Shown here: piece by piece, positions 1 through 64,000 of the stretch
Layout: each line of letters starts with the position of its first letter
How positions within the stretch are numbered: position 1 is the first letter of the stretch
Source: Shimia aestuarii
GTDB lineage: Bacteria; Pseudomonadota; Alphaproteobacteria; Rhodobacterales; Rhodobacteraceae
DNA: 64,000 bases
Assembly (NCBI RefSeq): GCF_900114635.1
Contig: NZ_FOTQ01000001.1
Location: forward strand, 1,426,001 to 1,490,000
Reading direction: 5' to 3'
Made by a program: the position numbers and the translations under genes
Notes under the pieces: generated by a model
What the model was told of the DNA's origin: nothing
The model's database searches: none
Seen by the model: the letters and a program-made list of their open reading frames with translations, nothing else

Positions 1-427
1 CAACGACATGGGCCGCGTGAAATCCAGTCAGCAGGTAGTAGAAGGTAAAGAACGGATGGGTATCCCATGCGATCCCCTGCGCCGCCTTATCCGCGTACTC
101 CGCGCCCTTGATGATCAGGAACACGACGCCCAGCGCCGCCGCGCCGGCCAGCGCAAGGCGCGCTTTCGGGCGCGCACCGACCCCACGCCACAGATAGGCC
201 CGCGCCGCAAGATACCCCGAGGTGACAAGCACCCCGGTATTGAGTGCGGCCCCGGTGCGGTGCAAATGCGATTGCGCCTCGGCAAAACCAACCGGATCGG
301 TCAGGCGCACGCCCATAAAGGCCAAAAGCCCGGCTCCGAACACCAACAGTTCCGAGATGATGAGCACCCACATCATGAGTTCGCCCGGCAAGGCGCCCGG
401 TGGATGCGTGCTGTCTGCTTGGCTCAT
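1..427 (-). CDS. norE: NorE, cytochrome c oxidase subunit III-like protein (partial)
   Basis: Last gene of the norCBQDE operon, read on the minus strand; it runs off the left edge, so only the first 142 codons are present. The start ATG (425-427) overlaps the norD stop as ATGA, indicating translational coupling. The visible part has a membrane segment near residues 18-38 (SELLVFGAGLLAFMGVRL) and later hydrophobic helices, with the subunit III-type motif HLHRTGAALNTGVLVTSG and FYYLLTGFHAAHV near the cut. NorE belongs to the heme-copper oxidase subunit III family. It is not part of the purified NorCB enzyme but is needed for full NO reductase activity in Paracoccus and Rhodobacter relatives. 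Confidence 0.88.
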   Translation of the reverse strand, partial: MSQADSTHPPGALPGELMMWVLIISELLVFGAGLLAFMGVRLTDPVGFAEAQSHLHRTGAALNTGVLVTSGYLAARAYLWRGVGARPKARLALAGAAALGVVFLIIKGAEYADKAAQGIAWDTHPFFTFYYLLTGFHAAHVV

Positions 428-2361
428 CCCGTGACCAGCTGCCTGTAGATTTGCGGCAAGGCATAGATCAGCTTGTCCGGGTCCGGGATGATCGAGAATC
501 CGCCCTGCCCGAACATCCGCGCAAACCAGCTTTTGCCGTCCCGATCCACCGTCACGCCATAGACCGCATGTCCGGCGCGACGCGCCTCGCGGACCGCCAT
601 CGCGGTGTCTTCGATCCCGTGGCGCCCTTCGTAGTGGTCAAGGTCGTTTGGCTTGCCATCGGTGATCACCAGCAGCAACCGGCGCTTGCGGGTCTGTTCG
701 GACAGATCCGCGGACACATGTCGGATCGCCGCCCCAAGGCGGGTGTAGAAGCCGGGGCGCAAGCTGCCGATCCGCTGTTCCACCAGGGGGCTCATCGGTT
801 CGTCAAAGCCTTTGCATTTCTGGATATATACCCGGTCACGCTTGAGCGAGGAGAACGCGTGAATGGCAAAATCATCGCCACAAGCATTCAGACCCCACGC
901 CAGCGCGTCCAGCGCTTCGCGCTCGATGTCGATCACGGCGCGGCCAGTAATGGCGCTCTCGGTGGAGCGGCTGACATCAAGCAGGATCGACACCGCCAGA
1001 TCGCGCGCTTCGGGGCGCGATTGCAGCCAGATCCGATCGGACCCTTCACCATCGGCAATCCGGTCGACCTGCGAGCGCACGGTGGCGTCCATGTCGAGCG
1101 CATCGCCGTCCAGATGCCCGCGCGTGGTCACGCGGCCCGGGCGCAACGCTTCGAACTGCTTCTTGACGGCCCGAATGCGGCGCGCCGCAACCGGATCGCG
1201 GGCATAGGCCTGATTTTCTTCTTTCGCCTCGGCGTCCGAGGTCAGCACACAGACGTGATCTTGCAGATACTGGCCCGTGCGCACATCCCATTCGGGATAC
1301 ATGATCTTGCCAGAAAGCTTCTCGCGGTCGACGTCTTCGGGCGCGAGATCAAGGTGCAGCTTGAGCTTGGTCGGCGGGGCCTTGGAAATCTGTCCCAGGC
1401 CGATCTCGTCCTGATCATCCGCCGCCTTCTTGGCATTGTCGGGATCGTCGTCATCCACGCGGCGGTTGAGGTTCAGGAACTCGGCCCAGCTCAGGATCGC
1501 TTCGAACTTGTGCAGGATAAAGCTGTCCGTGCGCTCGGCCTGATCCGACTTGCGGCGGCGGGCACGGTGGGTTTTCTCGTTGGTGTCACCTTCTTCCGGC
1601 GGGCCTTCGGTTTCGCGGTTCTCGACCTCGTGGCCTTCCGAGAACTGTACGGGGCGCAGTTCGGGCCAGAGCGGAACGGGGCGGAATGTCTGGTATCCGC
1701 GCGGTGCGGAAATTCCGTCAAGCGCGTCGTTTTCCATGGCCTGCCAAAGCGGTTGCGCACTGGCAGGAAGGTCGTCGCCTAGCATGTGGCGCACGATATC
1801 ATCCACCGCCGCCTCGTCGCGGGGCAGGTCCGATTTCAAGCGATAATGCAGGATGCCCTGACACAGAGCATGATAGAGATCGCGCAAGCCCGGTGCGTCT
1901 TCCAGCGTGTCAGCGACCATCTTGCGCGATGCGGCCAGCGCGCGCAGATCGGCGCGCAGCGGGTCATCCTCGGCCACGCGGTCCGGTGCATGGGCCGCCA
2001 CGGCGGCCAGCCAGACATACATCGCGCCGTTTGCCTCGCGCGTAGGCAACACAGCGAGACGCGAGGGCAGACGCAGGATTTCACCGTCAAAGCTCGTGCG
2101 CGCAACCAACTCGGCCTCGGTGCCAAGGCGACGGCGCCAGCTCAGACGGTGACGGGAAATCTCGTCGGAGACGGGGCGCAGTTCGACGCTCGAACTGCCC
2201 CCCAATCCCCTGAAAAGAACTGCCAGCCGCCCGCCAACCTCGGAAAGGTCGACTCCGGCCTCATCATGCGCCTCTGGCGCATCAAGGCGACTGGCAAAAT
2301 TGTGCCACAGTTTCCCGACGGTTTCTTCGGGTTCCCATGGCTCAAACTCGATCTTAGCCAT
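424..2361 (-). CDS. norD: NorD, von Willebrand A-domain NO reductase activation protein
   Basis: About 645 aa. The N-terminal two thirds are NorD-specific; the last 200 residues form a VWA domain with a complete MIDAS metal site: DVSRS near residue 462, the Thr of FYTRLG, and the Asp of ITDGKPND. NorD works with the AAA+ protein NorQ to insert the non-heme iron of NorB, by analogy with other MoxR-VWA pairs. Two starts are possible: GTG at 2373, which overlaps the norQ stop, or ATG at 2361 (MAKIEFEP), which has GAGG six bases upstream. The ATG is preferred. The gene overlaps norE downstream. Confidence 0.92.
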   Translation of the reverse strand: MAKIEFEPWEPEETVGKLWHNFASRLDAPEAHDEAGVDLSEVGGRLAVLFRGLGGSSSVELRPVSDEISRHRLSWRRRLGTEAELVARTSFDGEILRLPSRLAVLPTREANGAMYVWLAAVAAHAPDRVAEDDPLRADLRALAASRKMVADTLEDAPGLRDLYHALCQGILHYRLKSDLPRDEAAVDDIVRHMLGDDLPASAQPLWQAMENDALDGISAPRGYQTFRPVPLWPELRPVQFSEGHEVENRETEGPPEEGDTNEKTHRARRRKSDQAERTDSFILHKFEAILSWAEFLNLNRRVDDDDPDNAKKAADDQDEIGLGQISKAPPTKLKLHLDLAPEDVDREKLSGKIMYPEWDVRTGQYLQDHVCVLTSDAEAKEENQAYARDPVAARRIRAVKKQFEALRPGRVTTRGHLDGDALDMDATVRSQVDRIADGEGSDRIWLQSRPEARDLAVSILLDVSRSTESAITGRAVIDIEREALDALAWGLNACGDDFAIHAFSSLKRDRVYIQKCKGFDEPMSPLVEQRIGSLRPGFYTRLGAAIRHVSADLSEQTRKRRLLLVITDGKPNDLDHYEGRHGIEDTAMAVREARRAGHAVYGVTVDRDGKSWFARMFGQGGFSIIPDPDKLIYALPQIYRQLVTG

Positions 2362-2369
2362 TACCGGCC

Positions 2370-3188
2370 TCACCCAAAGACAGCAGTGACAAGATCGAAG
2401 AGGCCGCGTTTGATGTCCTCGTCATCAGTAAGCGGTTCAATCATGGCCGCGCGAATGGCGCGATCCACGTTCATTCCCTGCGCGATCAGGGTGGCAGCAT
2501 AGACCACGAGGCGGGTCGAAACCCCTTCCTCCAGATCCTGCCCCTTGAGGCCGCGCAGCTTGTTGGCCAGACGCACGAGCGGTTTCACGCGCTCCAGCTC
2601 CAGACCGCTTTCCTCGGCCACGACCTTCTCCTCGAGATTGGGTGCGGGGAAGTCGAATTCGACCGAGATGAAACGCTGCCGTGTCGACGGTTTCAGCGTC
2701 TTGAGGATATTCTGATAGCCCGGGTTATAGGAGGCCACGAGCATGAAGCCGGGAGCGGCTTCGAGTTCTTCACCGGTGCGGTCGATCGGCAGGATGCGAC
2801 GATCGTCGGTGAGCGGGTGCAGCACCACGGTCACGTCCTTGCGCGCTTCGACCACCTCGTCGAGGTAACAGATCGCCCCTTCGCGCACCGCGCGGGTGAG
2901 GGGGCCATCGACCCAGACCGTTTCGCCACCCTTGAGAAGGTAGCGCCCGATCAGGTCAGCGGCGGCCAGGTCGTCATGACAGGCAACCGTGTAAAGAGGG
3001 CGGCCCAGTTTCGCGGCCATGTGGGCCACAAAGCGGGTTTTACCGCAGCCGGTCGGACCCTTGAGCAGAACCGGCAGATTGTTGGATGAGGCAGCTTCGA
3101 ACACGTCGCATTCGTCGCTTTGGGCGAGGTAGAAGGGGGCGTCTGCCGCCCCCTTCAGTTCGGGGTTCATTGAACCGTCCATTTTCAT
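2370..3188 (-). CDS. norQ: NorQ, MoxR/CbbQ-type AAA+ ATPase
   Basis: About 272 aa. Walker A is GPTGCGKT at residues 44-51 and a Walker B-like acidic segment is ICYLDEVVEA; a CbbQ/NirQ/NorQ C-terminal domain follows. It remodels or loads the catalytic iron of NO reductase together with NorD. The ATG at 3186-3188 overlaps the norB stop as TGATG; two further in-frame ATGs (MDGS, MNPE) lie within the first 20 bases or so, and GGAG upstream fits either of the first two. Position between norB and norD in one operon supports the assignment. Confidence 0.92.
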   Translation of the reverse strand: MKMDGSMNPELKGAADAPFYLAQSDECDVFEAASSNNLPVLLKGPTGCGKTRFVAHMAAKLGRPLYTVACHDDLAAADLIGRYLLKGGETVWVDGPLTRAVREGAICYLDEVVEARKDVTVVLHPLTDDRRILPIDRTGEELEAAPGFMLVASYNPGYQNILKTLKPSTRQRFISVEFDFPAPNLEEKVVAEESGLELERVKPLVRLANKLRGLKGQDLEEGVSTRLVVYAATLIAQGMNVDRAIRAAMIEPLTDDEDIKRGLFDLVTAVFG

Positions 3189-4555
3189 CACTCCGCAGGC
3201 GTCTCAGCCGAGCCGGCTTCGATGATTTCCTTGCGCGGTACTGCCATCGAGTAGATGAACAGGATCGCACCAAGGACAACCACCAGACCCGCACCGAAGC
3301 GCATGTAGTAGAAGAGTTCCACCGAGTCCTGAACGTCCATGAAGTATTCGCCAAGAACACGCTGCATGTGCGTTTGCACGGTGCCAGCAAAGGTCAGGAC
3401 GAAGGTCATGAACACCATGCCCGAGGTCATCATCCAGAACGAGGCCATGTTGAGAACCTGGTTGTAGGGATCACGGTTGCGCAGCACCGGAAGGGCGTAG
3501 CTGATGATCGCGAGGTTCAGACAGACATAGGCACCGTAGAAGGCCAGGTGACCGTGTGCGGCGGTGATCTGCGTGCCGTGGGTGTAGTAGTTCACACCAT
3601 GCAGCGTGTGCAGGAAGCCCCAGACACCCGCGCCGAAGAACGCCAGAGTACCACAGCCAAGCGACCACAGGAGGGCAGCTTTGTTGGGGTGGTCACGACG
3701 CCCTTTCCAGACCATGACAAAGGCGAAGGCCATCATGGCAAAGAAAGGAACAACTTCGAGCGACGAGAAGATCGAGCCGATCCACTGCCAGTAACCGGGC
3801 GTACCGATGAAGTAGTAGTGGTGACCTGTACCAAGGATACCCGAGAACAGAGCGGCAGCCACGATCACGTAGAGCCATTTCTCGACAACTTCGCGGTCCA
3901 CGCCGGTCAGCTTGAGCATCAGGTAGGCGAGGATCGATGCCATCACCAGTTCCCAGGTGCCTTCCACCCACAGGTGCACGATGTACCACCAGTACATTTT
4001 GTCGAGCGCCAGGTTGTGCGGGTTGTAGAAGCTGAACAGGAACAGCAGTGCCAGACCCCAGAGACCCAGAAGCAGGATGTTGGTGATCGCGGTTTTCTTG
4101 CCCTTCAACACCGTCATCGAGATGTTGTAGAGGAAGATCAGCGCGGCCACGACGATACCGGCCTTGACCCACTTGGGCTGTTCGATGAACTCGCGGCCTT
4201 CTTTACCCAGCAGCCAGTGACCTTCGAACAGGTTGAAGACATAGGTCACAACCACGCCCAGCGTGCCGACCACGAGGATCAGAAGCTGGAGATAGGCAAG
4301 CTTCTCGCTGTGGATTTCCCGCTCGGATTCCTCCGGGATCAGGAAGTAGGCAGCGCCGAAGAAGCCGAGCAGAAGCCAGACAACCAACGAGTTGGTGTGC
4401 AGCATCCGAACGATGTTGAACGGCAGGAGCTCGGACAGCGTGTTCGGGGAGACATAGATCCAGCCAGCCAGAAGGCCGCCCAGAACCTGGATCGCGAACA
4501 GGCCCATTGCCACGGCAAAGTAGACCAGCGCGATTTTTTGAGATTTGTATTTCAT
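3188..4555 (-). CDS. norB: NorB, nitric oxide reductase catalytic subunit
   Basis: 455 aa, the normal length for cNor subunit B, with about 12 membrane helices. It reduces 2 NO to N2O at a heme b3 / non-heme iron centre in the inner membrane. Visible signatures are MLHTNSLVVWLL (low-spin heme His), HLWVEGTWE with the catalytic-site His and the NorB-specific glutamates, GTGHHYYF with the paired metal-ligand His, and [14 protein letters not shown] with the heme His pair. Preceded by norC 14 bases upstream and followed by norQ with a 1-base overlap. Confidence 0.97.
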   Translation of the reverse strand: MKYKSQKIALVYFAVAMGLFAIQVLGGLLAGWIYVSPNTLSELLPFNIVRMLHTNSLVVWLLLGFFGAAYFLIPEESEREIHSEKLAYLQLLILVVGTLGVVVTYVFNLFEGHWLLGKEGREFIEQPKWVKAGIVVAALIFLYNISMTVLKGKKTAITNILLLGLWGLALLFLFSFYNPHNLALDKMYWWYIVHLWVEGTWELVMASILAYLMLKLTGVDREVVEKWLYVIVAAALFSGILGTGHHYYFIGTPGYWQWIGSIFSSLEVVPFFAMMAFAFVMVWKGRRDHPNKAALLWSLGCGTLAFFGAGVWGFLHTLHGVNYYTHGTQITAAHGHLAFYGAYVCLNLAIISYALPVLRNRDPYNQVLNMASFWMMTSGMVFMTFVLTFAGTVQTHMQRVLGEYFMDVQDSVELFYYMRFGAGLVVVLGAILFIYSMAVPRKEIIEAGSAETPAE

Positions 4556-4569
4556 TGGTTCAGACCTCC

Positions 4570-5022
4570 TTAACCCGCTTCATTCGGTGGCCAGTCCTGC
4601 GCGTCGATCGTGTTGATCCACAGGAAGAACTCGGACAGGTGACGGATCTCGTCGTCACTCAGATTGAAGTTGGGCATTTGGCGGCGTCCCTCGATCCCGG
4701 TCGGCATGGCTTCCATCCAGCCTTTCAGGGTTTCGAAAGCGGCCTCCGGGTCGTCATCGACGCCCCAGCGGGTCATCACGTTCACAAGCTCAGGTGCAAA
4801 GTATGCCCCTTCGCCCAAGAGCGTATGACAGTTGATACACGCGTTATCTTCCCACACCTTTTTACCCAGCGCGACTTCTTCGGACAGGGTTTCTACGTTG
4901 GTGGAGGTAGTGACGATATAGCGATGCGAATGGAACGATAGTCCCAGGAAGATGATGATGAAAAACAGTGACCCGCCGTAGAAGATGTTCCGGGCCATGC
5001 TTTTTGTCATGACTTCGCGCAT
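4570..5022 (-). CDS. norC: NorC, nitric oxide reductase cytochrome c subunit
   Basis: 150 aa from the ATG at 5022 (MREVMTKS), chosen because GGAGAG lies just upstream and 150 aa is the family length; an in-frame ATG at 5058 would add 12 residues. One N-terminal membrane anchor (residues 12-30) is followed by a periplasmic monoheme domain with CINCH at residues 62-66 and a likely Met ligand in RRQMPNF at 116. It passes electrons from cytochrome c or a cupredoxin to NorB. First gene of the nor operon; an NNR-type box is centred 70 bases upstream of the start. Confidence 0.95.
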   Translation of the reverse strand: MREVMTKSMARNIFYGGSLFFIIIFLGLSFHSHRYIVTTSTNVETLSEEVALGKKVWEDNACINCHTLLGEGAYFAPELVNVMTRWGVDDDPEAAFETLKGWMEAMPTGIEGRRQMPNFNLSDDEIRHLSEFFLWINTIDAQDWPPNEAG

Positions 5023-5085
5023 TGGGCTCTCCTTTGCGCCAGGTTGATAGTAGAACACTTATCGGCGGAGGTCCGCCGATCTTCC

Positions 5086-5099
5086 TTAACAAAAGTCAA
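5086..5099 (-). promoter_or_regulatory. NNR/DNR-type box before norC
   Basis: TTAACAAAAGTCAA on the plus strand (TTGAC-TTTT-GTTAA toward norC). This is a CRP/FNR-family half-site pair with a 4-base spacer, one base from a perfect TTGAC-N4-GTCAA palindrome. Its centre is 70 bases before the norC ATG, a position compatible with class II activation by an NO-sensing NNR/DNR protein. The same motif recurs at three other denitrification promoters here. Confidence 0.8.
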
Positions 5100-5163
5100 G
5101 CTTGCGGATTCATTGCTGTGGAGAAGTCTTCTTTTTTCAACTTCTGATATTATCTTCAAAAGC

Positions 5164-6348
5164 TTAGCCGCTTACGCGCGGCTGCGTCAGCGCGGGCCAA
5201 AGACTGAAGACAAACAGGATGAAGACCAACCCCCAAAGCAGACTGACGCCTGCCATCATTGGAAAATACGCTTCGGGACTCAGGATCGAGACCAGCCAGC
5301 GGGCCAGTGCGGTCAGGGCAAGAAGCCCATAAGAAACAGCCACTGCACGCGGTGCAACCAAAGGTCGCCCGGAATGGCCAAGGGCCGCGCGACTCATCAC
5401 CGCGAGCGTCATGCCCCCGACTCCACCGATTCCAATCACATGCAGGGCCGCAATCTCCTGGCCAAGTCCAAAGGCCGCAGCGCCCCACAGGATCAGCCCG
5501 ACGCCCAGCGTGCCCAGCCCGAGATGCAAGGCAAAGAGAATCGGCTGTTTCCATGCCCAGCCCGCACGCCAGCGGCTAAGCCGAATGATCTGCACGACCC
5601 CCAACAGGATCGCAACGATCGCCGACAGGAAGCCAGGCACCGAAAGCAGCATCAGAACCGGCAACAGGAGACCCAGTACCAAAGACGCGCGGTCGGACAC
5701 GGCACATGTAACGGGCCAGTCTTCTTCGCCCACGCCTTCACGTTTCATCGCATTGCGGGTGAAGGCCGGGGTGATCCTGCCCCCCAGTACAACTATCATC
5801 GCACAGAGCGCGAAGAGACCAGCCCGCAGACCCGCATCAGCGGTCGCGCCGGTCACACCACTCCATTCGAGATGGACCATAAGGTTGCCAAGCCACAGCA
5901 GCGTGAGAATCAACAGGAACATCATGTTTTGCGGCTTGGGCCGTTTGATCAGCTGAGTCGCGATCTTGAGGCCGAGAATCGGCACAAACGCGAGGTCGAG
6001 CGCGGCGACAAGACCCGGCGGCAAGGCGCCAAGGCCCCACATCGCAAGACGGCCCGCCAGCCACAATCCGGCAGCCACCGACAGGAATGACAGGCGCGCG
6101 GCCGGGGTGTTGGTCCAGTTCGGCACCGCGGTCAGGAAAAAGCCGCCCATCGCCGCCCCGGCATAGCCAAAGATCATCTCATGGGCGTGCCACATGACCG
6201 GATCCGAGGCCCGCAGCAACGACTCGCCGCTGCTTTCGACGGCGACAAGCCACATCGCCCAAATCACGCCGACAAAGACCCCGTAAAGACCGGCCAACAG
6301 GAAAAAGACCCGAAAGCCTTCGCTCAGAATACGTTTCAGAGTGGACAC
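5164..6348 (-). CDS. nnrS: NnrS family heme-copper membrane protein
   Basis: About 394 aa with roughly 12 hydrophobic helices. The start is a GTG at 6346-6348 (STLKRILSEGFRVFF follows) with GGAGAAGG just upstream; the open frame extends much further but only as antisense to nirS. NnrS hallmarks include WHAHEMIFGYAGAAMGGF (conserved histidines), a GGRITPAFTRNA segment, and HVIGIGGVGGMTLAVMSRA. NnrS proteins contain heme and copper and protect against nitrosative stress, relieving NO-driven iron depletion. Transcribed divergently from nirS across a 267-bp region with two NNR-type boxes, and separate from norC, which has its own box. Confidence 0.88.
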   Translation of the reverse strand: MSTLKRILSEGFRVFFLLAGLYGVFVGVIWAMWLVAVESSGESLLRASDPVMWHAHEMIFGYAGAAMGGFFLTAVPNWTNTPAARLSFLSVAAGLWLAGRLAMWGLGALPPGLVAALDLAFVPILGLKIATQLIKRPKPQNMMFLLILTLLWLGNLMVHLEWSGVTGATADAGLRAGLFALCAMIVVLGGRITPAFTRNAMKREGVGEEDWPVTCAVSDRASLVLGLLLPVLMLLSVPGFLSAIVAILLGVVQIIRLSRWRAGWAWKQPILFALHLGLGTLGVGLILWGAAAFGLGQEIAALHVIGIGGVGGMTLAVMSRAALGHSGRPLVAPRAVAVSYGLLALTALARWLVSILSPEAYFPMMAGVSLLWGLVFILFVFSLWPALTQPRVSG

Positions 6349-6478
6349 CTGACCTTCTCCATTGATCTGCGCTCGCCCGGATAGGGGCGGGTTTCTGGCG
6401 GCGTGCCGTTTGGATGAGAAGGGAGCGGCGCGCCATCTGCTCTTGCGTGCAAGAATATGTCGGCGCCTGCGACTGCTC

Positions 6479-6492
6479 TTAACAATTGTCAA
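6479..6492. promoter_or_regulatory. NNR/DNR-type box, nnrS-nirS intergenic (distal to nirS)
   Basis: TTAACAATTGTCAA, same consensus as the norC box. It is centred about 130 bases from the nirS ATG and about 137 bases from the nnrS GTG, so it probably serves the divergent nnrS promoter or acts as an auxiliary nirS site. Confidence 0.72.
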
Positions 6493-6541
6493 AGGGCGGC
6501 GATATTTTTCACTGCGACGTCTTTGCAAATCGGAAGGGGAG

Positions 6542-6555
6542 CTAACAAAAGTCAA
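6542..6555 (+). promoter_or_regulatory. NNR/DNR-type box before nirS
   Basis: CTAACAAAAGTCAA: the right half GTCAA is perfect and the left half is one base from TTAAC. Its centre is 67 bases before the nirS ATG, nearly the same distance as the norC box from norC (70), suggesting it is the primary nirS activation site. Confidence 0.72.
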
Positions 6556-6615
6556 GGATTGGAATCGGCGATCCCCCTCATATCCGACCTGCCTCACCAG
6601 CAAAGGAGAGTGATC

Positions 6616-8292
6616 ATGTCGCTTGGAATCACCTACAAAAAATCTCGTCGGGCACTGGGAGTCGGCTTTGCTTTGCTGCTTGGCTCCACCGCTGCGCCCG
6701 CATTGGCAGAAGGCCCCACCTTGAGTGAGGAAGCCTTTGAAGCCTCCAAACAACTGTACTTTGAACAGTGCGCGGGCTGCCACGGCGTTCTGCGTAAAGG
6801 CGCCACCGGCAAAAACCTGGAGCCGCATTGGAAAAAGACTGCCAAGGATGGCACCGTCACCGAAGGTGGCACGCTGAAGCTTGGCCAGGAACGCCTTGAA
6901 AAAATCATCGCCTGGGGTACCGAAGGCGGGATGAACAACTTCTCGGACATCATGACCGAGCAGGAAATCAAGGACATGGCGACCTACATCATGATGGATC
7001 CGCCGAAGCCGCCGGAGATGTCGCTTGCCCAGATGAAAGAGACCCGCAAGGTCTATGTCGAAGAAGCCGATTACCCGACCGAGCCGCTGCACGGCCGCAA
7101 CTGGGAAAACTTCTTCGTCGTCATCGAGCGTGACGTAGGTAAAGTGGCCGTTGTCGACGGCGACACCAAGGAAGTGCTGACGCACATCCCCACCGGTTAC
7201 GCCGTGCACGTTCTGAAAGCCTCCGAGCACCACAAGCTGGAAGAGCCGGAAAACCCGGGCCGCTTCTGGTACACGATGGGCCGCGACGGCAAGATGACCA
7301 AGATCGACCTCTGGCAGACGCCGGACAAGATGCTGGTTTCGGAAGTCAAGATCGCATACGACGCACGTGACGTGGCCGTTTCCGGCGACGGCAAATACGT
7401 GATCGGTGGCGGTTACTGGCCTCCGCACTTCGCCATCGTCGACGCACAAACCATGGAACCGCTGAAAGTCGTTTCGACCCGCGGTGTAAACGTGGACGGG
7501 GACTATGTGGAAGAAGCCCGCGTGGCCGCCATCTACACCACCCCGAACGAGCCGACCTGGATCGTTGCCGTGAAAGAACTCGGCCAGCTGTGGCAGGTGG
7601 ACTACACCGATCTCGACAACCTGCGGATCGACAAGATCAACTCGGCCAAGTTCCTGCACGATGGGTTCTTTGATCCGACAGGTCGTTACTTCCAGATCGC
7701 GGCAAACGCCTCGAACAAGATGGTTGTGGTTGACACCAAAACCCACAAGCTGGAAGCGATGATCGACACCGCAGCCCTGCCGCACCCCGGCCCCGGCGCC
7801 AACTGGAACGACCCGAACTGTGGTCCGGTTGCCGGTACGACCCACCTGGGTGTTGGTACTGTGACCGTTTGGGGCAACGACCCCGAAGGCCACCCGGACC
7901 AGGCGTGGAAAGTCTGCTACGAGACCGAAACCGATGGTGCCGGCCTGTTCGTACGGACTCACCCGAATTCGGACTACATCTGGGCGGACCAGACCAAGCA
8001 CCCCGAGCCTGAAATTCAGCAGTCGGTGCAGGTCATCTCGAAAGAGACCGGCGAAATCGTGAAAACGATCCAGATCACCGAAGAAGAAGGCAGCGCAGCT
8101 GTTCACTTCGAGTTCAACGCTGACGGTACCGAAGTTTGGGTGTCCAAGTGGAACCTGTCGACCTCGAAAGAGCCGAACGGCGAGATCGTGATCTTCGACG
8201 CGAAAACGCTGGAAGAGATTGGTCGCGTGAAGGGCCTCTACGCCCCGACCGGCAAGTTCAACGTCTACAACCGTTCGAACCACGTCACCTGA
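6616..8292 (+). CDS. nirS: NirS, cytochrome cd1 nitrite reductase
   Basis: 558 aa from the ATG at 6616, which follows AAGGAGAG. Signal peptide with GVGFALLLGSTAAPALA, cleaved near residue 31. The N-terminal cytochrome c domain has CAGCH at 52-56. The eight-bladed d1 propeller has the likely proximal heme d1 ligand in PTGYAVHVL (H198) and the two active-site histidines in ALPHPGPGANW (H390) and FVRTHPNSDY (H449). It reduces nitrite to NO in the periplasm. Followed by a strong terminator; the heme d1 genes for its cofactor lie 3 kb downstream under their own box. Confidence 0.97.
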   Translation: MSLGITYKKSRRALGVGFALLLGSTAAPALAEGPTLSEEAFEASKQLYFEQCAGCHGVLRKGATGKNLEPHWKKTAKDGTVTEGGTLKLGQERLEKIIAWGTEGGMNNFSDIMTEQEIKDMATYIMMDPPKPPEMSLAQMKETRKVYVEEADYPTEPLHGRNWENFFVVIERDVGKVAVVDGDTKEVLTHIPTGYAVHVLKASEHHKLEEPENPGRFWYTMGRDGKMTKIDLWQTPDKMLVSEVKIAYDARDVAVSGDGKYVIGGGYWPPHFAIVDAQTMEPLKVVSTRGVNVDGDYVEEARVAAIYTTPNEPTWIVAVKELGQLWQVDYTDLDNLRIDKINSAKFLHDGFFDPTGRYFQIAANASNKMVVVDTKTHKLEAMIDTAALPHPGPGANWNDPNCGPVAGTTHLGVGTVTVWGNDPEGHPDQAWKVCYETETDGAGLFVRTHPNSDYIWADQTKHPEPEIQQSVQVISKETGEIVKTIQITEEEGSAAVHFEFNADGTEVWVSKWNLSTSKEPNGEIVIFDAKTLEEIGRVKGLYAPTGKFNVYNRSNHVT

Positions 8293-8314
8293 TCGTGACC
8301 TGAGACCACCTCGG

Positions 8315-8345
8315 AAGGGCGGGCCACGCGCCCGCCCTTCTTTTC
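8315..8345 (+). terminator. Rho-independent terminator after nirS
   Basis: A 9-bp perfect GC-rich stem (AAGGGCGGG / CCCGCCCTT) with a 7-base loop, followed by CTTTTCTT. It lies 23 bases after the nirS stop, so nirT-like transcription downstream needs read-through or its own promoter. Confidence 0.85.
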
Positions 8346-8491
8346 TTGCACCGCGGTGCCGGATTGCGACGACCGCGGGGAACCCGGGCAGAGCATAAAC
8401 CCCGGATTTTGCCCCCCGCTCCTTGCAATCCAACACCCTCAGACCCCGGCAAACGGGGCCCTCTTAGAAGAGTGACAGACGGAGCCTGGAG

Positions 8492-10285
8492 ATGACCCAG
8501 ACCAACGAACCAGAAACCAAAAAGCCCCTGTGGAAGCGCTATGTGCTCTGGGGTATGCCCATCGGTGGGGTCCTCGTGGCCTTTATCGCCGGGATCGTCT
8601 TCTGGGGTGGTTTCAACACCGCCATGGAAGCTACCAACACCAAGGATTTCTGCATCTCGTGCCACGAGATGGAGAACTTCGTATACCAGGAATACAAGGG
8701 CACGATTCACGATGTGAACCGCTCGGGTGTGGGCGCCGTTTGCTCGGATTGCCACGTGCCGAAAGACTGGACACACAAGATCATCCGCAAGATCAAGGCC
8801 TCCAAGGAAGTCTGGGGCAAGATCACCGGCAAGATCAACACACCCGAGAAATTCGACAAGCACCGCCTGCAACTCGCGATGAACGAATGGGAGCGGATGA
8901 AGAAGACCGACTCGGTTGAATGCCGCAACTGTCACCACTTCGACTCGATGCTGCCCGAGTTCCAGAAACCGCGTGCCCGTCAACAACACCTGAACGCCAT
9001 GACCGCCGGTCAGACCTGTATCGACTGTCACAAGGGCATTGCACACAGCGACCTGAGGGGCCGTGCGGACGAGGAGTATCTTGAAGCCCTCGAAGCGCCG
9101 AACCCGAAATTCGTGCGCGAAGTGCCGCAGAAATACCTCGACAGCCTTGCCAAGATCGAAGCCATCGAGGCAGAGGAAGCCGAAGCCAAGAAAGCTGCGG
9201 AAAAAGCTGCTCGTGACGCGGTTCAGGCCCAGATCGCCAGCGCGGTCGACGCGGCCCGTGCCGAGGAACAGGCCAAGGCTGCTGGTCAAGCAACCGAAGC
9301 CGATGCCGGTGACGCAGTTGGCGCAAACGTCGACTGGGCCTCTGTCAGTGGCGCCGACCTGACGTTGTTCTACCCCGGTCAGGCCTCGTTCGAATGGGTG
9401 CAGAACGGCAAAACCCACGGCGGCGCTCGTCCGCTGACCAAGGGTGGCGATCAGTGCACCACGTGCCACGCGGCAGAGCTTGAAACCATCGGCAACAAGG
9501 TCGTCGGCGGCGCCGGAGGCAAGGACGGCGAGCTTGAGCCGACCCCGATCCCCGGCAAGCCTGGCATCATCAATGCCACGGTTCAGGCGGCACATGACGG
9601 CGAGAATGTCTATTTCCGCCTGCAATGGGCCGACAATCCGCACGCCCCCGCACCCTTTGTGGACGGCGGCAAGATGGACCCGGACAACCAGGTGAAGGTG
9701 GCCATGATGATCACCGGCACCGGTATCGAGATGGGCGAGCAGGTTGGCTGCTGGGCGACCTGCCACGCAGACAACACCTACATGCCCGCCGATCCGGGTG
9801 CGGATGCCATCGCTTCAGCTGCCGAGATCGCCGCTCAGCTTCAGGCAACCGACACCATCACCAAGTACCTCGCAGAGTCCCGTACCGACATCGAGATCAA
9901 GGGACGTCGTGCGCCGCAGGGCGGTTGGGACAAGCTGAAGTCTGCGGAAGAACTTGACGCCTATCTCAACGATGGCACCTTCATGGACCTGATGCGTGTC
10001 TACGCCGACGGCAGCGCCACCAACGGCTACCTGCTCGAACGCCGGGTGCAGAACGAAGGCGAGATTGCCGCCTCTGCCAATCTGTCGGCCGGTATGTGGA
10101 CCGTTGTCTTCTCGCGGCCTCTGGCCGGGGGTGTGGGTGACGTGCCGCTCGAGGCAGGCAAGACCTACACTGTGGGCTTTGCCATCCACGACGACTTTGC
10201 CGCCGCACGCTTCCATCACGTGACGCTGAACACGACGATGGCGCTGGACAACGGCGAAGCACAGATCAACGTGGTTGGTCAGTAA
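8492..10285 (+). CDS. NapC/NirT tetraheme cytochrome fused to an ethylbenzene-dehydrogenase-type heme domain
   Basis: 597 aa. One membrane anchor at residues 17-40, then a NapC/NirT quinol-dehydrogenase domain with four CxxCH motifs (54-58, 84-88, 144-148, 176-180). Residues 215-270 are a charged Ala/Glu/Lys-rich probable coiled-coil linker. The C-terminal 310 residues carry a fifth motif CTTCH (322-326), a CX3CH variant (GCWATCH, 420-425), and features of the EB_dh / DMSO-reductase-gamma-like heme-binding fold (NVYFRLQWAD, GKTYTVGFAIHDDFAAARFHHVTL). NirT-type proteins move electrons from quinol to periplasmic reductases, so delivery to NirS is the likely role. Domain calls are by motif; the C-terminal half is the less certain part. 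Confidence 0.82.
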   Translation: MTQTNEPETKKPLWKRYVLWGMPIGGVLVAFIAGIVFWGGFNTAMEATNTKDFCISCHEMENFVYQEYKGTIHDVNRSGVGAVCSDCHVPKDWTHKIIRKIKASKEVWGKITGKINTPEKFDKHRLQLAMNEWERMKKTDSVECRNCHHFDSMLPEFQKPRARQQHLNAMTAGQTCIDCHKGIAHSDLRGRADEEYLEALEAPNPKFVREVPQKYLDSLAKIEAIEAEEAEAKKAAEKAARDAVQAQIASAVDAARAEEQAKAAGQATEADAGDAVGANVDWASVSGADLTLFYPGQASFEWVQNGKTHGGARPLTKGGDQCTTCHAAELETIGNKVVGGAGGKDGELEPTPIPGKPGIINATVQAAHDGENVYFRLQWADNPHAPAPFVDGGKMDPDNQVKVAMMITGTGIEMGEQVGCWATCHADNTYMPADPGADAIASAAEIAAQLQATDTITKYLAESRTDIEIKGRRAPQGGWDKLKSAEELDAYLNDGTFMDLMRVYADGSATNGYLLERRVQNEGEIAASANLSAGMWTVVFSRPLAGGVGDVPLEAGKTYTVGFAIHDDFAAARFHHVTLNTTMALDNGEAQINVVGQ

Positions 10286-10294
10286 ACAAACGGA

Positions 10295-10328
10295 CGGTGG
10301 CCGGGGATTTCCCGGCCACCGCTTTTTT
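10295..10328 (+). terminator. Rho-independent terminator after the NirT-like gene
   Basis: An 11-bp perfect stem (CGGTGGCCGGG / CCCGGCCACCG) with a 5-base loop and then CTTTTTTGG. It sits between the NirT-like gene and the cupredoxin gene, whose ribosome binding site begins directly after it. Confidence 0.88.
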
Positions 10329-10344
10329 GGTAAGGAGTGGACCC

Positions 10345-10761
10345 ATGCGTATATCCAGATTTCTCTCCCCTGCCCTGCTGTCGCTCGCGGCAGCTTTTCC
10401 CGTTTTGGCGGGTGACGACGACAAGGCCGCGATCTGCGCCGAAGCCGAGGAACGCTATGTCGAGATGTTCGGCGCACCCTCGTCCGAGGCCGAAGGCGTG
10501 ACGGTCGTGACCATGTACAAATACAACTTCTGCCCAGCCGAAATCACCGTGCCCGTTGGCACCACAGTGCGCTGGGTGAACGTTGACAAACGCACGAGCC
10601 ACAGCGTTCTTTCGCCCGATGCCAGCATGCCCGAATCCGACCGCGCCTTCCCCGAAGAGCATGTCGAATTCACCTTCCTTGAACCGGTCGATGCCCAGAC
10701 ACTCTGTGGCCCGCATTGGGAAACCCAGAACATGATCGGAATGGTCAAGGTTCAGGAGTGA
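10345..10761 (+). CDS. Periplasmic plastocyanin/pseudoazurin-like cupredoxin
   Basis: 138 aa from ATG 10345 after TAAGGAG. Signal peptide at residues 1-22 (LLSLAAAFPVLAG). Type 1 copper ligands are visible: H86 in TSHSVL, C121 and H124 in LCGPH, and a Met in NMIGMVKV (M130 or M133). The Cys-to-Met loop is longer than in pseudoazurin, where GM follows the Cys by 7-8 residues. Two extra cysteines (C31, C63) could form a disulfide. Likely a soluble electron donor to NirS or NorC, given its position between nirT and nirE. Not assignable to a named cupredoxin from sequence alone. Confidence 0.85.
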   Translation: MRISRFLSPALLSLAAAFPVLAGDDDKAAICAEAEERYVEMFGAPSSEAEGVTVVTMYKYNFCPAEITVPVGTTVRWVNVDKRTSHSVLSPDASMPESDRAFPEEHVEFTFLEPVDAQTLCGPHWETQNMIGMVKVQE

Positions 10762-11351
10762 ACCCGCCGTTGTCCTGAAAATCAGGAAGGTCGACCTTCG
10801 CGAGCCTCTAGCCGGAAGTGCTGCATGGTCCGACACTGCTTTTGGCACATTCAGCGGAGCCGAGAAGGGCCGCAGTGTACCGAAAGTGCCCCGCTTGCAA
10901 TAGCGCATCGCTGGGCCGTGGCGCAGCGGACCAACATTTGAAGGACAGCACTTTATGCCCGCAAAACCCGAATACCCACACAGTCGTGCGTCAAACTCGG
11001 CCAAATCGCTGCGCCGGGGGACGGCCCAGAGATGCGCGGCGCCCTCGGCTTGATTCCGCGCGGGGCGAACGGTCGTTCTGTCCGGCGAGCGGACGTAAAC
11101 CCCTGAGAGAACTGTGTGCCAAAAACGGTCGTTTATGCCACCAACACGAATAGCCAGCACTTACTCAACACGCAACATCGGTCAAGAAGGCTCGAAGCAA
11201 TCACCAAGTGACTCTGATCGAAATCCTGTTTCGATCACGCTTTGACCCCAAAAACCTCTATCTCTAATAGATATTTATCAGCCGCATCTATTTCGCCCTG
11301 CCTTAACTTTTGTCAAGGAAGCGCGGGCGCCCAGGGGCCAATCTCGGGCCC
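10762..11351. other. 590-bp intergenic region with several inverted repeats, no convincing gene
   Basis: No open frame here has a credible start, ribosome site or protein character. It contains a small hairpin CCTGA-AAA-TCAGG at 10774-10786, the perfect palindrome GAAGGTCGACCTTC at 10786-10799, a GTCCG-GCGAG-CGGAC hairpin at 11080-11094, and a 9-bp perfect stem TGATCGAAA / TTTCGATCA at 11215-11237. The last 90 bases turn AT-rich and hold the nirE-side NNR box. The middle part has a base composition like degraded coding or repeat DNA. Confidence 0.6.
11303..11316 (+). promoter_or_regulatory. NNR/DNR-type box before the nirE operon
   Basis: TTAACTTTTGTCAA, the same 14-bp motif as at norC and nirS. 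It is 143 bases before the nirE ATG but only 43 bases before the ATG of a 34-codon leader frame that overlaps nirE, so it probably drives a leader transcript continuing into nirE-C-F-DL-G-H-J-N. Confidence 0.78.
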
Positions 11352-11456
11352 ATGAAACGCCAGGATTCCCAAGCCAGAATTTTCTCTTCCGGTACCGTTT
11401 ACGGTGCGGAGTCCGGGCCTGTCCGCATCCACACCAACAAGCGAGATTTCCCATGA
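11352..11456 (+). CDS. Possible 34-codon leader peptide coupled to nirE
   Basis: An open frame from ATG 11352 (MKRQDSQARIFSS...) ends in a TGA whose first bases overlap the nirE ATG as ATGA. The nirE start itself has only a weak upstream GCGAG, so translation arriving from this frame could drive nirE. There is no strong Shine-Dalgarno before the leader either, and the peptide resembles nothing recognised. The exact ATGA overlap and lack of stops are the only support; chance is possible. Confidence 0.35.
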   Translation: MKRQDSQARIFSSGTVYGAESGPVRIHTNKRDFP

Positions 11457-12220
11457 CCGGTAAAGTGTTCCTGATTGGAGCCGGCCCAGGCGACCCCGAG
11501 CTGATGACCCTGCGCGCCCTGCGTATGCTGAAAGAGGCCGACGTTGTGGTCTACGACCGGCTTGTCTCCGACGAAATCATGGAGCTTTGCCCCGAGGGCG
11601 CAGAGCTGATCGCGGTCGGTAAATGCCCCAAGAATCATCTCGTCCCGCAAGACCGGATCAATGAAATCCTGTGGGAACAGGCAGCGATGGGGCGCAAGGT
11701 GGCGCGACTCAAGGGCGGTGATCCAATGATCTTTGGTCGTGGCTCGGAAGAGGCCGCCTATCTCATGGATCGCAATATCGAGATCGAATACGCCCCCGGC
11801 ATCACTGCCGCACAGGGCGCAAGCTGTTCGACAGGCGTGCCGCTGACCCATCGCGGGCTGGCCACGGGCGTTCAGTATGTTACCGGGCACCGTCAGGCGG
11901 ACAAGGTGCTTGATCTTGACTGGAAACGTCTGGCGGACCCGGACACGACGCTGGTCGTCTACATGGGTGTTGCCAATATCGGCCAGATCGCCGTAGGCCT
12001 GATGACAGAGGGTCTCAAACCCTCGACCCCGGTCATGGCGATCTCACGTGCCACGGCGGCAAACGAAGAACGCATGGTTTCGACCCTTGGCACCATCGCG
12101 CAGGATTGCCGCGATGCCGGTCTGAAGCCCCCCACTCTCTTTATCATCGGCAAGGTCGTCTCGCTTTATGCCTCCAAACCGCAAGACCTGCCCGTCGAAG
12201 CGGTGAGCGCAAATGGATAG
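11453..12220 (+). CDS. nirE: NirE, uroporphyrinogen-III C-methyltransferase
   Basis: 255 aa, single-domain SUMT. It has the N-terminal GAGPGDPELMTLRA motif, the ARLKGGDPMIFGRG segment, the PGITAAQGA region and the VVYMG strand, all typical of CobA-type methyltransferases. It methylates uroporphyrinogen III at C2 and C7 using SAM to give precorrin-2, the first dedicated step toward heme d1. First full gene of the d1 operon; nirC begins 8 bases before its end. Confidence 0.93.
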   Translation: MTGKVFLIGAGPGDPELMTLRALRMLKEADVVVYDRLVSDEIMELCPEGAELIAVGKCPKNHLVPQDRINEILWEQAAMGRKVARLKGGDPMIFGRGSEEAAYLMDRNIEIEYAPGITAAQGASCSTGVPLTHRGLATGVQYVTGHRQADKVLDLDWKRLADPDTTLVVYMGVANIGQIAVGLMTEGLKPSTPVMAISRATAANEERMVSTLGTIAQDCRDAGLKPPTLFIIGKVVSLYASKPQDLPVEAVSANG

Positions 12221-12593
12221 GTTTGAAAAAGCATATCGCGACCCGATCCCGCGCCCACCCCGGCGGCGGCGCAACGCCCTGACAGGCAATGCAGTCTTCA
12301 CTGGGGCGCTCTTTCTGGCAACCATGGCGCTGGCCACGGACGCGATCGACCCGGACGCACTCAAGCGACTGGTGGTTCAGGATTGCGGCTCTTGCCACGG
12401 GTTGACGCTCAAGGGTGGGCTGGGTCCCGACCTGCGCCCCGAAACCATCGAACATTACGACGTCGAGGTGCTCAGGGACGTGATCCTTGACGGTATCCCT
12501 GACACCCCCATGCCCCCCTGGCGCCCGCTGATGAGCGAGGCAGAAGCCGAATGGGTGGCCCGTTACCTGCTTTCCCCGGAGGACATGCAATGA
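12213..12593 (+). CDS. nirC: NirC, small periplasmic cytochrome c
   Basis: 126 aa. An N-terminal arginine-rich stretch (PRPPRRRRNALTG) precedes a hydrophobic export segment (residues 27-42). One heme site, CGSCH, occurs near residues 58-62, with a likely Met ligand in DTPMPPW. NirC cytochromes donate electrons to NirS or act in d1 maturation. The ATG lies inside the 3' end of nirE, and the gene overlaps nirF as ATGA. The charged N-terminus is unusually long for a Sec signal peptide. Confidence 0.87.
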   Translation: MDRFEKAYRDPIPRPPRRRRNALTGNAVFTGALFLATMALATDAIDPDALKRLVVQDCGSCHGLTLKGGLGPDLRPETIEHYDVEVLRDVILDGIPDTPMPPWRPLMSEAEAEWVARYLLSPEDMQ

Positions 12594-13735
12594 AATCGCT
12601 TGGCCTGACGCTGGCAGCGGCGCTTTTTGCGACGACTGCGTTTGGTGAACCCACTGCGACGGGGGATCTCGGTCTGGTGATCGAGCGGGCAAAAGGCTCG
12701 GTCCTTCTGGTAGACCAGTCCGAACGCGCCGCGCTGGCACGGATCGAGGGGCTGGGCGATCTCAGCCACGCGTCGCTGGTCTATTCGCCGGACGAACGCT
12801 TTGCCTATGTGTTTGGCCGTGACGGTGGCCTGACCAAGGTCGATATCGTCACCCGCGAGATTGCAAATCGCGTGGTACAGGCCGGAAACGCGATCGGCGG
12901 CGCGATTTCGGATGACGGAACCCTCGTGGCCGTCTCCAACTATGAGCCCGGCGGTGTGCGCATCTTTGATGCTGACACGTTGGAAATGGTTGCCGACATC
13001 CCGACCGACAGCAAGACCATCGGCCTTGTCGATGCGCCCGGCCGTCGCTTTGTGTTTACCATGTGGGATACGGGCGAGACATGGATTGCCGATCTGTCCT
13101 CGGGCGATCTCGACATCACCAAGATCTCCGACATGGGCGACCGTCCCTATGACGCGCTGATAACTGCCAATGGCCGCACCTATATCACCGGCCTTTTTGG
13201 CGAAGACGGGCTGACCGCGCTGGACCTGTGGGACGAGAACCCCCAACCGATCCGCGTGCTGCCCAATTATGGGCGCGGCCAAAAGGAAATGCCGGTCTAC
13301 AAGATGCCCCACCTCGAAGGCTGGGCGCATACTGGCAACGAATTTGTCCTGCCCGCCGTGGGTCACCACGAGGTTCTGTGGATCAATTCCGATACGCTGG
13401 AGGAAAGCGGACGCACCCAGACCTATGGCCAGCCGGTCTTTGCCATGGCGCGCCCCGACGGGCGGCATGTCTGGGTGAACTTTGCCCATCCGCTCAACGA
13501 CACGATCCAAGTGATCGACACGGTAAGCAAGAAAATCATCCACGAGTTCAAACCCGGCCCCGCGGTGCTGCACATGGAGTTCACGCCGCGCGGCAACGAG
13601 GTCTGGATCAGTGTCCGCGATGCCGGGAAGGTCATGATCTACGACACGCACAGCTTTGAAAAGCTGCGCGAGATTGACGCCGACAGCCCCTCTGGCATCT
13701 TTTTCACAGCGCGCGCGCACAGGACGGGACTGTAA
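12590..13735 (+). CDS. nirF: NirF, heme d1 biosynthesis propeller protein
   Basis: 381 aa from the ATG at 12590 that overlaps the nirC stop (ATGA). A signal peptide (MKSLGLTLAAALFATTAFG) precedes a d1-type eight-bladed propeller related to NirS and NirN but without a heme c motif. NirF is a periplasmic dehydrogenase-like protein that oxidises the propionate side groups during late heme d1 synthesis. Motifs shared with NirS/NirN include the PTDSKTIGLVDAPGRRFVF region and the HPLNDTIQVIDT segment. Part of a tightly packed operon with nirDL three bases downstream. Confidence 0.92.
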   Translation: MKSLGLTLAAALFATTAFGEPTATGDLGLVIERAKGSVLLVDQSERAALARIEGLGDLSHASLVYSPDERFAYVFGRDGGLTKVDIVTREIANRVVQAGNAIGGAISDDGTLVAVSNYEPGGVRIFDADTLEMVADIPTDSKTIGLVDAPGRRFVFTMWDTGETWIADLSSGDLDITKISDMGDRPYDALITANGRTYITGLFGEDGLTALDLWDENPQPIRVLPNYGRGQKEMPVYKMPHLEGWAHTGNEFVLPAVGHHEVLWINSDTLEESGRTQTYGQPVFAMARPDGRHVWVNFAHPLNDTIQVIDTVSKKIIHEFKPGPAVLHMEFTPRGNEVWISVRDAGKVMIYDTHSFEKLREIDADSPSGIFFTARAHRTGL

Positions 13736-13738
13736 GCC

Positions 13739-14740
13739 ATGAAGATCGTTGCCGACCCAATTGACCGCCTGTTGCTGGATGATTTCCAGCGTAATTTCCC
13801 GATCACCGCGCGCCCCTTTGCCGAGCTGGCCAAGGCGCTGGAGATTACCGAGGACGACGTGCTCGACCGCCTGTCGAAGATGCAGAATAGCGGACGGATT
13901 ACGCGGGTCGGCGCGACCTGCGCGCCCAACACCGTGTCGGCCAGCACACTGGCCGCCGTGGCGGCACCGGATGAGCGGATCGAAGAGGTTGCCGCGATCA
14001 TCGGACAGGAGCCTGGTGTGAACCACTCCTACGAGCGTGAAGATGAATGGAACCTGTGGTTCGTTGCCACCGGACCTGACCGCGCCCATGTGGATGCGTC
14101 GCTGGCGCGGATCGAGGAACGTACCGGCCTGCGTGTTCTGGCTCTGCGCCTCGTGCGGCCCTTCAATGTCGACCTCGGCTTCCGCCTCAATGGTGGCGAG
14201 GGGACACGCGGCGCACCTCCCGCTGCAAAACAGGCCGATTGTTCCGCGCTGCGCCCGGGTGATCAGGACATCCTGCAACTTCTGACCAAAGGCATGCCGA
14301 TCGTGGCTCAGCCCTATGCCGCCCTTGCCGAGACGCTGAATCGCAGCGAGGCCAGCGTGCTTGAACGCGTTGATCGACTGGTGGACTCTGGCATCATTGC
14401 CCGACTTGGCGTGATCGTGCGGCACCGCGCGCTGGGATGGCGCAGCAACGCCATGGTGGTCTGGGACCTGTCACCAGACCAGATAACGGTGGCCGGCCCG
14501 AAACTGGCTGCGCAGCCGGGCATTACTCTGTGTTATGAACGCACCCCCGTCGAAGGTGTCTGGCCCTATCGCCTTTATTCCATGATCCATGCCCGCAGCC
14601 GGGGCGAAGCGCTGGAAGCTTTGGAAAACGCTGCCAAACTGCCCGAACTGCAAGGGGTACGGCATCAGGCGCTGTTTTCCACCCGCTGTTTCAAACAGAC
14701 CGGCGCGATGATCACCGCCCCCAAGGAGAGCGCAGCATGA
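13739..14740 (+). CDS. nirD: NirDL, fused siroheme decarboxylase subunits
   Basis: 333 aa made of two Lrp/AsnC-like halves, roughly 1-160 (NirD-like) and 165-333 (NirL-like), each with an N-terminal winged helix (PITARPFAELAKAL; PIVAQPYAALAETL) and an RAM-like C-terminal half with conserved His/Tyr (NHSYEREDEWNLWF; LCYERTPVEGVWPY). In many denitrifiers nirD and nirL are separate genes; here they are one frame. With NirG and NirH it decarboxylates siroheme to didecarboxysiroheme. Overlaps nirG as ATGA. Confidence 0.9.
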   Translation: MKIVADPIDRLLLDDFQRNFPITARPFAELAKALEITEDDVLDRLSKMQNSGRITRVGATCAPNTVSASTLAAVAAPDERIEEVAAIIGQEPGVNHSYEREDEWNLWFVATGPDRAHVDASLARIEERTGLRVLALRLVRPFNVDLGFRLNGGEGTRGAPPAAKQADCSALRPGDQDILQLLTKGMPIVAQPYAALAETLNRSEASVLERVDRLVDSGIIARLGVIVRHRALGWRSNAMVVWDLSPDQITVAGPKLAAQPGITLCYERTPVEGVWPYRLYSMIHARSRGEALEALENAAKLPELQGVRHQALFSTRCFKQTGAMITAPKESAA

Positions 14741-15189
14741 GCGAGCTTGACCAGCTGGACCGCGACCTGATCAACCGGTTGCAGGATGATCTGTCGCTGG
14801 ACCATCACCCCTTCAAGGTTTTGGCCAAAGAGTTCGGGATCACCGAAGAAGAAGTTCTTACCCGCATTCGTCAATTGCGTGCCGATGGTGTTCTGACCCG
14901 GTTTGGCCCGTTCTTTGATGCCCATGCAATGGGCGGCGACTTTTGCCTGTGCGCCATGGCGATCCCGGAAGAAGACTTTGAAACCGTGCTAACCAAAGTC
15001 AATGCGCGCCCCGAGGTTGCGCATAATTATGAACGTACGCATCGGTTGAACATGTGGTTCGTGCTGGCTTGTGAAACGCCAGAAGCGATCGGACAGGTGG
15101 CCGAAGCAATAGAACAGGACACTGGGTACAAGGTACTCCAGTTTCCCAAGCTTCAGGAATTCTACATCGGGTTTCGGGTTGCCGCATGA
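14737..15189 (+). CDS. nirG: NirG, siroheme decarboxylase subunit
   Basis: 150 aa, a single AsnC/Lrp-like unit with an N-terminal helix-turn-helix relic (HHPFKVLAKEFGITEEEVLTR) and the conserved AHNYERTHRLNMWFV segment. It is a paralogue of the two halves of NirDL and of NirH and acts with them in siroheme decarboxylation, not in transcription. Overlaps the preceding and following genes as ATGA. Confidence 0.9.
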   Translation: MSELDQLDRDLINRLQDDLSLDHHPFKVLAKEFGITEEEVLTRIRQLRADGVLTRFGPFFDAHAMGGDFCLCAMAIPEEDFETVLTKVNARPEVAHNYERTHRLNMWFVLACETPEAIGQVAEAIEQDTGYKVLQFPKLQEFYIGFRVAA

Positions 15190-15674
15190 CACTTGACGCT
15201 ACAGACCGCCGCATCGTTGAAGCCCTTCAAGGGGGGCTGCCGCTTGTCCCGGCGCCTTATGCCAAGGTGGCCTCGGAGCTCGCCATTCCCGAAGGCGAGC
15301 TGACCAAACGCCTGCAGGCGATGAAAGACAGCGGTGTGATCCGCCGGATTGCCGCCGCCCCGAACCACTACAAGCTGGGCATGACCGCCAATGGCATGAC
15401 CGTCTGGGATGTCCAAGATGATCGTCTGGCCGAACTTGGCGCACAGATCGGTGCCCTGCCCTTTGTCACCCATTGCTACGAGCGTCCGCGCGCGCTTCCT
15501 GACTGGCCCTATAACCTGTTTGCCATGGTGCACGGGTCTTCCAAGGACGAGGTCGAGGAAAAACGCCAGCAGATCGTGACCCTCCTCGGCGACGCGCTGC
15601 GGGGCTGTGACACGCTCTATTCCACCCGGATTCTGAAAAAGACGGGGCTTCGGCTTCGCAAGAAAGGGGACTGA
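15186..15674 (+). CDS. nirH: NirH, siroheme decarboxylase subunit
   Basis: 162 aa, of the same AsnC/Lrp-like fold as NirDL and NirG, with [17 protein letters not shown] near the N-terminus and the siroheme-binding-type segment [18 protein letters not shown]. It starts in an ATGA overlap with nirG and ends 1 base before nirJ, so the four decarboxylase units are translated as a block. Confidence 0.9.
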
Positions 15675-15675
15675 C

Positions 15676-16890
15676 ATGTTCCGCCTTACCGAATACATGC
15701 ACCAGCTGGTCAAGCCGACACCCGCGCGGCACCGCAACCCGGACCGCGCCGTGAAACCGGTGGTGATCTGGAACCTGACCCGGCGCTGCAATCTCAAATG
15801 CCGTCATTGCTACACTGTGTCGGCGGACGTGAATTTCCCCGGCGAATTGTCCGAGAAACAGGCGTTCGATACGCTTGAGGATCTGGGTCAGTTCAAGGTC
15901 CCGGCGATTATCCTGTCAGGTGGCGAGCCGCTGGACAGCCCCTATCTTTTCCCGCTGGCGGAACGGGCGCGCAAGCTGACCCGCGTGCTGGCGTTGTCGA
16001 CCAACGGCACCAAGATTCACGGCGAAACCGCCGACCGCGTGGCCGAGATCGGTTTCAACTATGTCGGCATCTCCATCGACGGGATCGGCGCGACCAATGA
16101 CTGGTTCCGCGGTGTCGATGGCGCGTTTGACGATGCCGTGCGTGGCGTGCGCGAGCTCAAGAAACGCGATGTGCGCGTTGGACTGCGCTTTTGCCTGACC
16201 GAAGGCACACAGCACCACCTGCCCGATCTTCTCAAGCTTTGCGACGACGAAGGCGTGGACAAGTTTTACCTCAGCCACCTTGTCTATGCCGGGCGCGGCG
16301 ACAAGAACCGGGGCGAGGATGCGCATCACCTGATGACCCGCAAGGGCATGGACCTGTTGCTGGAACGGGCTTGGGAATCTGCCAATGGCGGGCGGGAACT
16401 GGATATCGTCACCGGCAACAACGACGCCGACGCGGGCTATTTCCTGCAATGGGCAGCAGAGCGGTTCGACGCCGACAAGGTCGCCCATCTGCGCGACCAC
16501 CTCGTGGCCTGGGGCGGCAACAGCTCTGGCCTTGGCGTGGCCAATATCGATTTCCTAGGCAAGGTGCATCCTGACACCTACTGGTCGGATTATTCCGTCG
16601 GCAACGTTAAGACGACGCCGTTTTCCGAGCTTTGGACTGGTGACGATCCGATGCTGGCCACCCTGCGCACCCGGCCGCGCCCCCTAAAGGGCCGTTGCGG
16701 CGCCTGCGCGATCAAGGATGTCTGTGGCGGCAACACCCGCATCCGCGCATTGCAGGTTACGGGCGATCCGTGGGCCGAAGATCCGGCCTGCTACCTGACA
16801 AATTCCGAGATCGGTGTCGATGAGGCCGAACGGCTGAGCGTCACCCCGTTTCGAGGCAAGAAACATGACCCGCAACACCAGTTCTTCTGA
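15676..16890 (+). CDS. nirJ: NirJ, radical SAM heme d1 synthase component
   Basis: 404 aa. The radical SAM cluster CNLKCRHC occurs at residues 38-45, followed by [12 protein letters not shown]. The C-terminal SPASM/twitch region has [12 protein letters not shown] and a further Cys in DPACYLT for auxiliary clusters. NirJ replaces two propionate groups of didecarboxysiroheme with oxo groups. The 3' end overlaps the likely nirN start by 26 bases. Confidence 0.94.
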
Positions 16891-18487
16891 CCCCTTCGTC
16901 GGCGCGCGTTCGGACGCCTACCGCATGAGTATTTTCGGCAAAATGAAGATGGGACGAATGCTGACCACGCTGGCGGCCGTGTTCCTGTCGGGCATGGCGT
17001 TTGCCGGAGCCAAGGAGGATTACGCCGAGCATTGTGCCTCGTGCCATGGAGAAGATCGGCTGGGCGGTTCGGGACCGGCGCTGATCCCCGAAACCTTGCG
17101 CAAGATCCGAGGGCCGAACCTGGCCGAAGTCATCCTGAACGGGCGCGTAGCGACGCAGATGCCGGCCTTCAAAGAAGAGCTGGATCAGGCGCGGGCAGAT
17201 GCCATTGTCGAACTGCTCAGAACCCCGCTTGAGGCGCTCCCTCCGTGGGGTAAAGCCGAGATCAACGCCAGCCGCGAGATGAACCCGGACTATACGCCGG
17301 TGGATGGACCCGTTTGGGATGCAGACCCGATGAACATCACCGTTGTCGTGGAAACGGGGGACCATCACGTCAGTGTTCTGGATGGCGACACGTTCGAGGT
17401 ACTTGACCGGTTCCCGACGCCTTTTGCCGTGCATGGCGGGCCGAAATACGATCCGACTGGGCGGTATCTGTTCATCATGTCGCGCGATGGCTGGGTGCAG
17501 AAATATGACATCTACGCGCTGCAGACCGTCGGTCAGGTGCGCGCAGGGCTAAACAGCCGCAATATCGCGATGTCGAGTGACGGCAAATGGCTGGCCGTAG
17601 CCAGCTATCTGCCCAATCTGCTGACCATCCTAAATACCGAAGACTTGACCGTCGCCAAGGTGCAGCCCGTAGTGGGCAAGGATGGCACACCAAGCCGCGT
17701 GTCGGCCGTCTATCAGGTGCCGCCGCGCGAAAGCTTTGTGCTGGCGCTCAAGGATGTGCCGGAGATCTGGGAGATCTTTTACGGCAAAAATCCCCCACAA
17801 TTCGGCTTTGCCCATGACTGGCGCACCGAGGGTCTGGCACACAAGGATATTCCCTTCCCCCTTCGCAAGATCACATTGCCCGATTACCTCGACGATTTCT
17901 TCTTTGACCAGACCTATGAATACATCATGGGCGCGTCCCGTGATGGGGCCGAAGGCACCGGCGGGCAGGTCATCGACCTTGTCATCGGTCACAAGATCGC
18001 CGATCTCGACCTGCCGGGCATGCCGCATCTGAGTTCGGGCACCACCTGGGAACGTAATGGCACTACCGTGATGGCAACCCCGCACATGCGCGGTGGCGTG
18101 GTGTCGGTGATCGACATGTCGACATGGGAAACCATCAAGAAGATCGAAGCCAAAGGGCCGGGGTTCTTTGTGCGCAGCCACGAGAACTCGCGCTATGTCT
18201 GGGCCGATGTCTTTTTTGGCCCCAACCGGGATCTTATGCACGTCATCGACAAGCAAAGCCTTGAGATCGTGAAAACGTTGCAACCCGCCGTCGGCAAGAC
18301 CGTTGCGCATGTCGAATTCACCAAGGATGGGCGTTATGCGCTGGTTTCGATCTGGGAAGACGATGGCGCGGTGATCGTTTATGATGCCGAAACTCTGGAA
18401 GAAGTGCGCCGCCTGCCGATGCGCAAACCCTCGGGAAAATACAATGTCTGGAACAAAATCACCTTCTCCGAAGGCACCAGCCACTGA
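16865..18487 (+). CDS. nirN: NirN, cytochrome c / d1-propeller protein
   Basis: Up to 540 aa: an N-terminal cytochrome c domain (CASCH after the signal [16 protein letters not shown]) and a d1-type propeller resembling NirS. NirN performs the last dehydrogenation of heme d1 and hands it toward NirS. Starts at 16865 (inside nirJ, with GAGG nine bases upstream), 16925, 16943 and 16949 are all in frame. Only the first has a ribosome site, but it gives a 28-residue extension before the signal peptide, so the start is unsure. The next small gene begins inside its 3' end. Confidence 0.9.
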
Positions 18488-18725
18488 GGCCGACAATGCC
18501 GAACCCGTCTATTGGACGGTTCGGCGCCTGTCGCTCTGGTTCTTTGTCTTTGCGTGGGGCGCGGTCGCAATCAACCTGTATTTTATCGGGTTGATGTGGC
18601 AGGCGCTGGGCTGGACCGCGCTGGAGCCCGTGATCACAATCCTTCTGGCATTCCCGCTGGCCTTTCCGGCGACCTGGCTCTGCGCCAAATGGATTCGCGG
18701 GCTGATGGACGAGGCCGAACGCTAA
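18444..18725 (+). CDS. Small two-helix membrane protein, NnrT-like
   Basis: 93 aa from ATG 18444, overlapping the nirN end by 44 bases. Two hydrophobic helices (LSLWFFVFAWGAVAINLYFIGLMW; VITILLAFPLAFPATWLCAKW) separated by a short turn, with a charged C-terminus (RGLMDEAER). The size, layout and position at the end of a nir cluster resemble the NnrT proteins found with nnrS/nnrU in Rhodobacter-type denitrifiers, but that is from memory of the family and no catalytic motif is visible. Last gene of the nirE operon. Confidence 0.6.
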   Translation: MSGTKSPSPKAPATEADNAEPVYWTVRRLSLWFFVFAWGAVAINLYFIGLMWQALGWTALEPVITILLAFPLAFPATWLCAKWIRGLMDEAER

Positions 18726-18811
18726 ACCTACGGATGGGCGGTGTACCGCATGGGATTTCATTGGTTGCCATGTTAGAATTCGAGGGTTCTTAACGCCTGC
18801 GCGGGGATCCG

Positions 18812-19945
18812 ATGTTTTCGTTTTTGTGTGATTTCCTTAGGCCATTCACCACTTCGGTCACGCTCGCGACACTTGCAATCACCTTTGCAGCTGCAACTGC
18901 GCAAGCCGAAGATCGGCACTTGGCCGGCAACCAGATCGCCAAGGTCACAGAGACCGAAGCAACTGTCGGATTCCGTCACGGGTCATTCATCGTTGCACCG
19001 ATTCCTTTTTCCAATCCCCTGATCGGGGCCGGTCTGGCGCTTGGAGCGGGATACCTGTTTCAGGCAGATCCGGCCTCGCGAACATCCATGCTCGGGATTG
19101 GTGCCATGAAATCGGAAAATGGGAGCGAGGCCCATGGTCTTTCGTTCAAGCTTGCTCTGGACGAGGATCGTTGGACATTCTCCTCGACCTTGGCAGAAGC
19201 GAATTTGAACTACGACCTTTTGGCGGGTCCAGTTGCGATTCCGCTTCTGCAGACCGGCAGGTTCGCCAAGGTCCAGCTCGATCGCAAGGTTGCGTCGAAT
19301 TTCAAGGTCGGGATCCTGGGCAAGTATCTCGACACTGACATTTCCTCGGGAAACCCCAACTTCTCCGGTCTGCCCGGCAACTATCGTCTTCTCGGCGGCC
19401 TGACGACCTATAGCCTTGGTCTGGTCGCGGAATATGACACGCGGGACAGCGACCTCTATCCGAAAGACGGCACGCATCTTGTGGCGACCGCATTAGCCAA
19501 CGAAGTGCAATCTTCCAGCGTGACGGATTATTCCAAGACAACCGCCCTGTTTTCCCACTACACGCCCATTGGCGCGGAAAACGTGCTCGCCCTGCGCGTG
19601 GCGGGATGCGGCACGAATGGCAGCGTTCCGTTTTTTGATCTGTGCTCGATTGGCGGGACGGATGCGATGCGTGGGTTCAACCCCACCCAGTATTTGGGTC
19701 CACGGCTCCTGTCGGCCCAAGCGGAATATCGGCACCGCCTATCGGATCGTTTTGGCTTCGTGGCCTTTGCCGGGGCGGGCGGTGTCGGATCGTCTTTCGA
19801 TGCCCTGAACCGCAACGGCTATGCCGGAGGGGTCGGACTTCGTTACCGTGTGTCAAAAAAGATACCGGTCAATTTCGCCGTCGACATGTCTTTTAACGAT
19901 GACGGAGAGTCCCTTTTGTATATCTCAGTCGGCGAACGGTTCTGA
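18812..19945 (+). CDS. Barrel-only Omp85/BamA-like outer membrane protein
   Basis: 377 aa. Signal peptide at residues 1-32 (SVTLATLAITFAAATAQA). The rest is beta-rich with alternating polar/hydrophobic strands and ends in a typical outer-membrane terminal strand with C-terminal Phe (YISVGERF). Omp85-type signatures include VAEYDTRDSDLYPKDGT, the IGGTDAMRGF loop and PRLLSAQAEYRHRL, matching the bacterial surface antigen (D15) barrel. No POTRA domains precede it, so it is not BamA or TamA. It may be a pore or lipase-type relative. Upstream of the His-rich ABC genes, with a 119-bp gap. Confidence 0.75.
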   Translation: MFSFLCDFLRPFTTSVTLATLAITFAAATAQAEDRHLAGNQIAKVTETEATVGFRHGSFIVAPIPFSNPLIGAGLALGAGYLFQADPASRTSMLGIGAMKSENGSEAHGLSFKLALDEDRWTFSSTLAEANLNYDLLAGPVAIPLLQTGRFAKVQLDRKVASNFKVGILGKYLDTDISSGNPNFSGLPGNYRLLGGLTTYSLGLVAEYDTRDSDLYPKDGTHLVATALANEVQSSSVTDYSKTTALFSHYTPIGAENVLALRVAGCGTNGSVPFFDLCSIGGTDAMRGFNPTQYLGPRLLSAQAEYRHRLSDRFGFVAFAGAGGVGSSFDALNRNGYAGGVGLRYRVSKKIPVNFAVDMSFNDDGESLLYISVGERF

Positions 19946-20046
19946 TACCGGGCACCCCGAAATTCAGCGAAGTTCGAAAACCATTCGTTTCCGGGATTTT
20001 CCATCTGGAATAATCCCGGCGTATTCGGTATCACGTAAGAAGCATT

Positions 20047-20059
20047 GTAATAGTATCAC
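20047..20059 (+). promoter_or_regulatory. Zur-like palindrome before the His-rich ABC operon
   Basis: GTAATAGTATCAC inside a nearly perfect 15-bp palindrome (TGTAATAGTATCACA). It matches 11 of 13 positions of the GTTATANTATAAC-type Zur operator of alphaproteobacteria as I remember it. It ends five bases before the ATPase start codon, and no Shine-Dalgarno is visible there, so a leaderless or very short-leader transcript repressed from this site is possible. Confidence 0.45.
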
Positions 20060-20064
20060 ATATC

Positions 20065-20754
20065 ATGAACGCGCTGACCATAGACTCGCTTCAATTCCGG
20101 TGGCCCAACAACACGAAGCCCGTGCTTGACCTGGCCAGTTTCGCGCTCGCCCCGGGCGAGAGTGTTCTTCTCAAGGGGCCAAGCGGTATCGGCAAATCCA
20201 CGCTGCTATCGGCCATTGCGGGTGTAATCAACATACCGGCCAACGCCGTTTCCGTTGCCGGGACGGATGTGGGGACGCTCTCCGGTTCTGCCCGCGACAG
20301 GTTCCGTGTCGATCACCTTGGCCTTGTCTTTCAGGTTTTCAACCTGTTGCCGTGGCTCAATACATTGGACAACGTGCTGTTGCCCTGCCGATTTTCCAAA
20401 CGCCGCCGCGATCGAGCCGGACACGACCCGCAAGAAACGGCCCGCGCACTTCTCACGGATCTCGGGCTTGGAGATCCTGCGCTGATGTCCGCCCCGGCCA
20501 GCACGCTCAGCGTTGGTCAGCAGCAACGCGTCGCGGCCGCCCGCGCCCTGATCGGAGCACCGGAACTGATCCTCGCGGATGAACCCACCTCGGCCCTTGA
20601 TGAGGCCACCAAACACCAGTTCGTTGAACTGCTGATGCGGGAATGTGCCCAAGCCAAAGCCGCGCTTTTGTTCGTCAGTCATGACACCGGGCTTGAGCAA
20701 CATTTCGACCGGGTTGTCGACTTTCGTGATCTGAACAGGGGGGCATCGGCATGA
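20065..20754 (+). CDS. ABC transporter ATP-binding protein (LolD/MacB-type, putative zinc system)
   Basis: 229 aa. Walker A GPSGIGKST, Q-loop in LVFQVFNLLPWLNTLDNV, signature LSVGQQQR, Walker B LILADEPTSALDE and H-loop FVSHD are all present, so it should be an active ATPase. The family (LolD/MacB/ZrgC-like) powers FtsX-fold permeases. It overlaps the permease gene as ATGA. The start codon has no clear ribosome site; a Zur-like palindrome lies directly upstream. Confidence 0.9.
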   Translation: MNALTIDSLQFRWPNNTKPVLDLASFALAPGESVLLKGPSGIGKSTLLSAIAGVINIPANAVSVAGTDVGTLSGSARDRFRVDHLGLVFQVFNLLPWLNTLDNVLLPCRFSKRRRDRAGHDPQETARALLTDLGLGDPALMSAPASTLSVGQQQRVAAARALIGAPELILADEPTSALDEATKHQFVELLMRECAQAKAALLFVSHDTGLEQHFDRVVDFRDLNRGASA

Positions 20755-22259
20755 TCTCTCTGGGTATCCAAAGTCTTTGGAACCGGCGTTTTGTGGTGCT
20801 TCTGACCGTATTTTCCATCGCCCTCAGCGTGGCGCTGATCCTCGGGGTTGAGCGCCTGCGCAGCCAGGCGCGGCTCGCCTTTGCAAACTCCGCGTCGGGC
20901 ATCGACCTGATCGTCGCGCCACGCGGCAATGATGTGCAAATCCTGATGGCCACGGTCTTTGGGGTCGGCTCGACCGGGTCCGGGCTGAACTGGGACACGT
21001 TCGAATATGTCTCTGACCTGCCTCAAACCGCTTGGGCTGTGCCGATCATGATGGGCGACAACCATCGTGGCTATCCGGTGATCGGTACCAGCACGGCCTA
21101 TTTCGAGCATTTCCGACATTCCAATGGGCAGGAGCTTCGTTTTGCCTCCGGTCATGCTTTTGAGAACGCACATGACGCCGTGATTGGGGCCGAAATCGCT
21201 GCCGAATTCGGCTATGCTCTGGGCACCGAGATCATCAACGCCCATGGCAGCGGATCGGTGGCTTTCCATCAGCACGACGAAGCCCCATTTTCCATTTCAG
21301 GTGTTCTGGCGCCAACCGGAACGGCAGTGGACCGCATGGTTCTGATCTCGCTTGACGGGTTTGATGCCCTGCATCAGGACGAAGCGCCGGTCCAAAGTGA
21401 TCCTTTCGAAGCTCTGGGCTCCGAAGCTGCGCGCTCTGCTCCGACATCGGATCATGACCACGCGGAACATGACGAACATGCGCAGGACACGCATGAGGGC
21501 CATGCCGAAGCTGATCATGACGAACATGAACACGACGCGCGTGAGGACCACGACGAAGCTGATCATGACGCACACGCGCACGACACGCATGAGGAACACT
21601 CCGACGCGGATCATAGCAAGCATGAACACGATGCGCACAAGGACCACACCAAAGCCGATCATGACGACCACGCGGACCATGCGCATGAAGAGCACGAACC
21701 TGAACCCGAGCAGATCAACGCGATCTATGTGGGTCTCAAATCCGCCTCGGGCATTCTTGGCGTACAACGCGCCCTGAACGAAACCGCGCCCGAACCGTTG
21801 TCGGCTGTCATGCCCAACGTCGCCCTGTTGCAACTATGGTCGATCACCGGCACCGCCGAAGGAGCTCTGCGCATCATGGCGGCGGCCGTGGCCGTGGCGG
21901 GCATGGTGGGTATGGTGGTGATGCTGTCCGCCGCGCTTGAATCCCGCCGCCGTGAATTCGCCATCCTGCGTTCCGTGGGCGCCACGCCGGGCACGATCTT
22001 TGGCCTGATCGTTCTCGAAGCAGTGCTTGTCACCCTTGGTGGCCTTGCGCTGGGTCTCGCGCTCCTGACGATCGGCGCATTGGTGGCCGACCCCGTGCTT
22101 TCGGCGAATTTCGGCTTTCGCATGGGTGCGGCCCTGTCTCTTCCAAGGGAAGGTCTTTTGATCCTCGCCGTTTTCTGCTTTGGTTTCCTGGCCAGCCTCC
22201 TGCCTGCCCTGCGTGTCTATCGCATGACCTTGGCGGACGGCTTGACCATGCGCCTATAG
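20751..22259 (+). CDS. FtsX-fold ABC permease with a histidine-rich periplasmic region
   Basis: 502 aa. One N-terminal helix (residues 14-32), a MacB-like periplasmic domain, then three C-terminal helices with the FtsX signature (RRREFAILRSVGATPGTIFGLIVLEAVLVTLGG). Residues 234-318 are a run of about 25 His interspersed with Asp/Glu (DHDHAEHDEHAQDTHEG-like), a classic zinc/copper/nickel-binding composition, placed in the periplasmic domain. Family known as ZrgB-like in vibrio zinc uptake. With the ATPase and DUF3299 partner it probably forms a metal-linked envelope transporter; direction of transport is not visible. Confidence 0.82.
   Translation: MISLGIQSLWNRRFVVLLTVFSIALSVALILGVERLRSQARLAFANSASGIDLIVAPRGNDVQILMATVFGVGSTGSGLNWDTFEYVSDLPQTAWAVPIMMGDNHRGYPVIGTSTAYFEHFRHSNGQELRFASGHAFENAHDAVIGAEIAAEFGYALGTEIINAHGSGSVAFHQHDEAPFSISGVLAPTGTAVDRMVLISLDGFDALHQDEAPVQSDPFEALGSEAARSAPTSDHDHAEHDEHAQDTHEGHAEADHDEHEHDAREDHDEADHDAHAHDTHEEHSDADHSKHEHDAHKDHTKADHDDHADHAHEEHEPEPEQINAIYVGLKSASGILGVQRALNETAPEPLSAVMPNVALLQLWSITGTAEGALRIMAAAVAVAGMVGMVVMLSAALESRRREFAILRSVGATPGTIFGLIVLEAVLVTLGGLALGLALLTIGALVADPVLSANFGFRMGAALSLPREGLLILAVFCFGFLASLLPALRVYRMTLADGLTMRL
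21450..21704 (+). repeat. Histidine/aspartate-rich degenerate coding repeat
   Basis: About 255 bases of the permease gene made of degenerate GAYCATGAC / GAACATGAC-type units encoding His-Asp-Glu runs, with about 25 His in 82 codons. Units are irregular (9-30 bases), consistent with slippage-driven growth and prone to length variation between strains. Confidence 0.75.
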
Positions 22260-22273
22260 GAGTTGGAACGACA

Positions 22274-22924
22274 ATGCGCTTTGCCACCACGACGGCCTGT
22301 GTTCTTGCACTAGGTTTCTCAACGACGGCCTTTGCCGCTGAGCCCACCGTGATCGAGTGGAATGCGCTGATCCCGGAAGTTGAGCCTTATGAGAACCCGT
22401 TTGCCGATCTGGACCAGTCCGACATCCGATCCTTGGCCAAGCTTCTGCGGCTTGAATCCCTGTTGGAAGACAAGGAGGACCCCCAGATCCGCGCCGAAGC
22501 GACCGAATTGCGCGCGGGTCTGACTGAACGCGGGCTCGACGTGGATGGGTTGTTTGCCCAACGCCTCGTGGTCATGGAGAACCGGATCAAGGCAGCCCGC
22601 TCACCCAATCCCGAGATTGTCGGGCAATCCGTACGTCTGCCTGGCTACATCCTGCCACTTGAATTCAAGGGTGAGGAAGCGGTCGAATTTCTTCTCGTCC
22701 CGACAGTCGGCGCCTGTATCCACACCCCGCCACCAGATGCCAACCAGATCGTGCATGTCACTTACCCCAAGGGGATCAAGGTCGACGGCATGTTCGAACC
22801 GATCTGGATCGCGGGCCAGATGCAGTCAGAGTTTGCGACTGAAAACCTCTACATGGTGGATGGCACCACGGAAGTGGAGATCACCTACCAGATGTCAGCG
22901 GATCTCGTTGAACCTTACAAGTGA
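22274..22924 (+). CDS. Periplasmic DUF3299 protein, partner of the His-rich ABC transporter
   Basis: 216 aa starting 14 bases after the permease, with AGGAG nearby. Signal peptide (CVLALGFSTTAFA). The family signature is the segment VGQSVRLPGYILPLEF...FLLVPTVGACIHTPPPDANQIVHV, with a conserved Cys-x-His (CIH) that could bind metal. DUF3299 proteins are commonly encoded with LolD/MacB-like ABC genes of zinc-responsive loci (ZrgD/E-like). No enzyme function is known to me. A terminator follows. Confidence 0.8.
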   Translation: MRFATTTACVLALGFSTTAFAAEPTVIEWNALIPEVEPYENPFADLDQSDIRSLAKLLRLESLLEDKEDPQIRAEATELRAGLTERGLDVDGLFAQRLVVMENRIKAARSPNPEIVGQSVRLPGYILPLEFKGEEAVEFLLVPTVGACIHTPPPDANQIVHVTYPKGIKVDGMFEPIWIAGQMQSEFATENLYMVDGTTEVEITYQMSADLVEPYK

Positions 22925-22930
22925 TTCATG

Positions 22931-22966
22931 AAAAACCCCGCTAGGCAGCGCCGCGCGGGGTTTTTT
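22931..22966. terminator. Bidirectional terminator between DUF3299 gene and hemY
   Basis: AAAACCCCGC / GCGGGGTTTT stem around a 13-base loop, with T6 on the plus side and the complementary A5 (T-run on minus) on the other, placed between two convergent genes. Confidence 0.88.
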
Positions 22967-22989
22967 GCATTAGGCTGCTTCGAAACGGC

Positions 22990-24513
22990 TCAGGTCTTGG
23001 CCGCCTCCTTTGCCTCTGCTTCGGACACCACGGCATCCGGCCCGGTCGGTGTTTCTTCTTCGGCCACGCTGCCTTCTACGACGTCCGACTCGTCTTCTTC
23101 AGCAACAGTTTCTGCCTCTTCTTCCGAGTGATCCTCAAGCGCGCCGACGATCAGCGGCAGCATCTCGACACCTGTGCCAGCACCCGCTTCGGTCTGTGGC
23201 GGGGCAACCCAGCTCAGCGTGTCAAAGCTGTGGCAGTTTTCACAGGTCGGCACCCATTCCGAATGGATGTTGTGACACTTGTCACAAACCCATTGCGGCC
23301 CGCGCGGCGCAGTGAGCGCCTTGGCAAGGAACCCTTTCACAACCGCGTCCGACGCGCCTTCGCCCCGTTCAACCGCCGCCATGATGGTCAACGACCGCTG
23401 GGTTGGGTCGGTTTCGTACAGATCGCCCAGCGCCCGGCGTGCGCCCGGGAAATCCTCGGCCGCAATATTCAACTCTGCCATGAGCATCTTGGCCTCGGCA
23501 TGATCCGGGTTGCCCTTGATCAGCCCCTTGAACCGCTTGATCCGCGCATGGGGCGTCTCGTCCGGCTCAATCGCGGCAAATGCTGCGGCCAGATCGGGAT
23601 GCGGCTGCGCATCCCATGTCTTTTTCAGCAACCGGGTCGCATTGCGCGGCTTGCCCTGCGCGATATAACCCCGCGCCGCCATCACAGCCGCCGGGATCAG
23701 GTCGGGCGACAGGCGGTTCGCCTCGATCGCGCGTTCGCGCGCCTCGATCGAGTTTTCTTCATTCACGACGTCCTTGGCCTCGCCCAGCGCCAGCACCGCG
23801 TCGCGGCGGCGATGCACATCACGCGGCAGGGTGCCATGCTTCAGCTTGGCATTCAGCGTCCCACGCGCCCCGCTCCAGTCCTTGGTTTCGGTCTGAAGCC
23901 GCAGAAGCATATCCTGCACTTCCTCGTGGCGTGGCTTGAGCGCGAATGCGGTCTCTGCCAGTTTGAGCGCAACATCCGTCTTGCCCTCGTCGAGCTTCTG
24001 TTTCATCAGGCCGCGCACCCCGACAAACCGTGTGCTTTCGTCCTTGAGAAGCGTCTTGTAGACCTCTTCCGCCTTGCGCTTGTCGCCGCTCATCTCTGCG
24101 GCCTGCGCGGTGATCAGATTGGTCAGCTCCGGCTGCTTGAGGTATTTCTCGGCCTTGCGCGCTTTGTCCATGGCAATGCGCCCTTCGCCCGAAGCCAGCG
24201 CCATCAACCCGTCTGCCAGAGCCTGATAACCCTTGCGTTCGCGATTGCGGTCAAAATAGCGGCTGATCGCGGTTTCGTCCCCGTTCAGGAACTTGAGCAC
24301 TGCCACAAGAAGCGCCGCCAGCTTGATCGCCAACCAGACGATCGCGACCAGCGCCACAAGCGCCAGCACCGCCTGGAACGGACCCAGCGAATACTCGACC
24401 CCGGCAACCGTGATCATGACCCCGCCTTCGCTTTCCAGCAGATAGACGGAACCATAGGTCAGACCGGCAATGACGGCGACAAAGACAAGAATTTTAATCA
24501 ATGACCAGAGCAT
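22990..24513 (-). CDS. hemY: HemY-like TPR membrane protein with C-terminal zinc ribbon
   Basis: 507 aa. Two N-terminal helices (residues 5-25 and 44-68), then a HemY_N region and TPR-type helical repeats (about 90-400). Near residue 410 is WVCDKCHNIHSEWVPTCENCHSF, a four-cysteine zinc-ribbon-like knuckle as in LapB/YciM; the tail is acidic and low complexity. The HemY family is linked to heme biosynthesis and forms a conserved hemC/hemD-mic60-hemY neighbourhood in alphaproteobacteria. Follows the MIC60 gene by 10 bases in the same direction. Confidence 0.85.
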   Translation of the reverse strand: MLWSLIKILVFVAVIAGLTYGSVYLLESEGGVMITVAGVEYSLGPFQAVLALVALVAIVWLAIKLAALLVAVLKFLNGDETAISRYFDRNRERKGYQALADGLMALASGEGRIAMDKARKAEKYLKQPELTNLITAQAAEMSGDKRKAEEVYKTLLKDESTRFVGVRGLMKQKLDEGKTDVALKLAETAFALKPRHEEVQDMLLRLQTETKDWSGARGTLNAKLKHGTLPRDVHRRRDAVLALGEAKDVVNEENSIEARERAIEANRLSPDLIPAAVMAARGYIAQGKPRNATRLLKKTWDAQPHPDLAAAFAAIEPDETPHARIKRFKGLIKGNPDHAEAKMLMAELNIAAEDFPGARRALGDLYETDPTQRSLTIMAAVERGEGASDAVVKGFLAKALTAPRGPQWVCDKCHNIHSEWVPTCENCHSFDTLSWVAPPQTEAGAGTGVEMLPLIVGALEDHSEEEAETVAEEDESDVVEGSVAEEETPTGPDAVVSEAEAKEAAKT

Positions 24514-24523
24514 GGAATGACCT

Positions 24524-25846
24524 TCAGTTGCTGTTCAGGCTTTGCGCCAGTTCTTCGGCGGCCGTGGTGGCTGCCAAACGGATTTCTGCAGAGGCGCGCC
24601 ACTCTGCCATGACCGATTTCGGGCCTTCTGCCAGTGTATCCAACTCCGCCAGCCCATCCGCCAGCCGCCCTTCGCGCATGGCAGCTTCGACCCGGCTCAG
24701 GATGGCGTCTGTGTCCGTACCTTCCTTGGGTTCAACCGACCGTGCGCCCAGATGCGATTTCAGGAATTCACCCAGCTTGTTGCCCTTGCCTTCGTCCACC
24801 TTCTCGGCCCGCGCCTGCGCAAGGGCGGCCCGCGCATGATCGGGATAGGCATCCAACAACGCCGCCATGGTGATCACGCCGTCATCGGCATGGGCTTCGA
24901 GCACGTCGGGCACGGTTTTTCCGGTGGCAGACCCATAGTCCACGATGGCCGCGCGATATGATGCGCCGGAATCAAGCGCAGCTACGATCCGCGTCACCGC
25001 TGAGCGCGCTAGGGCCGCTTGCGCCGACAGGGCGGCGTTGTCTTTCAACTCGGCCGCTTCCGCCTTTTGCGCCGCGACCAGTTCCTTGAGCTCTTCGACC
25101 TCGCGCTCGTAGGCCGCAATGGCTGCCGCCGACAGCCCTTCGTTCAGCGGGCGCTTCTCAATATCCGTGAGACGCTGGTTCAGCATGGCGACCTGATCGG
25201 CCACCTCTTCGACCCGCGCGCCCAGCGCATTGGCCGTTTCACTCAATCCAGCAACGCCCGATGCACTTTCACGGGCCGCGTTGGCGGTTTCGCCAATCTT
25301 GGCCTGGTTGCTTTGCAGCTTGGCAATCAGATCGTCCTGATCCCCGATCTGCTGGCGCAGCACGGCCAGGTCTTCGTCATAGTTCGCGCCAAGCCCCAGT
25401 TGATCCCCGAAATAGACCGCAACGCCAAAGCCAATCGCACCGGCAATTACCCCACCAATCAACAACGGGACAAAGCCACCTTTGCGCGGCTCATCGCCAG
25501 AGGTCGCCACGGGCGCAGGTGCTTGCGCCGAGGTTTCTTCCACGATCTCTTCGCTGGCCGAGTCGGAAGCATCATCTGAACCCTCTTGTAAGTCAGATGT
25601 CTCATCATCCACATCGGTCTCGGGGTCCAAAGCCTCGTCTGCCTGCTCAGACTCGGATATCTCTTCGTCACGCGCATCCGCTTCAACAGAGTTATCTCTC
25701 TCAACATCTGCGTCTGAATCGGCAGGGGTGTCCCCTTCTGGCGGAATATCTTCGATGATTACGGCGTCGTGAATCTCATCAATTTTCGGCGCCTCCGCCT
25801 CAATCTTGTCTTCTGCCGGTTTGTCGGTCTTGTCGGAGTTGCCCAC
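24524..25846 (-). CDS. Bacterial mitofilin / MIC60 homologue
   Basis: 440 aa from a GTG start. A long acidic, low-complexity cytoplasmic N-terminus (about 120 residues rich in Glu/Asp/Ser) precedes one transmembrane helix (FVPLLIGGVIAGAIGFGVAVYF), then a long coiled coil (about 150-290) and a C-terminal mitofilin-type domain with LAQARAEKVDEGKGNKLGEF and LARVEAAMREGRLADGL-like helices. Alphaproteobacterial MIC60 proteins shape inner-membrane invaginations and are encoded between hemD and hemY, exactly as here. Confidence 0.85.
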   Translation of the reverse strand: MGNSDKTDKPAEDKIEAEAPKIDEIHDAVIIEDIPPEGDTPADSDADVERDNSVEADARDEEISESEQADEALDPETDVDDETSDLQEGSDDASDSASEEIVEETSAQAPAPVATSGDEPRKGGFVPLLIGGVIAGAIGFGVAVYFGDQLGLGANYDEDLAVLRQQIGDQDDLIAKLQSNQAKIGETANAARESASGVAGLSETANALGARVEEVADQVAMLNQRLTDIEKRPLNEGLSAAAIAAYEREVEELKELVAAQKAEAAELKDNAALSAQAALARSAVTRIVAALDSGASYRAAIVDYGSATGKTVPDVLEAHADDGVITMAALLDAYPDHARAALAQARAEKVDEGKGNKLGEFLKSHLGARSVEPKEGTDTDAILSRVEAAMREGRLADGLAELDTLAEGPKSVMAEWRASAEIRLAATTAAEELAQSLNSN

Positions 25847-25923
25847 CAGTCACCCTTTCGAATCCGGTCTGAATATAACTTTCACCCAACAACTTAGGCG
25901 AGGACACCCGCGTCCTCAATGCG

Positions 25924-26616
25924 TCAGTCTGCACCCAGACGCACCAAAATCGCCTTAATCATGGCGTCTGCCGTCGGTTCCGCCGCAACGTCAATCCGCG
26001 CAACACCTGCTTTGGCCAGAATATCGGCAACTGCGGTGCTGATCGCGATTCCGACCACCGGGGCGCGAAATGGCGTCTCTGCAAGAAATGTCTCGGCACT
26101 TCTTGGCGAAAAAAGCGGCACCAATACAGGGGAGTCTCCCGACAGAAGCCGCCGCGCCTCCGGTCCGAGAGGTTCGGTTACCTGTCGATAGACGACGGTC
26201 TCTGATGTTTCGATCCCCGCTGCGCTCAGCCGTCTGGCCAGATCGCCGCGCGCGTGCTCCCCGCGCAGATGTAGCAAGGGGCCGTGGGGCGCATCGGCCA
26301 AAACCCGCTTGTAAAGCGCCTCGGCATCACCCCCCGCAGATATTGCCTGCCATCCGACGCGGGCCGCAGCAGCCGCGGTCGCATCGCCGACGCACCAGGC
26401 CGGCAAACTCCGCCCCTCAACAGCGGCCACCCCATTCATCGACGTAAACAGCACCCCGCGCAGACCCTCCGGCACCGACGCCGCCACCGGTTCGATCCGC
26501 ATGAGAGGAGACGTCACGATCGGCGCCGTGACACCCGCATCCCTCAATCGCTGCGCGAATTTGCGCGACGCGGGGGCGGGCCGGGTCAACAGGATCGTGG
26601 GACAAGTTCCGTTCAT
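25924..26616 (-). CDS. hemD: HemD, uroporphyrinogen-III synthase
   Basis: 230 aa from ATG 26616 (MNGTCPTILLTRPAPAS), chosen over the ATG at 26646 because the family begins with the ILLTRP strand. It carries the typical VLFTSMNGV segment and, near the C-terminus, VGIAISTAVADILAKAGV. It cyclises hydroxymethylbilane with D-ring inversion to uroporphyrinogen III, the shared precursor of heme, siroheme and heme d1. Divergent from tsaD across 83 bases; first of the hemD-mic60-hemY group. Confidence 0.88.
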   Translation of the reverse strand: MNGTCPTILLTRPAPASRKFAQRLRDAGVTAPIVTSPLMRIEPVAASVPEGLRGVLFTSMNGVAAVEGRSLPAWCVGDATAAAAARVGWQAISAGGDAEALYKRVLADAPHGPLLHLRGEHARGDLARRLSAAGIETSETVVYRQVTEPLGPEARRLLSGDSPVLVPLFSPRSAETFLAETPFRAPVVGIAISTAVADILAKAGVARIDVAAEPTADAMIKAILVRLGAD

Positions 26617-26699
26617 GAGAAGCGCCGGGATTGTTTGAGCCGCCATCCGGTGTTACCTGCCATAAGACATTGGCGCAACGACAAGGATCAAGACAGCCC

Positions 26700-27797
26700 A
26701 TGACAGGCACCCTGACCATTCTCGGGCTTGAAAGCAGCTGTGATGATACCGCCGCCGCCATCATCCGCCAGTCCGGCACCGACGCGCCCGAAATCCTGGC
26801 CTCGGTCGTGCATGGACAAACGGAGCTTCACGCTCCGTTCGGCGGCGTTGTCCCGGAAATCGCCGCCCGTGCCCACGCTGAAAAGCTCGACATCTGTATC
26901 GAAGAGGCGCTTGCGGCCTCCAACCTGACCCTACCCGAGATCGACGCCATCGCCGTGACCGCCGGTCCGGGGTTGATCGGGGGCGTGTTGTCCGGCGTGA
27001 TGTGCGCCAAGGGACTGGCGACGGGTCTCGCTATCCCGCTTGTCGGGGTCAACCATCTTGCCGGTCATGCCCTCACCCCGCGCCTGACCGATCAGATCAC
27101 CTTTCCCTACCTGATGCTTCTGGTCTCGGGGGGGCATTGCCAGTTCCTGATCGCCCACGGCCCAGAAAGCTTTTCTCGGCTTGGCGGCACGATCGACGAC
27201 GCCCCGGGAGAGGCTTTTGACAAGACCGCACGCCTTCTGGGGCTGCCCCAGCCCGGCGGCCCTTCGGTACAGGCCGAAGCGGAAAAGGGTGATCCGAAAC
27301 GCTTTCGTTTCCCCCGACCGCTACTCGACCGCCCCGGATGCGACATGTCCTTCTCGGGTCTGAAAACCGCCCTGTTGCGCGCCCGCGACGCGGTGATTGC
27401 GGAAAAGGGAGGCCTGACGAAACAGGACCGCGCCGATCTCTGCGCCGGGTTCCAGTCGGCCGTCGTGGATGTCCTGGCCGAGAAGACGCGCCGCGCGCTT
27501 GAACTCTACCTTGCGGAAAACCCCGGCAAACCTGTTCTTGCCGTCGCAGGCGGCGTGGCCGCAAATACGGCGATTCGGGCAAGGTTAGAGACTATTTGCG
27601 CCGAAAACGTCACTACGTTTACCGCCCCACCGCTACATCTGTGCACCGACAACGCGGCGATGATTGCCTATGCCGGGCTCGAACGCTTCCGCGCTGGGGC
27701 GAAGGACGATATGACTCTCTCCGCCCGCCCGCGCTGGCCGCTCGATAAAACCGCCCCGGCGCTTCTGGGTAGCGGAAAGAAGGGGGCCAAGGCATGA
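26700..27797 (+). CDS. tsaD: TsaD, tRNA threonylcarbamoyladenosine transferase
   Basis: 365 aa from ATG 26700 ([16 protein letters not shown]). Kae1/Qri7 signatures are the metal-binding [11 protein letters not shown] histidines, [25 protein letters not shown] and [13 protein letters not shown]. It transfers the threonylcarbamoyl group to A37 of ANN-decoding tRNAs with TsaB/TsaE; tsaE lies 13 kb downstream in this window. Overlaps gpsA as ATGA. Confidence 0.96.
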
Positions 27798-28747
27798 GTA
27801 TCGCAGTCATCGGCGCAGGCGCGTTTGGCACTGCACTTGCCATCTCAATCGCACGCAGCGGCGCCGAAGTGACCCTTTGGGCGCGGGACACCAGCGCGTT
27901 GCAGTCCACCCGCCAAAGCCTACGCCTTCCAGGTGTCACGCTGCCGGAATCAGTCTCTGTTACGGGGGATCTGGCTCAATCTGCTCTGGCGGATACACTG
28001 CTACTGGCGACTCCGATGCAGAGCCTTTCCACGGTACTGGATCAGTTTGACACCCCTCTCTCTGGCAAGGCGTTGGTAGCCTGCTGCAAGGGGATCGACC
28101 TAAACACGCTCACCGGCCCGGCCGAGGTGCTCTCGCGGCTCAAACCCGAGGCCACGCCCGCGATCCTAACAGGCCCCAGCTTTGCCGCCGATATTGCACG
28201 TGGCCTGCCCACCGCACTGACGCTCGCCTGCCAAGACGAGGCGATCGGGCGATCCCTGCAACATCAGCTCGCCACCCCAGCCCTGCGCCTCTACCGAAGT
28301 ACGGATGTCATTGGCGCGGAACTGGGCGGCGCGCTTAAGAACGTCATCGCCATCGCCTGTGGCGCCTGCATCGGTCAAGGCATGGGTGACAGCACCCGCG
28401 CCGCGCTGATGACCCGTGGTTTTGCCGAGATGACCCGGCTTGCGATTCACCTTGGCGCGCGCTCCGAAACCCTCTCGGGCCTGTCTGGCATGGGCGATCT
28501 CGCCCTGACCTGCATGTCCGAACAGTCGCGCAATTACCGCTTTGGCCTTGCCCTTGGCCAAGAGAAGCCCTTTGATCCCACGATCACTGTCGAAGGCGCC
28601 AAGACCGCCGAGGCCGTGACCCGGCTCGCCCAGCAGATCGGCCTTGATATGCCGATCTGCCAAATGGTTCACCAGCTTTCCACCGGCTCGGTCAGCGTGA
28701 CCGACGCCATCCGCACACTTCTGTCCCGACCCCTCAAGGAGGAATGA
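27794..28747 (+). CDS. gpsA: GpsA, NAD(P)-dependent glycerol-3-phosphate dehydrogenase
   Basis: 317 aa. Rossmann motif GAGAFGTAL at the N-terminus, [27 protein letters not shown], the catalytic-Lys region [13 protein letters not shown] and [11 protein letters not shown]. It makes sn-glycerol 3-phosphate from DHAP for phospholipid synthesis. Cotranscribed with tsaD by overlap and followed closely by the yciI gene. Confidence 0.95.
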
Positions 28748-28750
28748 CCC

Positions 28751-29026
28751 ATGCGTATCGCTCTTATTGCCAAGGACAAACCCGGCGCGCTTGATATTCG
28801 CAAAGCCAACCGCGACGCCCATGTGGCCTACCTCAAATCAAGCGGTGACACCGTGGAAACCGCCGGCCCCTTCCTTGACGACGACGGCAACATGTGCGGC
28901 TCGCTGATCATCCTGAACGTCGAAGACATGTCCGAAGCCCAGGCCTGGGCGGCAAATGATCCCTACAAGGCGGCCGACCTCTTTGCCTCGGTCGAGCTCA
29001 TTGCCTGGAACAAGGTCCTGGGGTGA
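28751..29026 (+). CDS. YciI family protein
   Basis: 91 aa, a single YCII domain: RIALIAKDKPGALDIRKANR, then AGPFLDDDGNMCGSLIILN and the AQAWAANDPYKAADLF helix with the family's conserved Asp-Pro. Function in bacteria is unknown beyond a ferredoxin-like fold. A good Shine-Dalgarno (AGGAGGA) overlaps the gpsA stop. The TGA overlaps the next start as TGATG. Confidence 0.87.
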   Translation: MRIALIAKDKPGALDIRKANRDAHVAYLKSSGDTVETAGPFLDDDGNMCGSLIILNVEDMSEAQAWAANDPYKAADLFASVELIAWNKVLG

Positions 29027-29445
29027 TGCGCTACTGGCTTTTCAAATCCGAACCCTCGACCTGGAGCTGGCAAAACCAGCTCGACAAGGGCGACGCGGGC
29101 GAGGAATGGGACGGCGTGCGCAATTATCAGGCGCGCAACTTCATGCGCGAGATGGCCGTTGGCGACCGGGGTTTCTTTTATCACAGCCAGAAAGAGAAAT
29201 CCGTGGTCGGCATTGTCGAAGTCATCGCCGAGGCCCACCCGGACAGCACCACCGACGATGCGCGCTGGGAATGCGTGGATATCAAGGCACTGAAAACCAT
29301 GCCCAAGCCCGTATCGCTCGACATGATCAAGGCCGATCCGCGTCTGGCGGAGATGGTTCTGGTCAAAAACTCGCGCCTGTCGGTGCAGCCCGTGACAGAA
29401 GAGGAATGGGCGATCATCTGCGAAATCGGCGGTATGCAAGGCTGA
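29026..29445 (+). CDS. EVE domain protein
   Basis: 139 aa covering a full EVE (PUA-like) domain: YWLFKSEPSTWSW, WDGVRNYQARNFMREM, GFFYHSQKEKSVVGIVEV and the C-terminal LSVQPVTEEEW. EVE domains read modified nucleobases in DNA or RNA; standalone ones are common next to yciI and gpsA in alphaproteobacteria. An in-frame GTG three bases earlier is less likely than the ATG in the TGATG overlap. Confidence 0.9.
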   Translation: MRYWLFKSEPSTWSWQNQLDKGDAGEEWDGVRNYQARNFMREMAVGDRGFFYHSQKEKSVVGIVEVIAEAHPDSTTDDARWECVDIKALKTMPKPVSLDMIKADPRLAEMVLVKNSRLSVQPVTEEEWAIICEIGGMQG

Positions 29446-29493
29446 CAAATCGGGCATAGTTGCGCCAGGATCAATTGATCGGGAAACGAACCC

Positions 29494-29889
29494 ATGGAAA
29501 TTGCGATTGTCGTGGCCGCAGCGTTGGCCTCATATATTTTTGGCGCGATCTGGTACATGGCGCTGTCCCAAGCCTGGATGAAAGCTGCCGGTGTCGAAGT
29601 TGGCGAAGACGGCCGCCCCGTCAACACAGGTAGCGCCATGCCCTATGTCGCGGCCTTCATCTGTGCCCTGCTGGTTGCCGGAATGATGCGCCACGTTTTT
29701 TCGCTCTCGGGGATAGAAACCGTCGGCGCGGGCTTTACCGCCGGGCTGGGCATCGGCCTTTTCCTCGCCGCGCCATGGCTGGTCACCAACTATGCCTTTG
29801 CCGGACGTAACCGGACACTGATGCTGATCGATGGGGGGTATGCCGCAATTGGCTGCACCATCATGGGTGTCGTGCTGACCCTTCTTTGA
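29494..29889 (+). CDS. DUF1761 integral membrane protein
   Basis: 131 aa with four hydrophobic helices. DUF1761 features include the N-terminal AALASYIFGAIWYMALSQAWMKA and a central GFTAGLGIGLFLAAPWL. Function unknown. It follows the EVE gene by 48 bases, so it may be in the same transcript. Confidence 0.8.
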   Translation: MEIAIVVAAALASYIFGAIWYMALSQAWMKAAGVEVGEDGRPVNTGSAMPYVAAFICALLVAGMMRHVFSLSGIETVGAGFTAGLGIGLFLAAPWLVTNYAFAGRNRTLMLIDGGYAAIGCTIMGVVLTLL

Positions 29890-29894
29890 GCCGG

Positions 29895-29934
29895 AATAAA
29901 AACGGGGGCCCGGCCAAACAACCGGAACCCCCGT
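29895..29934. terminator. Hairpin between convergent DUF1761 and DUF2853 genes
   Basis: ACGGGGG / CCCCCGT stem with an inner CCGG / CCGG extension and small internal loop. The T-run (TTTTTATT) is on the minus side; on the plus side it lacks a U-tract, so it would terminate DUF1761 transcripts only weakly. Confidence 0.55.
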
Positions 29935-30063
29935 ACCCCACGTGTTCCCTAACCACCACACGTGAATTCTAATAAGGTTCCGGCCATCCTGGCCCGATAC
30001 ATGTAATTTACCGCTCGATCCGAGTCGCGGCAAATGCCAAGTACCTAAAATCAATGTCGAAAT

Positions 30064-30092
30064 GAAAACGCCCGGACCGAGGGGACCGGGCG
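30064..30092 (-). terminator. Terminator after the DUF2853 gene
   Basis: CGCCCGG / CCGGGCG stem; read on the minus strand it is followed by TTTTCATTT. It lies 29 bases beyond the DUF2853 stop. Confidence 0.7.
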
Positions 30093-30120
30093 CTGCGCAT
30101 GAAGTGATAAAAAGGCAGGA

Positions 30121-30462
30121 TCAGCCGTAGATGGCTTCCTTGCCGAAATGCTTGGTCAGCATGTAATAGACAACCGCACGATACTTGTTGCGCTCGGACC
30201 GGCCATAGGTCTCGATCACGGCATTGATCCCTTCCATGAGCTCGGGCCCATCCGACAGGCCCAGCTTCTTGATCAGAAAGTTGGACTTGACCGTTTCCAG
30301 CTCGCTGTCCTGAGACGCGGCAACGGTCGAGGCATCATCATTGTAGATCGCCGGACCACATCCGATCGTCACCTTGGTCAGCAGGTCCATATCCGGGTCC
30401 ATCCCGCACTTGTTCCTGAGATCGTCCGCATATTTTGCAATCAAATCGTCACGTTTGCCCAT
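30121..30462 (-). CDS. DUF2853 family protein
   Basis: 113 aa from ATG 30462 (MGKRDDLIAKYADDL), preceded by GGGAGAAAA; a longer frame starting at 30495 lacks a ribosome site. Small soluble helical protein with the family's NKCGMDPDMDLLTKVTIGCGPAIYN segment and a basic YRAVVYYMLTKHFGKE tail. Function unknown; single gene with its own terminator. Confidence 0.8.
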   Translation of the reverse strand: MGKRDDLIAKYADDLRNKCGMDPDMDLLTKVTIGCGPAIYNDDASTVAASQDSELETVKSNFLIKKLGLSDGPELMEGINAVIETYGRSERNKYRAVVYYMLTKHFGKEAIYG

Positions 30463-30585
30463 GTGTTTTCTCCCTTTTAACGGCCAAAACTGCACCGCCG
30501 CAGTCGCGACCGTGGTTCACGATCAGGTTAGGCATCTCGCTGCACGACACAAAGGGGGAATCGAACAAGGTTTTCCCCGGCCCGC

Positions 30586-31365
30586 CTATTTGGGAAACAG
30601 GAATGTCATAACCAGACGCCCCCCCCAGCCAGATGGCCCGCCAGGAGCGGAGTCGACATAGCGGCGCACCCCAAGTCCAAGGCTGACCGGGCGGTTCCCG
30701 AACTTGACCAGCTTGCTCACAACTACGTTGATCGGCACGGACGCCTGATCCGTGTTCCAGTCATAGGTCGACTCGGAATTGATCGTATAGGTCCAGTTAT
30801 TGTTGCCAGCATAAGCAAGGAATGGCTGGAAGAAGGTCGCATTGATACTTGCAGGTCCGCTGATATCCCAAATGTGATTGGCAAGCGCGCCATAGGTCCA
30901 ACGCCCCGTCTGCTTGAGCGCAACCCCGGTGATGCCCGCCCCGAATGTGTCTACGCCCAACGCGTTATCTGTGGCCGTCGGCAATAGGAAAACCGGCCCG
31001 ACACCCCAGATCAACCCATTCGCTGTGGGACGCGATGGCGAGAAGAAGAAGCTTTGCACAATGTCGCCAATCCCCGACTGGCTTGTCCCACCAATGACGT
31101 TGTCCTGAGAAATCACCGGTAAAATCGTGCGTGAGATCAAGTTCCAGTCCGGAGAAAGCGCGATTGGCACGACCGGCTGGATGTTGAACGTAAAACGGCT
31201 GCCATTGCCAGCCCCTTGACCCTCGTCATAGTTCAGCTGGAAAGGCAGGCTGATCAGGTCGGACACCGGGTTGGACAATTGCTGTCCAAGATCTGTACCC
31301 TCATCCGCTGTCGCCGCGATACCCAGCGTCCAAATAGCTGCCGCAATGCTCAAAACTCTTTTCAT
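30586..31365 (-). CDS. Outer membrane beta-barrel protein, transporter/neuromedin U-like
   Basis: 259 aa from ATG 31365 (MKRVLSIAAAIWTLGIAATADEG), with a clear signal peptide. The mature protein is beta-rich and low in charge, with NPVSDLISLPFQLNYDEG, NIQPVVPIALSPDWNLISRTILPV, LIWGVGPVFLLPTATD and a terminal strand ending LVMTFLFPK. This matches the family often annotated as transporter or neuromedin U in marine bacteria, related to MetA-pathway phenol-degradation barrels. The ligand is unknown. An isolated gene. Confidence 0.75.
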   Translation of the reverse strand: MKRVLSIAAAIWTLGIAATADEGTDLGQQLSNPVSDLISLPFQLNYDEGQGAGNGSRFTFNIQPVVPIALSPDWNLISRTILPVISQDNVIGGTSQSGIGDIVQSFFFSPSRPTANGLIWGVGPVFLLPTATDNALGVDTFGAGITGVALKQTGRWTYGALANHIWDISGPASINATFFQPFLAYAGNNNWTYTINSESTYDWNTDQASVPINVVVSKLVKFGNRPVSLGLGVRRYVDSAPGGPSGWGGRLVMTFLFPK

Positions 31366-31439
31366 GGCCAATCCACCCAAGGCTTTTGTCCCCGCCACCC
31401 TAATACGGTTGCCGATTCCGGGCGACCACAATTCTGCCT

Positions 31440-31473
31440 AAAATAGAAAACCCGGCCAGATACTGGCCGGGTT
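31440..31473 (-). terminator. Terminator after ahcY
   Basis: A perfect 11-bp stem AACCCGGCCAG / CTGGCCGGGTT with a 3-base loop, followed on the minus strand by TTCTATTTT, 27 bases past the ahcY stop. Confidence 0.88.
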
Positions 31474-31499
31474 CTCTTGTTCATGCTCTTAGGTGGAGT

Positions 31500-32894
31500 T
31501 CAGTATCGATAGTGCTCGGGCTTGAACGGCCCATCAACTGAAACACCGATATAATCCGCCTGACCTTGCTGCAGCTTGGTCAGCTTGGCGCCGATCTTGT
31601 CCAGGTGCAGCCGCGCAACCTTTTCATCCAGATGCTTGGGCAGAATATACACTTCGTTCTCGTACTGGTCGCCTTTGGTGAACAGCTCGATCTGCGCCAG
31701 AACCTGGTTGGTAAAGGACGCTGACATCACGAACGAAGGATGACCAGTGGCATTCCCAAGGTTCAAGAGACGGCCCTCGGACAAGAGGATCATGCGGTTG
31801 CCCGAGGGCATCTCGATCATGTCCACCTGTTCCTTGATGTTGGTCCACTTGTGGTTCTTGAGGTTCGCCACCTGAATTTCGTTGTCGAAGTGGCCAATGT
31901 TTCCGACGATGGCCATGTCCTTCATCTCGCGCATATGCTCGATGCGGATCACGTCCTTGTTGCCGGTTGTGGTGATGAAGATATCGGCGCTTGCCACTTC
32001 ATCTTCCAGCGTGGTCACTTCGAACCCGTCCATCGCCGCCTGAAGCGCGCAGATCGGGTCCACCTCGGTCACCTTCACACGCGCACCCGCACCGCGCAAG
32101 CTGGCCGCCGAACCTTTGCCCACGTCGCCATAGCCACAGACGACGGCAACCTTGCCCGCCATCATCGTATCGGTGGCGCGGCGGATACCGTCCACAAGGC
32201 TCTCTTTACAGCCGTATTTGTTGTCGAATTTCGACTTGGTCACGCTGTCGTTCACGTTGATCGCCGGGAAGGGCAGATGGCCCTTTTCCATCATCTGATA
32301 AAGGCGATGCACGCCCGTGGTGGTTTCTTCGGTCACGCCCTGGATCATGTGGCGCTGTTTCACGAACCAGCCGGGGCTTTCCTTGAGGCGCTTCTTGATC
32401 TGCGCGAACAGGGCAACCTCTTCCTCGGATTGCGGGTTCTCGATGATATCGGTCTCGCCTTCCTCGACCCGCGCACCCAGCAGGATGTACAGGGTTGCGT
32501 CCCCACCATCGTCGAGGATCATGTTGCAGCCGCCTTCTTCGAACATGAAGATGCGATCGGCATAATCCCAGTATTCTTCCAGCGTCTCGCCCTTGATCGC
32601 AAAGACCGGCACGCCCGACGCGGCAATCGCCGCCGCGGCGTGGTCCTGCGTCGAGAAGATGTTGCACGAAGCCCAGCGCACATCCGCGCCCAGCGCCACC
32701 AGTGTTTCGATCAGAACTGCGGTCTGGATCGTCATATGCAGCGACCCGGCGATCCGCGCGCCCTTGAGGGGTTTGCTGTCGCCGTATTCCTCGCGCAACG
32801 CCATCAGGCCCGGCATTTCGGATTCGGCAATATCCAGTTCCTTGCGGCCAAACTCTGCAAGGCTGATGTCTTTCACGATATAGTCGGTCGCCAT
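31500..32894 (-). CDS. ahcY: AhcY, S-adenosylhomocysteine hydrolase
   Basis: 464 aa from ATG 32894 ([16 protein letters not shown]), with AAAGGAGC upstream; the open frame continues 64 codons further without coding character. Signatures: [16 protein letters not shown], the NAD-binding [27 protein letters not shown] and the C-terminal KPEHYRY. It splits SAH to adenosine and homocysteine, which matters for the SAM-dependent NirE and NirJ chemistry as well as general methylation. In Rhodobacter the gene also sits close to regA/senC/regB. Confidence 0.97.
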
Positions 32895-33038
32895 AGCGCC
32901 CAGCTCCTTTGATCCATGGATTTGAGGGGTCAGATAACACCGACCACGGCTTTCGACAATGGCACGTATACGACCTGTCCTGGACGGCAAGAGGCTCGGG
33001 CCACAATCGGGTTGGCGGCCCTGCTCGCATATGGTCTT

Positions 33039-33995
33039 ATGCCGCCAAATGCGGAGCCTGCAGTGACACCCCAAGCGCCTACCCATAATAAAGCGGTCAT
33101 CTTCACGGTTGACGCGGGGTGGCTCGGCTATGCTCTGCTGGCGGCTCAGCGTATCATCACCCTGTCCCGCCCCCGCGACTTTGACATCATCATTGCGAGC
33201 CTCGAACCGCTTCCGATCCCCCGGCCTCTTGCTGATCTGGGCATTCGAAACGAGGTTCTGAACCTGAATGAAAGGATGCGGGCGGAAAACCTGCCCCTGC
33301 GCTGGCTGCCTTCGATTGCCTATCTACGGCTCTGGCTTCCGGATATCTTCCAGGACCAATACGACCGCATCCTTTATCTGGATGCCGACACCTACCTTTG
33401 CAGCCCAGATTTATCACGCCTGTTCGATATCGATCTCGGGCCGCACGCACTCGCCGCGGCGCTCGACAAGGAGCATTTCTGGCAGGGCGAAAAACCGATC
33501 ATCGACTTTGAAAACCACGGCATCGCGGCCAATCGCTATTTCAATTCCGGTGTCCTGCTGATTGATACCTCCGCCTTTGCCGAGCAAGGATTGCTTGCCG
33601 AGATGCTCGCCGTCAACCAATCGGGAATTACCCTGAAGTATCACGACCAATCCCTTCTCAACATGGCCGTCCAGGGGCAGTTTGCCGAGCTTTCACCGCG
33701 CTGGAACTGGCAGTTTCCGAACAGGTTTCCGGCCTACACCCGGATGGCCCGCCCGTGCCTGATCCATTTTTCAAGCAACCCGCGCCCCTGGCATGGGTAC
33801 GAGAAAGAAACCCGGTTCCCGCGCCCCATCATCGAAACCTACGCCGGTGGCGACACATCCGTTCCCCCGGATCGAAAGCCGTTACGCGAACCGCTTTGGC
33901 ATCAACTCGACAACCTTATCGGCCATGTGCAGTACCTGCCGCGCTACCTGCGATACATGTCGCGACACAAGCACCCGTTCGAAACCCGACTTTAG
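33039..33995 (+). CDS. GT8 family glycosyltransferase
   Basis: 318 aa from ATG 33039; a GTG at 33063 has a better ribosome site (GGAG six bases before) and may be the true start. GT-A fold motifs are [19 protein letters not shown], the DxD metal motif in [22 protein letters not shown] and [15 protein letters not shown]8 enzymes are retaining transferases using UDP-sugars, often in LPS core or glycogen-type synthesis. Divergent from ahcY and isolated from other sugar genes; the acceptor is unknown. Confidence 0.83.
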
Positions 33996-34064
33996 GCCAC
34001 AATCCCCGTTGCGCATGGCGCTCCCCCTGCGCTAGGCACACTGCATCCAAAAAGAGGACTTCCC

Positions 34065-34649
34065 GTGGCGCGCGCTTGGCAAAGAATGCTCTCTGGTCGC
34101 AGGCTTGACCTGCTCGACCCGACCCCCGTGGATATCGAGATCGAAGATATCGCCCACGGTCTCGCTTTCGTGGCCCGTTGGAACGGGCAAACGCTCGGGG
34201 ATTTCGCCTATTCCGTGGCCGAACACTCGCTGCTGGTCGAAGAGCTTTTCGGCCGCATGTACCCGACCGCACCAACTAAATGGCGCCTTGCCGCGCTCTT
34301 GCACGACGCCCCGGAATACGTGATCGGCGACATGATTTCCCCGGTCAAAGCCGCCGTCGGCCCCGACTACGGCAAGCTGGACGACCGCTTGACGGCAGCC
34401 ATTCACATCCGGTTTGGCCTACCCGCCGAAACCCCGAAACGGATCAAGTCCCAGATCAAGCGCGCCGACCGGATCAGCGCGTGGATGGAAGCCACCCAGA
34501 TCGCTGGTTTCTCGACCGCCGAGGCCAACAAGTTCTTTGGCAGGCCGGACCCGAACATCATCGACGGCCTGTCGATCCGCCTGCGCCCACCGCTTGACGT
34601 GCGCGCCGACTACACCGCGCGCCACGCCGAACTTCTGGCCGCGCTATGA
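34065..34649 (+). CDS. HD-domain hydrolase (YfbR-like nucleotidase family)
   Basis: 194 aa from a GTG start with AGAGGAC upstream. The HD phosphohydrolase signature is spread over YSVAEHSLLVEEL, AALLHDAPEYVIGD and KRADRISAWMEATQ, matching the alphaproteobacterial phosphohydrolase group related to 5'-deoxynucleotidase YfbR. The substrate is probably a nucleotide but cannot be read from sequence. Overlaps the GNAT gene as ATGA. Confidence 0.82.
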   Translation: MARAWQRMLSGRRLDLLDPTPVDIEIEDIAHGLAFVARWNGQTLGDFAYSVAEHSLLVEELFGRMYPTAPTKWRLAALLHDAPEYVIGDMISPVKAAVGPDYGKLDDRLTAAIHIRFGLPAETPKRIKSQIKRADRISAWMEATQIAGFSTAEANKFFGRPDPNIIDGLSIRLRPPLDVRADYTARHAELLAAL

Positions 34650-35134
34650 CCCTGCATATCCGCCGGGCCGGTGCGCTGGATAGCGGTGCCATGTGTGACC
34701 TGCTGAACGAGATCATCGCGATTGGCGGCACCACCGCCCTCACCGCTCCAATGTCGCGTGACGCCTTTCAGGCGAAGATGGAAATAAACGCCGTGCATTC
34801 GGCCTGGCATCTGGCCGAAGACCCGACCGGAGAAGTGCTGGGTTTCCAATGGATCGCACCGCATCCCGAACTGCCGCCCAAGGCATGCGACATCGCCACG
34901 TTCGTGCGGGTCGGCCGAACGGGGCTGGGAACCGGGTCGGCCCTGTTTGACGCGACAAGATCCGCCGCGCGCGCCCTCGGGTATCGATGGATCAACGCCA
35001 ACATCCGTGCTGATAATTCGGGTGGCCTCGCTTATTACCAAAGCCGGGGATTCGAGCCGTACCAGCGCCTGACCGGGATCACGCTGCCCAATGGCCAAAC
35101 CGTCGACAAGATCCTGAAACGCTACGATCTCTGA
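34646..35134 (+). CDS. GNAT family N-acetyltransferase
   Basis: 162 aa. GNAT fold with the acetyl-CoA loop VGRTGLGTGSALFDATRSAARALG and the C-terminal ANIRADNSGGLAYYQSRGFEPYQ. The substrate is unknown; relatives are annotated as phosphinothricin-like or L-amino-acid acetyltransferases. Translationally coupled to the HD gene. Confidence 0.85.
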   Translation: MTLHIRRAGALDSGAMCDLLNEIIAIGGTTALTAPMSRDAFQAKMEINAVHSAWHLAEDPTGEVLGFQWIAPHPELPPKACDIATFVRVGRTGLGTGSALFDATRSAARALGYRWINANIRADNSGGLAYYQSRGFEPYQRLTGITLPNGQTVDKILKRYDL

Positions 35135-35197
35135 GCGCTCCGGCCTTCATCTTGTCAAAAATACTCACTTACAATCGACCAACGCACACAATCGGGC

Positions 35198-35241
35198 ACC
35201 GACGCAGTACCGACAGGATACCGACGTCAAACCGACGTTGG
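35198..35241. repeat. Four ACCGACR units at exact 11-bp spacing
   Basis: ACCGACG, ACCGACA, ACCGACG and ACCGACG begin at 35198, 35209, 35220 and 35231, giving a perfect 11-bp period over 44 bases in the gap between the convergent GNAT and regA genes. The period is not a multiple of 3, so this is not a protein repeat. Confidence 0.7.
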
Positions 35242-35263
35242 AAAACGGTGCTTTCGTGATGTC

Positions 35264-35818
35264 TTAACGCGGGCTGCGTTTGGCAAGGATACGCTGCAAT
35301 GTCCGGCGATGCATGTTCAACCGGCGGGCCGTTTCACTCACGTTGCGGTCACACAGCTCATATACGCGCTGGATATGTTCCCAACGCACCCGGTCCGCGC
35401 TCATCGGGTTTTCCGGTGGTGGGGGAAGCTCCCCTTCCCGGCTGATAAGCGCGTTCATGATGTCGGCTGCATCCGCAGGTTTGGAAAGGTAATCCGTGGC
35501 CCCGATCTTGACCGCCGCCACGGCGGTGGCAATCGCGCCATAGCCGGTCAGCACAACCACTCGGGAATCCTCGCGTTTTTCGCGCAGCACCTCGACTACA
35601 TCAAGTCCGTTGCCGTCTTCCAGCCGAAGGTCCACGACTGCATAGGCCGGGGGACGGGCCGTGGCAATCGCCTTGCCTGCGGCGACGGAAGAAGCGGTTT
35701 CCACTTCGAACCCGCGTTTTTCCATGGCTTTGGCCAACCTGCGCAGAAACGGCTCGTCATCATCCACCAGAAGCAAGGATTTGTCCGGTCCGATCTCCTG
35801 CAGGTTTTCTTCCACCAT
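35264..35818 (-). CDS. regA: RegA/PrrA/ActR redox response regulator
   Basis: 184 aa from ATG 35818, exactly the family length. Receiver domain with the acidic pair VDDDEP and the phospho-acceptor D63 in VVDLRLEDGNG, a proline-rich hinge (GELPPPPENP), and a Fis-type helix-turn-helix (NVSETARRLNMHRRTLQRILAK). Its DNA-binding helix is nearly invariant in Rhodobacter/Sinorhizobium homologues. RegA controls photosynthesis, respiration, nitrogen and denitrification genes in response to RegB. Downstream of senC on the minus strand. Confidence 0.96.
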   Translation of the reverse strand: MVEENLQEIGPDKSLLLVDDDEPFLRRLAKAMEKRGFEVETASSVAAGKAIATARPPAYAVVDLRLEDGNGLDVVEVLREKREDSRVVVLTGYGAIATAVAAVKIGATDYLSKPADAADIMNALISREGELPPPPENPMSADRVRWEHIQRVYELCDRNVSETARRLNMHRRTLQRILAKRSPR

Positions 35819-35888
35819 GCGCCTCTTCCCTATAGCATTTTCCAAGTTTTAACTTGGTGCACGGCCCGGGTCAAACGCCATGGAACTA

Positions 35889-36518
35889 TTACATGTTTTC
35901 GAGGAAACACCCGACCCGGTCCGCCATCTGTTCAGGTGTCACATCCCGGCGGAAATACTCGACAAACCCGTGCCCGGGTAGCGTCAGATAGGTAAAGGTC
36001 GAGTGGTCAACGAGGTAGAATTCCTCGTCCCCGTCCTCGGGATCCTGCTTCTTGTAATAGGTGCGATAAGCTTGGCTAGCCGCCTTGATCTGCGCCGGTG
36101 ATCCTGTCAGCCCCAACATGCGCGGGTGCAGGTAGTCGGTGAACTCCGCCATGACCTCGGGCGTATCGCGTGCCGGATCGATCGAGATAAATATCGGCTG
36201 AACCATTTTTCCATTTGATTCAAGAATTTCAACGGCTTCCGCATTGCGCGACGTGTCCATCGGACAGACATCGGGGCAAAAAGTATAGCCGAAATAGAGC
36301 AGCGACGGCTCCGTCAGAACATCCTTGTCGGTCACGGTCTCACCGGTCTCGCTGACCAGTTCGAACGGCCCGCCGATGGCAGAAGCTCCCCCGGCCACCT
36401 GCCCTTCACGGCACTGGGCAAACTGGTCATCGCCCCCCTGATCCTGCGAGATGAACCACATTCCACCCAGAACGAGGATCGTGGCAAAAACAGCAATGAT
36501 GGCAGCAATACGGGCCAT
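35889..36518 (-). CDS. senC: SenC/PrrC, SCO1-type copper chaperone
   Basis: 209 aa from ATG 36518. N-terminal membrane anchor (residues 4-23), then a thioredoxin-fold SCO domain with the copper motif CPDVCP (C81, C85) and the distal His in LVDHSTF (H172). It delivers copper to the CuA or CuB sites of oxidases and tunes the RegB signal. Placed between regA and the divergent regB as in Rhodobacter. Confidence 0.95.
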   Translation of the reverse strand: MARIAAIIAVFATILVLGGMWFISQDQGGDDQFAQCREGQVAGGASAIGGPFELVSETGETVTDKDVLTEPSLLYFGYTFCPDVCPMDTSRNAEAVEILESNGKMVQPIFISIDPARDTPEVMAEFTDYLHPRMLGLTGSPAQIKAASQAYRTYYKKQDPEDGDEEFYLVDHSTFTYLTLPGHGFVEYFRRDVTPEQMADRVGCFLENM

Positions 36519-36605
36519 GGCGGCACCCCTGGCAAAGTCATGTTGAATGATGTCTGGCAGAGACCTAACAATTGATCGGGCAGAGACAAGTGGAAAGGCG
36601 CGCAA

Positions 36606-37991
36606 ATGTCGGATTTTTCAAGTGAACTGCTCTCTGTCGGGGGCCGGAGAAACTGGATTCGGCTGCGCACCATCATCCTGGTCCGCTGGATCGCCATTTT
36701 TGGCCAGGTGGTCGCGCTGGTTATCGCGCAGTTCACCTTTGATCTCGAACTGGAATTCGGGCTTTGTTATCTGGCGGTGGGCATTTCTGTGATCGGCAAC
36801 CTGATCGCGATGTTCGTCTTCCCGGAAAACAAGCTGCTATCGGAAACCGAAAACAGCTTCATGATCCTTTTTGACCTGTTACAGCTTTGTTTCCTGCTGT
36901 TCCTGACGGGGGGTTTGAACAATCCGTTCTCTGTTCTGGTGGTCGGTCCGGTGACAATTTCCGCGTCGGTTCTTTCCGTACGCTCGACCGTGATCATCGC
37001 GTCGCTTGCCATCGCGCTCGTCACGATCATGCTGGAATACTATATGCCCCTGCGCACGCAGCAGTATTTCGTGCTGCGTATCCCCGATGTGTTCCTGTTC
37101 GGCAACTGGGCCGCCATCGTGATCGCAATCCTGTTCAGCTCGGTCTATTCGCGCCGTGTGGTATCGGAAATGTCCTCCATGTCCGAAGCGCTTGCCGCAA
37201 CCCATATGGCGCTGGCGCGTGAACAGAAACTAACCGACCTTGGCGGTGTTGTTGCCGCTGCCGCGCATGAACTTGGGACGCCACTCGCCACAATCAAGCT
37301 CACCAGCGCCGAGCTGATGGAGGAACTCGACGATCACCCCGAATTGCGCGAAGACGCCGCGCTGATTCGCGAACAGGCGGATCGGTGCCGTGATATCCTG
37401 CGCTCAATGGGGCGGGCCGGAAAGGACGACCTGCATCTGCGCAAAGCACCCCTGTCAACCGTGATCGAAGAAGCTGCCGACCCGCATCTGGGTCGCGGCA
37501 AGGACGTCCTGTTCGAACACCACGATCTTGAAAACGCGCCCATGGTCCTGCGCCGACCAGAAATCATTCATGGCCTGCGCAATCTCGTCCAGAACGCCGT
37601 GGATTTTGCGTCCACCACGGTCTGGGTGGAAACGGAATGGACAGACTATACGATTTCCATCCGCATCATGGACGACGGTCGCGGTTACCCTCCGCACCTG
37701 ATCGGTCGGATCGGAGACCCCTTCGTGCGACGCCGCAGATCTGAACGGGACCGCGCACAGCGCCCGGGTTACGAAGGCATGGGGCTTGGTCTTTTCATTG
37801 CCAAGACCCTTCTCGAACGGTCTGGCGCAGAACTCAGCTTTGCCAATGGATCGGGCGATTTCACCCCCAACAGCGATGAGCCATCACGGTCTGGCGCGAT
37901 TGTCGAGGTCGTCTGGCCGAGGCACCTGATCGATGCCGTCTATGGCGAGCATGCGGTGGAGATGGGGCAAAACCCGGTGATTTCTCAATAG
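36606..37991 (+). CDS. regB: RegB/PrrB redox-sensing histidine kinase
   Basis: 461 aa. Six N-terminal helices with the ubiquinone-binding loop GGLNNPF at residues 102-108. H-box AAAAHELGTPL has the phosphorylated H221, and the redox-switch cysteine is C261 in ADRCRDIL, matching H225 and C265 of R. capsulatus with the same offset. ATP-binding N, G1 and G2 boxes are present (LVQNAVDFA, MDDGRGYP, GMGLGLFI). It phosphorylates RegA when respiration is limited. Divergent from senC-regA across an 87-bp gap. Confidence 0.96.
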   Translation: MSDFSSELLSVGGRRNWIRLRTIILVRWIAIFGQVVALVIAQFTFDLELEFGLCYLAVGISVIGNLIAMFVFPENKLLSETENSFMILFDLLQLCFLLFLTGGLNNPFSVLVVGPVTISASVLSVRSTVIIASLAIALVTIMLEYYMPLRTQQYFVLRIPDVFLFGNWAAIVIAILFSSVYSRRVVSEMSSMSEALAATHMALAREQKLTDLGGVVAAAAHELGTPLATIKLTSAELMEELDDHPELREDAALIREQADRCRDILRSMGRAGKDDLHLRKAPLSTVIEEAADPHLGRGKDVLFEHHDLENAPMVLRRPEIIHGLRNLVQNAVDFASTTVWVETEWTDYTISIRIMDDGRGYPPHLIGRIGDPFVRRRRSERDRAQRPGYEGMGLGLFIAKTLLERSGAELSFANGSGDFTPNSDEPSRSGAIVEVVWPRHLIDAVYGEHAVEMGQNPVISQ

Positions 37992-38002
37992 GTTTGCACG
38001 GG

Positions 38003-38018
38003 TTAACAGATCCTTAAC
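38003..38018 (+). promoter_or_regulatory. CtrA-type binding site before divL
   Basis: TTAACAGATCCTTAAC, a full TTAA-N7-TTAA(C) match embedded in the inverted repeat GGGTTAA / TTAACCC (38000-38020), ending about 50 bases before the divL ATG. Confidence 0.65.
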
Positions 38019-38067
38019 CCTGGCCGGACGACTATGTTTTCCCTGACCCCATCACGAGAGGCCCCCA

Positions 38068-39588
38068 ATGTTTGACTCTGGGCTCATTTCCTATGTCTTT
38101 GCTGTCTTTGTCAGCGCGGCCATCGTGCTCTCGGTTCTGACGCTGGGTCATCGCCTGCGCAAAACAGGAGAAACGGCAGAACACACCCATGGTCGCACAA
38201 GCCACGAGGCGGCCATCTTTCTTTTTCGCGCGGGCGTACTAGAGGATGCCAACCCGCTTGGGTTGGAACGGATCGGTCCCTTACGGTCTGCAGAATATGT
38301 CTGGGGCGACCTGTATCAGGCGCTTGTGTCTGATTTCCCCGAATTTCCGACCGTCCAGGGCGCGGACAAGGAACGGTCCTGCATAACCCTTCGCGCCAAG
38401 GATCCCGCCCGGTCCGATCTTGCAATCATTGATCAACGGGGAAATACGGCGAGAGTCACGATTCATGCCGACCCTGGACAAATTCCCGCCCGCAACAACC
38501 GGGCCTGGAAGGCCGTAGCCAACGCGCCCTACCCGATTTGGCAGGTCGACAAGGCCGGACAGGTCATATGGCGGAACGCTGCCTATGACTTGCTCGCCAA
38601 ACGGCTGGGGCACGAAGGTGATCAGGGGCACCCGATTTTCGACATTGATTTGGACCTGCCCGACAGGGAACCATTTCGAACCGGGATCACCGACAAATCT
38701 CACAACCAGACATTCTGGTACGACATCATTCGCGTCAGTACCGGGGACGAAACCATGTGCTATGCCAGCGACGCCAATGCCATCGTGAGCGCGGAAGTCG
38801 CCCAGCGCAATTTTGTGCAAACCCTGACCAAAACCTTCGCGCAACTCTCGATCGGGCTGGCCATCTTTGATCGCAACCGACAACTTGCCCTTTTCAACCC
38901 GGCCTTGATCGACCTCACGGTACTGCCTGCAGATTTTCTGTCGGGCCGCCCCAGCCTCGTCGCCTTCTTTGACAGGATGCGCGAAAACCGGGTCATGCCC
39001 GAGCCCAAGAATTACGCCAGCTGGCGCGAGCAAATCGCCGAACTGGTGGTTGCAGCAGCCGACGGTCGCTACGCGGAAACGTGGACCCTGCCGTCGGGGT
39101 TGACCTATCGCGTCACGGGGCGGCCGCATCCGGACGGGGCCATCGCTTTTCTTTTCGAAGACATCAGCGCCGAGATTTCGCTGACCCGGCGATTCCGGGC
39201 CGATCTGGAGCTGAACCAATCGGTGATTGACGCCCTGCCCGATGCCGTTGCCGTTTTTTCGGCAACCGGAAGGCTGAGCTTGTACAATACATCCTACTGC
39301 ACCCTCTGGCGGACCGACCCGGACACAAGCTTTGCCGAGTACACGCTGCGCGACGCTTTGCCGGTTTGGCGCAACGAAACCAATGAGACGGACGTGTGGG
39401 CGCGACTGCAAGCCTTTGTCATGGCGCCAACGGATAGGACACCATGGCACGAAACGGTCGAAATGCGCACTGGCGAACGCATTCATCTGTCGGTTCACCC
39501 GGTTGACAGGGGGGCCACGTTGATCAGGTTCTGCATTGCCGTCGAAGCAGCGAATGCGCCATTGGCGTCCGTTCCGGAACCGATCTGA
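38068..39588 (+). CDS. divL: DivL-like PAS protein without a kinase domain
   Basis: 506 aa. One N-terminal helix (residues 5-27), then at least three PAS-like units: about 165-250 (PIWQVDKAGQVIWRNAAY), 275-380 (LSIGLAIFDRNRQLALFNPAL) and 390-490 (LPDAVAVFSATGRLSLYN). No H-box or ATP-binding HATPase domain is present. In Rhodobacter capsulatus a PAS protein of this kind is DivL, which modulates the CckA-ChpT-CtrA phosphorelay and gene transfer agent production. Proximity to regB and to tsaE/amgK/murU/addBA fits, and a CtrA box lies upstream. Confidence 0.72.
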   Translation: MFDSGLISYVFAVFVSAAIVLSVLTLGHRLRKTGETAEHTHGRTSHEAAIFLFRAGVLEDANPLGLERIGPLRSAEYVWGDLYQALVSDFPEFPTVQGADKERSCITLRAKDPARSDLAIIDQRGNTARVTIHADPGQIPARNNRAWKAVANAPYPIWQVDKAGQVIWRNAAYDLLAKRLGHEGDQGHPIFDIDLDLPDREPFRTGITDKSHNQTFWYDIIRVSTGDETMCYASDANAIVSAEVAQRNFVQTLTKTFAQLSIGLAIFDRNRQLALFNPALIDLTVLPADFLSGRPSLVAFFDRMRENRVMPEPKNYASWREQIAELVVAAADGRYAETWTLPSGLTYRVTGRPHPDGAIAFLFEDISAEISLTRRFRADLELNQSVIDALPDAVAVFSATGRLSLYNTSYCTLWRTDPDTSFAEYTLRDALPVWRNETNETDVWARLQAFVMAPTDRTPWHETVEMRTGERIHLSVHPVDRGATLIRFCIAVEAANAPLASVPEPI

Positions 39589-39632
39589 ACCGAACCGCTT
39601 GCAGGTGCCGGGGTTCGCTGTAGTCTTGCGCC

Positions 39633-40106
39633 ATGACGCGCCAAAGCACGACCCTTTTTCTAAGTACTCCCGATGAAACCGCCGCTCTTGCCAGGTGGAT
39701 CGCACCCGGCTTGCGGCCCGGGGACGTGCTGCTTTTGCAGGGCGACATCGGCGCGGGGAAAACCCATTTTGCCCGCGCCCTGATCCAATCCTTGTTGAGC
39801 GAACCAGAGGACGTTCCATCCCCTACATTCACGCTGGTACAAACCTACGAAACGCCTGGGTCCGAAATCTGGCACGCGGATCTGTATCGCCTGACATCCC
39901 CGGACGAGGTTGTGGAGCTCGGGCTGACGGACGCGTTCGAAGATGCGATCTGTCTCGTTGAATGGCCTGATCGACTCGCAGAATTGGCACCCCAAAGCGC
40001 CCTTCGGCTGGACTTTTCGCTTGGAGACACCGAAGGCCAACGCAAACTGACCCTGTCCTGGCAAACCGGCCGGTGGACACCCCTTGTCCAAGAGATTTCC
40101 CAATGA
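39633..40106 (+). CDS. tsaE: TsaE, tRNA t6A synthesis ATPase
   Basis: 157 aa. Walker A LQGDIGAGKTHFARAL, the switch-like SPTFTLVQTYE and the HADLYRL motif identify TsaE/YjeE. It drives the TsaB-TsaD complex in t6A formation. The stop overlaps the following kinase gene as ATGA. Confidence 0.94.
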   Translation: MTRQSTTLFLSTPDETAALARWIAPGLRPGDVLLLQGDIGAGKTHFARALIQSLLSEPEDVPSPTFTLVQTYETPGSEIWHADLYRLTSPDEVVELGLTDAFEDAICLVEWPDRLAELAPQSALRLDFSLGDTEGQRKLTLSWQTGRWTPLVQEISQ

Positions 40107-41125
40107 GTGAACGCAACACCCGGATTACCCGGTTTCTTGAGGAAAGCGGCTGGAATGATGCAGCACGGGCCTCGCTTGCCGGTGATGCCTCCAACCGCCG
40201 CTACGAACGCATCACCCGCAAGAACGGCGAAGTGGCCGTACTTATGGATGCGCCACCGGACAAGAACGAGCCTGTCACGGAATTCGTTCATATCGCGAAG
40301 CACCTCAGAGATACCGGCCTGTCGGCACCGGAAATCCTAGCCTGTGACACCGAGCATGGCCTTCTTCTAATCGAAGACCTGGGCGATGATCTGTTCGCGC
40401 GGGTTTTGGTTTCGAAACCAGACCAGGAAATGCTCCTTTATGCGGCCGCAACAGACGTGCTGGTCGCACTACACCAGACACGCCCCCCCTCTGGCCTGAA
40501 GACATACGGCCCCGAGGTCATGACCAACATGGCCGCACTCTCATATGATTGGTATGCACGCGGGGCGGATCTGGAGGTCGACAGAGCGAAAAGCCGGTTC
40601 ATGCTGGCCTTCCGGTCGCTATTGGATCAGCACGCAAACGACACAAGCGTGCTTGTCCAGCGCGACTATCACGCCGAGAACCTGTTGTGGCTTCCGGATC
40701 GCCGGGGGGTCGCGCGGGTCGGGTTGTTGGATTTTCAGGATGCCATGTTGGGACACCCCGCCTATGATCTGGTTTCGCTTCTGCAGGATGCCCGGCGCGA
40801 TGTGTCCAGCGACGTGGAAACAGCGATGATTGCTCGATACCTCGCCGTAACTGATGTTGACCCCGAACATTTTCAGACCGCCTACGCGGTTTTGGGCGTT
40901 CAGCGAAATCTGCGTATTCTTGGCGCCTTTGCCCGGCTGTCCATGCACTTCGCCAAGCCGCATTATGTCGATCTCATCCCGCGCGTCTGGGGTTTTGTCC
41001 TGCGCGACCTTGAACACCCGGCACTTGCCGCGATCCGCGAACAGGTGCTTGTTGACCTGCCCGAGCCATCCCCCGCCCTCTTGCAAAAGCTGAAAGACAA
41101 ATGCGGCAAATACCCCGTTCTGTGA
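40103..41125 (+). CDS. amgK: AmgK-like N-acetylmuramate/N-acetylglucosamine anomeric kinase
   Basis: 340 aa from ATG 40103 (ATGA overlap with tsaE). Aminoglycoside-phosphotransferase fold: LAGDASNRRYERI near the N-terminus, LLIEDLGDDLF, the catalytic QRDYHAENLLW and LLDFQDAMLGHPAYDL. With MurU it forms the MurNAc recycling shortcut that bypasses fosfomycin-sensitive MurA. The immediate neighbour is murU, overlapping by 25 bases, which supports this over a generic phosphotransferase. Confidence 0.9.
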   Translation: MSERNTRITRFLEESGWNDAARASLAGDASNRRYERITRKNGEVAVLMDAPPDKNEPVTEFVHIAKHLRDTGLSAPEILACDTEHGLLLIEDLGDDLFARVLVSKPDQEMLLYAAATDVLVALHQTRPPSGLKTYGPEVMTNMAALSYDWYARGADLEVDRAKSRFMLAFRSLLDQHANDTSVLVQRDYHAENLLWLPDRRGVARVGLLDFQDAMLGHPAYDLVSLLQDARRDVSSDVETAMIARYLAVTDVDPEHFQTAYAVLGVQRNLRILGAFARLSMHFAKPHYVDLIPRVWGFVLRDLEHPALAAIREQVLVDLPEPSPALLQKLKDKCGKYPVL

Positions 41126-41793
41126 TGATGTTCGCTGCCGGTTTCGGAACGCGTATGGGCGCCCTGACCGCCGACTGTCCCAAACCCTTGATCCAGGTTT
41201 GCGGCGTTCCGCTGATCGACCACACGCTTGGGCTTGTCAGAATGGTTGAACCCGAGCGCATCGTCGCCAACCTGCACTACCTGCCGGAGCAGCTGCGTAC
41301 GCACTTGGCGGATACGGATGTCCGGATGTCACACGAAACGCCGGACATCCTCGACACCGGGGGCGGGCTCCGGCATGCCCTGCCTCTCTTGGGTGAGGGT
41401 CCGGTGATGACCACGAATACTGACGCGATCTGGTCCGGACCAAACCCTTTCGAAATGGCGCTTGATCATTGGGATCCCGACAAAATGGACGGATTGTTGG
41501 TCTGCGTGCCCCGCGCCCAAACACTCGGCCATGCTGGCAAAGGTGATTTCCACTTGTCACAAACGGGCCAAATCACACGCGGACTGGACGTGATCTATGG
41601 TGGTGTGCAAATCCTCAAAACCGAAGGACTCGCCGACATCCCGGACCAGTCCTTTTCCCTGAACCTGCTTTGGGATCAGATGATCCGGGACAAACGCCTT
41701 TTCGGGGTCAGCTACCCTGGCAAATGGTGTGACGTGGGCAATCCCGACGGTCTGCGCCTCGCTGAATCCTTGTTGAAAGAGTCCCATGTTTGA
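41101..41793 (+). CDS. murU: MurU-like MurNAc-1-phosphate uridylyltransferase
   Basis: 230 aa. Nucleotidyltransferase signature MMFAAGFGTRMGALTADCPKP, with the metal-binding NTDAIW and the C-terminal WCDVGNPDGLRLAE. It converts MurNAc-1-phosphate to UDP-MurNAc after AmgK. Starts inside the 3' end of amgK and overlaps addB by 8 bases. Confidence 0.9.
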   Translation: MRQIPRSVMMFAAGFGTRMGALTADCPKPLIQVCGVPLIDHTLGLVRMVEPERIVANLHYLPEQLRTHLADTDVRMSHETPDILDTGGGLRHALPLLGEGPVMTTNTDAIWSGPNPFEMALDHWDPDKMDGLLVCVPRAQTLGHAGKGDFHLSQTGQITRGLDVIYGGVQILKTEGLADIPDQSFSLNLLWDQMIRDKRLFGVSYPGKWCDVGNPDGLRLAESLLKESHV

Positions 41794-44713
41794 CCCCACC
41801 GACAAAGCTCGCGTCTTTGCCGTGCCCCCGGGCGTAGATTTTCCGGCGGCCCTTGTCCTGGGGTTGAACGACCGCCTCGCCCATCGCCCGCCCCTTGAAA
41901 TGGCCCGCGTGCAGCTTGTTGTGAACACCGCGCGCATGGCCCGGCGGGTCAAGGCGCTGTTTGACACTGGTCCCGCCAGACTTTTGCCCCGCATCCAGTT
42001 GCTGACCGATCTGGGTCGGGGTGTCGGAGCTGCCGACCTCCCCGCCCCGGTCCCTGCCCTGCGCCGTCGCTTTGAACTGATCCAGCTGATTTCCCGACTC
42101 CTGCATCAACAACCCGATCTGGCATCCCGCGCGTCAATTTACGATCTGGCTGACAGCCTTGCTGGCCTGATGGATGAGATGCAGGGCGAAGGTGTCTCAT
42201 TTGATGCGATCGAAGCGCTGGATGTGACCGATCAATCGGGACACTGGGCGCGAGCCAAGGCGTTTCTCGGGATCGTGCGGCATTTTCTGAATGATGTTGA
42301 TACCGCACCCGACGCGCAAAGCCGTCAAAGGATGGTCGTCGAGCGCATGATTGAAGACTGGCGGGTCGCCCCCCCGGCGCATCCTGTCATCCTTGCCGGG
42401 TCCACCGGCTCTCGTGGCACAACCATGCTTCTGATGCAGGCCATTGCCCAGCTGCCTCAAGGCGCGATCATCCTGCCCGGTTTTGATTTCGATACGCCCG
42501 ATGCGGTCTGGGACGCCCTGTCAGACCCGCTGCAAAGCGAAGATCACCCGCAGTTCCGGTTCCGCAAGCTCATGGACCGGCTCGAGATTGCAGCGGCAGA
42601 TATCGACTGCTGGAACGCCAATCAACCGCCCTGCCCCGCGCGCAACAAGCTGGTTTCGCTCGCGTTGCGTCCGGCCCCCGTCACCGATCAGTGGTTGACC
42701 GAAGGCCCAGCCTTGCGCGATCTAGGCCATGCCACCCATAACGTCACGCTGATCGAGGCGGCCTCGATGCGCGAAGAGGCGCTGGCCATCGCAGCGCGCT
42801 TGCGCCAAGCGGCAGAGGATGGCCAAACCGCCGCCCTGATCACGCCCGACCGGATGCTGACGCGACAGGTTGCAACCGCACTGGATCGCTGGGACATCGA
42901 ACCCGATGACAGCGCCGGCACGCCGCTCCAACTTTCACCGCCGGGGCGCTTCCTGCGCCACATAGCGGCTCTATTTCAGCACAAACTGACTTCCGAAGCC
43001 CTGCTGACCCTGCTCAAGCATCCACTCACCCACAGCGGACAGGATCGCGGCCCCCACCTGCGCCTGACGCGCGAACTTGAACTTTGGATGCGGCGCAGGG
43101 GTGTGACCTACCCCGATCCCCAGTCGCTCTTGGCCTGGGGTACTGCCATGGGCGACGACGCGCCGGATTGGGTGAATTGGCTGATCGGGGCCTTCTGCTG
43201 CTTCGAAGATACGGGCGAAATCGATCTGGCCATCCGACTGGAAACCCATCTTGCGCTGGCCGAACGCATTGCGCAGGGACCGGGCGACGGATCTGGCGAG
43301 CTTTGGCAGAAGAAGGCTGGGCAAGAAGCCCGGAAAATCACGCAGGACATGCGGGATCACGCCGACATTGCCGGGCCGATCTCTGCCGCCGACTATGACG
43401 ACCTGTTCGGCGCGATCCTGTCACGCGCCGAAGTGCGCGACAGGGACAGCGGCCATCCCTGTATCCTGATCTGGGGCACGTTGGAGGCCCGCGTTCAGGG
43501 TGCCGATCTGGTCATTCTTGGCGGGTTGAACGAAGGAAGCTGGCCCGAAGCGCCAAGCCCCGATCCGTGGCTCAACCGAAAAATGCGTCATGATGCGGGG
43601 CTTCTGCTTCCTGAGCGCCGCATTGGACTTTCCGCGCATGACTTTCAACAGGCAGTTCTGGCGCCGGAAGTCTGGATCACCCGTGCCATTCGGTCGGATG
43701 AAGCGGAAACCGTTCCCTCGCGCTGGATCAACCGCTTGACCAACCTCCTCGGGGGGTTGCCGGATCAGGGCGGACAGGATGCCTTGCAGGACATGCGCAC
43801 GCGCGGGGCCTATTGGCTCGATCTCGTCCGCGCGATGGAGGACTTCCCCTCGGTCGACCCCGTGAAACGCCCCTCACCCATCCCGCCGCCCGCATCTCGG
43901 CCCAATCATTTGTCGGTTACGGAGATCAAACGTCTGATCCGGGACCCCTATGCAATCTACGCGAAACATGTCTTGCGCTTGCGTCCTCTCGATCCCCTGA
44001 TGCGCACACCAGACGCGCTTTTGCGCGGGATCATTGTGCATGATGTCCTTGAAGAGTTCGTCAAGAACGCAGGTGGGACGGACGCGATCACCCGCGAGCG
44101 GCTTTTGCAAATATCAGAGACTGTTCTTGCCAAAAACGTCCCATGGCCTACGGCACGGGCCCTGTGGAAAGCGCGGATGGAACGCGTATCGGACCACTTT
44201 GTTTCATCGGAACACGCCCGCATGCAGCGGGCGCAACCCGTCGCCTTTGAAGACAAGGCCACGGGCCGCATCGACGGGCTTGATTTCACCCTGACGGCCA
44301 AGGCTGACCGCATTGACCGCGCTGAAGATGGGCGGCTGATCCTTTACGACTATAAAACCGGCAGTCCGCCATCCAAGGATGAGCAAATCCACTTTGACAA
44401 GCAGCTTCTGCTGGAAGCGGCCATGGCCGAACGTGGCGAGTTTGCTTCGCTTGACGCGGAAACCGTGGCCGATGCAATTTATATCGGACTAGGTTCTTCA
44501 CCCAAGGATGTACCGGCTCCGCTTGGAGAAACCGCGCCGCAAAAGGTCTGGGAAGAATTCGTTGCCCTGATCACCCACTACAAGGTCGATGGCAAAGGCT
44601 TTACCGCCCGCCGCGCCATGCATTCCGAAAGCGAAGCAGGCGACTATGACCAGCTTGCGCGCTTTGGCGAATGGGATGCCACCGACGCCCCCGATCCCGA
44701 GGAGCTTTGTTGA
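41786..44713 (+). CDS. addB: AddB, alphaproteobacterial double-strand-break repair subunit
   Basis: 975 aa. A degenerate helicase-like N-terminus (VILAGSTGSRGTTMLLM in place of a perfect Walker A), a central GGLNEGSWPEAPSPDPWLNR segment, and a C-terminal RecB-type nuclease (LTAKADRIDRAEDGRLILYDYKTG) with the D...YDYKTG active site. With AddA it resects double-strand ends for RecA loading. Its stop overlaps the addA start as TGATG. Confidence 0.93.
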   Translation: MFDPTDKARVFAVPPGVDFPAALVLGLNDRLAHRPPLEMARVQLVVNTARMARRVKALFDTGPARLLPRIQLLTDLGRGVGAADLPAPVPALRRRFELIQLISRLLHQQPDLASRASIYDLADSLAGLMDEMQGEGVSFDAIEALDVTDQSGHWARAKAFLGIVRHFLNDVDTAPDAQSRQRMVVERMIEDWRVAPPAHPVILAGSTGSRGTTMLLMQAIAQLPQGAIILPGFDFDTPDAVWDALSDPLQSEDHPQFRFRKLMDRLEIAAADIDCWNANQPPCPARNKLVSLALRPAPVTDQWLTEGPALRDLGHATHNVTLIEAASMREEALAIAARLRQAAEDGQTAALITPDRMLTRQVATALDRWDIEPDDSAGTPLQLSPPGRFLRHIAALFQHKLTSEALLTLLKHPLTHSGQDRGPHLRLTRELELWMRRRGVTYPDPQSLLAWGTAMGDDAPDWVNWLIGAFCCFEDTGEIDLAIRLETHLALAERIAQGPGDGSGELWQKKAGQEARKITQDMRDHADIAGPISAADYDDLFGAILSRAEVRDRDSGHPCILIWGTLEARVQGADLVILGGLNEGSWPEAPSPDPWLNRKMRHDAGLLLPERRIGLSAHDFQQAVLAPEVWITRAIRSDEAETVPSRWINRLTNLLGGLPDQGGQDALQDMRTRGAYWLDLVRAMEDFPSVDPVKRPSPIPPPASRPNHLSVTEIKRLIRDPYAIYAKHVLRLRPLDPLMRTPDALLRGIIVHDVLEEFVKNAGGTDAITRERLLQISETVLAKNVPWPTARALWKARMERVSDHFVSSEHARMQRAQPVAFEDKATGRIDGLDFTLTAKADRIDRAEDGRLILYDYKTGSPPSKDEQIHFDKQLLLEAAMAERGEFASLDAETVADAIYIGLGSSPKDVPAPLGETAPQKVWEEFVALITHYKVDGKGFTARRAMHSESEAGDYDQLARFGEWDATDAPDPEELC

Positions 44714-47700
44714 TGCAACGCAACGACGCCACCGAACGGCAAGTTCAGGCCGCAAGCCCACGGGACAGTACATGGCTCTCGGCCAATGCCGGATCGGGAA
44801 AAACCCGTGTTCTGACGGATCGTGTCGCCCGGTTGTTGCTCGAAGAGGTCTCACCACAGCACATTCTTTGCCTGACCTACACCAAGGCCGCCGCAAGCGA
44901 GATGCAGAACCGCCTGTTCAAGCGGCTCGGCGCATGGGCGATGAAGGACGACGATGATCTGCGCAAGGAACTTCTGGAGCTGGGCGTTGACGGCGAAACC
45001 ACCGCCGAAGACCTGAGAAAGGCCCGGACACTCTTTGCCCGCGCGATCGAAACACCGGGCGGTTTGAAAATTCAGACAATTCATTCGTTCTGCGCTTCAC
45101 TCTTGCGGCGGTTTCCTCTCGAAGCCGGAGTTTCGCCCCTGTTCAAGGAGATGGAAGACCGTGCCGCCGCGCTTTTGCGTGAAGAGATCACCGACCGCAT
45201 GGCCGACGGGCCGGATAGCGCGCTTGTCGAGAACCTCGCCCGGCATTTCACGGGTGAAAGCCTCGACAAGCTCACGTCGGCGATTGTTCACAGCGCGGAT
45301 GCGTTTCGCACGCAGGTGGACCGTGCCGCACTTGCAGCAGCATTTGGTGTCGAACCCAATCTGGACGAACACTCCCTTCTCAGATCGGTCTTCTTGGGCG
45401 ATGAAGAACAGCTGCTCCAAAGCCTTTTGGCTGCGTTGCGCACCGGCGGAACCATGGACAACAAGGCCGCCGACAAACTACAGACTTTGACGGTGCTGGA
45501 CATGTCGGCGTTGCCGGTTTTGGAAGGCGCTTTTCTTACCGGAAGTGGTGCCAAAGAGCCGTTTTCCGCCAAGTTAGGCTCTTTTCCGACAAAGGGTGTT
45601 CAAAAAGATCATCCCGATCTGATCGCACAGATTGAGCCGCTGATGCTTCGAGTCGAAGCCGCTCGTGACCAACGGCTTGCCCTAGGCGCCATTAACCGCA
45701 GCCTTGCGCTCCATGCCTTTGGGCATAGCTTTCTGCAGCACTACGAAGAACAAAAGCAGCTGCGCGGCTGGCTGGATTTTGACGACCTGATCCTGCGCGC
45801 GCGGGCACTACTCAACGAACCGGCCGTCGCGGAATGGGTGCTTTATCGGTTGGACGGTGGCATCGACCACATTCTTGTCGATGAAGCCCAAGACACCAGC
45901 CCGGCGCAATGGCAGGTGATCGAACGTCTGGCCCAGGAATTCACCAGCGGAAGCGGGGCGCGTTCTGACGTGGCGCGGACCATTTTCGTTGTGGGAGACA
46001 AGAAACAGTCGATCTACAGCTTTCAGGGCGCCGACCCGGCAGAATTCGACCGGATGAAGGATGAATTCGCCGCGCGCATGGCCCCCTCGGGCCACAGCCT
46101 GCAAAGCCTGAGCCTTGAATACTCCTTCCGCTCCTCCTCAGCCATTCTCGGTTTGGTGGATATGTGTTTCGAAGGACGCGAAGCCGCAGGCTTCCCGCGG
46201 GAAAACCTGCATCGGGCATTTCACGCAGACATGCCCGGCCGCGTTGATCTCTGGCCCGTGGTCGAACCCGGTCCCAAGGCGGAAAAGGACGATTGGTTCG
46301 ATCCGGTTGATCGGTTGGGCGAAACCCACCACACGGTTGTTCTGGCCGAACGGATCGCAGATGAAATCAAGCGCCTGATCGACACAGAAGAGACTATTCC
46401 GGCGGAAAAGCTCGAAAACGGCACGTTTGTGCAACGCCCTGTTCTCGCAGGAGACTTCCTGATCCTCGTGCAACGACGCTCTGATCTGTTTCACGAAATC
46501 ATCCGCGCCTGCAAATCGCGCAACCTGCCCATCGCGGGCGCCGACCGCCTCAAAGTGGGTGCGGAAATGGCCGTGCGCGATCTTGGCGCACTTCTCTCAT
46601 TTCTGAGCACGCCCGAGGACTCGCTCTCGCTGGCGACCGTGCTGCGCTCTCCCCTGTTCGGGTGGAGCGAGCAGGCCCTTTTTGATCTGGCCCACCGGCG
46701 CAAATCAAAGTTTTTGTGGGAAGAGTTGCGGGGGCGCCGCGCAGAGTTTCCCGAAACACTGGCCGTGATCGACGACCTCATGGGTCAGACCGATTTCCTG
46801 CGCCCATATGACCTGATCGAACGTATCCTGACCCGCCATGAAGGGCGGCGCAAATTGCTCTCGCGCCTCGGAACCGAAGCCGAAGATGGCATCAATGCGC
46901 TTCTGAGTCAGGCGCTGGCCTATGAAAGCAACGCCATTCCCAGCCTGACTGGGTTCCTGCTGTGGATGGAAACTGATGATCTGGAAATCAAACGCCAGAT
47001 GGACAGCGCAGGCAACCGCATCCGCGTGATGACGGTGCATGGCTCCAAGGGGTTGGAGGCGCCGATCGTGATCATGCCGGATACGGCCCAGCGTCGGGTC
47101 AAGACAGACGCCCCGATCGTACCCGTGAATGGACAGGCGACGTGGAACACGGCGTCGGATGCGGCCCCCGGCCCGCTCATGGATGCGCGCGAAAAAATGG
47201 CCGATGCACAGCGCGCGGAACGCCTGCGCCTTCTGTACGTCGCCATGACCCGTGCCGAAAAATGGCTGATCGTGGCTGCGGCGGGGGATTTGGGGAAAGA
47301 TGGTCAAAGCTGGTACGACACCGTGCGCGACGGCATGACCCGTATTGGCGCCGATCCTTGGGCCTTTGCCGGAGGCGAGGGGTTGCGGTATTCCCACGGA
47401 GATTGGTCTGGGCCCGTCATCAAGACAAAACAGGAGGAAACCTCTGCGAAGCCGGACATCCCCGATCTGCTCCTGAGCCCGGCTCCCGAACCCGATCGCA
47501 CGCCAGCCGCGCTAAGCCCATCTGACCTTGGCGGCAGCAAAGCTTTGCCGGGCGAGGCGGGGCTTGACGAAGAGGCCGCCAAGCGACGCGGCACACAAAT
47601 CCATCTGTTGCTGGAACAGCTGCCCGATTTCGCGCCCTCGGAATGGCCCCAGGTCGCCCGCACGCTTCTTGAAGCAAGCGATACCCGGCTTGAGCCAAAT

Positions 47701-48105
47701 GATTTCCAGGATCTTCTGAAAGAGGCCTGTGCCGTCGTTGAAAATCCCGCGCTCTCGCCACTTTTTGCAAGGGATACGCTAGCCGAAGTTCCCGTGACGG
47801 CCGATCTTGGCACCCAGCGCCTGCATGGGATCATCGACCGGCTGCTGATCCTGCCAGACAGGATTGTCGCCGTTGATTTCAAAACCAATGCCGTTGTCCC
47901 AAAGTCACCGGAAAAAGTGCCAGACGGCCTTTTGCGCCAGATGGGCGCTTATGCGCATGCTTTGAAACAGGTCTTCCCCAGCCAACCCATTGAAACGGCA
48001 ATCCTTTGGACGCGCACCAGTGAACTCATGGTGCTACCACACGATCTTGTGACAAAATCGCTTGCTGCCACAGGATACCTTGACGCCCCCCAAGAGGCTC
48101 CCTAG
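44713..48105 (+). CDS. addA: AddA, helicase-nuclease subunit
   Basis: 1130 aa from ATG 44713. UvrD-type helicase motifs: Walker [16 protein letters not shown], motif [47 protein letters not shown] and [14 protein letters not shown]. The C-terminal nuclease has GIIDRLLIL and VAVDFKTN. Forms AddAB with the upstream gene; it is the alphaproteobacterial counterpart of RecBCD. Confidence 0.95.
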
Positions 48106-48140
48106 GTTCAGCCAACCCAATTCCACTCAGGAGAAACCTC

Positions 48141-48461
48141 ATGGCAACCGTCGCTGTCACCGATGCCACCTTTGATGAAGAAGTAAAGAATTCCGACGTC
48201 CCCGTCGTCGTCGATTTCTGGGCCGAATGGTGTGGCCCCTGCAAACAGATCGGCCCGGCGCTCGAAGAGCTGTCCGCCGAGATGGAAGGCAAGGTGAAAA
48301 TCGCCAAGGTCGACGTTGACAGCAACCCCAACTCGGCTGCGGCAATGGGCGTGCGCGGCATCCCGGCGCTGTTCATCTTCAAAGACGGTCAAGTTGTTTC
48401 CAACCGCGCAGGCGCCGCCCCCAAGGCCGCGCTGCAAAGCTGGATCGAAGACTCGATCTGA
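48141..48461 (+). CDS. trxA: TrxA, thioredoxin
   Basis: 106 aa, the family length, with the active site WCGPC (C31, C34), the cis-Pro segment [12 protein letters not shown] and a conserved GAAPKAAL tail. General cytoplasmic disulfide reductase. It follows addA by 35 bases with its own ribosome site (CAGGAGA). Confidence 0.97.
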
Positions 48462-48484
48462 TCGCTTTCAGAACTCTGAGATTT

Positions 48485-48511
48485 GGGGCGCCCGGTCGGG
48501 GCGCCCTTTTT
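48485..48511. terminator. Terminator after trxA
   Basis: GGGCGCC / GGCGCCC stem with a 7-base loop and T5 on the plus side. It lies 10 bases before the convergent capsule-like gene stop and may serve both. Confidence 0.85.
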
Positions 48512-48520
48512 CGTTCCGGA

Positions 48521-49426
48521 TCACACAGGCCAGCCCAGCGCAGACAACCGCGCACGGATACTCTCCTCGGCCTCGGGCCGCCCGGCGTTGATCGACATCT
48601 GTTGCAGGAACCACCAGACATACCCCGCATAATCCGGCGCCATCCGGGTGACAGCATCGAACGCTTCTTCAATCCCAACGCGACCAACATCCGCCGTGAT
48701 GTGGTGAAAATCGATCTTGGCAAAGGTCACGCAAGGCTTGCCAAAGAAAAACCCGGCAAAACCCACGCTGGAATTCTCGGTCACGACATAATCACACCGC
48801 GGCAACAGCGTTTCCATCTCGCCCATCCGAAGCTCCAGCCGCTCATGCGCCGCCTCCAGCCTTTCCAGCACGGCAAAATCCTCTTCCGAATAGATCTCCT
48901 TGGGATGCAACGCCGCGATCACGCGCCGCGTTTTGTCCTGTTCAAGCGTTTTGAGGATCATCTCAACCGGGCTGCATGTCTGGAAAGACCGATGCTGCGT
49001 CAGACGCCCCTGAAGGGGCACATAGACAAACCCGTCCTGTCCCAATGACTTGAGTGGCTCCTTGAAAAGCCGCTTCTGCCAGAATCCAAAGAACTGATCC
49101 GCCGCCTTGCGCTCCACAGCGTCAGGTTCGAACGACGCCCGCGCCACGTCCCAGTTCCAACGCTCATTGGTCCGTTCGATCTGCCAGAAGGGATAGTAAT
49201 AGGCCCGGCGGATCGTGACGGAACGGACGGCAAAAGGCTCTTCCATGTGGAACAGCGAATAGCCCGGCGCCTTCGGATCGGCCATGTCAGGATCGAGATA
49301 TTCCGCCTTGAATCCCGCATCTCCCAGAACCGAGGCAATCTTGTTGAGAAAATTGTGCTCGCCAGACTCGGCGCTCTGTCGCAGCCCGTCGGGTAGGTAG
49401 AACCGAACCTGTTTTGTATCACTCAT
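48521..49426 (-). CDS. Capsule-synthesis-like (KpsC/KpsS-type fold) protein
   Basis: 301 aa from ATG 49426 (MSDTKQVRFYLPDG). It resembles the GT-B C-terminal lobe of capsule polysaccharide synthases: FVYVPLQGRLTQHRSF, VIAALHPKEIYSEEDF, then the donor-site-like CDYVVTENSSVGFAGFFFGKPCVTFAK. The typical family consensus pairs a HPK motif with a late N-S-S-V-G motif, both present. No neighbouring sugar genes are seen, so acceptor and polymer are unknown. Divergent from hslV. Confidence 0.62.
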   Translation of the reverse strand: MSDTKQVRFYLPDGLRQSAESGEHNFLNKIASVLGDAGFKAEYLDPDMADPKAPGYSLFHMEEPFAVRSVTIRRAYYYPFWQIERTNERWNWDVARASFEPDAVERKAADQFFGFWQKRLFKEPLKSLGQDGFVYVPLQGRLTQHRSFQTCSPVEMILKTLEQDKTRRVIAALHPKEIYSEEDFAVLERLEAAHERLELRMGEMETLLPRCDYVVTENSSVGFAGFFFGKPCVTFAKIDFHHITADVGRVGIEEAFDAVTRMAPDYAGYVWWFLQQMSINAGRPEAEESIRARLSALGWPV

Positions 49427-49470
49427 GCCGCCGACGCTAAGCCGATGACAAACCCGCGACAAGGGCCACC

Positions 49471-49500
49471 CTTGTGCATGGGCGGCGTGGGCCTCATATA
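49471..49500 (+). promoter_or_regulatory. Possible heat-shock (sigma-32) promoter of hslVU
   Basis: CTTGTG at 49471-49476 and CCTCATATA at 49492-49500, separated by 15 bases, resemble the CTTGAA / CCCCATnT consensus. The -10-like element ends 26 bases before the hslV ATG. Confidence 0.4.
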
Positions 49501-49526
49501 GGGCGTCAAGCAAACAGGAGAGCCCC

Positions 49527-50084
49527 ATGGCGGATGACCAGTTTCCCGGTTGGCACGGCACAACGATCATCGGTGTCAAAAAAGACGGCGAAGTCGTCAT
49601 TGCAGGCGACGGCCAGGTGTCGCTCGGCCAGACCGTTATCAAGGGCACGGCGCGCAAGGTGCGCCGCCTGAAACCCGGCGGATACGATATTGTCGCCGGA
49701 TTTGCCGGCTCAACCGCCGACGCATTCACACTTCTCGAACGGCTGGAGGCCAAGCTCGAAGCCACCCCCGGTCAATTGGCCCGCGCCAGCGTGGAGTTGG
49801 CCAAGGACTGGCGGACCGACAAGTACCTGCAAAAGCTCGAAGCGATGCTGATCGTGTCGGACGGCGCGGATATTTTCGTGATCACCGGGGCAGGGGACGT
49901 GCTTGAACCCGAACATGACGTCACCGCGATCGGATCGGGCGGCAACTATGCGCTGGCCGCAGGCCGGGCGCTGATGGAAACCGATCTTTCCGCCGAGGAC
50001 GTCGCCCGCAAAGCGATGGCGATTGCCTCGGATATCTGCGTCTACACCAACGGCAACCTGACTGTCGAAAAGATCACCAAGTAA
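49527..50084 (+). CDS. hslV: HslV, ATP-dependent protease peptidase subunit
   Basis: 185 aa. The propeptide [11 protein letters not shown] ends before the catalytic N-terminal Thr of [10 protein letters not shown]. The proteasome-beta signatures [15 protein letters not shown] and [16 protein letters not shown] are present. A dodecamer capped by HslU degrades unfolded regulators under stress. Starts after AGGAGAG; paired with hslU. Confidence 0.97.
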
Positions 50085-50126
50085 GGGTTTTGCAAAACCC
50101 TTACCAAAATTCTTGCAAGAATTTTG
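50081..50126. repeat. Two back-to-back perfect palindromes between hslV and hslU
   Basis: A 24-bp perfect palindrome with arms GTAAGGGTTTTG / CAAAACCCTTAC (50081-50104, starting on the last bases of hslV) abuts a 22-bp perfect palindrome with arms CAAAATTCTTG / CAAGAATTTTG (50105-50126). No loop bases and no terminal T-run, so neither is a standard terminator. Confidence 0.85.
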
Positions 50127-50145
50127 ACCCGCACAAGGATAGGAC

Positions 50146-51456
<1,311 letters not shown>

Positions 51457-51512
51457 TCACACACGTCGGCAAGGCGTTTTTCCGTCTGGCCGGGCCTGAA
51501 TCTACAAGGCAT

Positions 51513-51545
51513 AGTGCCCGGATTGTCACTCAATCCGGGCACTTT
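51513..51545 (+). terminator. Terminator-like hairpin after hslU
   Basis: A perfect 13-bp stem AGTGCCCGGATTG / CAATCCGGGCACT with a 5-base loop, followed only by TTCC. Strong structure but a poor U-tract; it also lies within the upstream region of the MFS gene. Confidence 0.6.
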
Positions 51546-51582
51546 CCGTGAAACAGGATTTATCTCTCAACGGCAGCTTCAC

Positions 51583-52806
51583 ATGACTGCCACGCTCGCC
51601 TTTCTGCGCGAGAATTTGCGCTGGCTGTTGCCCGGCGTGCACCTGACATTTCTGTCCTGTTTCGGCCAAACTTTCTTCATCTCGCTTTTTGCAGGTCAAA
51701 TCCGGGCCGAGTTTGATCTCAGCCACGGCGAATGGGGCGGCATCTATTCACTGGGAACTACCGTTTCGGCCATCGTGATGGTCTGGGCAGGCGTTCTGAC
51801 CGACCATTTCCGCGTGCGTGCACTTGGCGCGGTCATCCTTGCGTTGCTTGCCGCCGCGTGCATCTGGATGTCCCAGATCAATTCGGCTTGGGCCTTGCCC
51901 TTCCTGATCTTTGCCCTTCGTCTTACCGGGCAGGGCATGCTCAGCCATATTGCCGTGGTCGCCATGGCACGCTGGTTCGTGGCCACGCGGGGCAGGGCGC
52001 TTGCCATCGCGACGCTTGGGTTTTCAATCGGCGAAGCTTTTCTTCCGCTGATGGTAGTTTCGGTCATGACAGCCGACAATTGGCAAAGCCTCTGGTGGAT
52101 TGCCGCCTCAGTTTCGCTCGCAGGCATTCCCATTCTCTGGATGCTTCTGGCACAGGAACGCACGCCACAGATGATGTCCCAAGGCAGGCATTCCGCTGGA
52201 ATGTCTGGCAAACACTGGACCCGCCGCGACAGCCTGCGACATCGCCTGTTCTGGTTCATGGTTCCCGCCGTACTTGGCCCGTCTGCGTTCAACACGGCGT
52301 TTTTCTTCCAACAGGTCCATTACGCCGAGATCAAAGGGTGGGCCCACCTCGATCTTGTCGCCTTGTTCCCGTTCTTTACCCTCACCAGCATTGCTTCGAT
52401 GCTCGGATCAGGCTGGGCATTGGACAAATGGGGCACGGCACGGCTTTTACCGTGGTCACAGACACCAATGATCGCCGCGTTCCTCATATTTTCACAAACC
52501 AGTTCGATCCTGGGGGCGCTGTGTGGGTTGTTTTTCCTCGCCCTGACAACCGGCGCCAACACCACGCTGATGGCAGCCTTCTGGGCCGAGTTTTATGGCA
52601 CGCGCCATATTGGAGCGATCAAATCGGCAGCGGCGGCGGTCATGGTGCTTGGCTCAGCGATCGGCCCGGCCATTACGGGCGGATTGATCGACCTTGGGGT
52701 GGATTTAGCCACGCAATATGTTGGCGTTGCAGGGTATTTTGTGCTGACCACCGCGCTGATGTATGTCGGCATCTCCGCGCAGCACGCAAAACTGCCCGCG
52801 CGCTAA
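51583..52806 (+). CDS. MFS transporter
   Basis: 407 aa from ATG 51583, 12 predicted helices. MFS loop motif: WAGVLTDHFRVRALG between helices 2 and 3, RGRALAIATLGFSIGEAFLP in the middle, and a second-half counterpart GSGWALDKWGTARLL. No substrate motif is recognisable; relatives are annotated as monocarboxylate- or nitrate-type carriers without proof. Convergent with smr, sharing stop-codon bases. Confidence 0.85.
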   Translation: MTATLAFLRENLRWLLPGVHLTFLSCFGQTFFISLFAGQIRAEFDLSHGEWGGIYSLGTTVSAIVMVWAGVLTDHFRVRALGAVILALLAAACIWMSQINSAWALPFLIFALRLTGQGMLSHIAVVAMARWFVATRGRALAIATLGFSIGEAFLPLMVVSVMTADNWQSLWWIAASVSLAGIPILWMLLAQERTPQMMSQGRHSAGMSGKHWTRRDSLRHRLFWFMVPAVLGPSAFNTAFFFQQVHYAEIKGWAHLDLVALFPFFTLTSIASMLGSGWALDKWGTARLLPWSQTPMIAAFLIFSQTSSILGALCGLFFLALTTGANTTLMAAFWAEFYGTRHIGAIKSAAAAVMVLGSAIGPAITGGLIDLGVDLATQYVGVAGYFVLTTALMYVGISAQHAKLPAR

Positions 52807-53381
52807 TGCCGCCGCAGGTAAACGTAATACGCCCCGGTCCCGCCATGTTTGAGATGCGCCTCGGCAACCTGCAGCACCACCGACCGAAGCGGCGCCATGG
52901 CCAGCCATTGTGGGACCTGGTGTTTCAGAACACCGCGCCGGGTCGGGATTGGCCCGTCATCGGATTTTGATTTGCCTTTGCCGGTGATTACCAGAACCAA
53001 CCGCTTGCCTTCGCCATGCGCCCGCAGAAGGAACCCGGTCAGGGCAGGGTGCGCCTGATCCATCGTCATGCCGTGCAGGTCGATCTTGCCTTCCGGCATC
53101 AGCTTGCCCCGCTTCAGACGACCAAAGGCTTTCTTGTCCATCTGAACGGGCTGGCGCGCCATGCGCTCCGATATTCCCGGCAACAGGTCATGTGCCGGCA
53201 TCCGGGTTTCCGCCTTGGCCCCGATCTGAATTTCAGGACGATGTGGCCGGGGCGCCTTGATCGGTTTGGGCTTTGGTTTTGGCAGCTGCTGAATGCTGCG
53301 CTCGGGATGCAGCCTTTGAGCCGTATCCGTGACCTTGCGCCACAACGCGATCTCGTCATCTGTCAACTTCCGCCTGCTCAA
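52803..53381 (-). CDS. Smr/MutS2-C-terminal domain protein
   Basis: 192 aa. A proline/lysine-rich N-terminus (PKPKPIKAPRPHRP) and a C-terminal Smr domain with KIDLHGMTMDQA and the LVLVITGKGKS nuclease-type motif. Standalone Smr proteins act on nucleic acid; the exact role is unknown. ATGA overlap with mltA upstream. Confidence 0.88.
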   Translation of the reverse strand: MSRRKLTDDEIALWRKVTDTAQRLHPERSIQQLPKPKPKPIKAPRPHRPEIQIGAKAETRMPAHDLLPGISERMARQPVQMDKKAFGRLKRGKLMPEGKIDLHGMTMDQAHPALTGFLLRAHGEGKRLVLVITGKGKSKSDDGPIPTRRGVLKHQVPQWLAMAPLRSVVLQVAEAHLKHGGTGAYYVYLRRH

Positions 53382-54415
53382 AGAACCGACTCCGGCAACA
53401 TGGCATAAGCCCGCTGTATCGGCAAAAGCACGATCATGCGTCCTTCATCCTTGAGCTTTCCAGCAGCGCGCCCGGCTTTGTCGCCAGTGCCAAAGAAAAT
53501 ATCGGCCCTTTGCGCGCCCTTGATCGCCGACCCGGTGTCCTGCGCAATCATCAAACGACGTAGCGGGTTTTCTCCGTCTTTTTCGACCCAGACCGGCGCG
53601 CCGAGTGGTGTGAACTCCGGGTCCACTGCAACCGACCGCATTTCCGTGATCGAACGGTTCATTGCGCCTAACGGCCCCTCTTCCGGCGAAACCCGGTTCA
53701 CGACGCGAAAAAAAACATAACTGTCGTTGTGGCGCAGCAGTTCCGGCCCATCCTCCGGATTGCGCCGCACCCAGTTCTTGATCACCTGCGCACTGACCTG
53801 ATGCGCGCTGTAAACGCCGCGCCGCACCAACTCGACACCGATCGACCGGTAGGGATGGCCATTTGCCCCGCCATATCCGACGCGAATATGCGACCCGTCG
53901 GGCAGACGAATACGACCTGAACCCTGAATCTGCAAAAAGAACAACTCAACCGGATCATCAACCCAGGCAATCTCAAGCCCGCGTCCCCGCATCACATCCG
54001 TCGTCTCGATCTCACGCCGGGTCAACCATGTCGTCGCCTTGCGCGCCTCGGGCGGCATCCGGTAGAGCGGAAAACGATAGCGCCCGTCCGGCGCGCGGGA
54101 CCCATCCAGTTCTGGTTCAAAATACCCGGTGAACAACCCCGGCGCGCCATCTTCAATCAGAACGGGTCGAAACAGCAACTCAAAGAAGTTCCGCGCATCT
54201 TTGATCCCCGTGGCCGCGGCGCAGATCGTTTGCCAATCTGGTGCGTCGAAATCCATGCAGGTGTTCAGAAATACCTGCCGCGCGGCTTCGTGATCGTCCT
54301 GCGCCCAGCCTTCAAGCTCATCGAAAGAGATTATTTTCATGGTCGTTTCGGACATCGCACCGCCTGCGGCCATCACCGCGAAAGCCGTCAGCGCCGCCCC
54401 AAACGCACGGATCAT
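53378..54415 (-). CDS. mltA: MltA, membrane-bound lytic murein transglycosylase A
   Basis: 345 aa with an N-terminal signal (MIRAFGAALTAFAVMAAGGAM). MltA-domain motifs: GLFTGYFEPELDGSRA, VELFFLQIQGSGRIRL, GYGGANGHPYRSIG, and the 3D-domain LMIAQDTGSAIKGAQRADIFFG containing the catalytic Asp. Cleaves peptidoglycan with 1,6-anhydroMurNAc formation. No lipobox Cys is obvious at the signal end. Sits between timA and smr with overlaps on both sides. Confidence 0.94.
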   Translation of the reverse strand: MIRAFGAALTAFAVMAAGGAMSETTMKIISFDELEGWAQDDHEAARQVFLNTCMDFDAPDWQTICAAATGIKDARNFFELLFRPVLIEDGAPGLFTGYFEPELDGSRAPDGRYRFPLYRMPPEARKATTWLTRREIETTDVMRGRGLEIAWVDDPVELFFLQIQGSGRIRLPDGSHIRVGYGGANGHPYRSIGVELVRRGVYSAHQVSAQVIKNWVRRNPEDGPELLRHNDSYVFFRVVNRVSPEEGPLGAMNRSITEMRSVAVDPEFTPLGAPVWVEKDGENPLRRLMIAQDTGSAIKGAQRADIFFGTGDKAGRAAGKLKDEGRMIVLLPIQRAYAMLPESVL

Positions 54416-55071
54416 TCGCCCGTGGCAACAAGCTGCCAGTTGGGGTCATCCGACCCCATCACGCGCGCGAACGTCCAGACGTCTTTCTGGCGCTTGATCT
54501 GGCTTTCGCTGCCTTCCACGATATCCCCGGCACGATCACGCACCACATGGGTCAGTTCACCGACATACCGCACCGAAACTTCGGCTTCTCTGGTCGATGG
54601 ATCAAAGGTTGCTTCATGCAGCGCCATTTCTCGCAAGCCGATGAATTCGCTTTCGATGCTCAGGCCCTGCTTTTCACGCGCCTCGACCACCTCGGCGAAG
54701 GTTTCGTAAACATCCTGCGACAGGAACGGCTTGATCGATGCCAGGTCACCCTTTTCGAACCCCATCAGGATCATTTCATACGCGCCGCGCGCACCCTGCA
54801 GAAAGTCGCTTACCCCAAAGGACGGCTCGACCGACTTCATCGCAGCCAGTGCCTTGGCCGTATCGCTGCCTTCCGCCGCGTGATCCAGAATATCACGATC
54901 CGGCCCGCCCTCGATCACCTCAAGGTCGGGACCACGCCGCTGAACCGGTCGCGAATCGACTTCGCGCGGTGGTTCAAATCCGTCGCGCGTGCCCAGAACA
55001 TTTTTCAGCCGCAGGATCAGGAACACGGCGATACCGGCTAAAACCAGCAGCTGAAGAAGGGGTGAATTCAT
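54412..55071 (-). CDS. TimA/Tim44-domain inner-membrane protein
   Basis: 219 aa from ATG 55071. A single N-terminal helix (LLQLLVLAGIAVFLILRLKNVLG) followed by a soluble Tim44-like domain with GVSDFLQGARGAYEMILMGFEKGD and WTFARVMGSDDPNWQLVATGE. Alphaproteobacterial homologues of mitochondrial Tim44 are inner-membrane anchored and lie next to mltA-smr opposite fxsA-secB, as here. Stop overlaps the mltA start (ATGA). Confidence 0.9.
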   Translation of the reverse strand: MNSPLLQLLVLAGIAVFLILRLKNVLGTRDGFEPPREVDSRPVQRRGPDLEVIEGGPDRDILDHAAEGSDTAKALAAMKSVEPSFGVSDFLQGARGAYEMILMGFEKGDLASIKPFLSQDVYETFAEVVEAREKQGLSIESEFIGLREMALHEATFDPSTREAEVSVRYVGELTHVVRDRAGDIVEGSESQIKRQKDVWTFARVMGSDDPNWQLVATGE

Positions 55072-55175
55072 CTCGACCTCGGGTTGGGCATGGAAACAGT
55101 GTCTTACGGCACTTATGTAAGTCACCGGCAGGGTCAAGTCCACCTTGTCACAAAGTCGTACGGAGTATTTGAAAG

Positions 55176-55661
55176 ATGTGGCTTCTTCTGGCGTTTGTCG
55201 CCGTTCCGCTGATCGAAATCGCACTGTTCATTCAGGTGGGCGGGGCAATTGGCCTTTGGCCAACGCTTTTCGTCGTCCTTCTGACCGCACTTATCGGCAC
55301 CTGGCTTGTGCGCACACAGGGTGCCATGGCGATCGGCAATCTTCAGAGGTCTTTTTCCGAGCTGGATGATCCGACCGAACCCCTGGCCCACGGCGCGATG
55401 ATCCTCATTGCCGGCGCGCTGCTGTTGACTCCGGGGTTCTTTACCGACGTGGTCGGATTTGCCCTGCTCATGCCGCCGGTTCGTGTTGCGGTTTTCTCTT
55501 ATCTGCGTAAACGTGTGCGTGTTCAGAGTTTTTCCATGGGCACGATGCATTCAAGCCAACGCGAACATCCAACTCGGGCGGACATTATCGAAGGTGAATA
55601 TTCCGAGGTGGATCCGCCCAAAAATCCAACGCATCGCCCCTCTGGTTGGACTAAGCATTGA
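55176..55661 (+). CDS. fxsA: FxsA family membrane protein
   Basis: 161 aa. Conserved FxsA core: LLLAFVAVPLIEIALFIQVGGAIGLWPT, LTALIGTWLVRTQG, and LLLTPGFFTDVVGFALLMPPVR, with a charged C-terminal tail. In E. coli FxsA limits F-plasmid exclusion of phage T7; here its role is unknown. Divergent from timA and 57 bases before secB. Confidence 0.92.
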   Translation: MWLLLAFVAVPLIEIALFIQVGGAIGLWPTLFVVLLTALIGTWLVRTQGAMAIGNLQRSFSELDDPTEPLAHGAMILIAGALLLTPGFFTDVVGFALLMPPVRVAVFSYLRKRVRVQSFSMGTMHSSQREHPTRADIIEGEYSEVDPPKNPTHRPSGWTKH

Positions 55662-55718
55662 GACCCCGCTGCTGACCTGATAAAGCAGCGCAAACCGTTA
55701 TTTTTTGGGAGATTCCAT

Positions 55719-56219
55719 ATGTCGGAAAACGACAACGGCGCGGCCCAGGCCGCTGAGCTGCCACCGCAAATCAAGATGAACGTGCTTGCACAATTCATCC
55801 GTGACATGTCCTTTGAAAACATCCTCGCACAAAAAGGTGCGTCGGGCACCGCACAGCCGGATGTTCAGGTTCAGGTCAATCTCGACGCAAAGCAACGCCC
55901 CGCGGAGCACCAGTACGAAGTCACCATCAAGCTGAACGTCACCTCCAAGAACAAGGAAGACGGCTCAGAGATGTTCATCTTCGAAGTCGAATATGCCGGC
56001 ATCTTCAACATCGAAGGCGTACCGGACGACCAGATGCATCCGTTCCTGCTGATCGAATGCCCGCGTTTGCTCTTCCCCTTCCTGCGCCGCATCGTAAGCG
56101 ATGTGACCCGCGATGGTGGTTTCCCGCCGCTGAACCTCGACAACATCGATTTCATGGCACTGTACCGTGCCGAAGTGGCGCGTCGCGCAGCCGAGCAACA
56201 GCCTCAGGCAACCAACTAA
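55719..56219 (+). CDS. secB: SecB, export chaperone
   Basis: 166 aa with the SecB segments QIKMNVLAQFIRDMSFE, FEVEYAGIFNIEG and LLFPFLRRIVSDVTRDGGFPPL. A tetrameric cytoplasmic chaperone that keeps preproteins unfolded for SecA. Good ribosome site (GGGAGA). Located in the conserved fxsA-secB / dnaQ-coaE-aroE-maf block near alphaproteobacterial origins. Confidence 0.96.
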   Translation: MSENDNGAAQAAELPPQIKMNVLAQFIRDMSFENILAQKGASGTAQPDVQVQVNLDAKQRPAEHQYEVTIKLNVTSKNKEDGSEMFIFEVEYAGIFNIEGVPDDQMHPFLLIECPRLLFPFLRRIVSDVTRDGGFPPLNLDNIDFMALYRAEVARRAAEQQPQATN

Positions 56220-56256
56220 GCCGGATTTGGCGCCACTTCTTCCCAGAAAGCGGCGC

Positions 56257-56991
56257 CTATCCTTCCAACTTTGCCCAAAGGGCATTTTCCCCCATTTTCT
56301 CGACAAACGCGCGATGCGCCGTGTCTTCTTCCGCCGTCAGACGCGGGGGCAGGGGGGTTGGTCGTTTTCCAGGGCGCCAATCCTCTTCAACAGCTGTACC
56401 GCCACTTCGACCTGATCCGCTCGCCAGCACGAGATCGGGCTGGCGCCCGCCGATAAGCTCCAGATAAACCTCGGCAAGGATTTCAGAGTCGAGCAAGGCG
56501 CCGTGCAGGGTCCTGTTCGAGTTGTCGATTCCAAACCGCCGGCACAAGGCGTCCAACGATGCGGGCGAACCGGGGAATTTCTGCCGCGCAATCGCCAGCG
56601 TGTCGATGGCCTGTTCCCACGGCAGCTGCCGCAGATTTAGCCACCGTAGCTCGGCATTCAGGAATTTCATGTCGAAAGCTGCATTGTGAATAACGAGCTT
56701 GGCATCACCCACGAAATCGAGAAACTTTTGTCCGATTTCCTTGAACAATGGTTTGTCCCTGAGCGTGATGTCGCCCTTTTCCGGTGGGCGCGGCGGTTCA
56801 AGAATATCACAGCCGATCCCATGCACGCCAAAAGCTTCTTCCGGCATGGAGCGCTCCGGGTTCATGTATTCGTGAAACGTCTTGCCCGTTGGCAGGTGGT
56901 TATAAAGCTCCACCGCCCCGATCTCGACAATCCGATCGCCGGTTTCAGGATCAAATCCCGTGGTTTCCGTATCCAGAACGATTTCACGCAT
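56257..56991 (-). CDS. dnaQ: DnaQ, DNA polymerase III epsilon subunit
   Basis: 244 aa from ATG 56991. DEDDh exonuclease motifs: LDTETTGFD (Exo I), [13 protein letters not shown] (Exo II) and [19 protein letters not shown] (Exo III with catalytic His). Proofreading exonuclease of the replicase. Overlaps the 3' end of coaE by 8 bases; convergent with secB. Confidence 0.95.
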
Positions 56992-57577
56992 CGCCAACCC
57001 ATCCCCTGATCGTCTCAACCACCCGGATCACCCCAGAGCGGGCGTGTTCCAGTGTATCCGTCTCAATCACGAAATCGGACCGCTGGCATTTTTCCTCGTT
57101 CGGCATCTGTTTTTCCAGGATCTGCTCGAACTGTTCCTCGCTCATTGTACCCCGCTCCAGCACCCGTTTTCGCTGGATTTCCGGTGAAACAGAGACACAT
57201 ACAACCGCGTCCATCTGATCTTGCCCATTACCCTCGAAGAGAAGTGGAATATCGAAAACGATGATGTCCGCAGTAGCCGACTTTGCGAAGTCCGCCCGAT
57301 CCTTGGCAACCAGAGGATGCACGATCTGCTCGATCCGCCGCAACACGTTCGGATCCTCTGAGATCAGCTCCTTGAGCTTCTCGCGGGACACCATACCGTC
57401 AACAACGGCATCCGGGAATTTCTCCCCGATTGGCGCCACCGCCGCCCCACCCTGGGCATACATGCGATGTACCGCGGCATCCGCATCCCAGACTGCGCAC
57501 CCCTCTGCTGCAAACATCCTGGCAGTGGTTGACTTACCCATGGCAATCGAACCGGTCAGACCCAAACGAAACGTCAT
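56984..57577 (-). CDS. coaE: CoaE, dephospho-CoA kinase
   Basis: 197 aa. P-loop [24 protein letters not shown], then the [18 protein letters not shown] lid region. Phosphorylates dephospho-CoA at the ribose 3'-OH, the last step of CoA synthesis. Overlaps aroE as ATGA and dnaQ downstream. Confidence 0.95.
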
Positions 57578-58407
57578 GCCAGCACCGCCTGACGGGTTTC
57601 TTCATCCACAACCGGGCGCCGACCAAACCAGCGTTCAAAACCCGGCACGGCCTGATGTAACAGCATCCCCAGACCGTCTACTGTCATACAGCCCATAGCT
57701 GCTGCAGTTTCGAGCAATTGTGTCCTCAGCGGATTATACACCAGGTCCGTCACAACCACCCCCTTGCGCAATCCATCCAATGGCACACGCAATTCGGCCT
57801 TTCCGGCCATACCAAGTGAGGTGGTATTCACGACCGTCGCCGCTTTTTCCATGAGGTTCCCGGCCTGCACCCATTCCACGACCGAAATCCGTGCGCCAAA
57901 ATCCTCGCGTAGTTTCTCGGCGCGTACCCGTGTCCGGTTGGTCAGCAGGATCTCGGGCACCCCGGCATCCAAAAGAGAGGCCACGATTGCCCGCGCTGCC
58001 CCGCCGGCGCCAAGTACCACGGCCGGGCCAGCAGAAGCGTCCCAATCCGGCGCTCCCTGACGCAGGTTTTCGATGAAGCCGTAACCGTCGGTATTGTCGC
58101 CCAGAATAGTGCCATCGTTACGAAAGATCAGCGTGTTTACTGCCCCAATCAGCGTCGCGCGATCCGTGATCTGGTCTACATGTTCCATGACCCGCTCTTT
58201 ATGCGGGATCGTCACATTGCAACCGACAAACCCCATGCGCGGCATCGCACTGAGCACATCCCCAAGATCCGCAGCATCCACTTCCAGCGGCACGTAATGC
58301 CCTGTCAGCCCATACCTCTTCAACCAATGGCCATGCAGCCTTGGCGACTTGGAATGCGCAATCGGATTCCCGATCACCCCGGCAAGTGGTATCGACGGCA
58401 GCGTCAT
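57574..58407 (-). CDS. aroE: AroE, shikimate 5-dehydrogenase
   Basis: 277 aa. Shikimate-binding GNPIAHSKSPRLH, VTIPHKERV with the catalytic Lys, NTDGYGF, the NADP Rossmann loop VVLGAGGAARAIVASL and VTDLVYNPLRTQLL. Reduces 3-dehydroshikimate in the aromatic pathway. Overlaps maf and coaE as ATGA. Confidence 0.95.
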   Translation of the reverse strand: MTLPSIPLAGVIGNPIAHSKSPRLHGHWLKRYGLTGHYVPLEVDAADLGDVLSAMPRMGFVGCNVTIPHKERVMEHVDQITDRATLIGAVNTLIFRNDGTILGDNTDGYGFIENLRQGAPDWDASAGPAVVLGAGGAARAIVASLLDAGVPEILLTNRTRVRAEKLREDFGARISVVEWVQAGNLMEKAATVVNTTSLGMAGKAELRVPLDGLRKGVVVTDLVYNPLRTQLLETAAAMGCMTVDGLGMLLHQAVPGFERWFGRRPVVDEETRQAVLA

Positions 58408-59003
58408 TTTGGCAGCTCTCCCTGCAAGGTCAGATAGGACAGTATTTCAACAAGGGGCATCCCGAGAACCGTAAAATAGTCGCCATCGACTTTTTCGAAC
58501 AACCGCACCCCTTCGGCCTCAAGCATGTATCCGCCAACACAGTGCTGAATCTCGTGCCAATTGCGATCTAGGTACTGGTCAAGATAGGCGTCGCTGAACT
58601 GACGCATGAACAACCGCACCACGCCGACAAACCGCCAGAGCGGCTCTCCGTCGCGATAAATCACCGCGGCGGACAACAGCATGTGCCGCTGTCCCCGAAG
58701 CCGCTGCAACTGTGCCCGCGCGTCTTCGGGATCGCGTGGTTTGGACAAGACCTCGCCCTGAAAATCCAGCACCTGATCACAACCCAGAACCAAGGAACCG
58801 GGCCGTTTCCCACTCACTTTACGCGCCTTGGATTCCGCCAGCGCATCGGCGATTTCACGCGGCGCTGCCCCCTCCGCCTCAAGCGCGCGGCGGATCATGT
58901 CTTCGTCGACGCGCGCCGTGACAACATCAAAGTCAACGTTGGCGTTGCGCAGCAGCTGTGCCCGTATGGACGAGCTCGAGGCAAGAACAAGTTTTGAAGC
59001 CAT
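58404..59003 (-). CDS. maf: Maf family nucleoside-triphosphate pyrophosphatase
   Basis: 199 aa. LVLASSSSIRAQLLRNANVDFDV, ESKARKVSGK, LVLGCDQVLDFQGEVLSKP and the ALGMPLVEIL-like end (TVLGMPLVEILSYL). A house-cleaning pyrophosphatase for non-canonical or modified nucleotides. Its start codon overlaps a perfect DnaA box; first gene of the leftward maf-aroE-coaE-dnaQ operon. Confidence 0.92.
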   Translation of the reverse strand: MASKLVLASSSSIRAQLLRNANVDFDVVTARVDEDMIRRALEAEGAAPREIADALAESKARKVSGKRPGSLVLGCDQVLDFQGEVLSKPRDPEDARAQLQRLRGQRHMLLSAAVIYRDGEPLWRFVGVVRLFMRQFSDAYLDQYLDRNWHEIQHCVGGYMLEAEGVRLFEKVDGDYFTVLGMPLVEILSYLTLQGELPK

Positions 59004-59011
59004 GTGGATAA
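59003..59011 (-). promoter_or_regulatory. Perfect DnaA box at the maf start
   Basis: TGTGGATAA, the exact complement of TTATCCACA, beginning on the last base of the maf start codon complement. Confidence 0.65.
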
Positions 59012-59184
59012 TCCCGTGGACAAGCGTAGGAGTTTCTTAAGCATTCTTTCTGGAAAGTTAAGGCAAGTTTCGCGACTTGGGGGAAGTCCTTCGATCTCAC
59101 GCGCCGTCAGGCTTTTTCTGCACAGTGGACGGGGATAACTTTGTGTTGTGGATTGTCTGACAAGATACCGTTTTGCTTACAGCT

Positions 59185-59193
59185 TTATCCACA
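59185..59193 (+). promoter_or_regulatory. Perfect DnaA box in the candidate origin
   Basis: TTATCCACA, an exact match to the strong DnaA-binding consensus, 12 bases before the first AT-rich stretch. Confidence 0.7.
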
Positions 59194-59422
59194 GAGGAAT
59201 CGGTGAAGATATTCGTTTTTAGTGTTTTATTTCATAATGTTATTAGATCACTATGTAATCCATCCCGTGCTCGATCAATTTCTGTCCAGACGTGGACAGC
59301 CCGTGGGACAAACCATTAATCCACGGCTTCGGCGCTCCCAACATAATCATCATCCTTTTCTATATATCTTTATTTATTTAAGAGGGGTCAGGTTCGCGCA
59401 GAGACAATGAGAGCAAAGAAAC

Positions 59423-59872
59423 ATGGGTTACTTTCTGGTCGACATTTATCCGTATGTTCTGAGCTTTCATATTATGGCCGTGATCTCGTGGATGGCCGGT
59501 CTGTTTTATCTTCCCCGTTTGTTTGTCTATCACGCAGAACGCGCCCAAGCGGGCGATCAGCTTGATGAAACACTGAAGATCATGGAGTTCAAACTCCAGC
59601 GATACATCATGTCCCCTGCAAGCATCGCCACATGGCTTGCGGGGCTCACTCTGGTCTTCACCCCCGGCGTCGTCGATTGGAGCGCTGTGTGGCCCTACAC
59701 CAAGGGTGCAAGCATCATCGCCATGACCGCGTTTGACCATTGGCTGATGATCAAGCGGAAAAAGTTCGCGCGGGGCGAGAACACCCTGACAGGGCGGCAG
59801 TACCGCATGATGAACGAGGTGCCGACGATCCTGATGATTGTCATTGTTCTTTCCGTCGTCGTGAAATTCTAG
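59423..59872 (+). CDS. hemJ: HemJ, protoporphyrinogen IX oxidase
   Basis: 149 aa, four helices. UPF0093/HemJ signatures: the heme His in SFHIMAVISWMAGLFYLPRLFVYH, the conserved SPASIATWLAGL, and VPTILMIVIVLSVVV at the end. Oxidises protoporphyrinogen IX to protoporphyrin IX, feeding heme for the respiratory enzymes. First gene right of the candidate origin. Confidence 0.93.
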   Translation: MGYFLVDIYPYVLSFHIMAVISWMAGLFYLPRLFVYHAERAQAGDQLDETLKIMEFKLQRYIMSPASIATWLAGLTLVFTPGVVDWSAVWPYTKGASIIAMTAFDHWLMIKRKKFARGENTLTGRQYRMMNEVPTILMIVIVLSVVVKF

Positions 59873-59888
59873 GGTCAATTGACTCTAG
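59869..59888. repeat. Near-perfect palindrome over the hemJ stop
   Basis: CTAGGGTCAATTGACTCTAG, one mismatched pair out of ten, with the core GTCAATTGAC; it covers the hemJ TAG codon and precedes rho by about 105 bases. It may be an operator or a weak stop signal. Confidence 0.5.
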
Positions 59889-59993
59889 CGCGTGCAAGGC
59901 TTAGATAGCGGGTCAACTGGCCCGTCCGGGCTATGTGTCTTCCATATACAGACCACATGACCTGCCGTATTCCGGCAGCCACAGGATATTTCC

Positions 59994-61265
59994 ATGACAC
60001 AAGAAAAACTCGCTCTGGCCGATCTCAAGGCTAAAAGCCCCAAAGACCTTCTGGCGATGGCCGAAGAGCTCGAGATCGAAAACGCCTCGACCATGCGCAA
60101 AGGCGAGATGATGTTCCAGATCCTGCGGGAACGCGCGGATGAAGGCTGGGAAATCTCGGGTGAGGGCGTGCTTGAGGTGCTTCAGGACGGCTTTGGCTTC
60201 CTGCGCTCGCCCGAGGCCAACTATCTGCCTGGTCCTGACGATATCTATGTTTCGCCTGAGATGATCCGCAAACACTCACTGCGCACCGGTGACACCATCG
60301 ACGGTGTGATCAAGGCGCCTGAGGATACCGAGCGGTATTTCGCGCTGATGAACGTCACGCAGATCAACTTTGAAGCGCCCGAAAAAGCGCGCCACAAGAT
60401 CGCGTTCGACAACCTCACCCCGCTTTACCCCGATGAACGCCTGAAAATGGAGATCGAAGATCCCACCATCAAGGACCGCTCCGCCCGCATCATCGACCTG
60501 GTCGCGCCCATCGGTAAAGGCCAGCGTTCGCTGATCGTGGCTCCGCCGCGGACGGGTAAAACTGTTCTTTTGCAGAATATCGCCCACAGCATCGAGGCCA
60601 ATCACCCCGAATGCTATCTGATCGTTCTGCTGATTGACGAACGACCCGAAGAAGTCACCGACATGCAGCGTTCTGTGAAGGGTGAGGTTGTGTCTTCGAC
60701 ATTTGACGAGCCCGCCACTCGCCACGTTGCAGTCGCCGAAATGGTGATCGAAAAGGCCAAGCGCTTGGTCGAACACAAACGAGATGTTGTAATCCTTCTC
60801 GACTCGATCACCAGACTTGGTAGGGCCTTCAACACCGTGGTGCCATCCTCGGGCAAGGTTTTGACCGGTGGTGTGGACGCAAACGCATTGCAGCGCCCCA
60901 AGCGTTTCTTTGGTGCCGCCCGTAATATCGAAGAGGGTGGGTCGCTGACCATCATCTCGACCGCACTGATTGATACTGGCTCGCGAATGGACGAGGTTAT
61001 CTTTGAAGAATTCAAGGGTACCGGTAACTCGGAAATCGTTCTGGATCGCAAGATCGCGGACAAACGTGTCTTCCCAGCGATCGACATTCTGAAGTCCGGT
61101 ACGCGGAAAGAAGACTTGTTGATTGATAAGGTGGATCTCGCGAAAACCTTCGTTCTGCGCCGCATCCTCAACCCGATGGGCACGACCGATGCTGTTGAGT
61201 TCCTGCTTTCGAAACTCAAGCAAACCAAGACCAATTCCGAGTTCTTTGACTCGATGAACACCTAA
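59994..61265 (+). CDS. rho: Rho, transcription termination factor
   Basis: 423 aa. RNA-binding cold-shock-like domain ([30 protein letters not shown]), P-loop VAPPRTGKT, Walker [17 protein letters not shown] and the Q/R-loops. Hexameric RNA helicase. A 121-base leader separates it from hemJ; mnmE starts 12 bases after its stop, so rho-mnmE-mnmG is probably one transcript. Confidence 0.97.
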
Positions 61266-61277
61266 GGGTTCACCGCG

Positions 61278-62576
61278 ATGGCCTATGTGCCAGACACAAT
61301 TTTCGCTTTGGCAACGGCCCCCGGTAAAGCGGGGGTCGCTGTCGTTCGTGTGTCCGGTTCTCATGTCAAAGAGGCCGCTGCGGCATTGTTTGGCGAACTT
61401 CCGACGCCCCGCATGGCGTCCTTGCGTCTGCTGAAGGATCGCGAAGGGCGGCGTCTGGATCAGGCGCTTGTGCTATATTTCCCTGAAAAGAACAGCTTTA
61501 CAGGCGAAGAAGTGCTCGAACTGCACCTGCACGGATCGATTGCTGTGGTCAACGCGGTGCTGCGCGAACTCTCCGATCTGGACGGACTACGGCTAGCAGA
61601 AGCAGGGGAATTCACCCGCCGCGCGCTTGAAAATGGCTGTCTCGACCTGGCCCAGGTCGAAGGGCTTGCCGACCTGATCGATTCCGAGACCGAGGCGCAG
61701 CGGCGTCAGGCCTTGCGTGTCCTTTCCGGCGATCTTGGCACCCTGGCCGGGGGCTGGCGAGAAAACCTGATTCGCGCGGCTGCTCTTCTCGAGGCCACGA
61801 TTGATTTCGCCGATGAAGAAGTTCCCGTCGACGTCTCGCCTGAAGTGCAAGGTTTGCTCCAATCGGTTCGTGCCGAACTGGCGACCGAAATTGCTGGCGT
61901 AAACGCGGCAGAGCGCATTCGAACAGGTTTTGAGGTTGCCATTCTTGGCGCCCCAAACGTCGGCAAATCCACGCTTCTCAATGCTTTGGCGGGGCGCGAG
62001 GCGGCGATTACCTCGGAATATGCTGGCACAACTCGCGATGTGATCGAAGTGCGTATGGATCTGAATGGTCTGCCCGTGACGCTTCTCGACACCGCTGGTT
62101 TGCGCGACACTGACGACCACGTCGAATGGATCGGCATCGAACGGGCGCGCCAACGTGCCGAGGCCGCCGATCTGCGTGTCTTCCTAGTCGAACAGGGGCA
62201 ACATCCTGACTTTGAACCGCTGCCCGGTGATGTTATTCGTGCAGCCAAGGCGGATATGCTTGAAAACGATGCCAATGCGATTTCCGGAAAAACGGGGCAG
62301 GGGATCGCTGCGCTGGTCGACGAGATCACGGAAAAGCTCTCGGAACAGGCCGGGCGCTCTGGCATCGCCACCCGCGAACGCCACCGCGTGGCGATGAGCC
62401 GGGCCAATGACAACCTCGCTGCAGCCGACGCGGTGCTTGCCTTGGGACCGGATCACTACGAGATTGCCGCCGAAGAACTGCGCAGCGCGATTCGGGCTTT
62501 GGATTCAATTGTCGGTCGCGTAGATGTCGAGAACCTGCTGGACGAAATCTTTTCGAGCTTCTGCATCGGTAAGTAA
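61278..62576 (+). CDS. mnmE: MnmE, tRNA U34 modification GTPase
   Basis: 432 aa. N-terminal folate-binding domain ([20 protein letters not shown]), helical region, an inserted G domain with [16 protein letters not shown] and [10 protein letters not shown], and the C-terminal catalytic Cys motif SSFCIGK. Forms a complex with MnmG to make the cmnm5U wobble modification. The next gene, mnmG, begins 12 bases after the stop. Confidence 0.96.
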
Positions 62577-62580
62577 GGAG

Positions 62581-62596
62581 TGTTTCACGTGAAACA
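62581..62596. other. Perfect parS centromere-like site over the mnmG start
   Basis: TGTTTCACGTGAAACA, an exact 16-bp match to the ParB-binding parS consensus and a perfect palindrome. Its central GTG is the mnmG start codon, and the ribosome site AAGGAG is just upstream. It is about 3.4 kb from the candidate oriC. Confidence 0.92.
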
Positions 62597-64000
62597 TTTT
62601 GACGTCATTGTTGTTGGCGGCGGACACGCCGGTGCCGATGCGGCCCATGCTGCGGCGCGGTTAGGGGCGCAAACAGCCCTTGTTTCATTGAAGAAATCCG
62701 GAATTGGTGTGATGTCCTGCAACCCGGCGATCGGCGGCCTTGGCAAAGGCCACCTTGTCCGGGAAGTCGACGCGCTGGATGGTGTCATGGGGCGCGTGGC
62801 CGACAGGGCAGGCATTCAATTTCGCCTTTTGAACCGCCGCAAGGGTCCTGCCGTTCAAGGCCCTCGGGCTCAGGCAGACCGCAAAATCTACCGGAACGCA
62901 ATGCTCGCTGAGATATTGTCGACGGAAAACCTTACAGTGATCGAGGGCGAGGCCACGGATTTCCGCATGGTGGGCGATGCGGTGCGCGGCGTTCTTCTTT
63001 CTGACGGATCAGAGATTTCGGCGCAGGCCGTCGTCCTGACGACGGGTACATTCCTACGCGGCGTCATTCATATTGGTGATGTGTCTCGCCCTGGCGGCCG
63101 CATGGGGGACGATCCTTCTGTCAAACTCGCTCAGCGCATCGACAGCTTTGACTTGCCGCTTGGCCGGCTGAAGACAGGCACGCCACCGCGTCTGAATGGC
63201 AAGACAATCAAGTGGGACTTCCTCGAATCCCAGCCGGGCGACGAAGACCCTACGATGTTTTCGTTCCTCAATGACAAGCCATTCGTTCGGCAAATCTCCT
63301 GCGGTATCACCCATACCAACGAAAAAACGCATGACATCATCCGAGAAAATCTCTCTCGATCGGCGATGTATGGTGGCCATATCGAGGGCGTCGGACCCCG
63401 TTACTGTCCCTCGATCGAGGACAAGATCGTTCGATTTTCTGACAAAACCTCACACCAAGTCTTCCTGGAACCCGAAGGTTTGGATGATGACACGGTCTAT
63501 CCGAATGGGATCAGCACATCTCTGCCGGAAGATGTTCAGGAAGATTATGTCCGGTCGATCTATGGCCTTGAAGAGTGTGAAATTCTCCAACCCGGCTATG
63601 CGATCGAATACGACTATGTTGACCCGCGAGCGCTTGACGCATCGCTGGCGGTCAAATCTGTTCCAGGACTATATCTTGCGGGACAAATCAACGGAACCAC
63701 AGGATATGAGGAGGCGGCAGCGCAAGGTCTTGTCGCTGGACTGAATGCGGCCCTGTCGGCAAAAGGGCAGGAGGCGCATCATTTTAGCCGTTCGGACAGC
63801 TATATCGGTGTCATGGTCGATGACCTGATCACACGCGGCGTCACCGAACCCTATCGCATGTTCACGTCCCGCGCCGAATTCCGTCTGTCTCTACGTGCCG
63901 ACAATGCTGATCAGCGACTTACTCCAATTGGGATTGATCTCGGGCTTGTTGGTGAAGACCGCAAGCGCGTATTCGGAGAAAAGGCAGAACGTTTGGCCGC
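62589..64000 (+). CDS. mnmG: MnmG (GidA), tRNA U34 modification enzyme (partial)
   Basis: 470 codons visible from a GTG start, open to the window edge; full-length proteins are about 620 aa. FAD-binding [17 protein letters not shown] near the N-terminus, [49 protein letters not shown] and [20 protein letters not shown]. With MnmE it installs the carboxymethylaminomethyl group at U34. It begins inside a parS site, with codons 1-3 written by the parS sequence. In relatives rsmG-parA-parB follow, so parAB is expected just beyond the right edge. Confidence 0.96.

Follow-up and report, generated by a model that had tools for sequence, protein, structure and literature searches.

According to the available part of its published account, the ParB protein of the alphaproteobacterium Hyphomonas neptunium binds, in EMSA, the exact 16-mer that is the subject of this work (PMC6650430). 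In mycobacteria, as far as the accessible portion of the report goes, two perfect parS sites precede parB by ~1-2 kb; of the pair in M. bovis BCG, one overlaps the -10 element of a gidB promoter and the other falls in the coding region of parA, and the authors propose effects of the mycobacterial parS on transcription or on parA translation (PMC2346475). In the part of the literature on Thermus thermophilus that was available, parSc is placed inside gidB (rsmG), in its coding sequence, a short distance upstream of parA (PMC4409726). The presence of parS inside gidB or parA, or over a gidB promoter, is already in print in the available sections of these papers (PMC2346475, PMC4409726); the available portion of the main text of PMC6315104 contains no mention of gidA or gidB.

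The window, by which we mean the whole stretch of 64,000 nucleotides analysed here, belongs to contig C18, one of the 27 contigs of a draft genome of 4.23 Mb, and on it the genes follow one another in the order rho, mnmE, mnmG, rsmG, parA, and parB (Table 1). An earlier note on this DNA had stated that 16 of its bases match the ParB-binding consensus exactly. This was confirmed, TGTTTCACGTGAAACA being the sole match at ≤3 mismatches in a motif scan of the 64-kb window. With up to 2 mismatches allowed, the whole genome yields two sites and no more; both are perfect matches, and they lie on contig C18, 1,905 bp apart (the reversed pattern, used as a control, gave one match per strand at ≤2 mismatches); the second one lies inside rsmG, downstream of the mnmG site, and is translated there as VSRET. 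The starts of parA and parB are ~2.5 kb and 3.3 kb away from the mnmG parS, respectively, and both parS sites are located 0.6-3.3 kb from the starts of the two genes and near the probable oriC, which is the clustering that the same note had proposed to look for. Three features that distinguish a chromosomal parS are found here: the 16-bp palindromic consensus is matched exactly by TGTTTCACGTGAAACA, the genomic sites (2/2) are clustered by parAB and the origin and not scattered, and the gene for a cognate chromosomal ParB is present in the same genome.

Table 1. Position of the features discussed in the text (coordinates of the window, unless another locus is named).
Feature	Position	Strand	Basis or remark
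parS TGTTTCACGTGAAACA	62581..62596	.	perfect palindrome; exact match; same place within 2 mismatches in 143/145 family loci
Likely GTG start codon of mnmG, centre of parS	62589..62591	+	SD spacing; ATG there in 4/141 family loci and in G054
Alternative in-frame GTG, overlaps SD; less likely start	62580..62582	+	frame reading
Shine-Dalgarno (SD) AAGGAG	62575..62580	+	8 nt before central GTG; overlaps mnmE stop codon (62574-62576)
mnmG (gidA)	62589..64000, continues beyond window end	+	TIGR00136, E 1.1e-210
mnmE	61278..62576	+	NF003661, E 3.5e-162
rho	59994..61265	+	TIGR00767, E 1.7e-206
parB	L003:7889-8779		TIGR00180, E 5.4e-61
Probable oriC	59004..59422	.	maf/hemJ divergent gap, two DnaA boxes, GC-skew switch; oriC reading is an inference

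The gap shared by maf and hemJ, two genes pointing away from it, is probably oriC. This is suggested by the divergent orientation of the two genes, by the DnaA boxes TTATCCACA, whose only two exact copies in the window are found at 59003-59011 (spanning the left edge of the gap) and 59185-59193, and by the GC skew, which switches sign between ~58 and 62 kb. The DnaA-domain match is located on contig C16 and not at the maf/hemJ gap. The distance from the probable oriC to the mnmG parS is 3.2-3.6 kb.

The conservation of the site was analyzed in a set of 150 genomes of the Rhodobacteraceae, one per genus code, 145 of which gave a usable mnmG start (the five without one, G026, G063, G093, G106, and G120, were dropped). 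A site within 2 mismatches is present at the mnmG start in 143/145 loci, 131 of them exact, a count that, like the Fisher probability given below, overstates the number of evolutionary events because related genomes are non-independent samples. The figure combines 141 of the 142 loci recognized with the first motif and two (L128 and L149) of the three that the first motif had missed and that were added through a laxer one, the third being L148. All 143 carriers have the central NTG in the mnmG frame. Two loci depart from the rule: L124 (G054), discussed below, and L148 (G016), where the centre of the site falls 101 nt before the GGGHAG motif, resembling the arrangement of other families. In a plain search for the 16-mer with 1 mismatch allowed, 146/150 family genomes gave one site or more, most of them exactly two; the reversed pattern matched in 1/150. 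The named relatives, a set of 80 mnmG loci partly overlapping the 145-locus set (the contigs of L239 and L276 have the same lengths as those of the G104 and G073 loci), gave the same picture, with a site within 1 mismatch in every locus (80/80, 76 exact) and GTG in 79 and ATG in one of them; the nearest are Shimia, at 84-88% identity. The 16 parS columns carry 1.8-2.0 bits of information and the flanking columns go down to 0.05, although the conserved coding positions around GGGHAG are also high in the family alignment. The second codon of mnmG is AAA in 140/141 family loci, despite a preference for AAG in the remainder of the same genes (1270 AAA vs 1665 AAG). The conservation beyond codon use, whose check had also been suggested in advance, is therefore observed, and the predicted overlap between parS and the mnmG start is a trait of the Rhodobacteraceae.

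The downstream site shows a similar persistence. Among the 141 family loci long enough to reveal it, it is present within 2 mismatches in 136, and in the other five it was not found within the fetched downstream stretch. It is translated as VSRET in 132/136 loci, and an RsmG motif follows further on in that frame in 101/136, the remainder including short stretches or cases for which the motif was too strict. When the inner 14 bases were compared in the loci having mnmG and rsmG sites both within 3 mismatches (186 pairs), both sites deviated in 5, only one of the two in 7 and 3, and 171 pairs showed no deviation (Fisher p 2.3e-5, uncorrected for relatedness). Thus, deviant mnmG sites tend to go with deviant rsmG sites. 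In three of the five doubly deviant pairs, the same inner variant occurs at both sites, i.e., CACATG in G104 and G025 (in the latter with opposite orientation at the two sites) and CGCGCG in G244.

This last genome belongs to another family (L175, L334, and L316); both its parS-like sites read TGTTTCGCGCGAAACA, and the helix-turn-helix of its ParB has KSRPH instead of KSRSH, in a stretch that presumably corresponds to the recognition helix. SRSH is kept in 16/18 of the ParBs compared. A switch of ParB specificity in G244 is possible on these grounds; recognition-helix changes tracking the variant sites were suggestive in this one case only.

G054, one of the two family genomes without the site at the mnmG start, deserves separate mention. 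No parS within 1 mismatch was found in this genome (97% complete), nor was a ParB by protein or Pfam search of it, and the only parA-like match is a weak one of 51 residues. Its rsmG-like gene (L332) lacks the VSRET stretch and is directly followed by unrelated genes, with no parAB-like gene there. Its mnmG begins ATG AAA CAC, at the codon matching the central GTG. Judging from this one genome, the loss of parA and parB and that of the two parS sites seem to have gone together in G054. A different case is that of G260, from another family, which has two sites and in which ParB was not found, possibly owing to an assembly gap.

In other families of the class, 69 mnmG loci from a set of 115 genomes were examined and 66 entered the tally (L166 and L213, which failed the laxer motif, were left out). 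A parS-like site within 2 mismatches occurs in the 300 nt upstream of GGGHAG in 50/66 loci (36 exact). In 4/66 its centre lies in the mnmG frame and leads into the gene without a stop, but each of these has a closer ATG, and 61/65 of the mnmG starts in these families are ATG, a count that partly reflects a start rule favouring this codon. An overlap of a different type was noticed in L195 (G174, another family), where the likely ATG of mnmG takes its A from the final base of a perfect parS. On the MnmG tree (FastTree, 212 proteins), built from the GGGHAG motif onward so that the start region is excluded, the presence of parS at the start needs three changes. Of the single splits, the best one (support 77) comprises all the carriers but L147, a divergent row with 59% identity, and includes L124. 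The tree would fit a single capture and a loss in L124, with L147 as an unplaced row.

On the whole, we consider it very probable that the 16 bases represent a working chromosomal parS whose central GTG also initiates mnmG, with selection acting on both the DNA and the mRNA. This reading builds on the position of the site, its frame, its conservation, its co-variation with the rsmG site, and the joint loss of parABS and site in one relative. It is further favoured by the small number of genomic sites, two in all, perfect and next to parAB, and by the in vitro binding of the exact 16-mer by Hyphomonas neptunium ParB (PMC6650430). In this organism, ParB would bind the mnmG parS, which would be the loading site for the protein encoded 3.3 kb downstream, and the mnmG and rsmG sites together might act as a small centromere beside the origin. 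As to the origin of the overlap, a single capture may have taken place in an ancestor of the Rhodobacteraceae, in which an mnmG start and a separate upstream parS would have merged. From then on, the requirements of ParB on the DNA and of the ribosome on the mRNA would have jointly frozen the sequence: translation would fix the frame together with the SD that immediately precedes it, and ParB would fix the 16 bases, so that the GTG start and the AAA second codon would be forced. The occasional ATG at the mnmG start need not mean that ParB binding was lost, since CACATG is also found in the rsmG sites of other families. ParB spreading from the site might affect the expression of rho-mnmE-mnmG, as the earlier note suggested. 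One might go further and imagine that ParB loading at the mnmG start, or its hindrance by transcription/translation, couples the segregation of the origin to the expression of MnmG and of rsmG-parA-parB; we regard this idea as doubtful. If it were true, tRNA modification, rRNA methylation, and ParAB levels would follow the state of the centromere across the Rhodobacteraceae.

A point that requires attention is the identity of the start codon. The earlier note took the central GTG as the start of mnmG and considered this codon only, but parS contributes the TG of one NTG and the whole of another, 9 nt further down in the same frame (xTG TTT CAC GTG). Translation might then begin, alternatively or additionally, at the upstream one, which overlaps bases 1-2 of parS, and parS would encode residues 2-6 (FHVKH) of the protein. 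The upstream triplet is GTG, ATG, or TTG in 136/141 family loci, and in 72/141 the central codon is preceded, at 15 nt, by an in-frame stop, leaving few other choices. The first of these frequencies is nevertheless to be expected: parS opens with TG, and any preceding A, G, or T yields an in-frame NTG at that distance from the central GTG. The position of the SD speaks for the central codon. In the window, the GTG at 62580 overlaps the SD and is for this reason the weaker candidate; among the 140 of 141 family loci in which the script located an SD, 81 share one aligned spacing, which amounts to 7 nt from the central codon and to -2 nt, i.e., an overlap, from the upstream NTG. Moreover, in 2/141 loci, the in-frame stop leaves no ATG/GTG/TTG/CTG besides the central NTG, the central GTG has become ATG in 4/141 loci by four separate changes on the MnmG tree, and G054, apparently devoid of parABS, begins mnmG precisely there. 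An upstream start thus seems to us unlikely. The marks of an initiation site, namely a start codon in the frame of MnmG (TIGR00136), a proper SD spacing, and a conserved position, are found at the central GTG; its role as the mnmG start codon is well supported but not proven by these sequence comparisons, and the earlier assignment stands, the central GTG being the best-placed candidate.

Much less credit can be given to the idea that the 16-mer is conserved solely as coding or mRNA sequence, either as an initiation hairpin or as a protein N-terminus, and not as a ParB site, which we judge highly improbable. It is true that the palindrome can form a 6-bp stem in the mRNA (-3.9 kcal/mol for the 16-mer), its loop falling at the start codon, that the predicted fold of the window pairs the SD as well, and that, in comparison with 65 starts of other families, the family loci have a somewhat more accessible start codon and a somewhat less accessible SD (p ~0.02 each). 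However, the predicted fold of the start region in the window is not unusually stable (z -0.9), and a search for a longer RNA stem revealed, in one table, no clear pairing pattern at the flanking bases (palindrome positions 0 and 17). Above all, the same 16-mer is read in a different frame in rsmG and is found upstream of mnmG in other families, and for this reason coding or RNA constraints are rejected as the main cause of its conservation; in addition, the mnmG site co-varies with the rsmG one and is missing along with parAB in G054. Finally, a chance match is ruled out, in agreement with the opinion already expressed on this DNA, by the shuffled window, in which 0.26 matches are expected at ≤3 mismatches, and by the exact-match expectations of 5e-6 to 1.5e-5 per window and 3.5e-4 to 1e-3 per genome.

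If the central GTG of parS does initiate mnmG, one short sequence would serve two machines, ParB on the DNA and the ribosome on the mRNA, in 143/145 of the family genera examined, and the overlap would account for both the GTG start and the AAA second codon of mnmG in this family. The four GTG to ATG changes, the paired changes of the sister sites, and the lineage without parABS might be regarded as natural experiments, and gene callers should beware of the alternative mnmG start 9 nt upstream. No account of a parS acting as a start codon, that of mnmG included, was found in the literature searched, which did not extend to the survey of Livny et al. 2007, reportedly a survey of parS sites.

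A comparison with the systems described so far helps to place the Shimia locus. The parSc of Thermus, on the available part of its description, is the counterpart of the second (rsmG) site of Shimia; unlike Shimia, Thermus has a single site, with none described at an mnmG start (PMC4409726). In mycobacteria, which belong to a different phylum, the parS sites overlap, in the accessible portion of the report, a promoter and an internal coding stretch, and not an initiation codon, as is likely in Shimia (PMC2346475). Hyphomonas neptunium, in the section of the account that was available, which makes no mention of an mnmG start in this connection, has the identical 16-bp parS and two perfect sites upstream of parAB by the origin; the difference from that account is that, in Shimia, mnmG probably starts at the centre of the site (PMC6650430).
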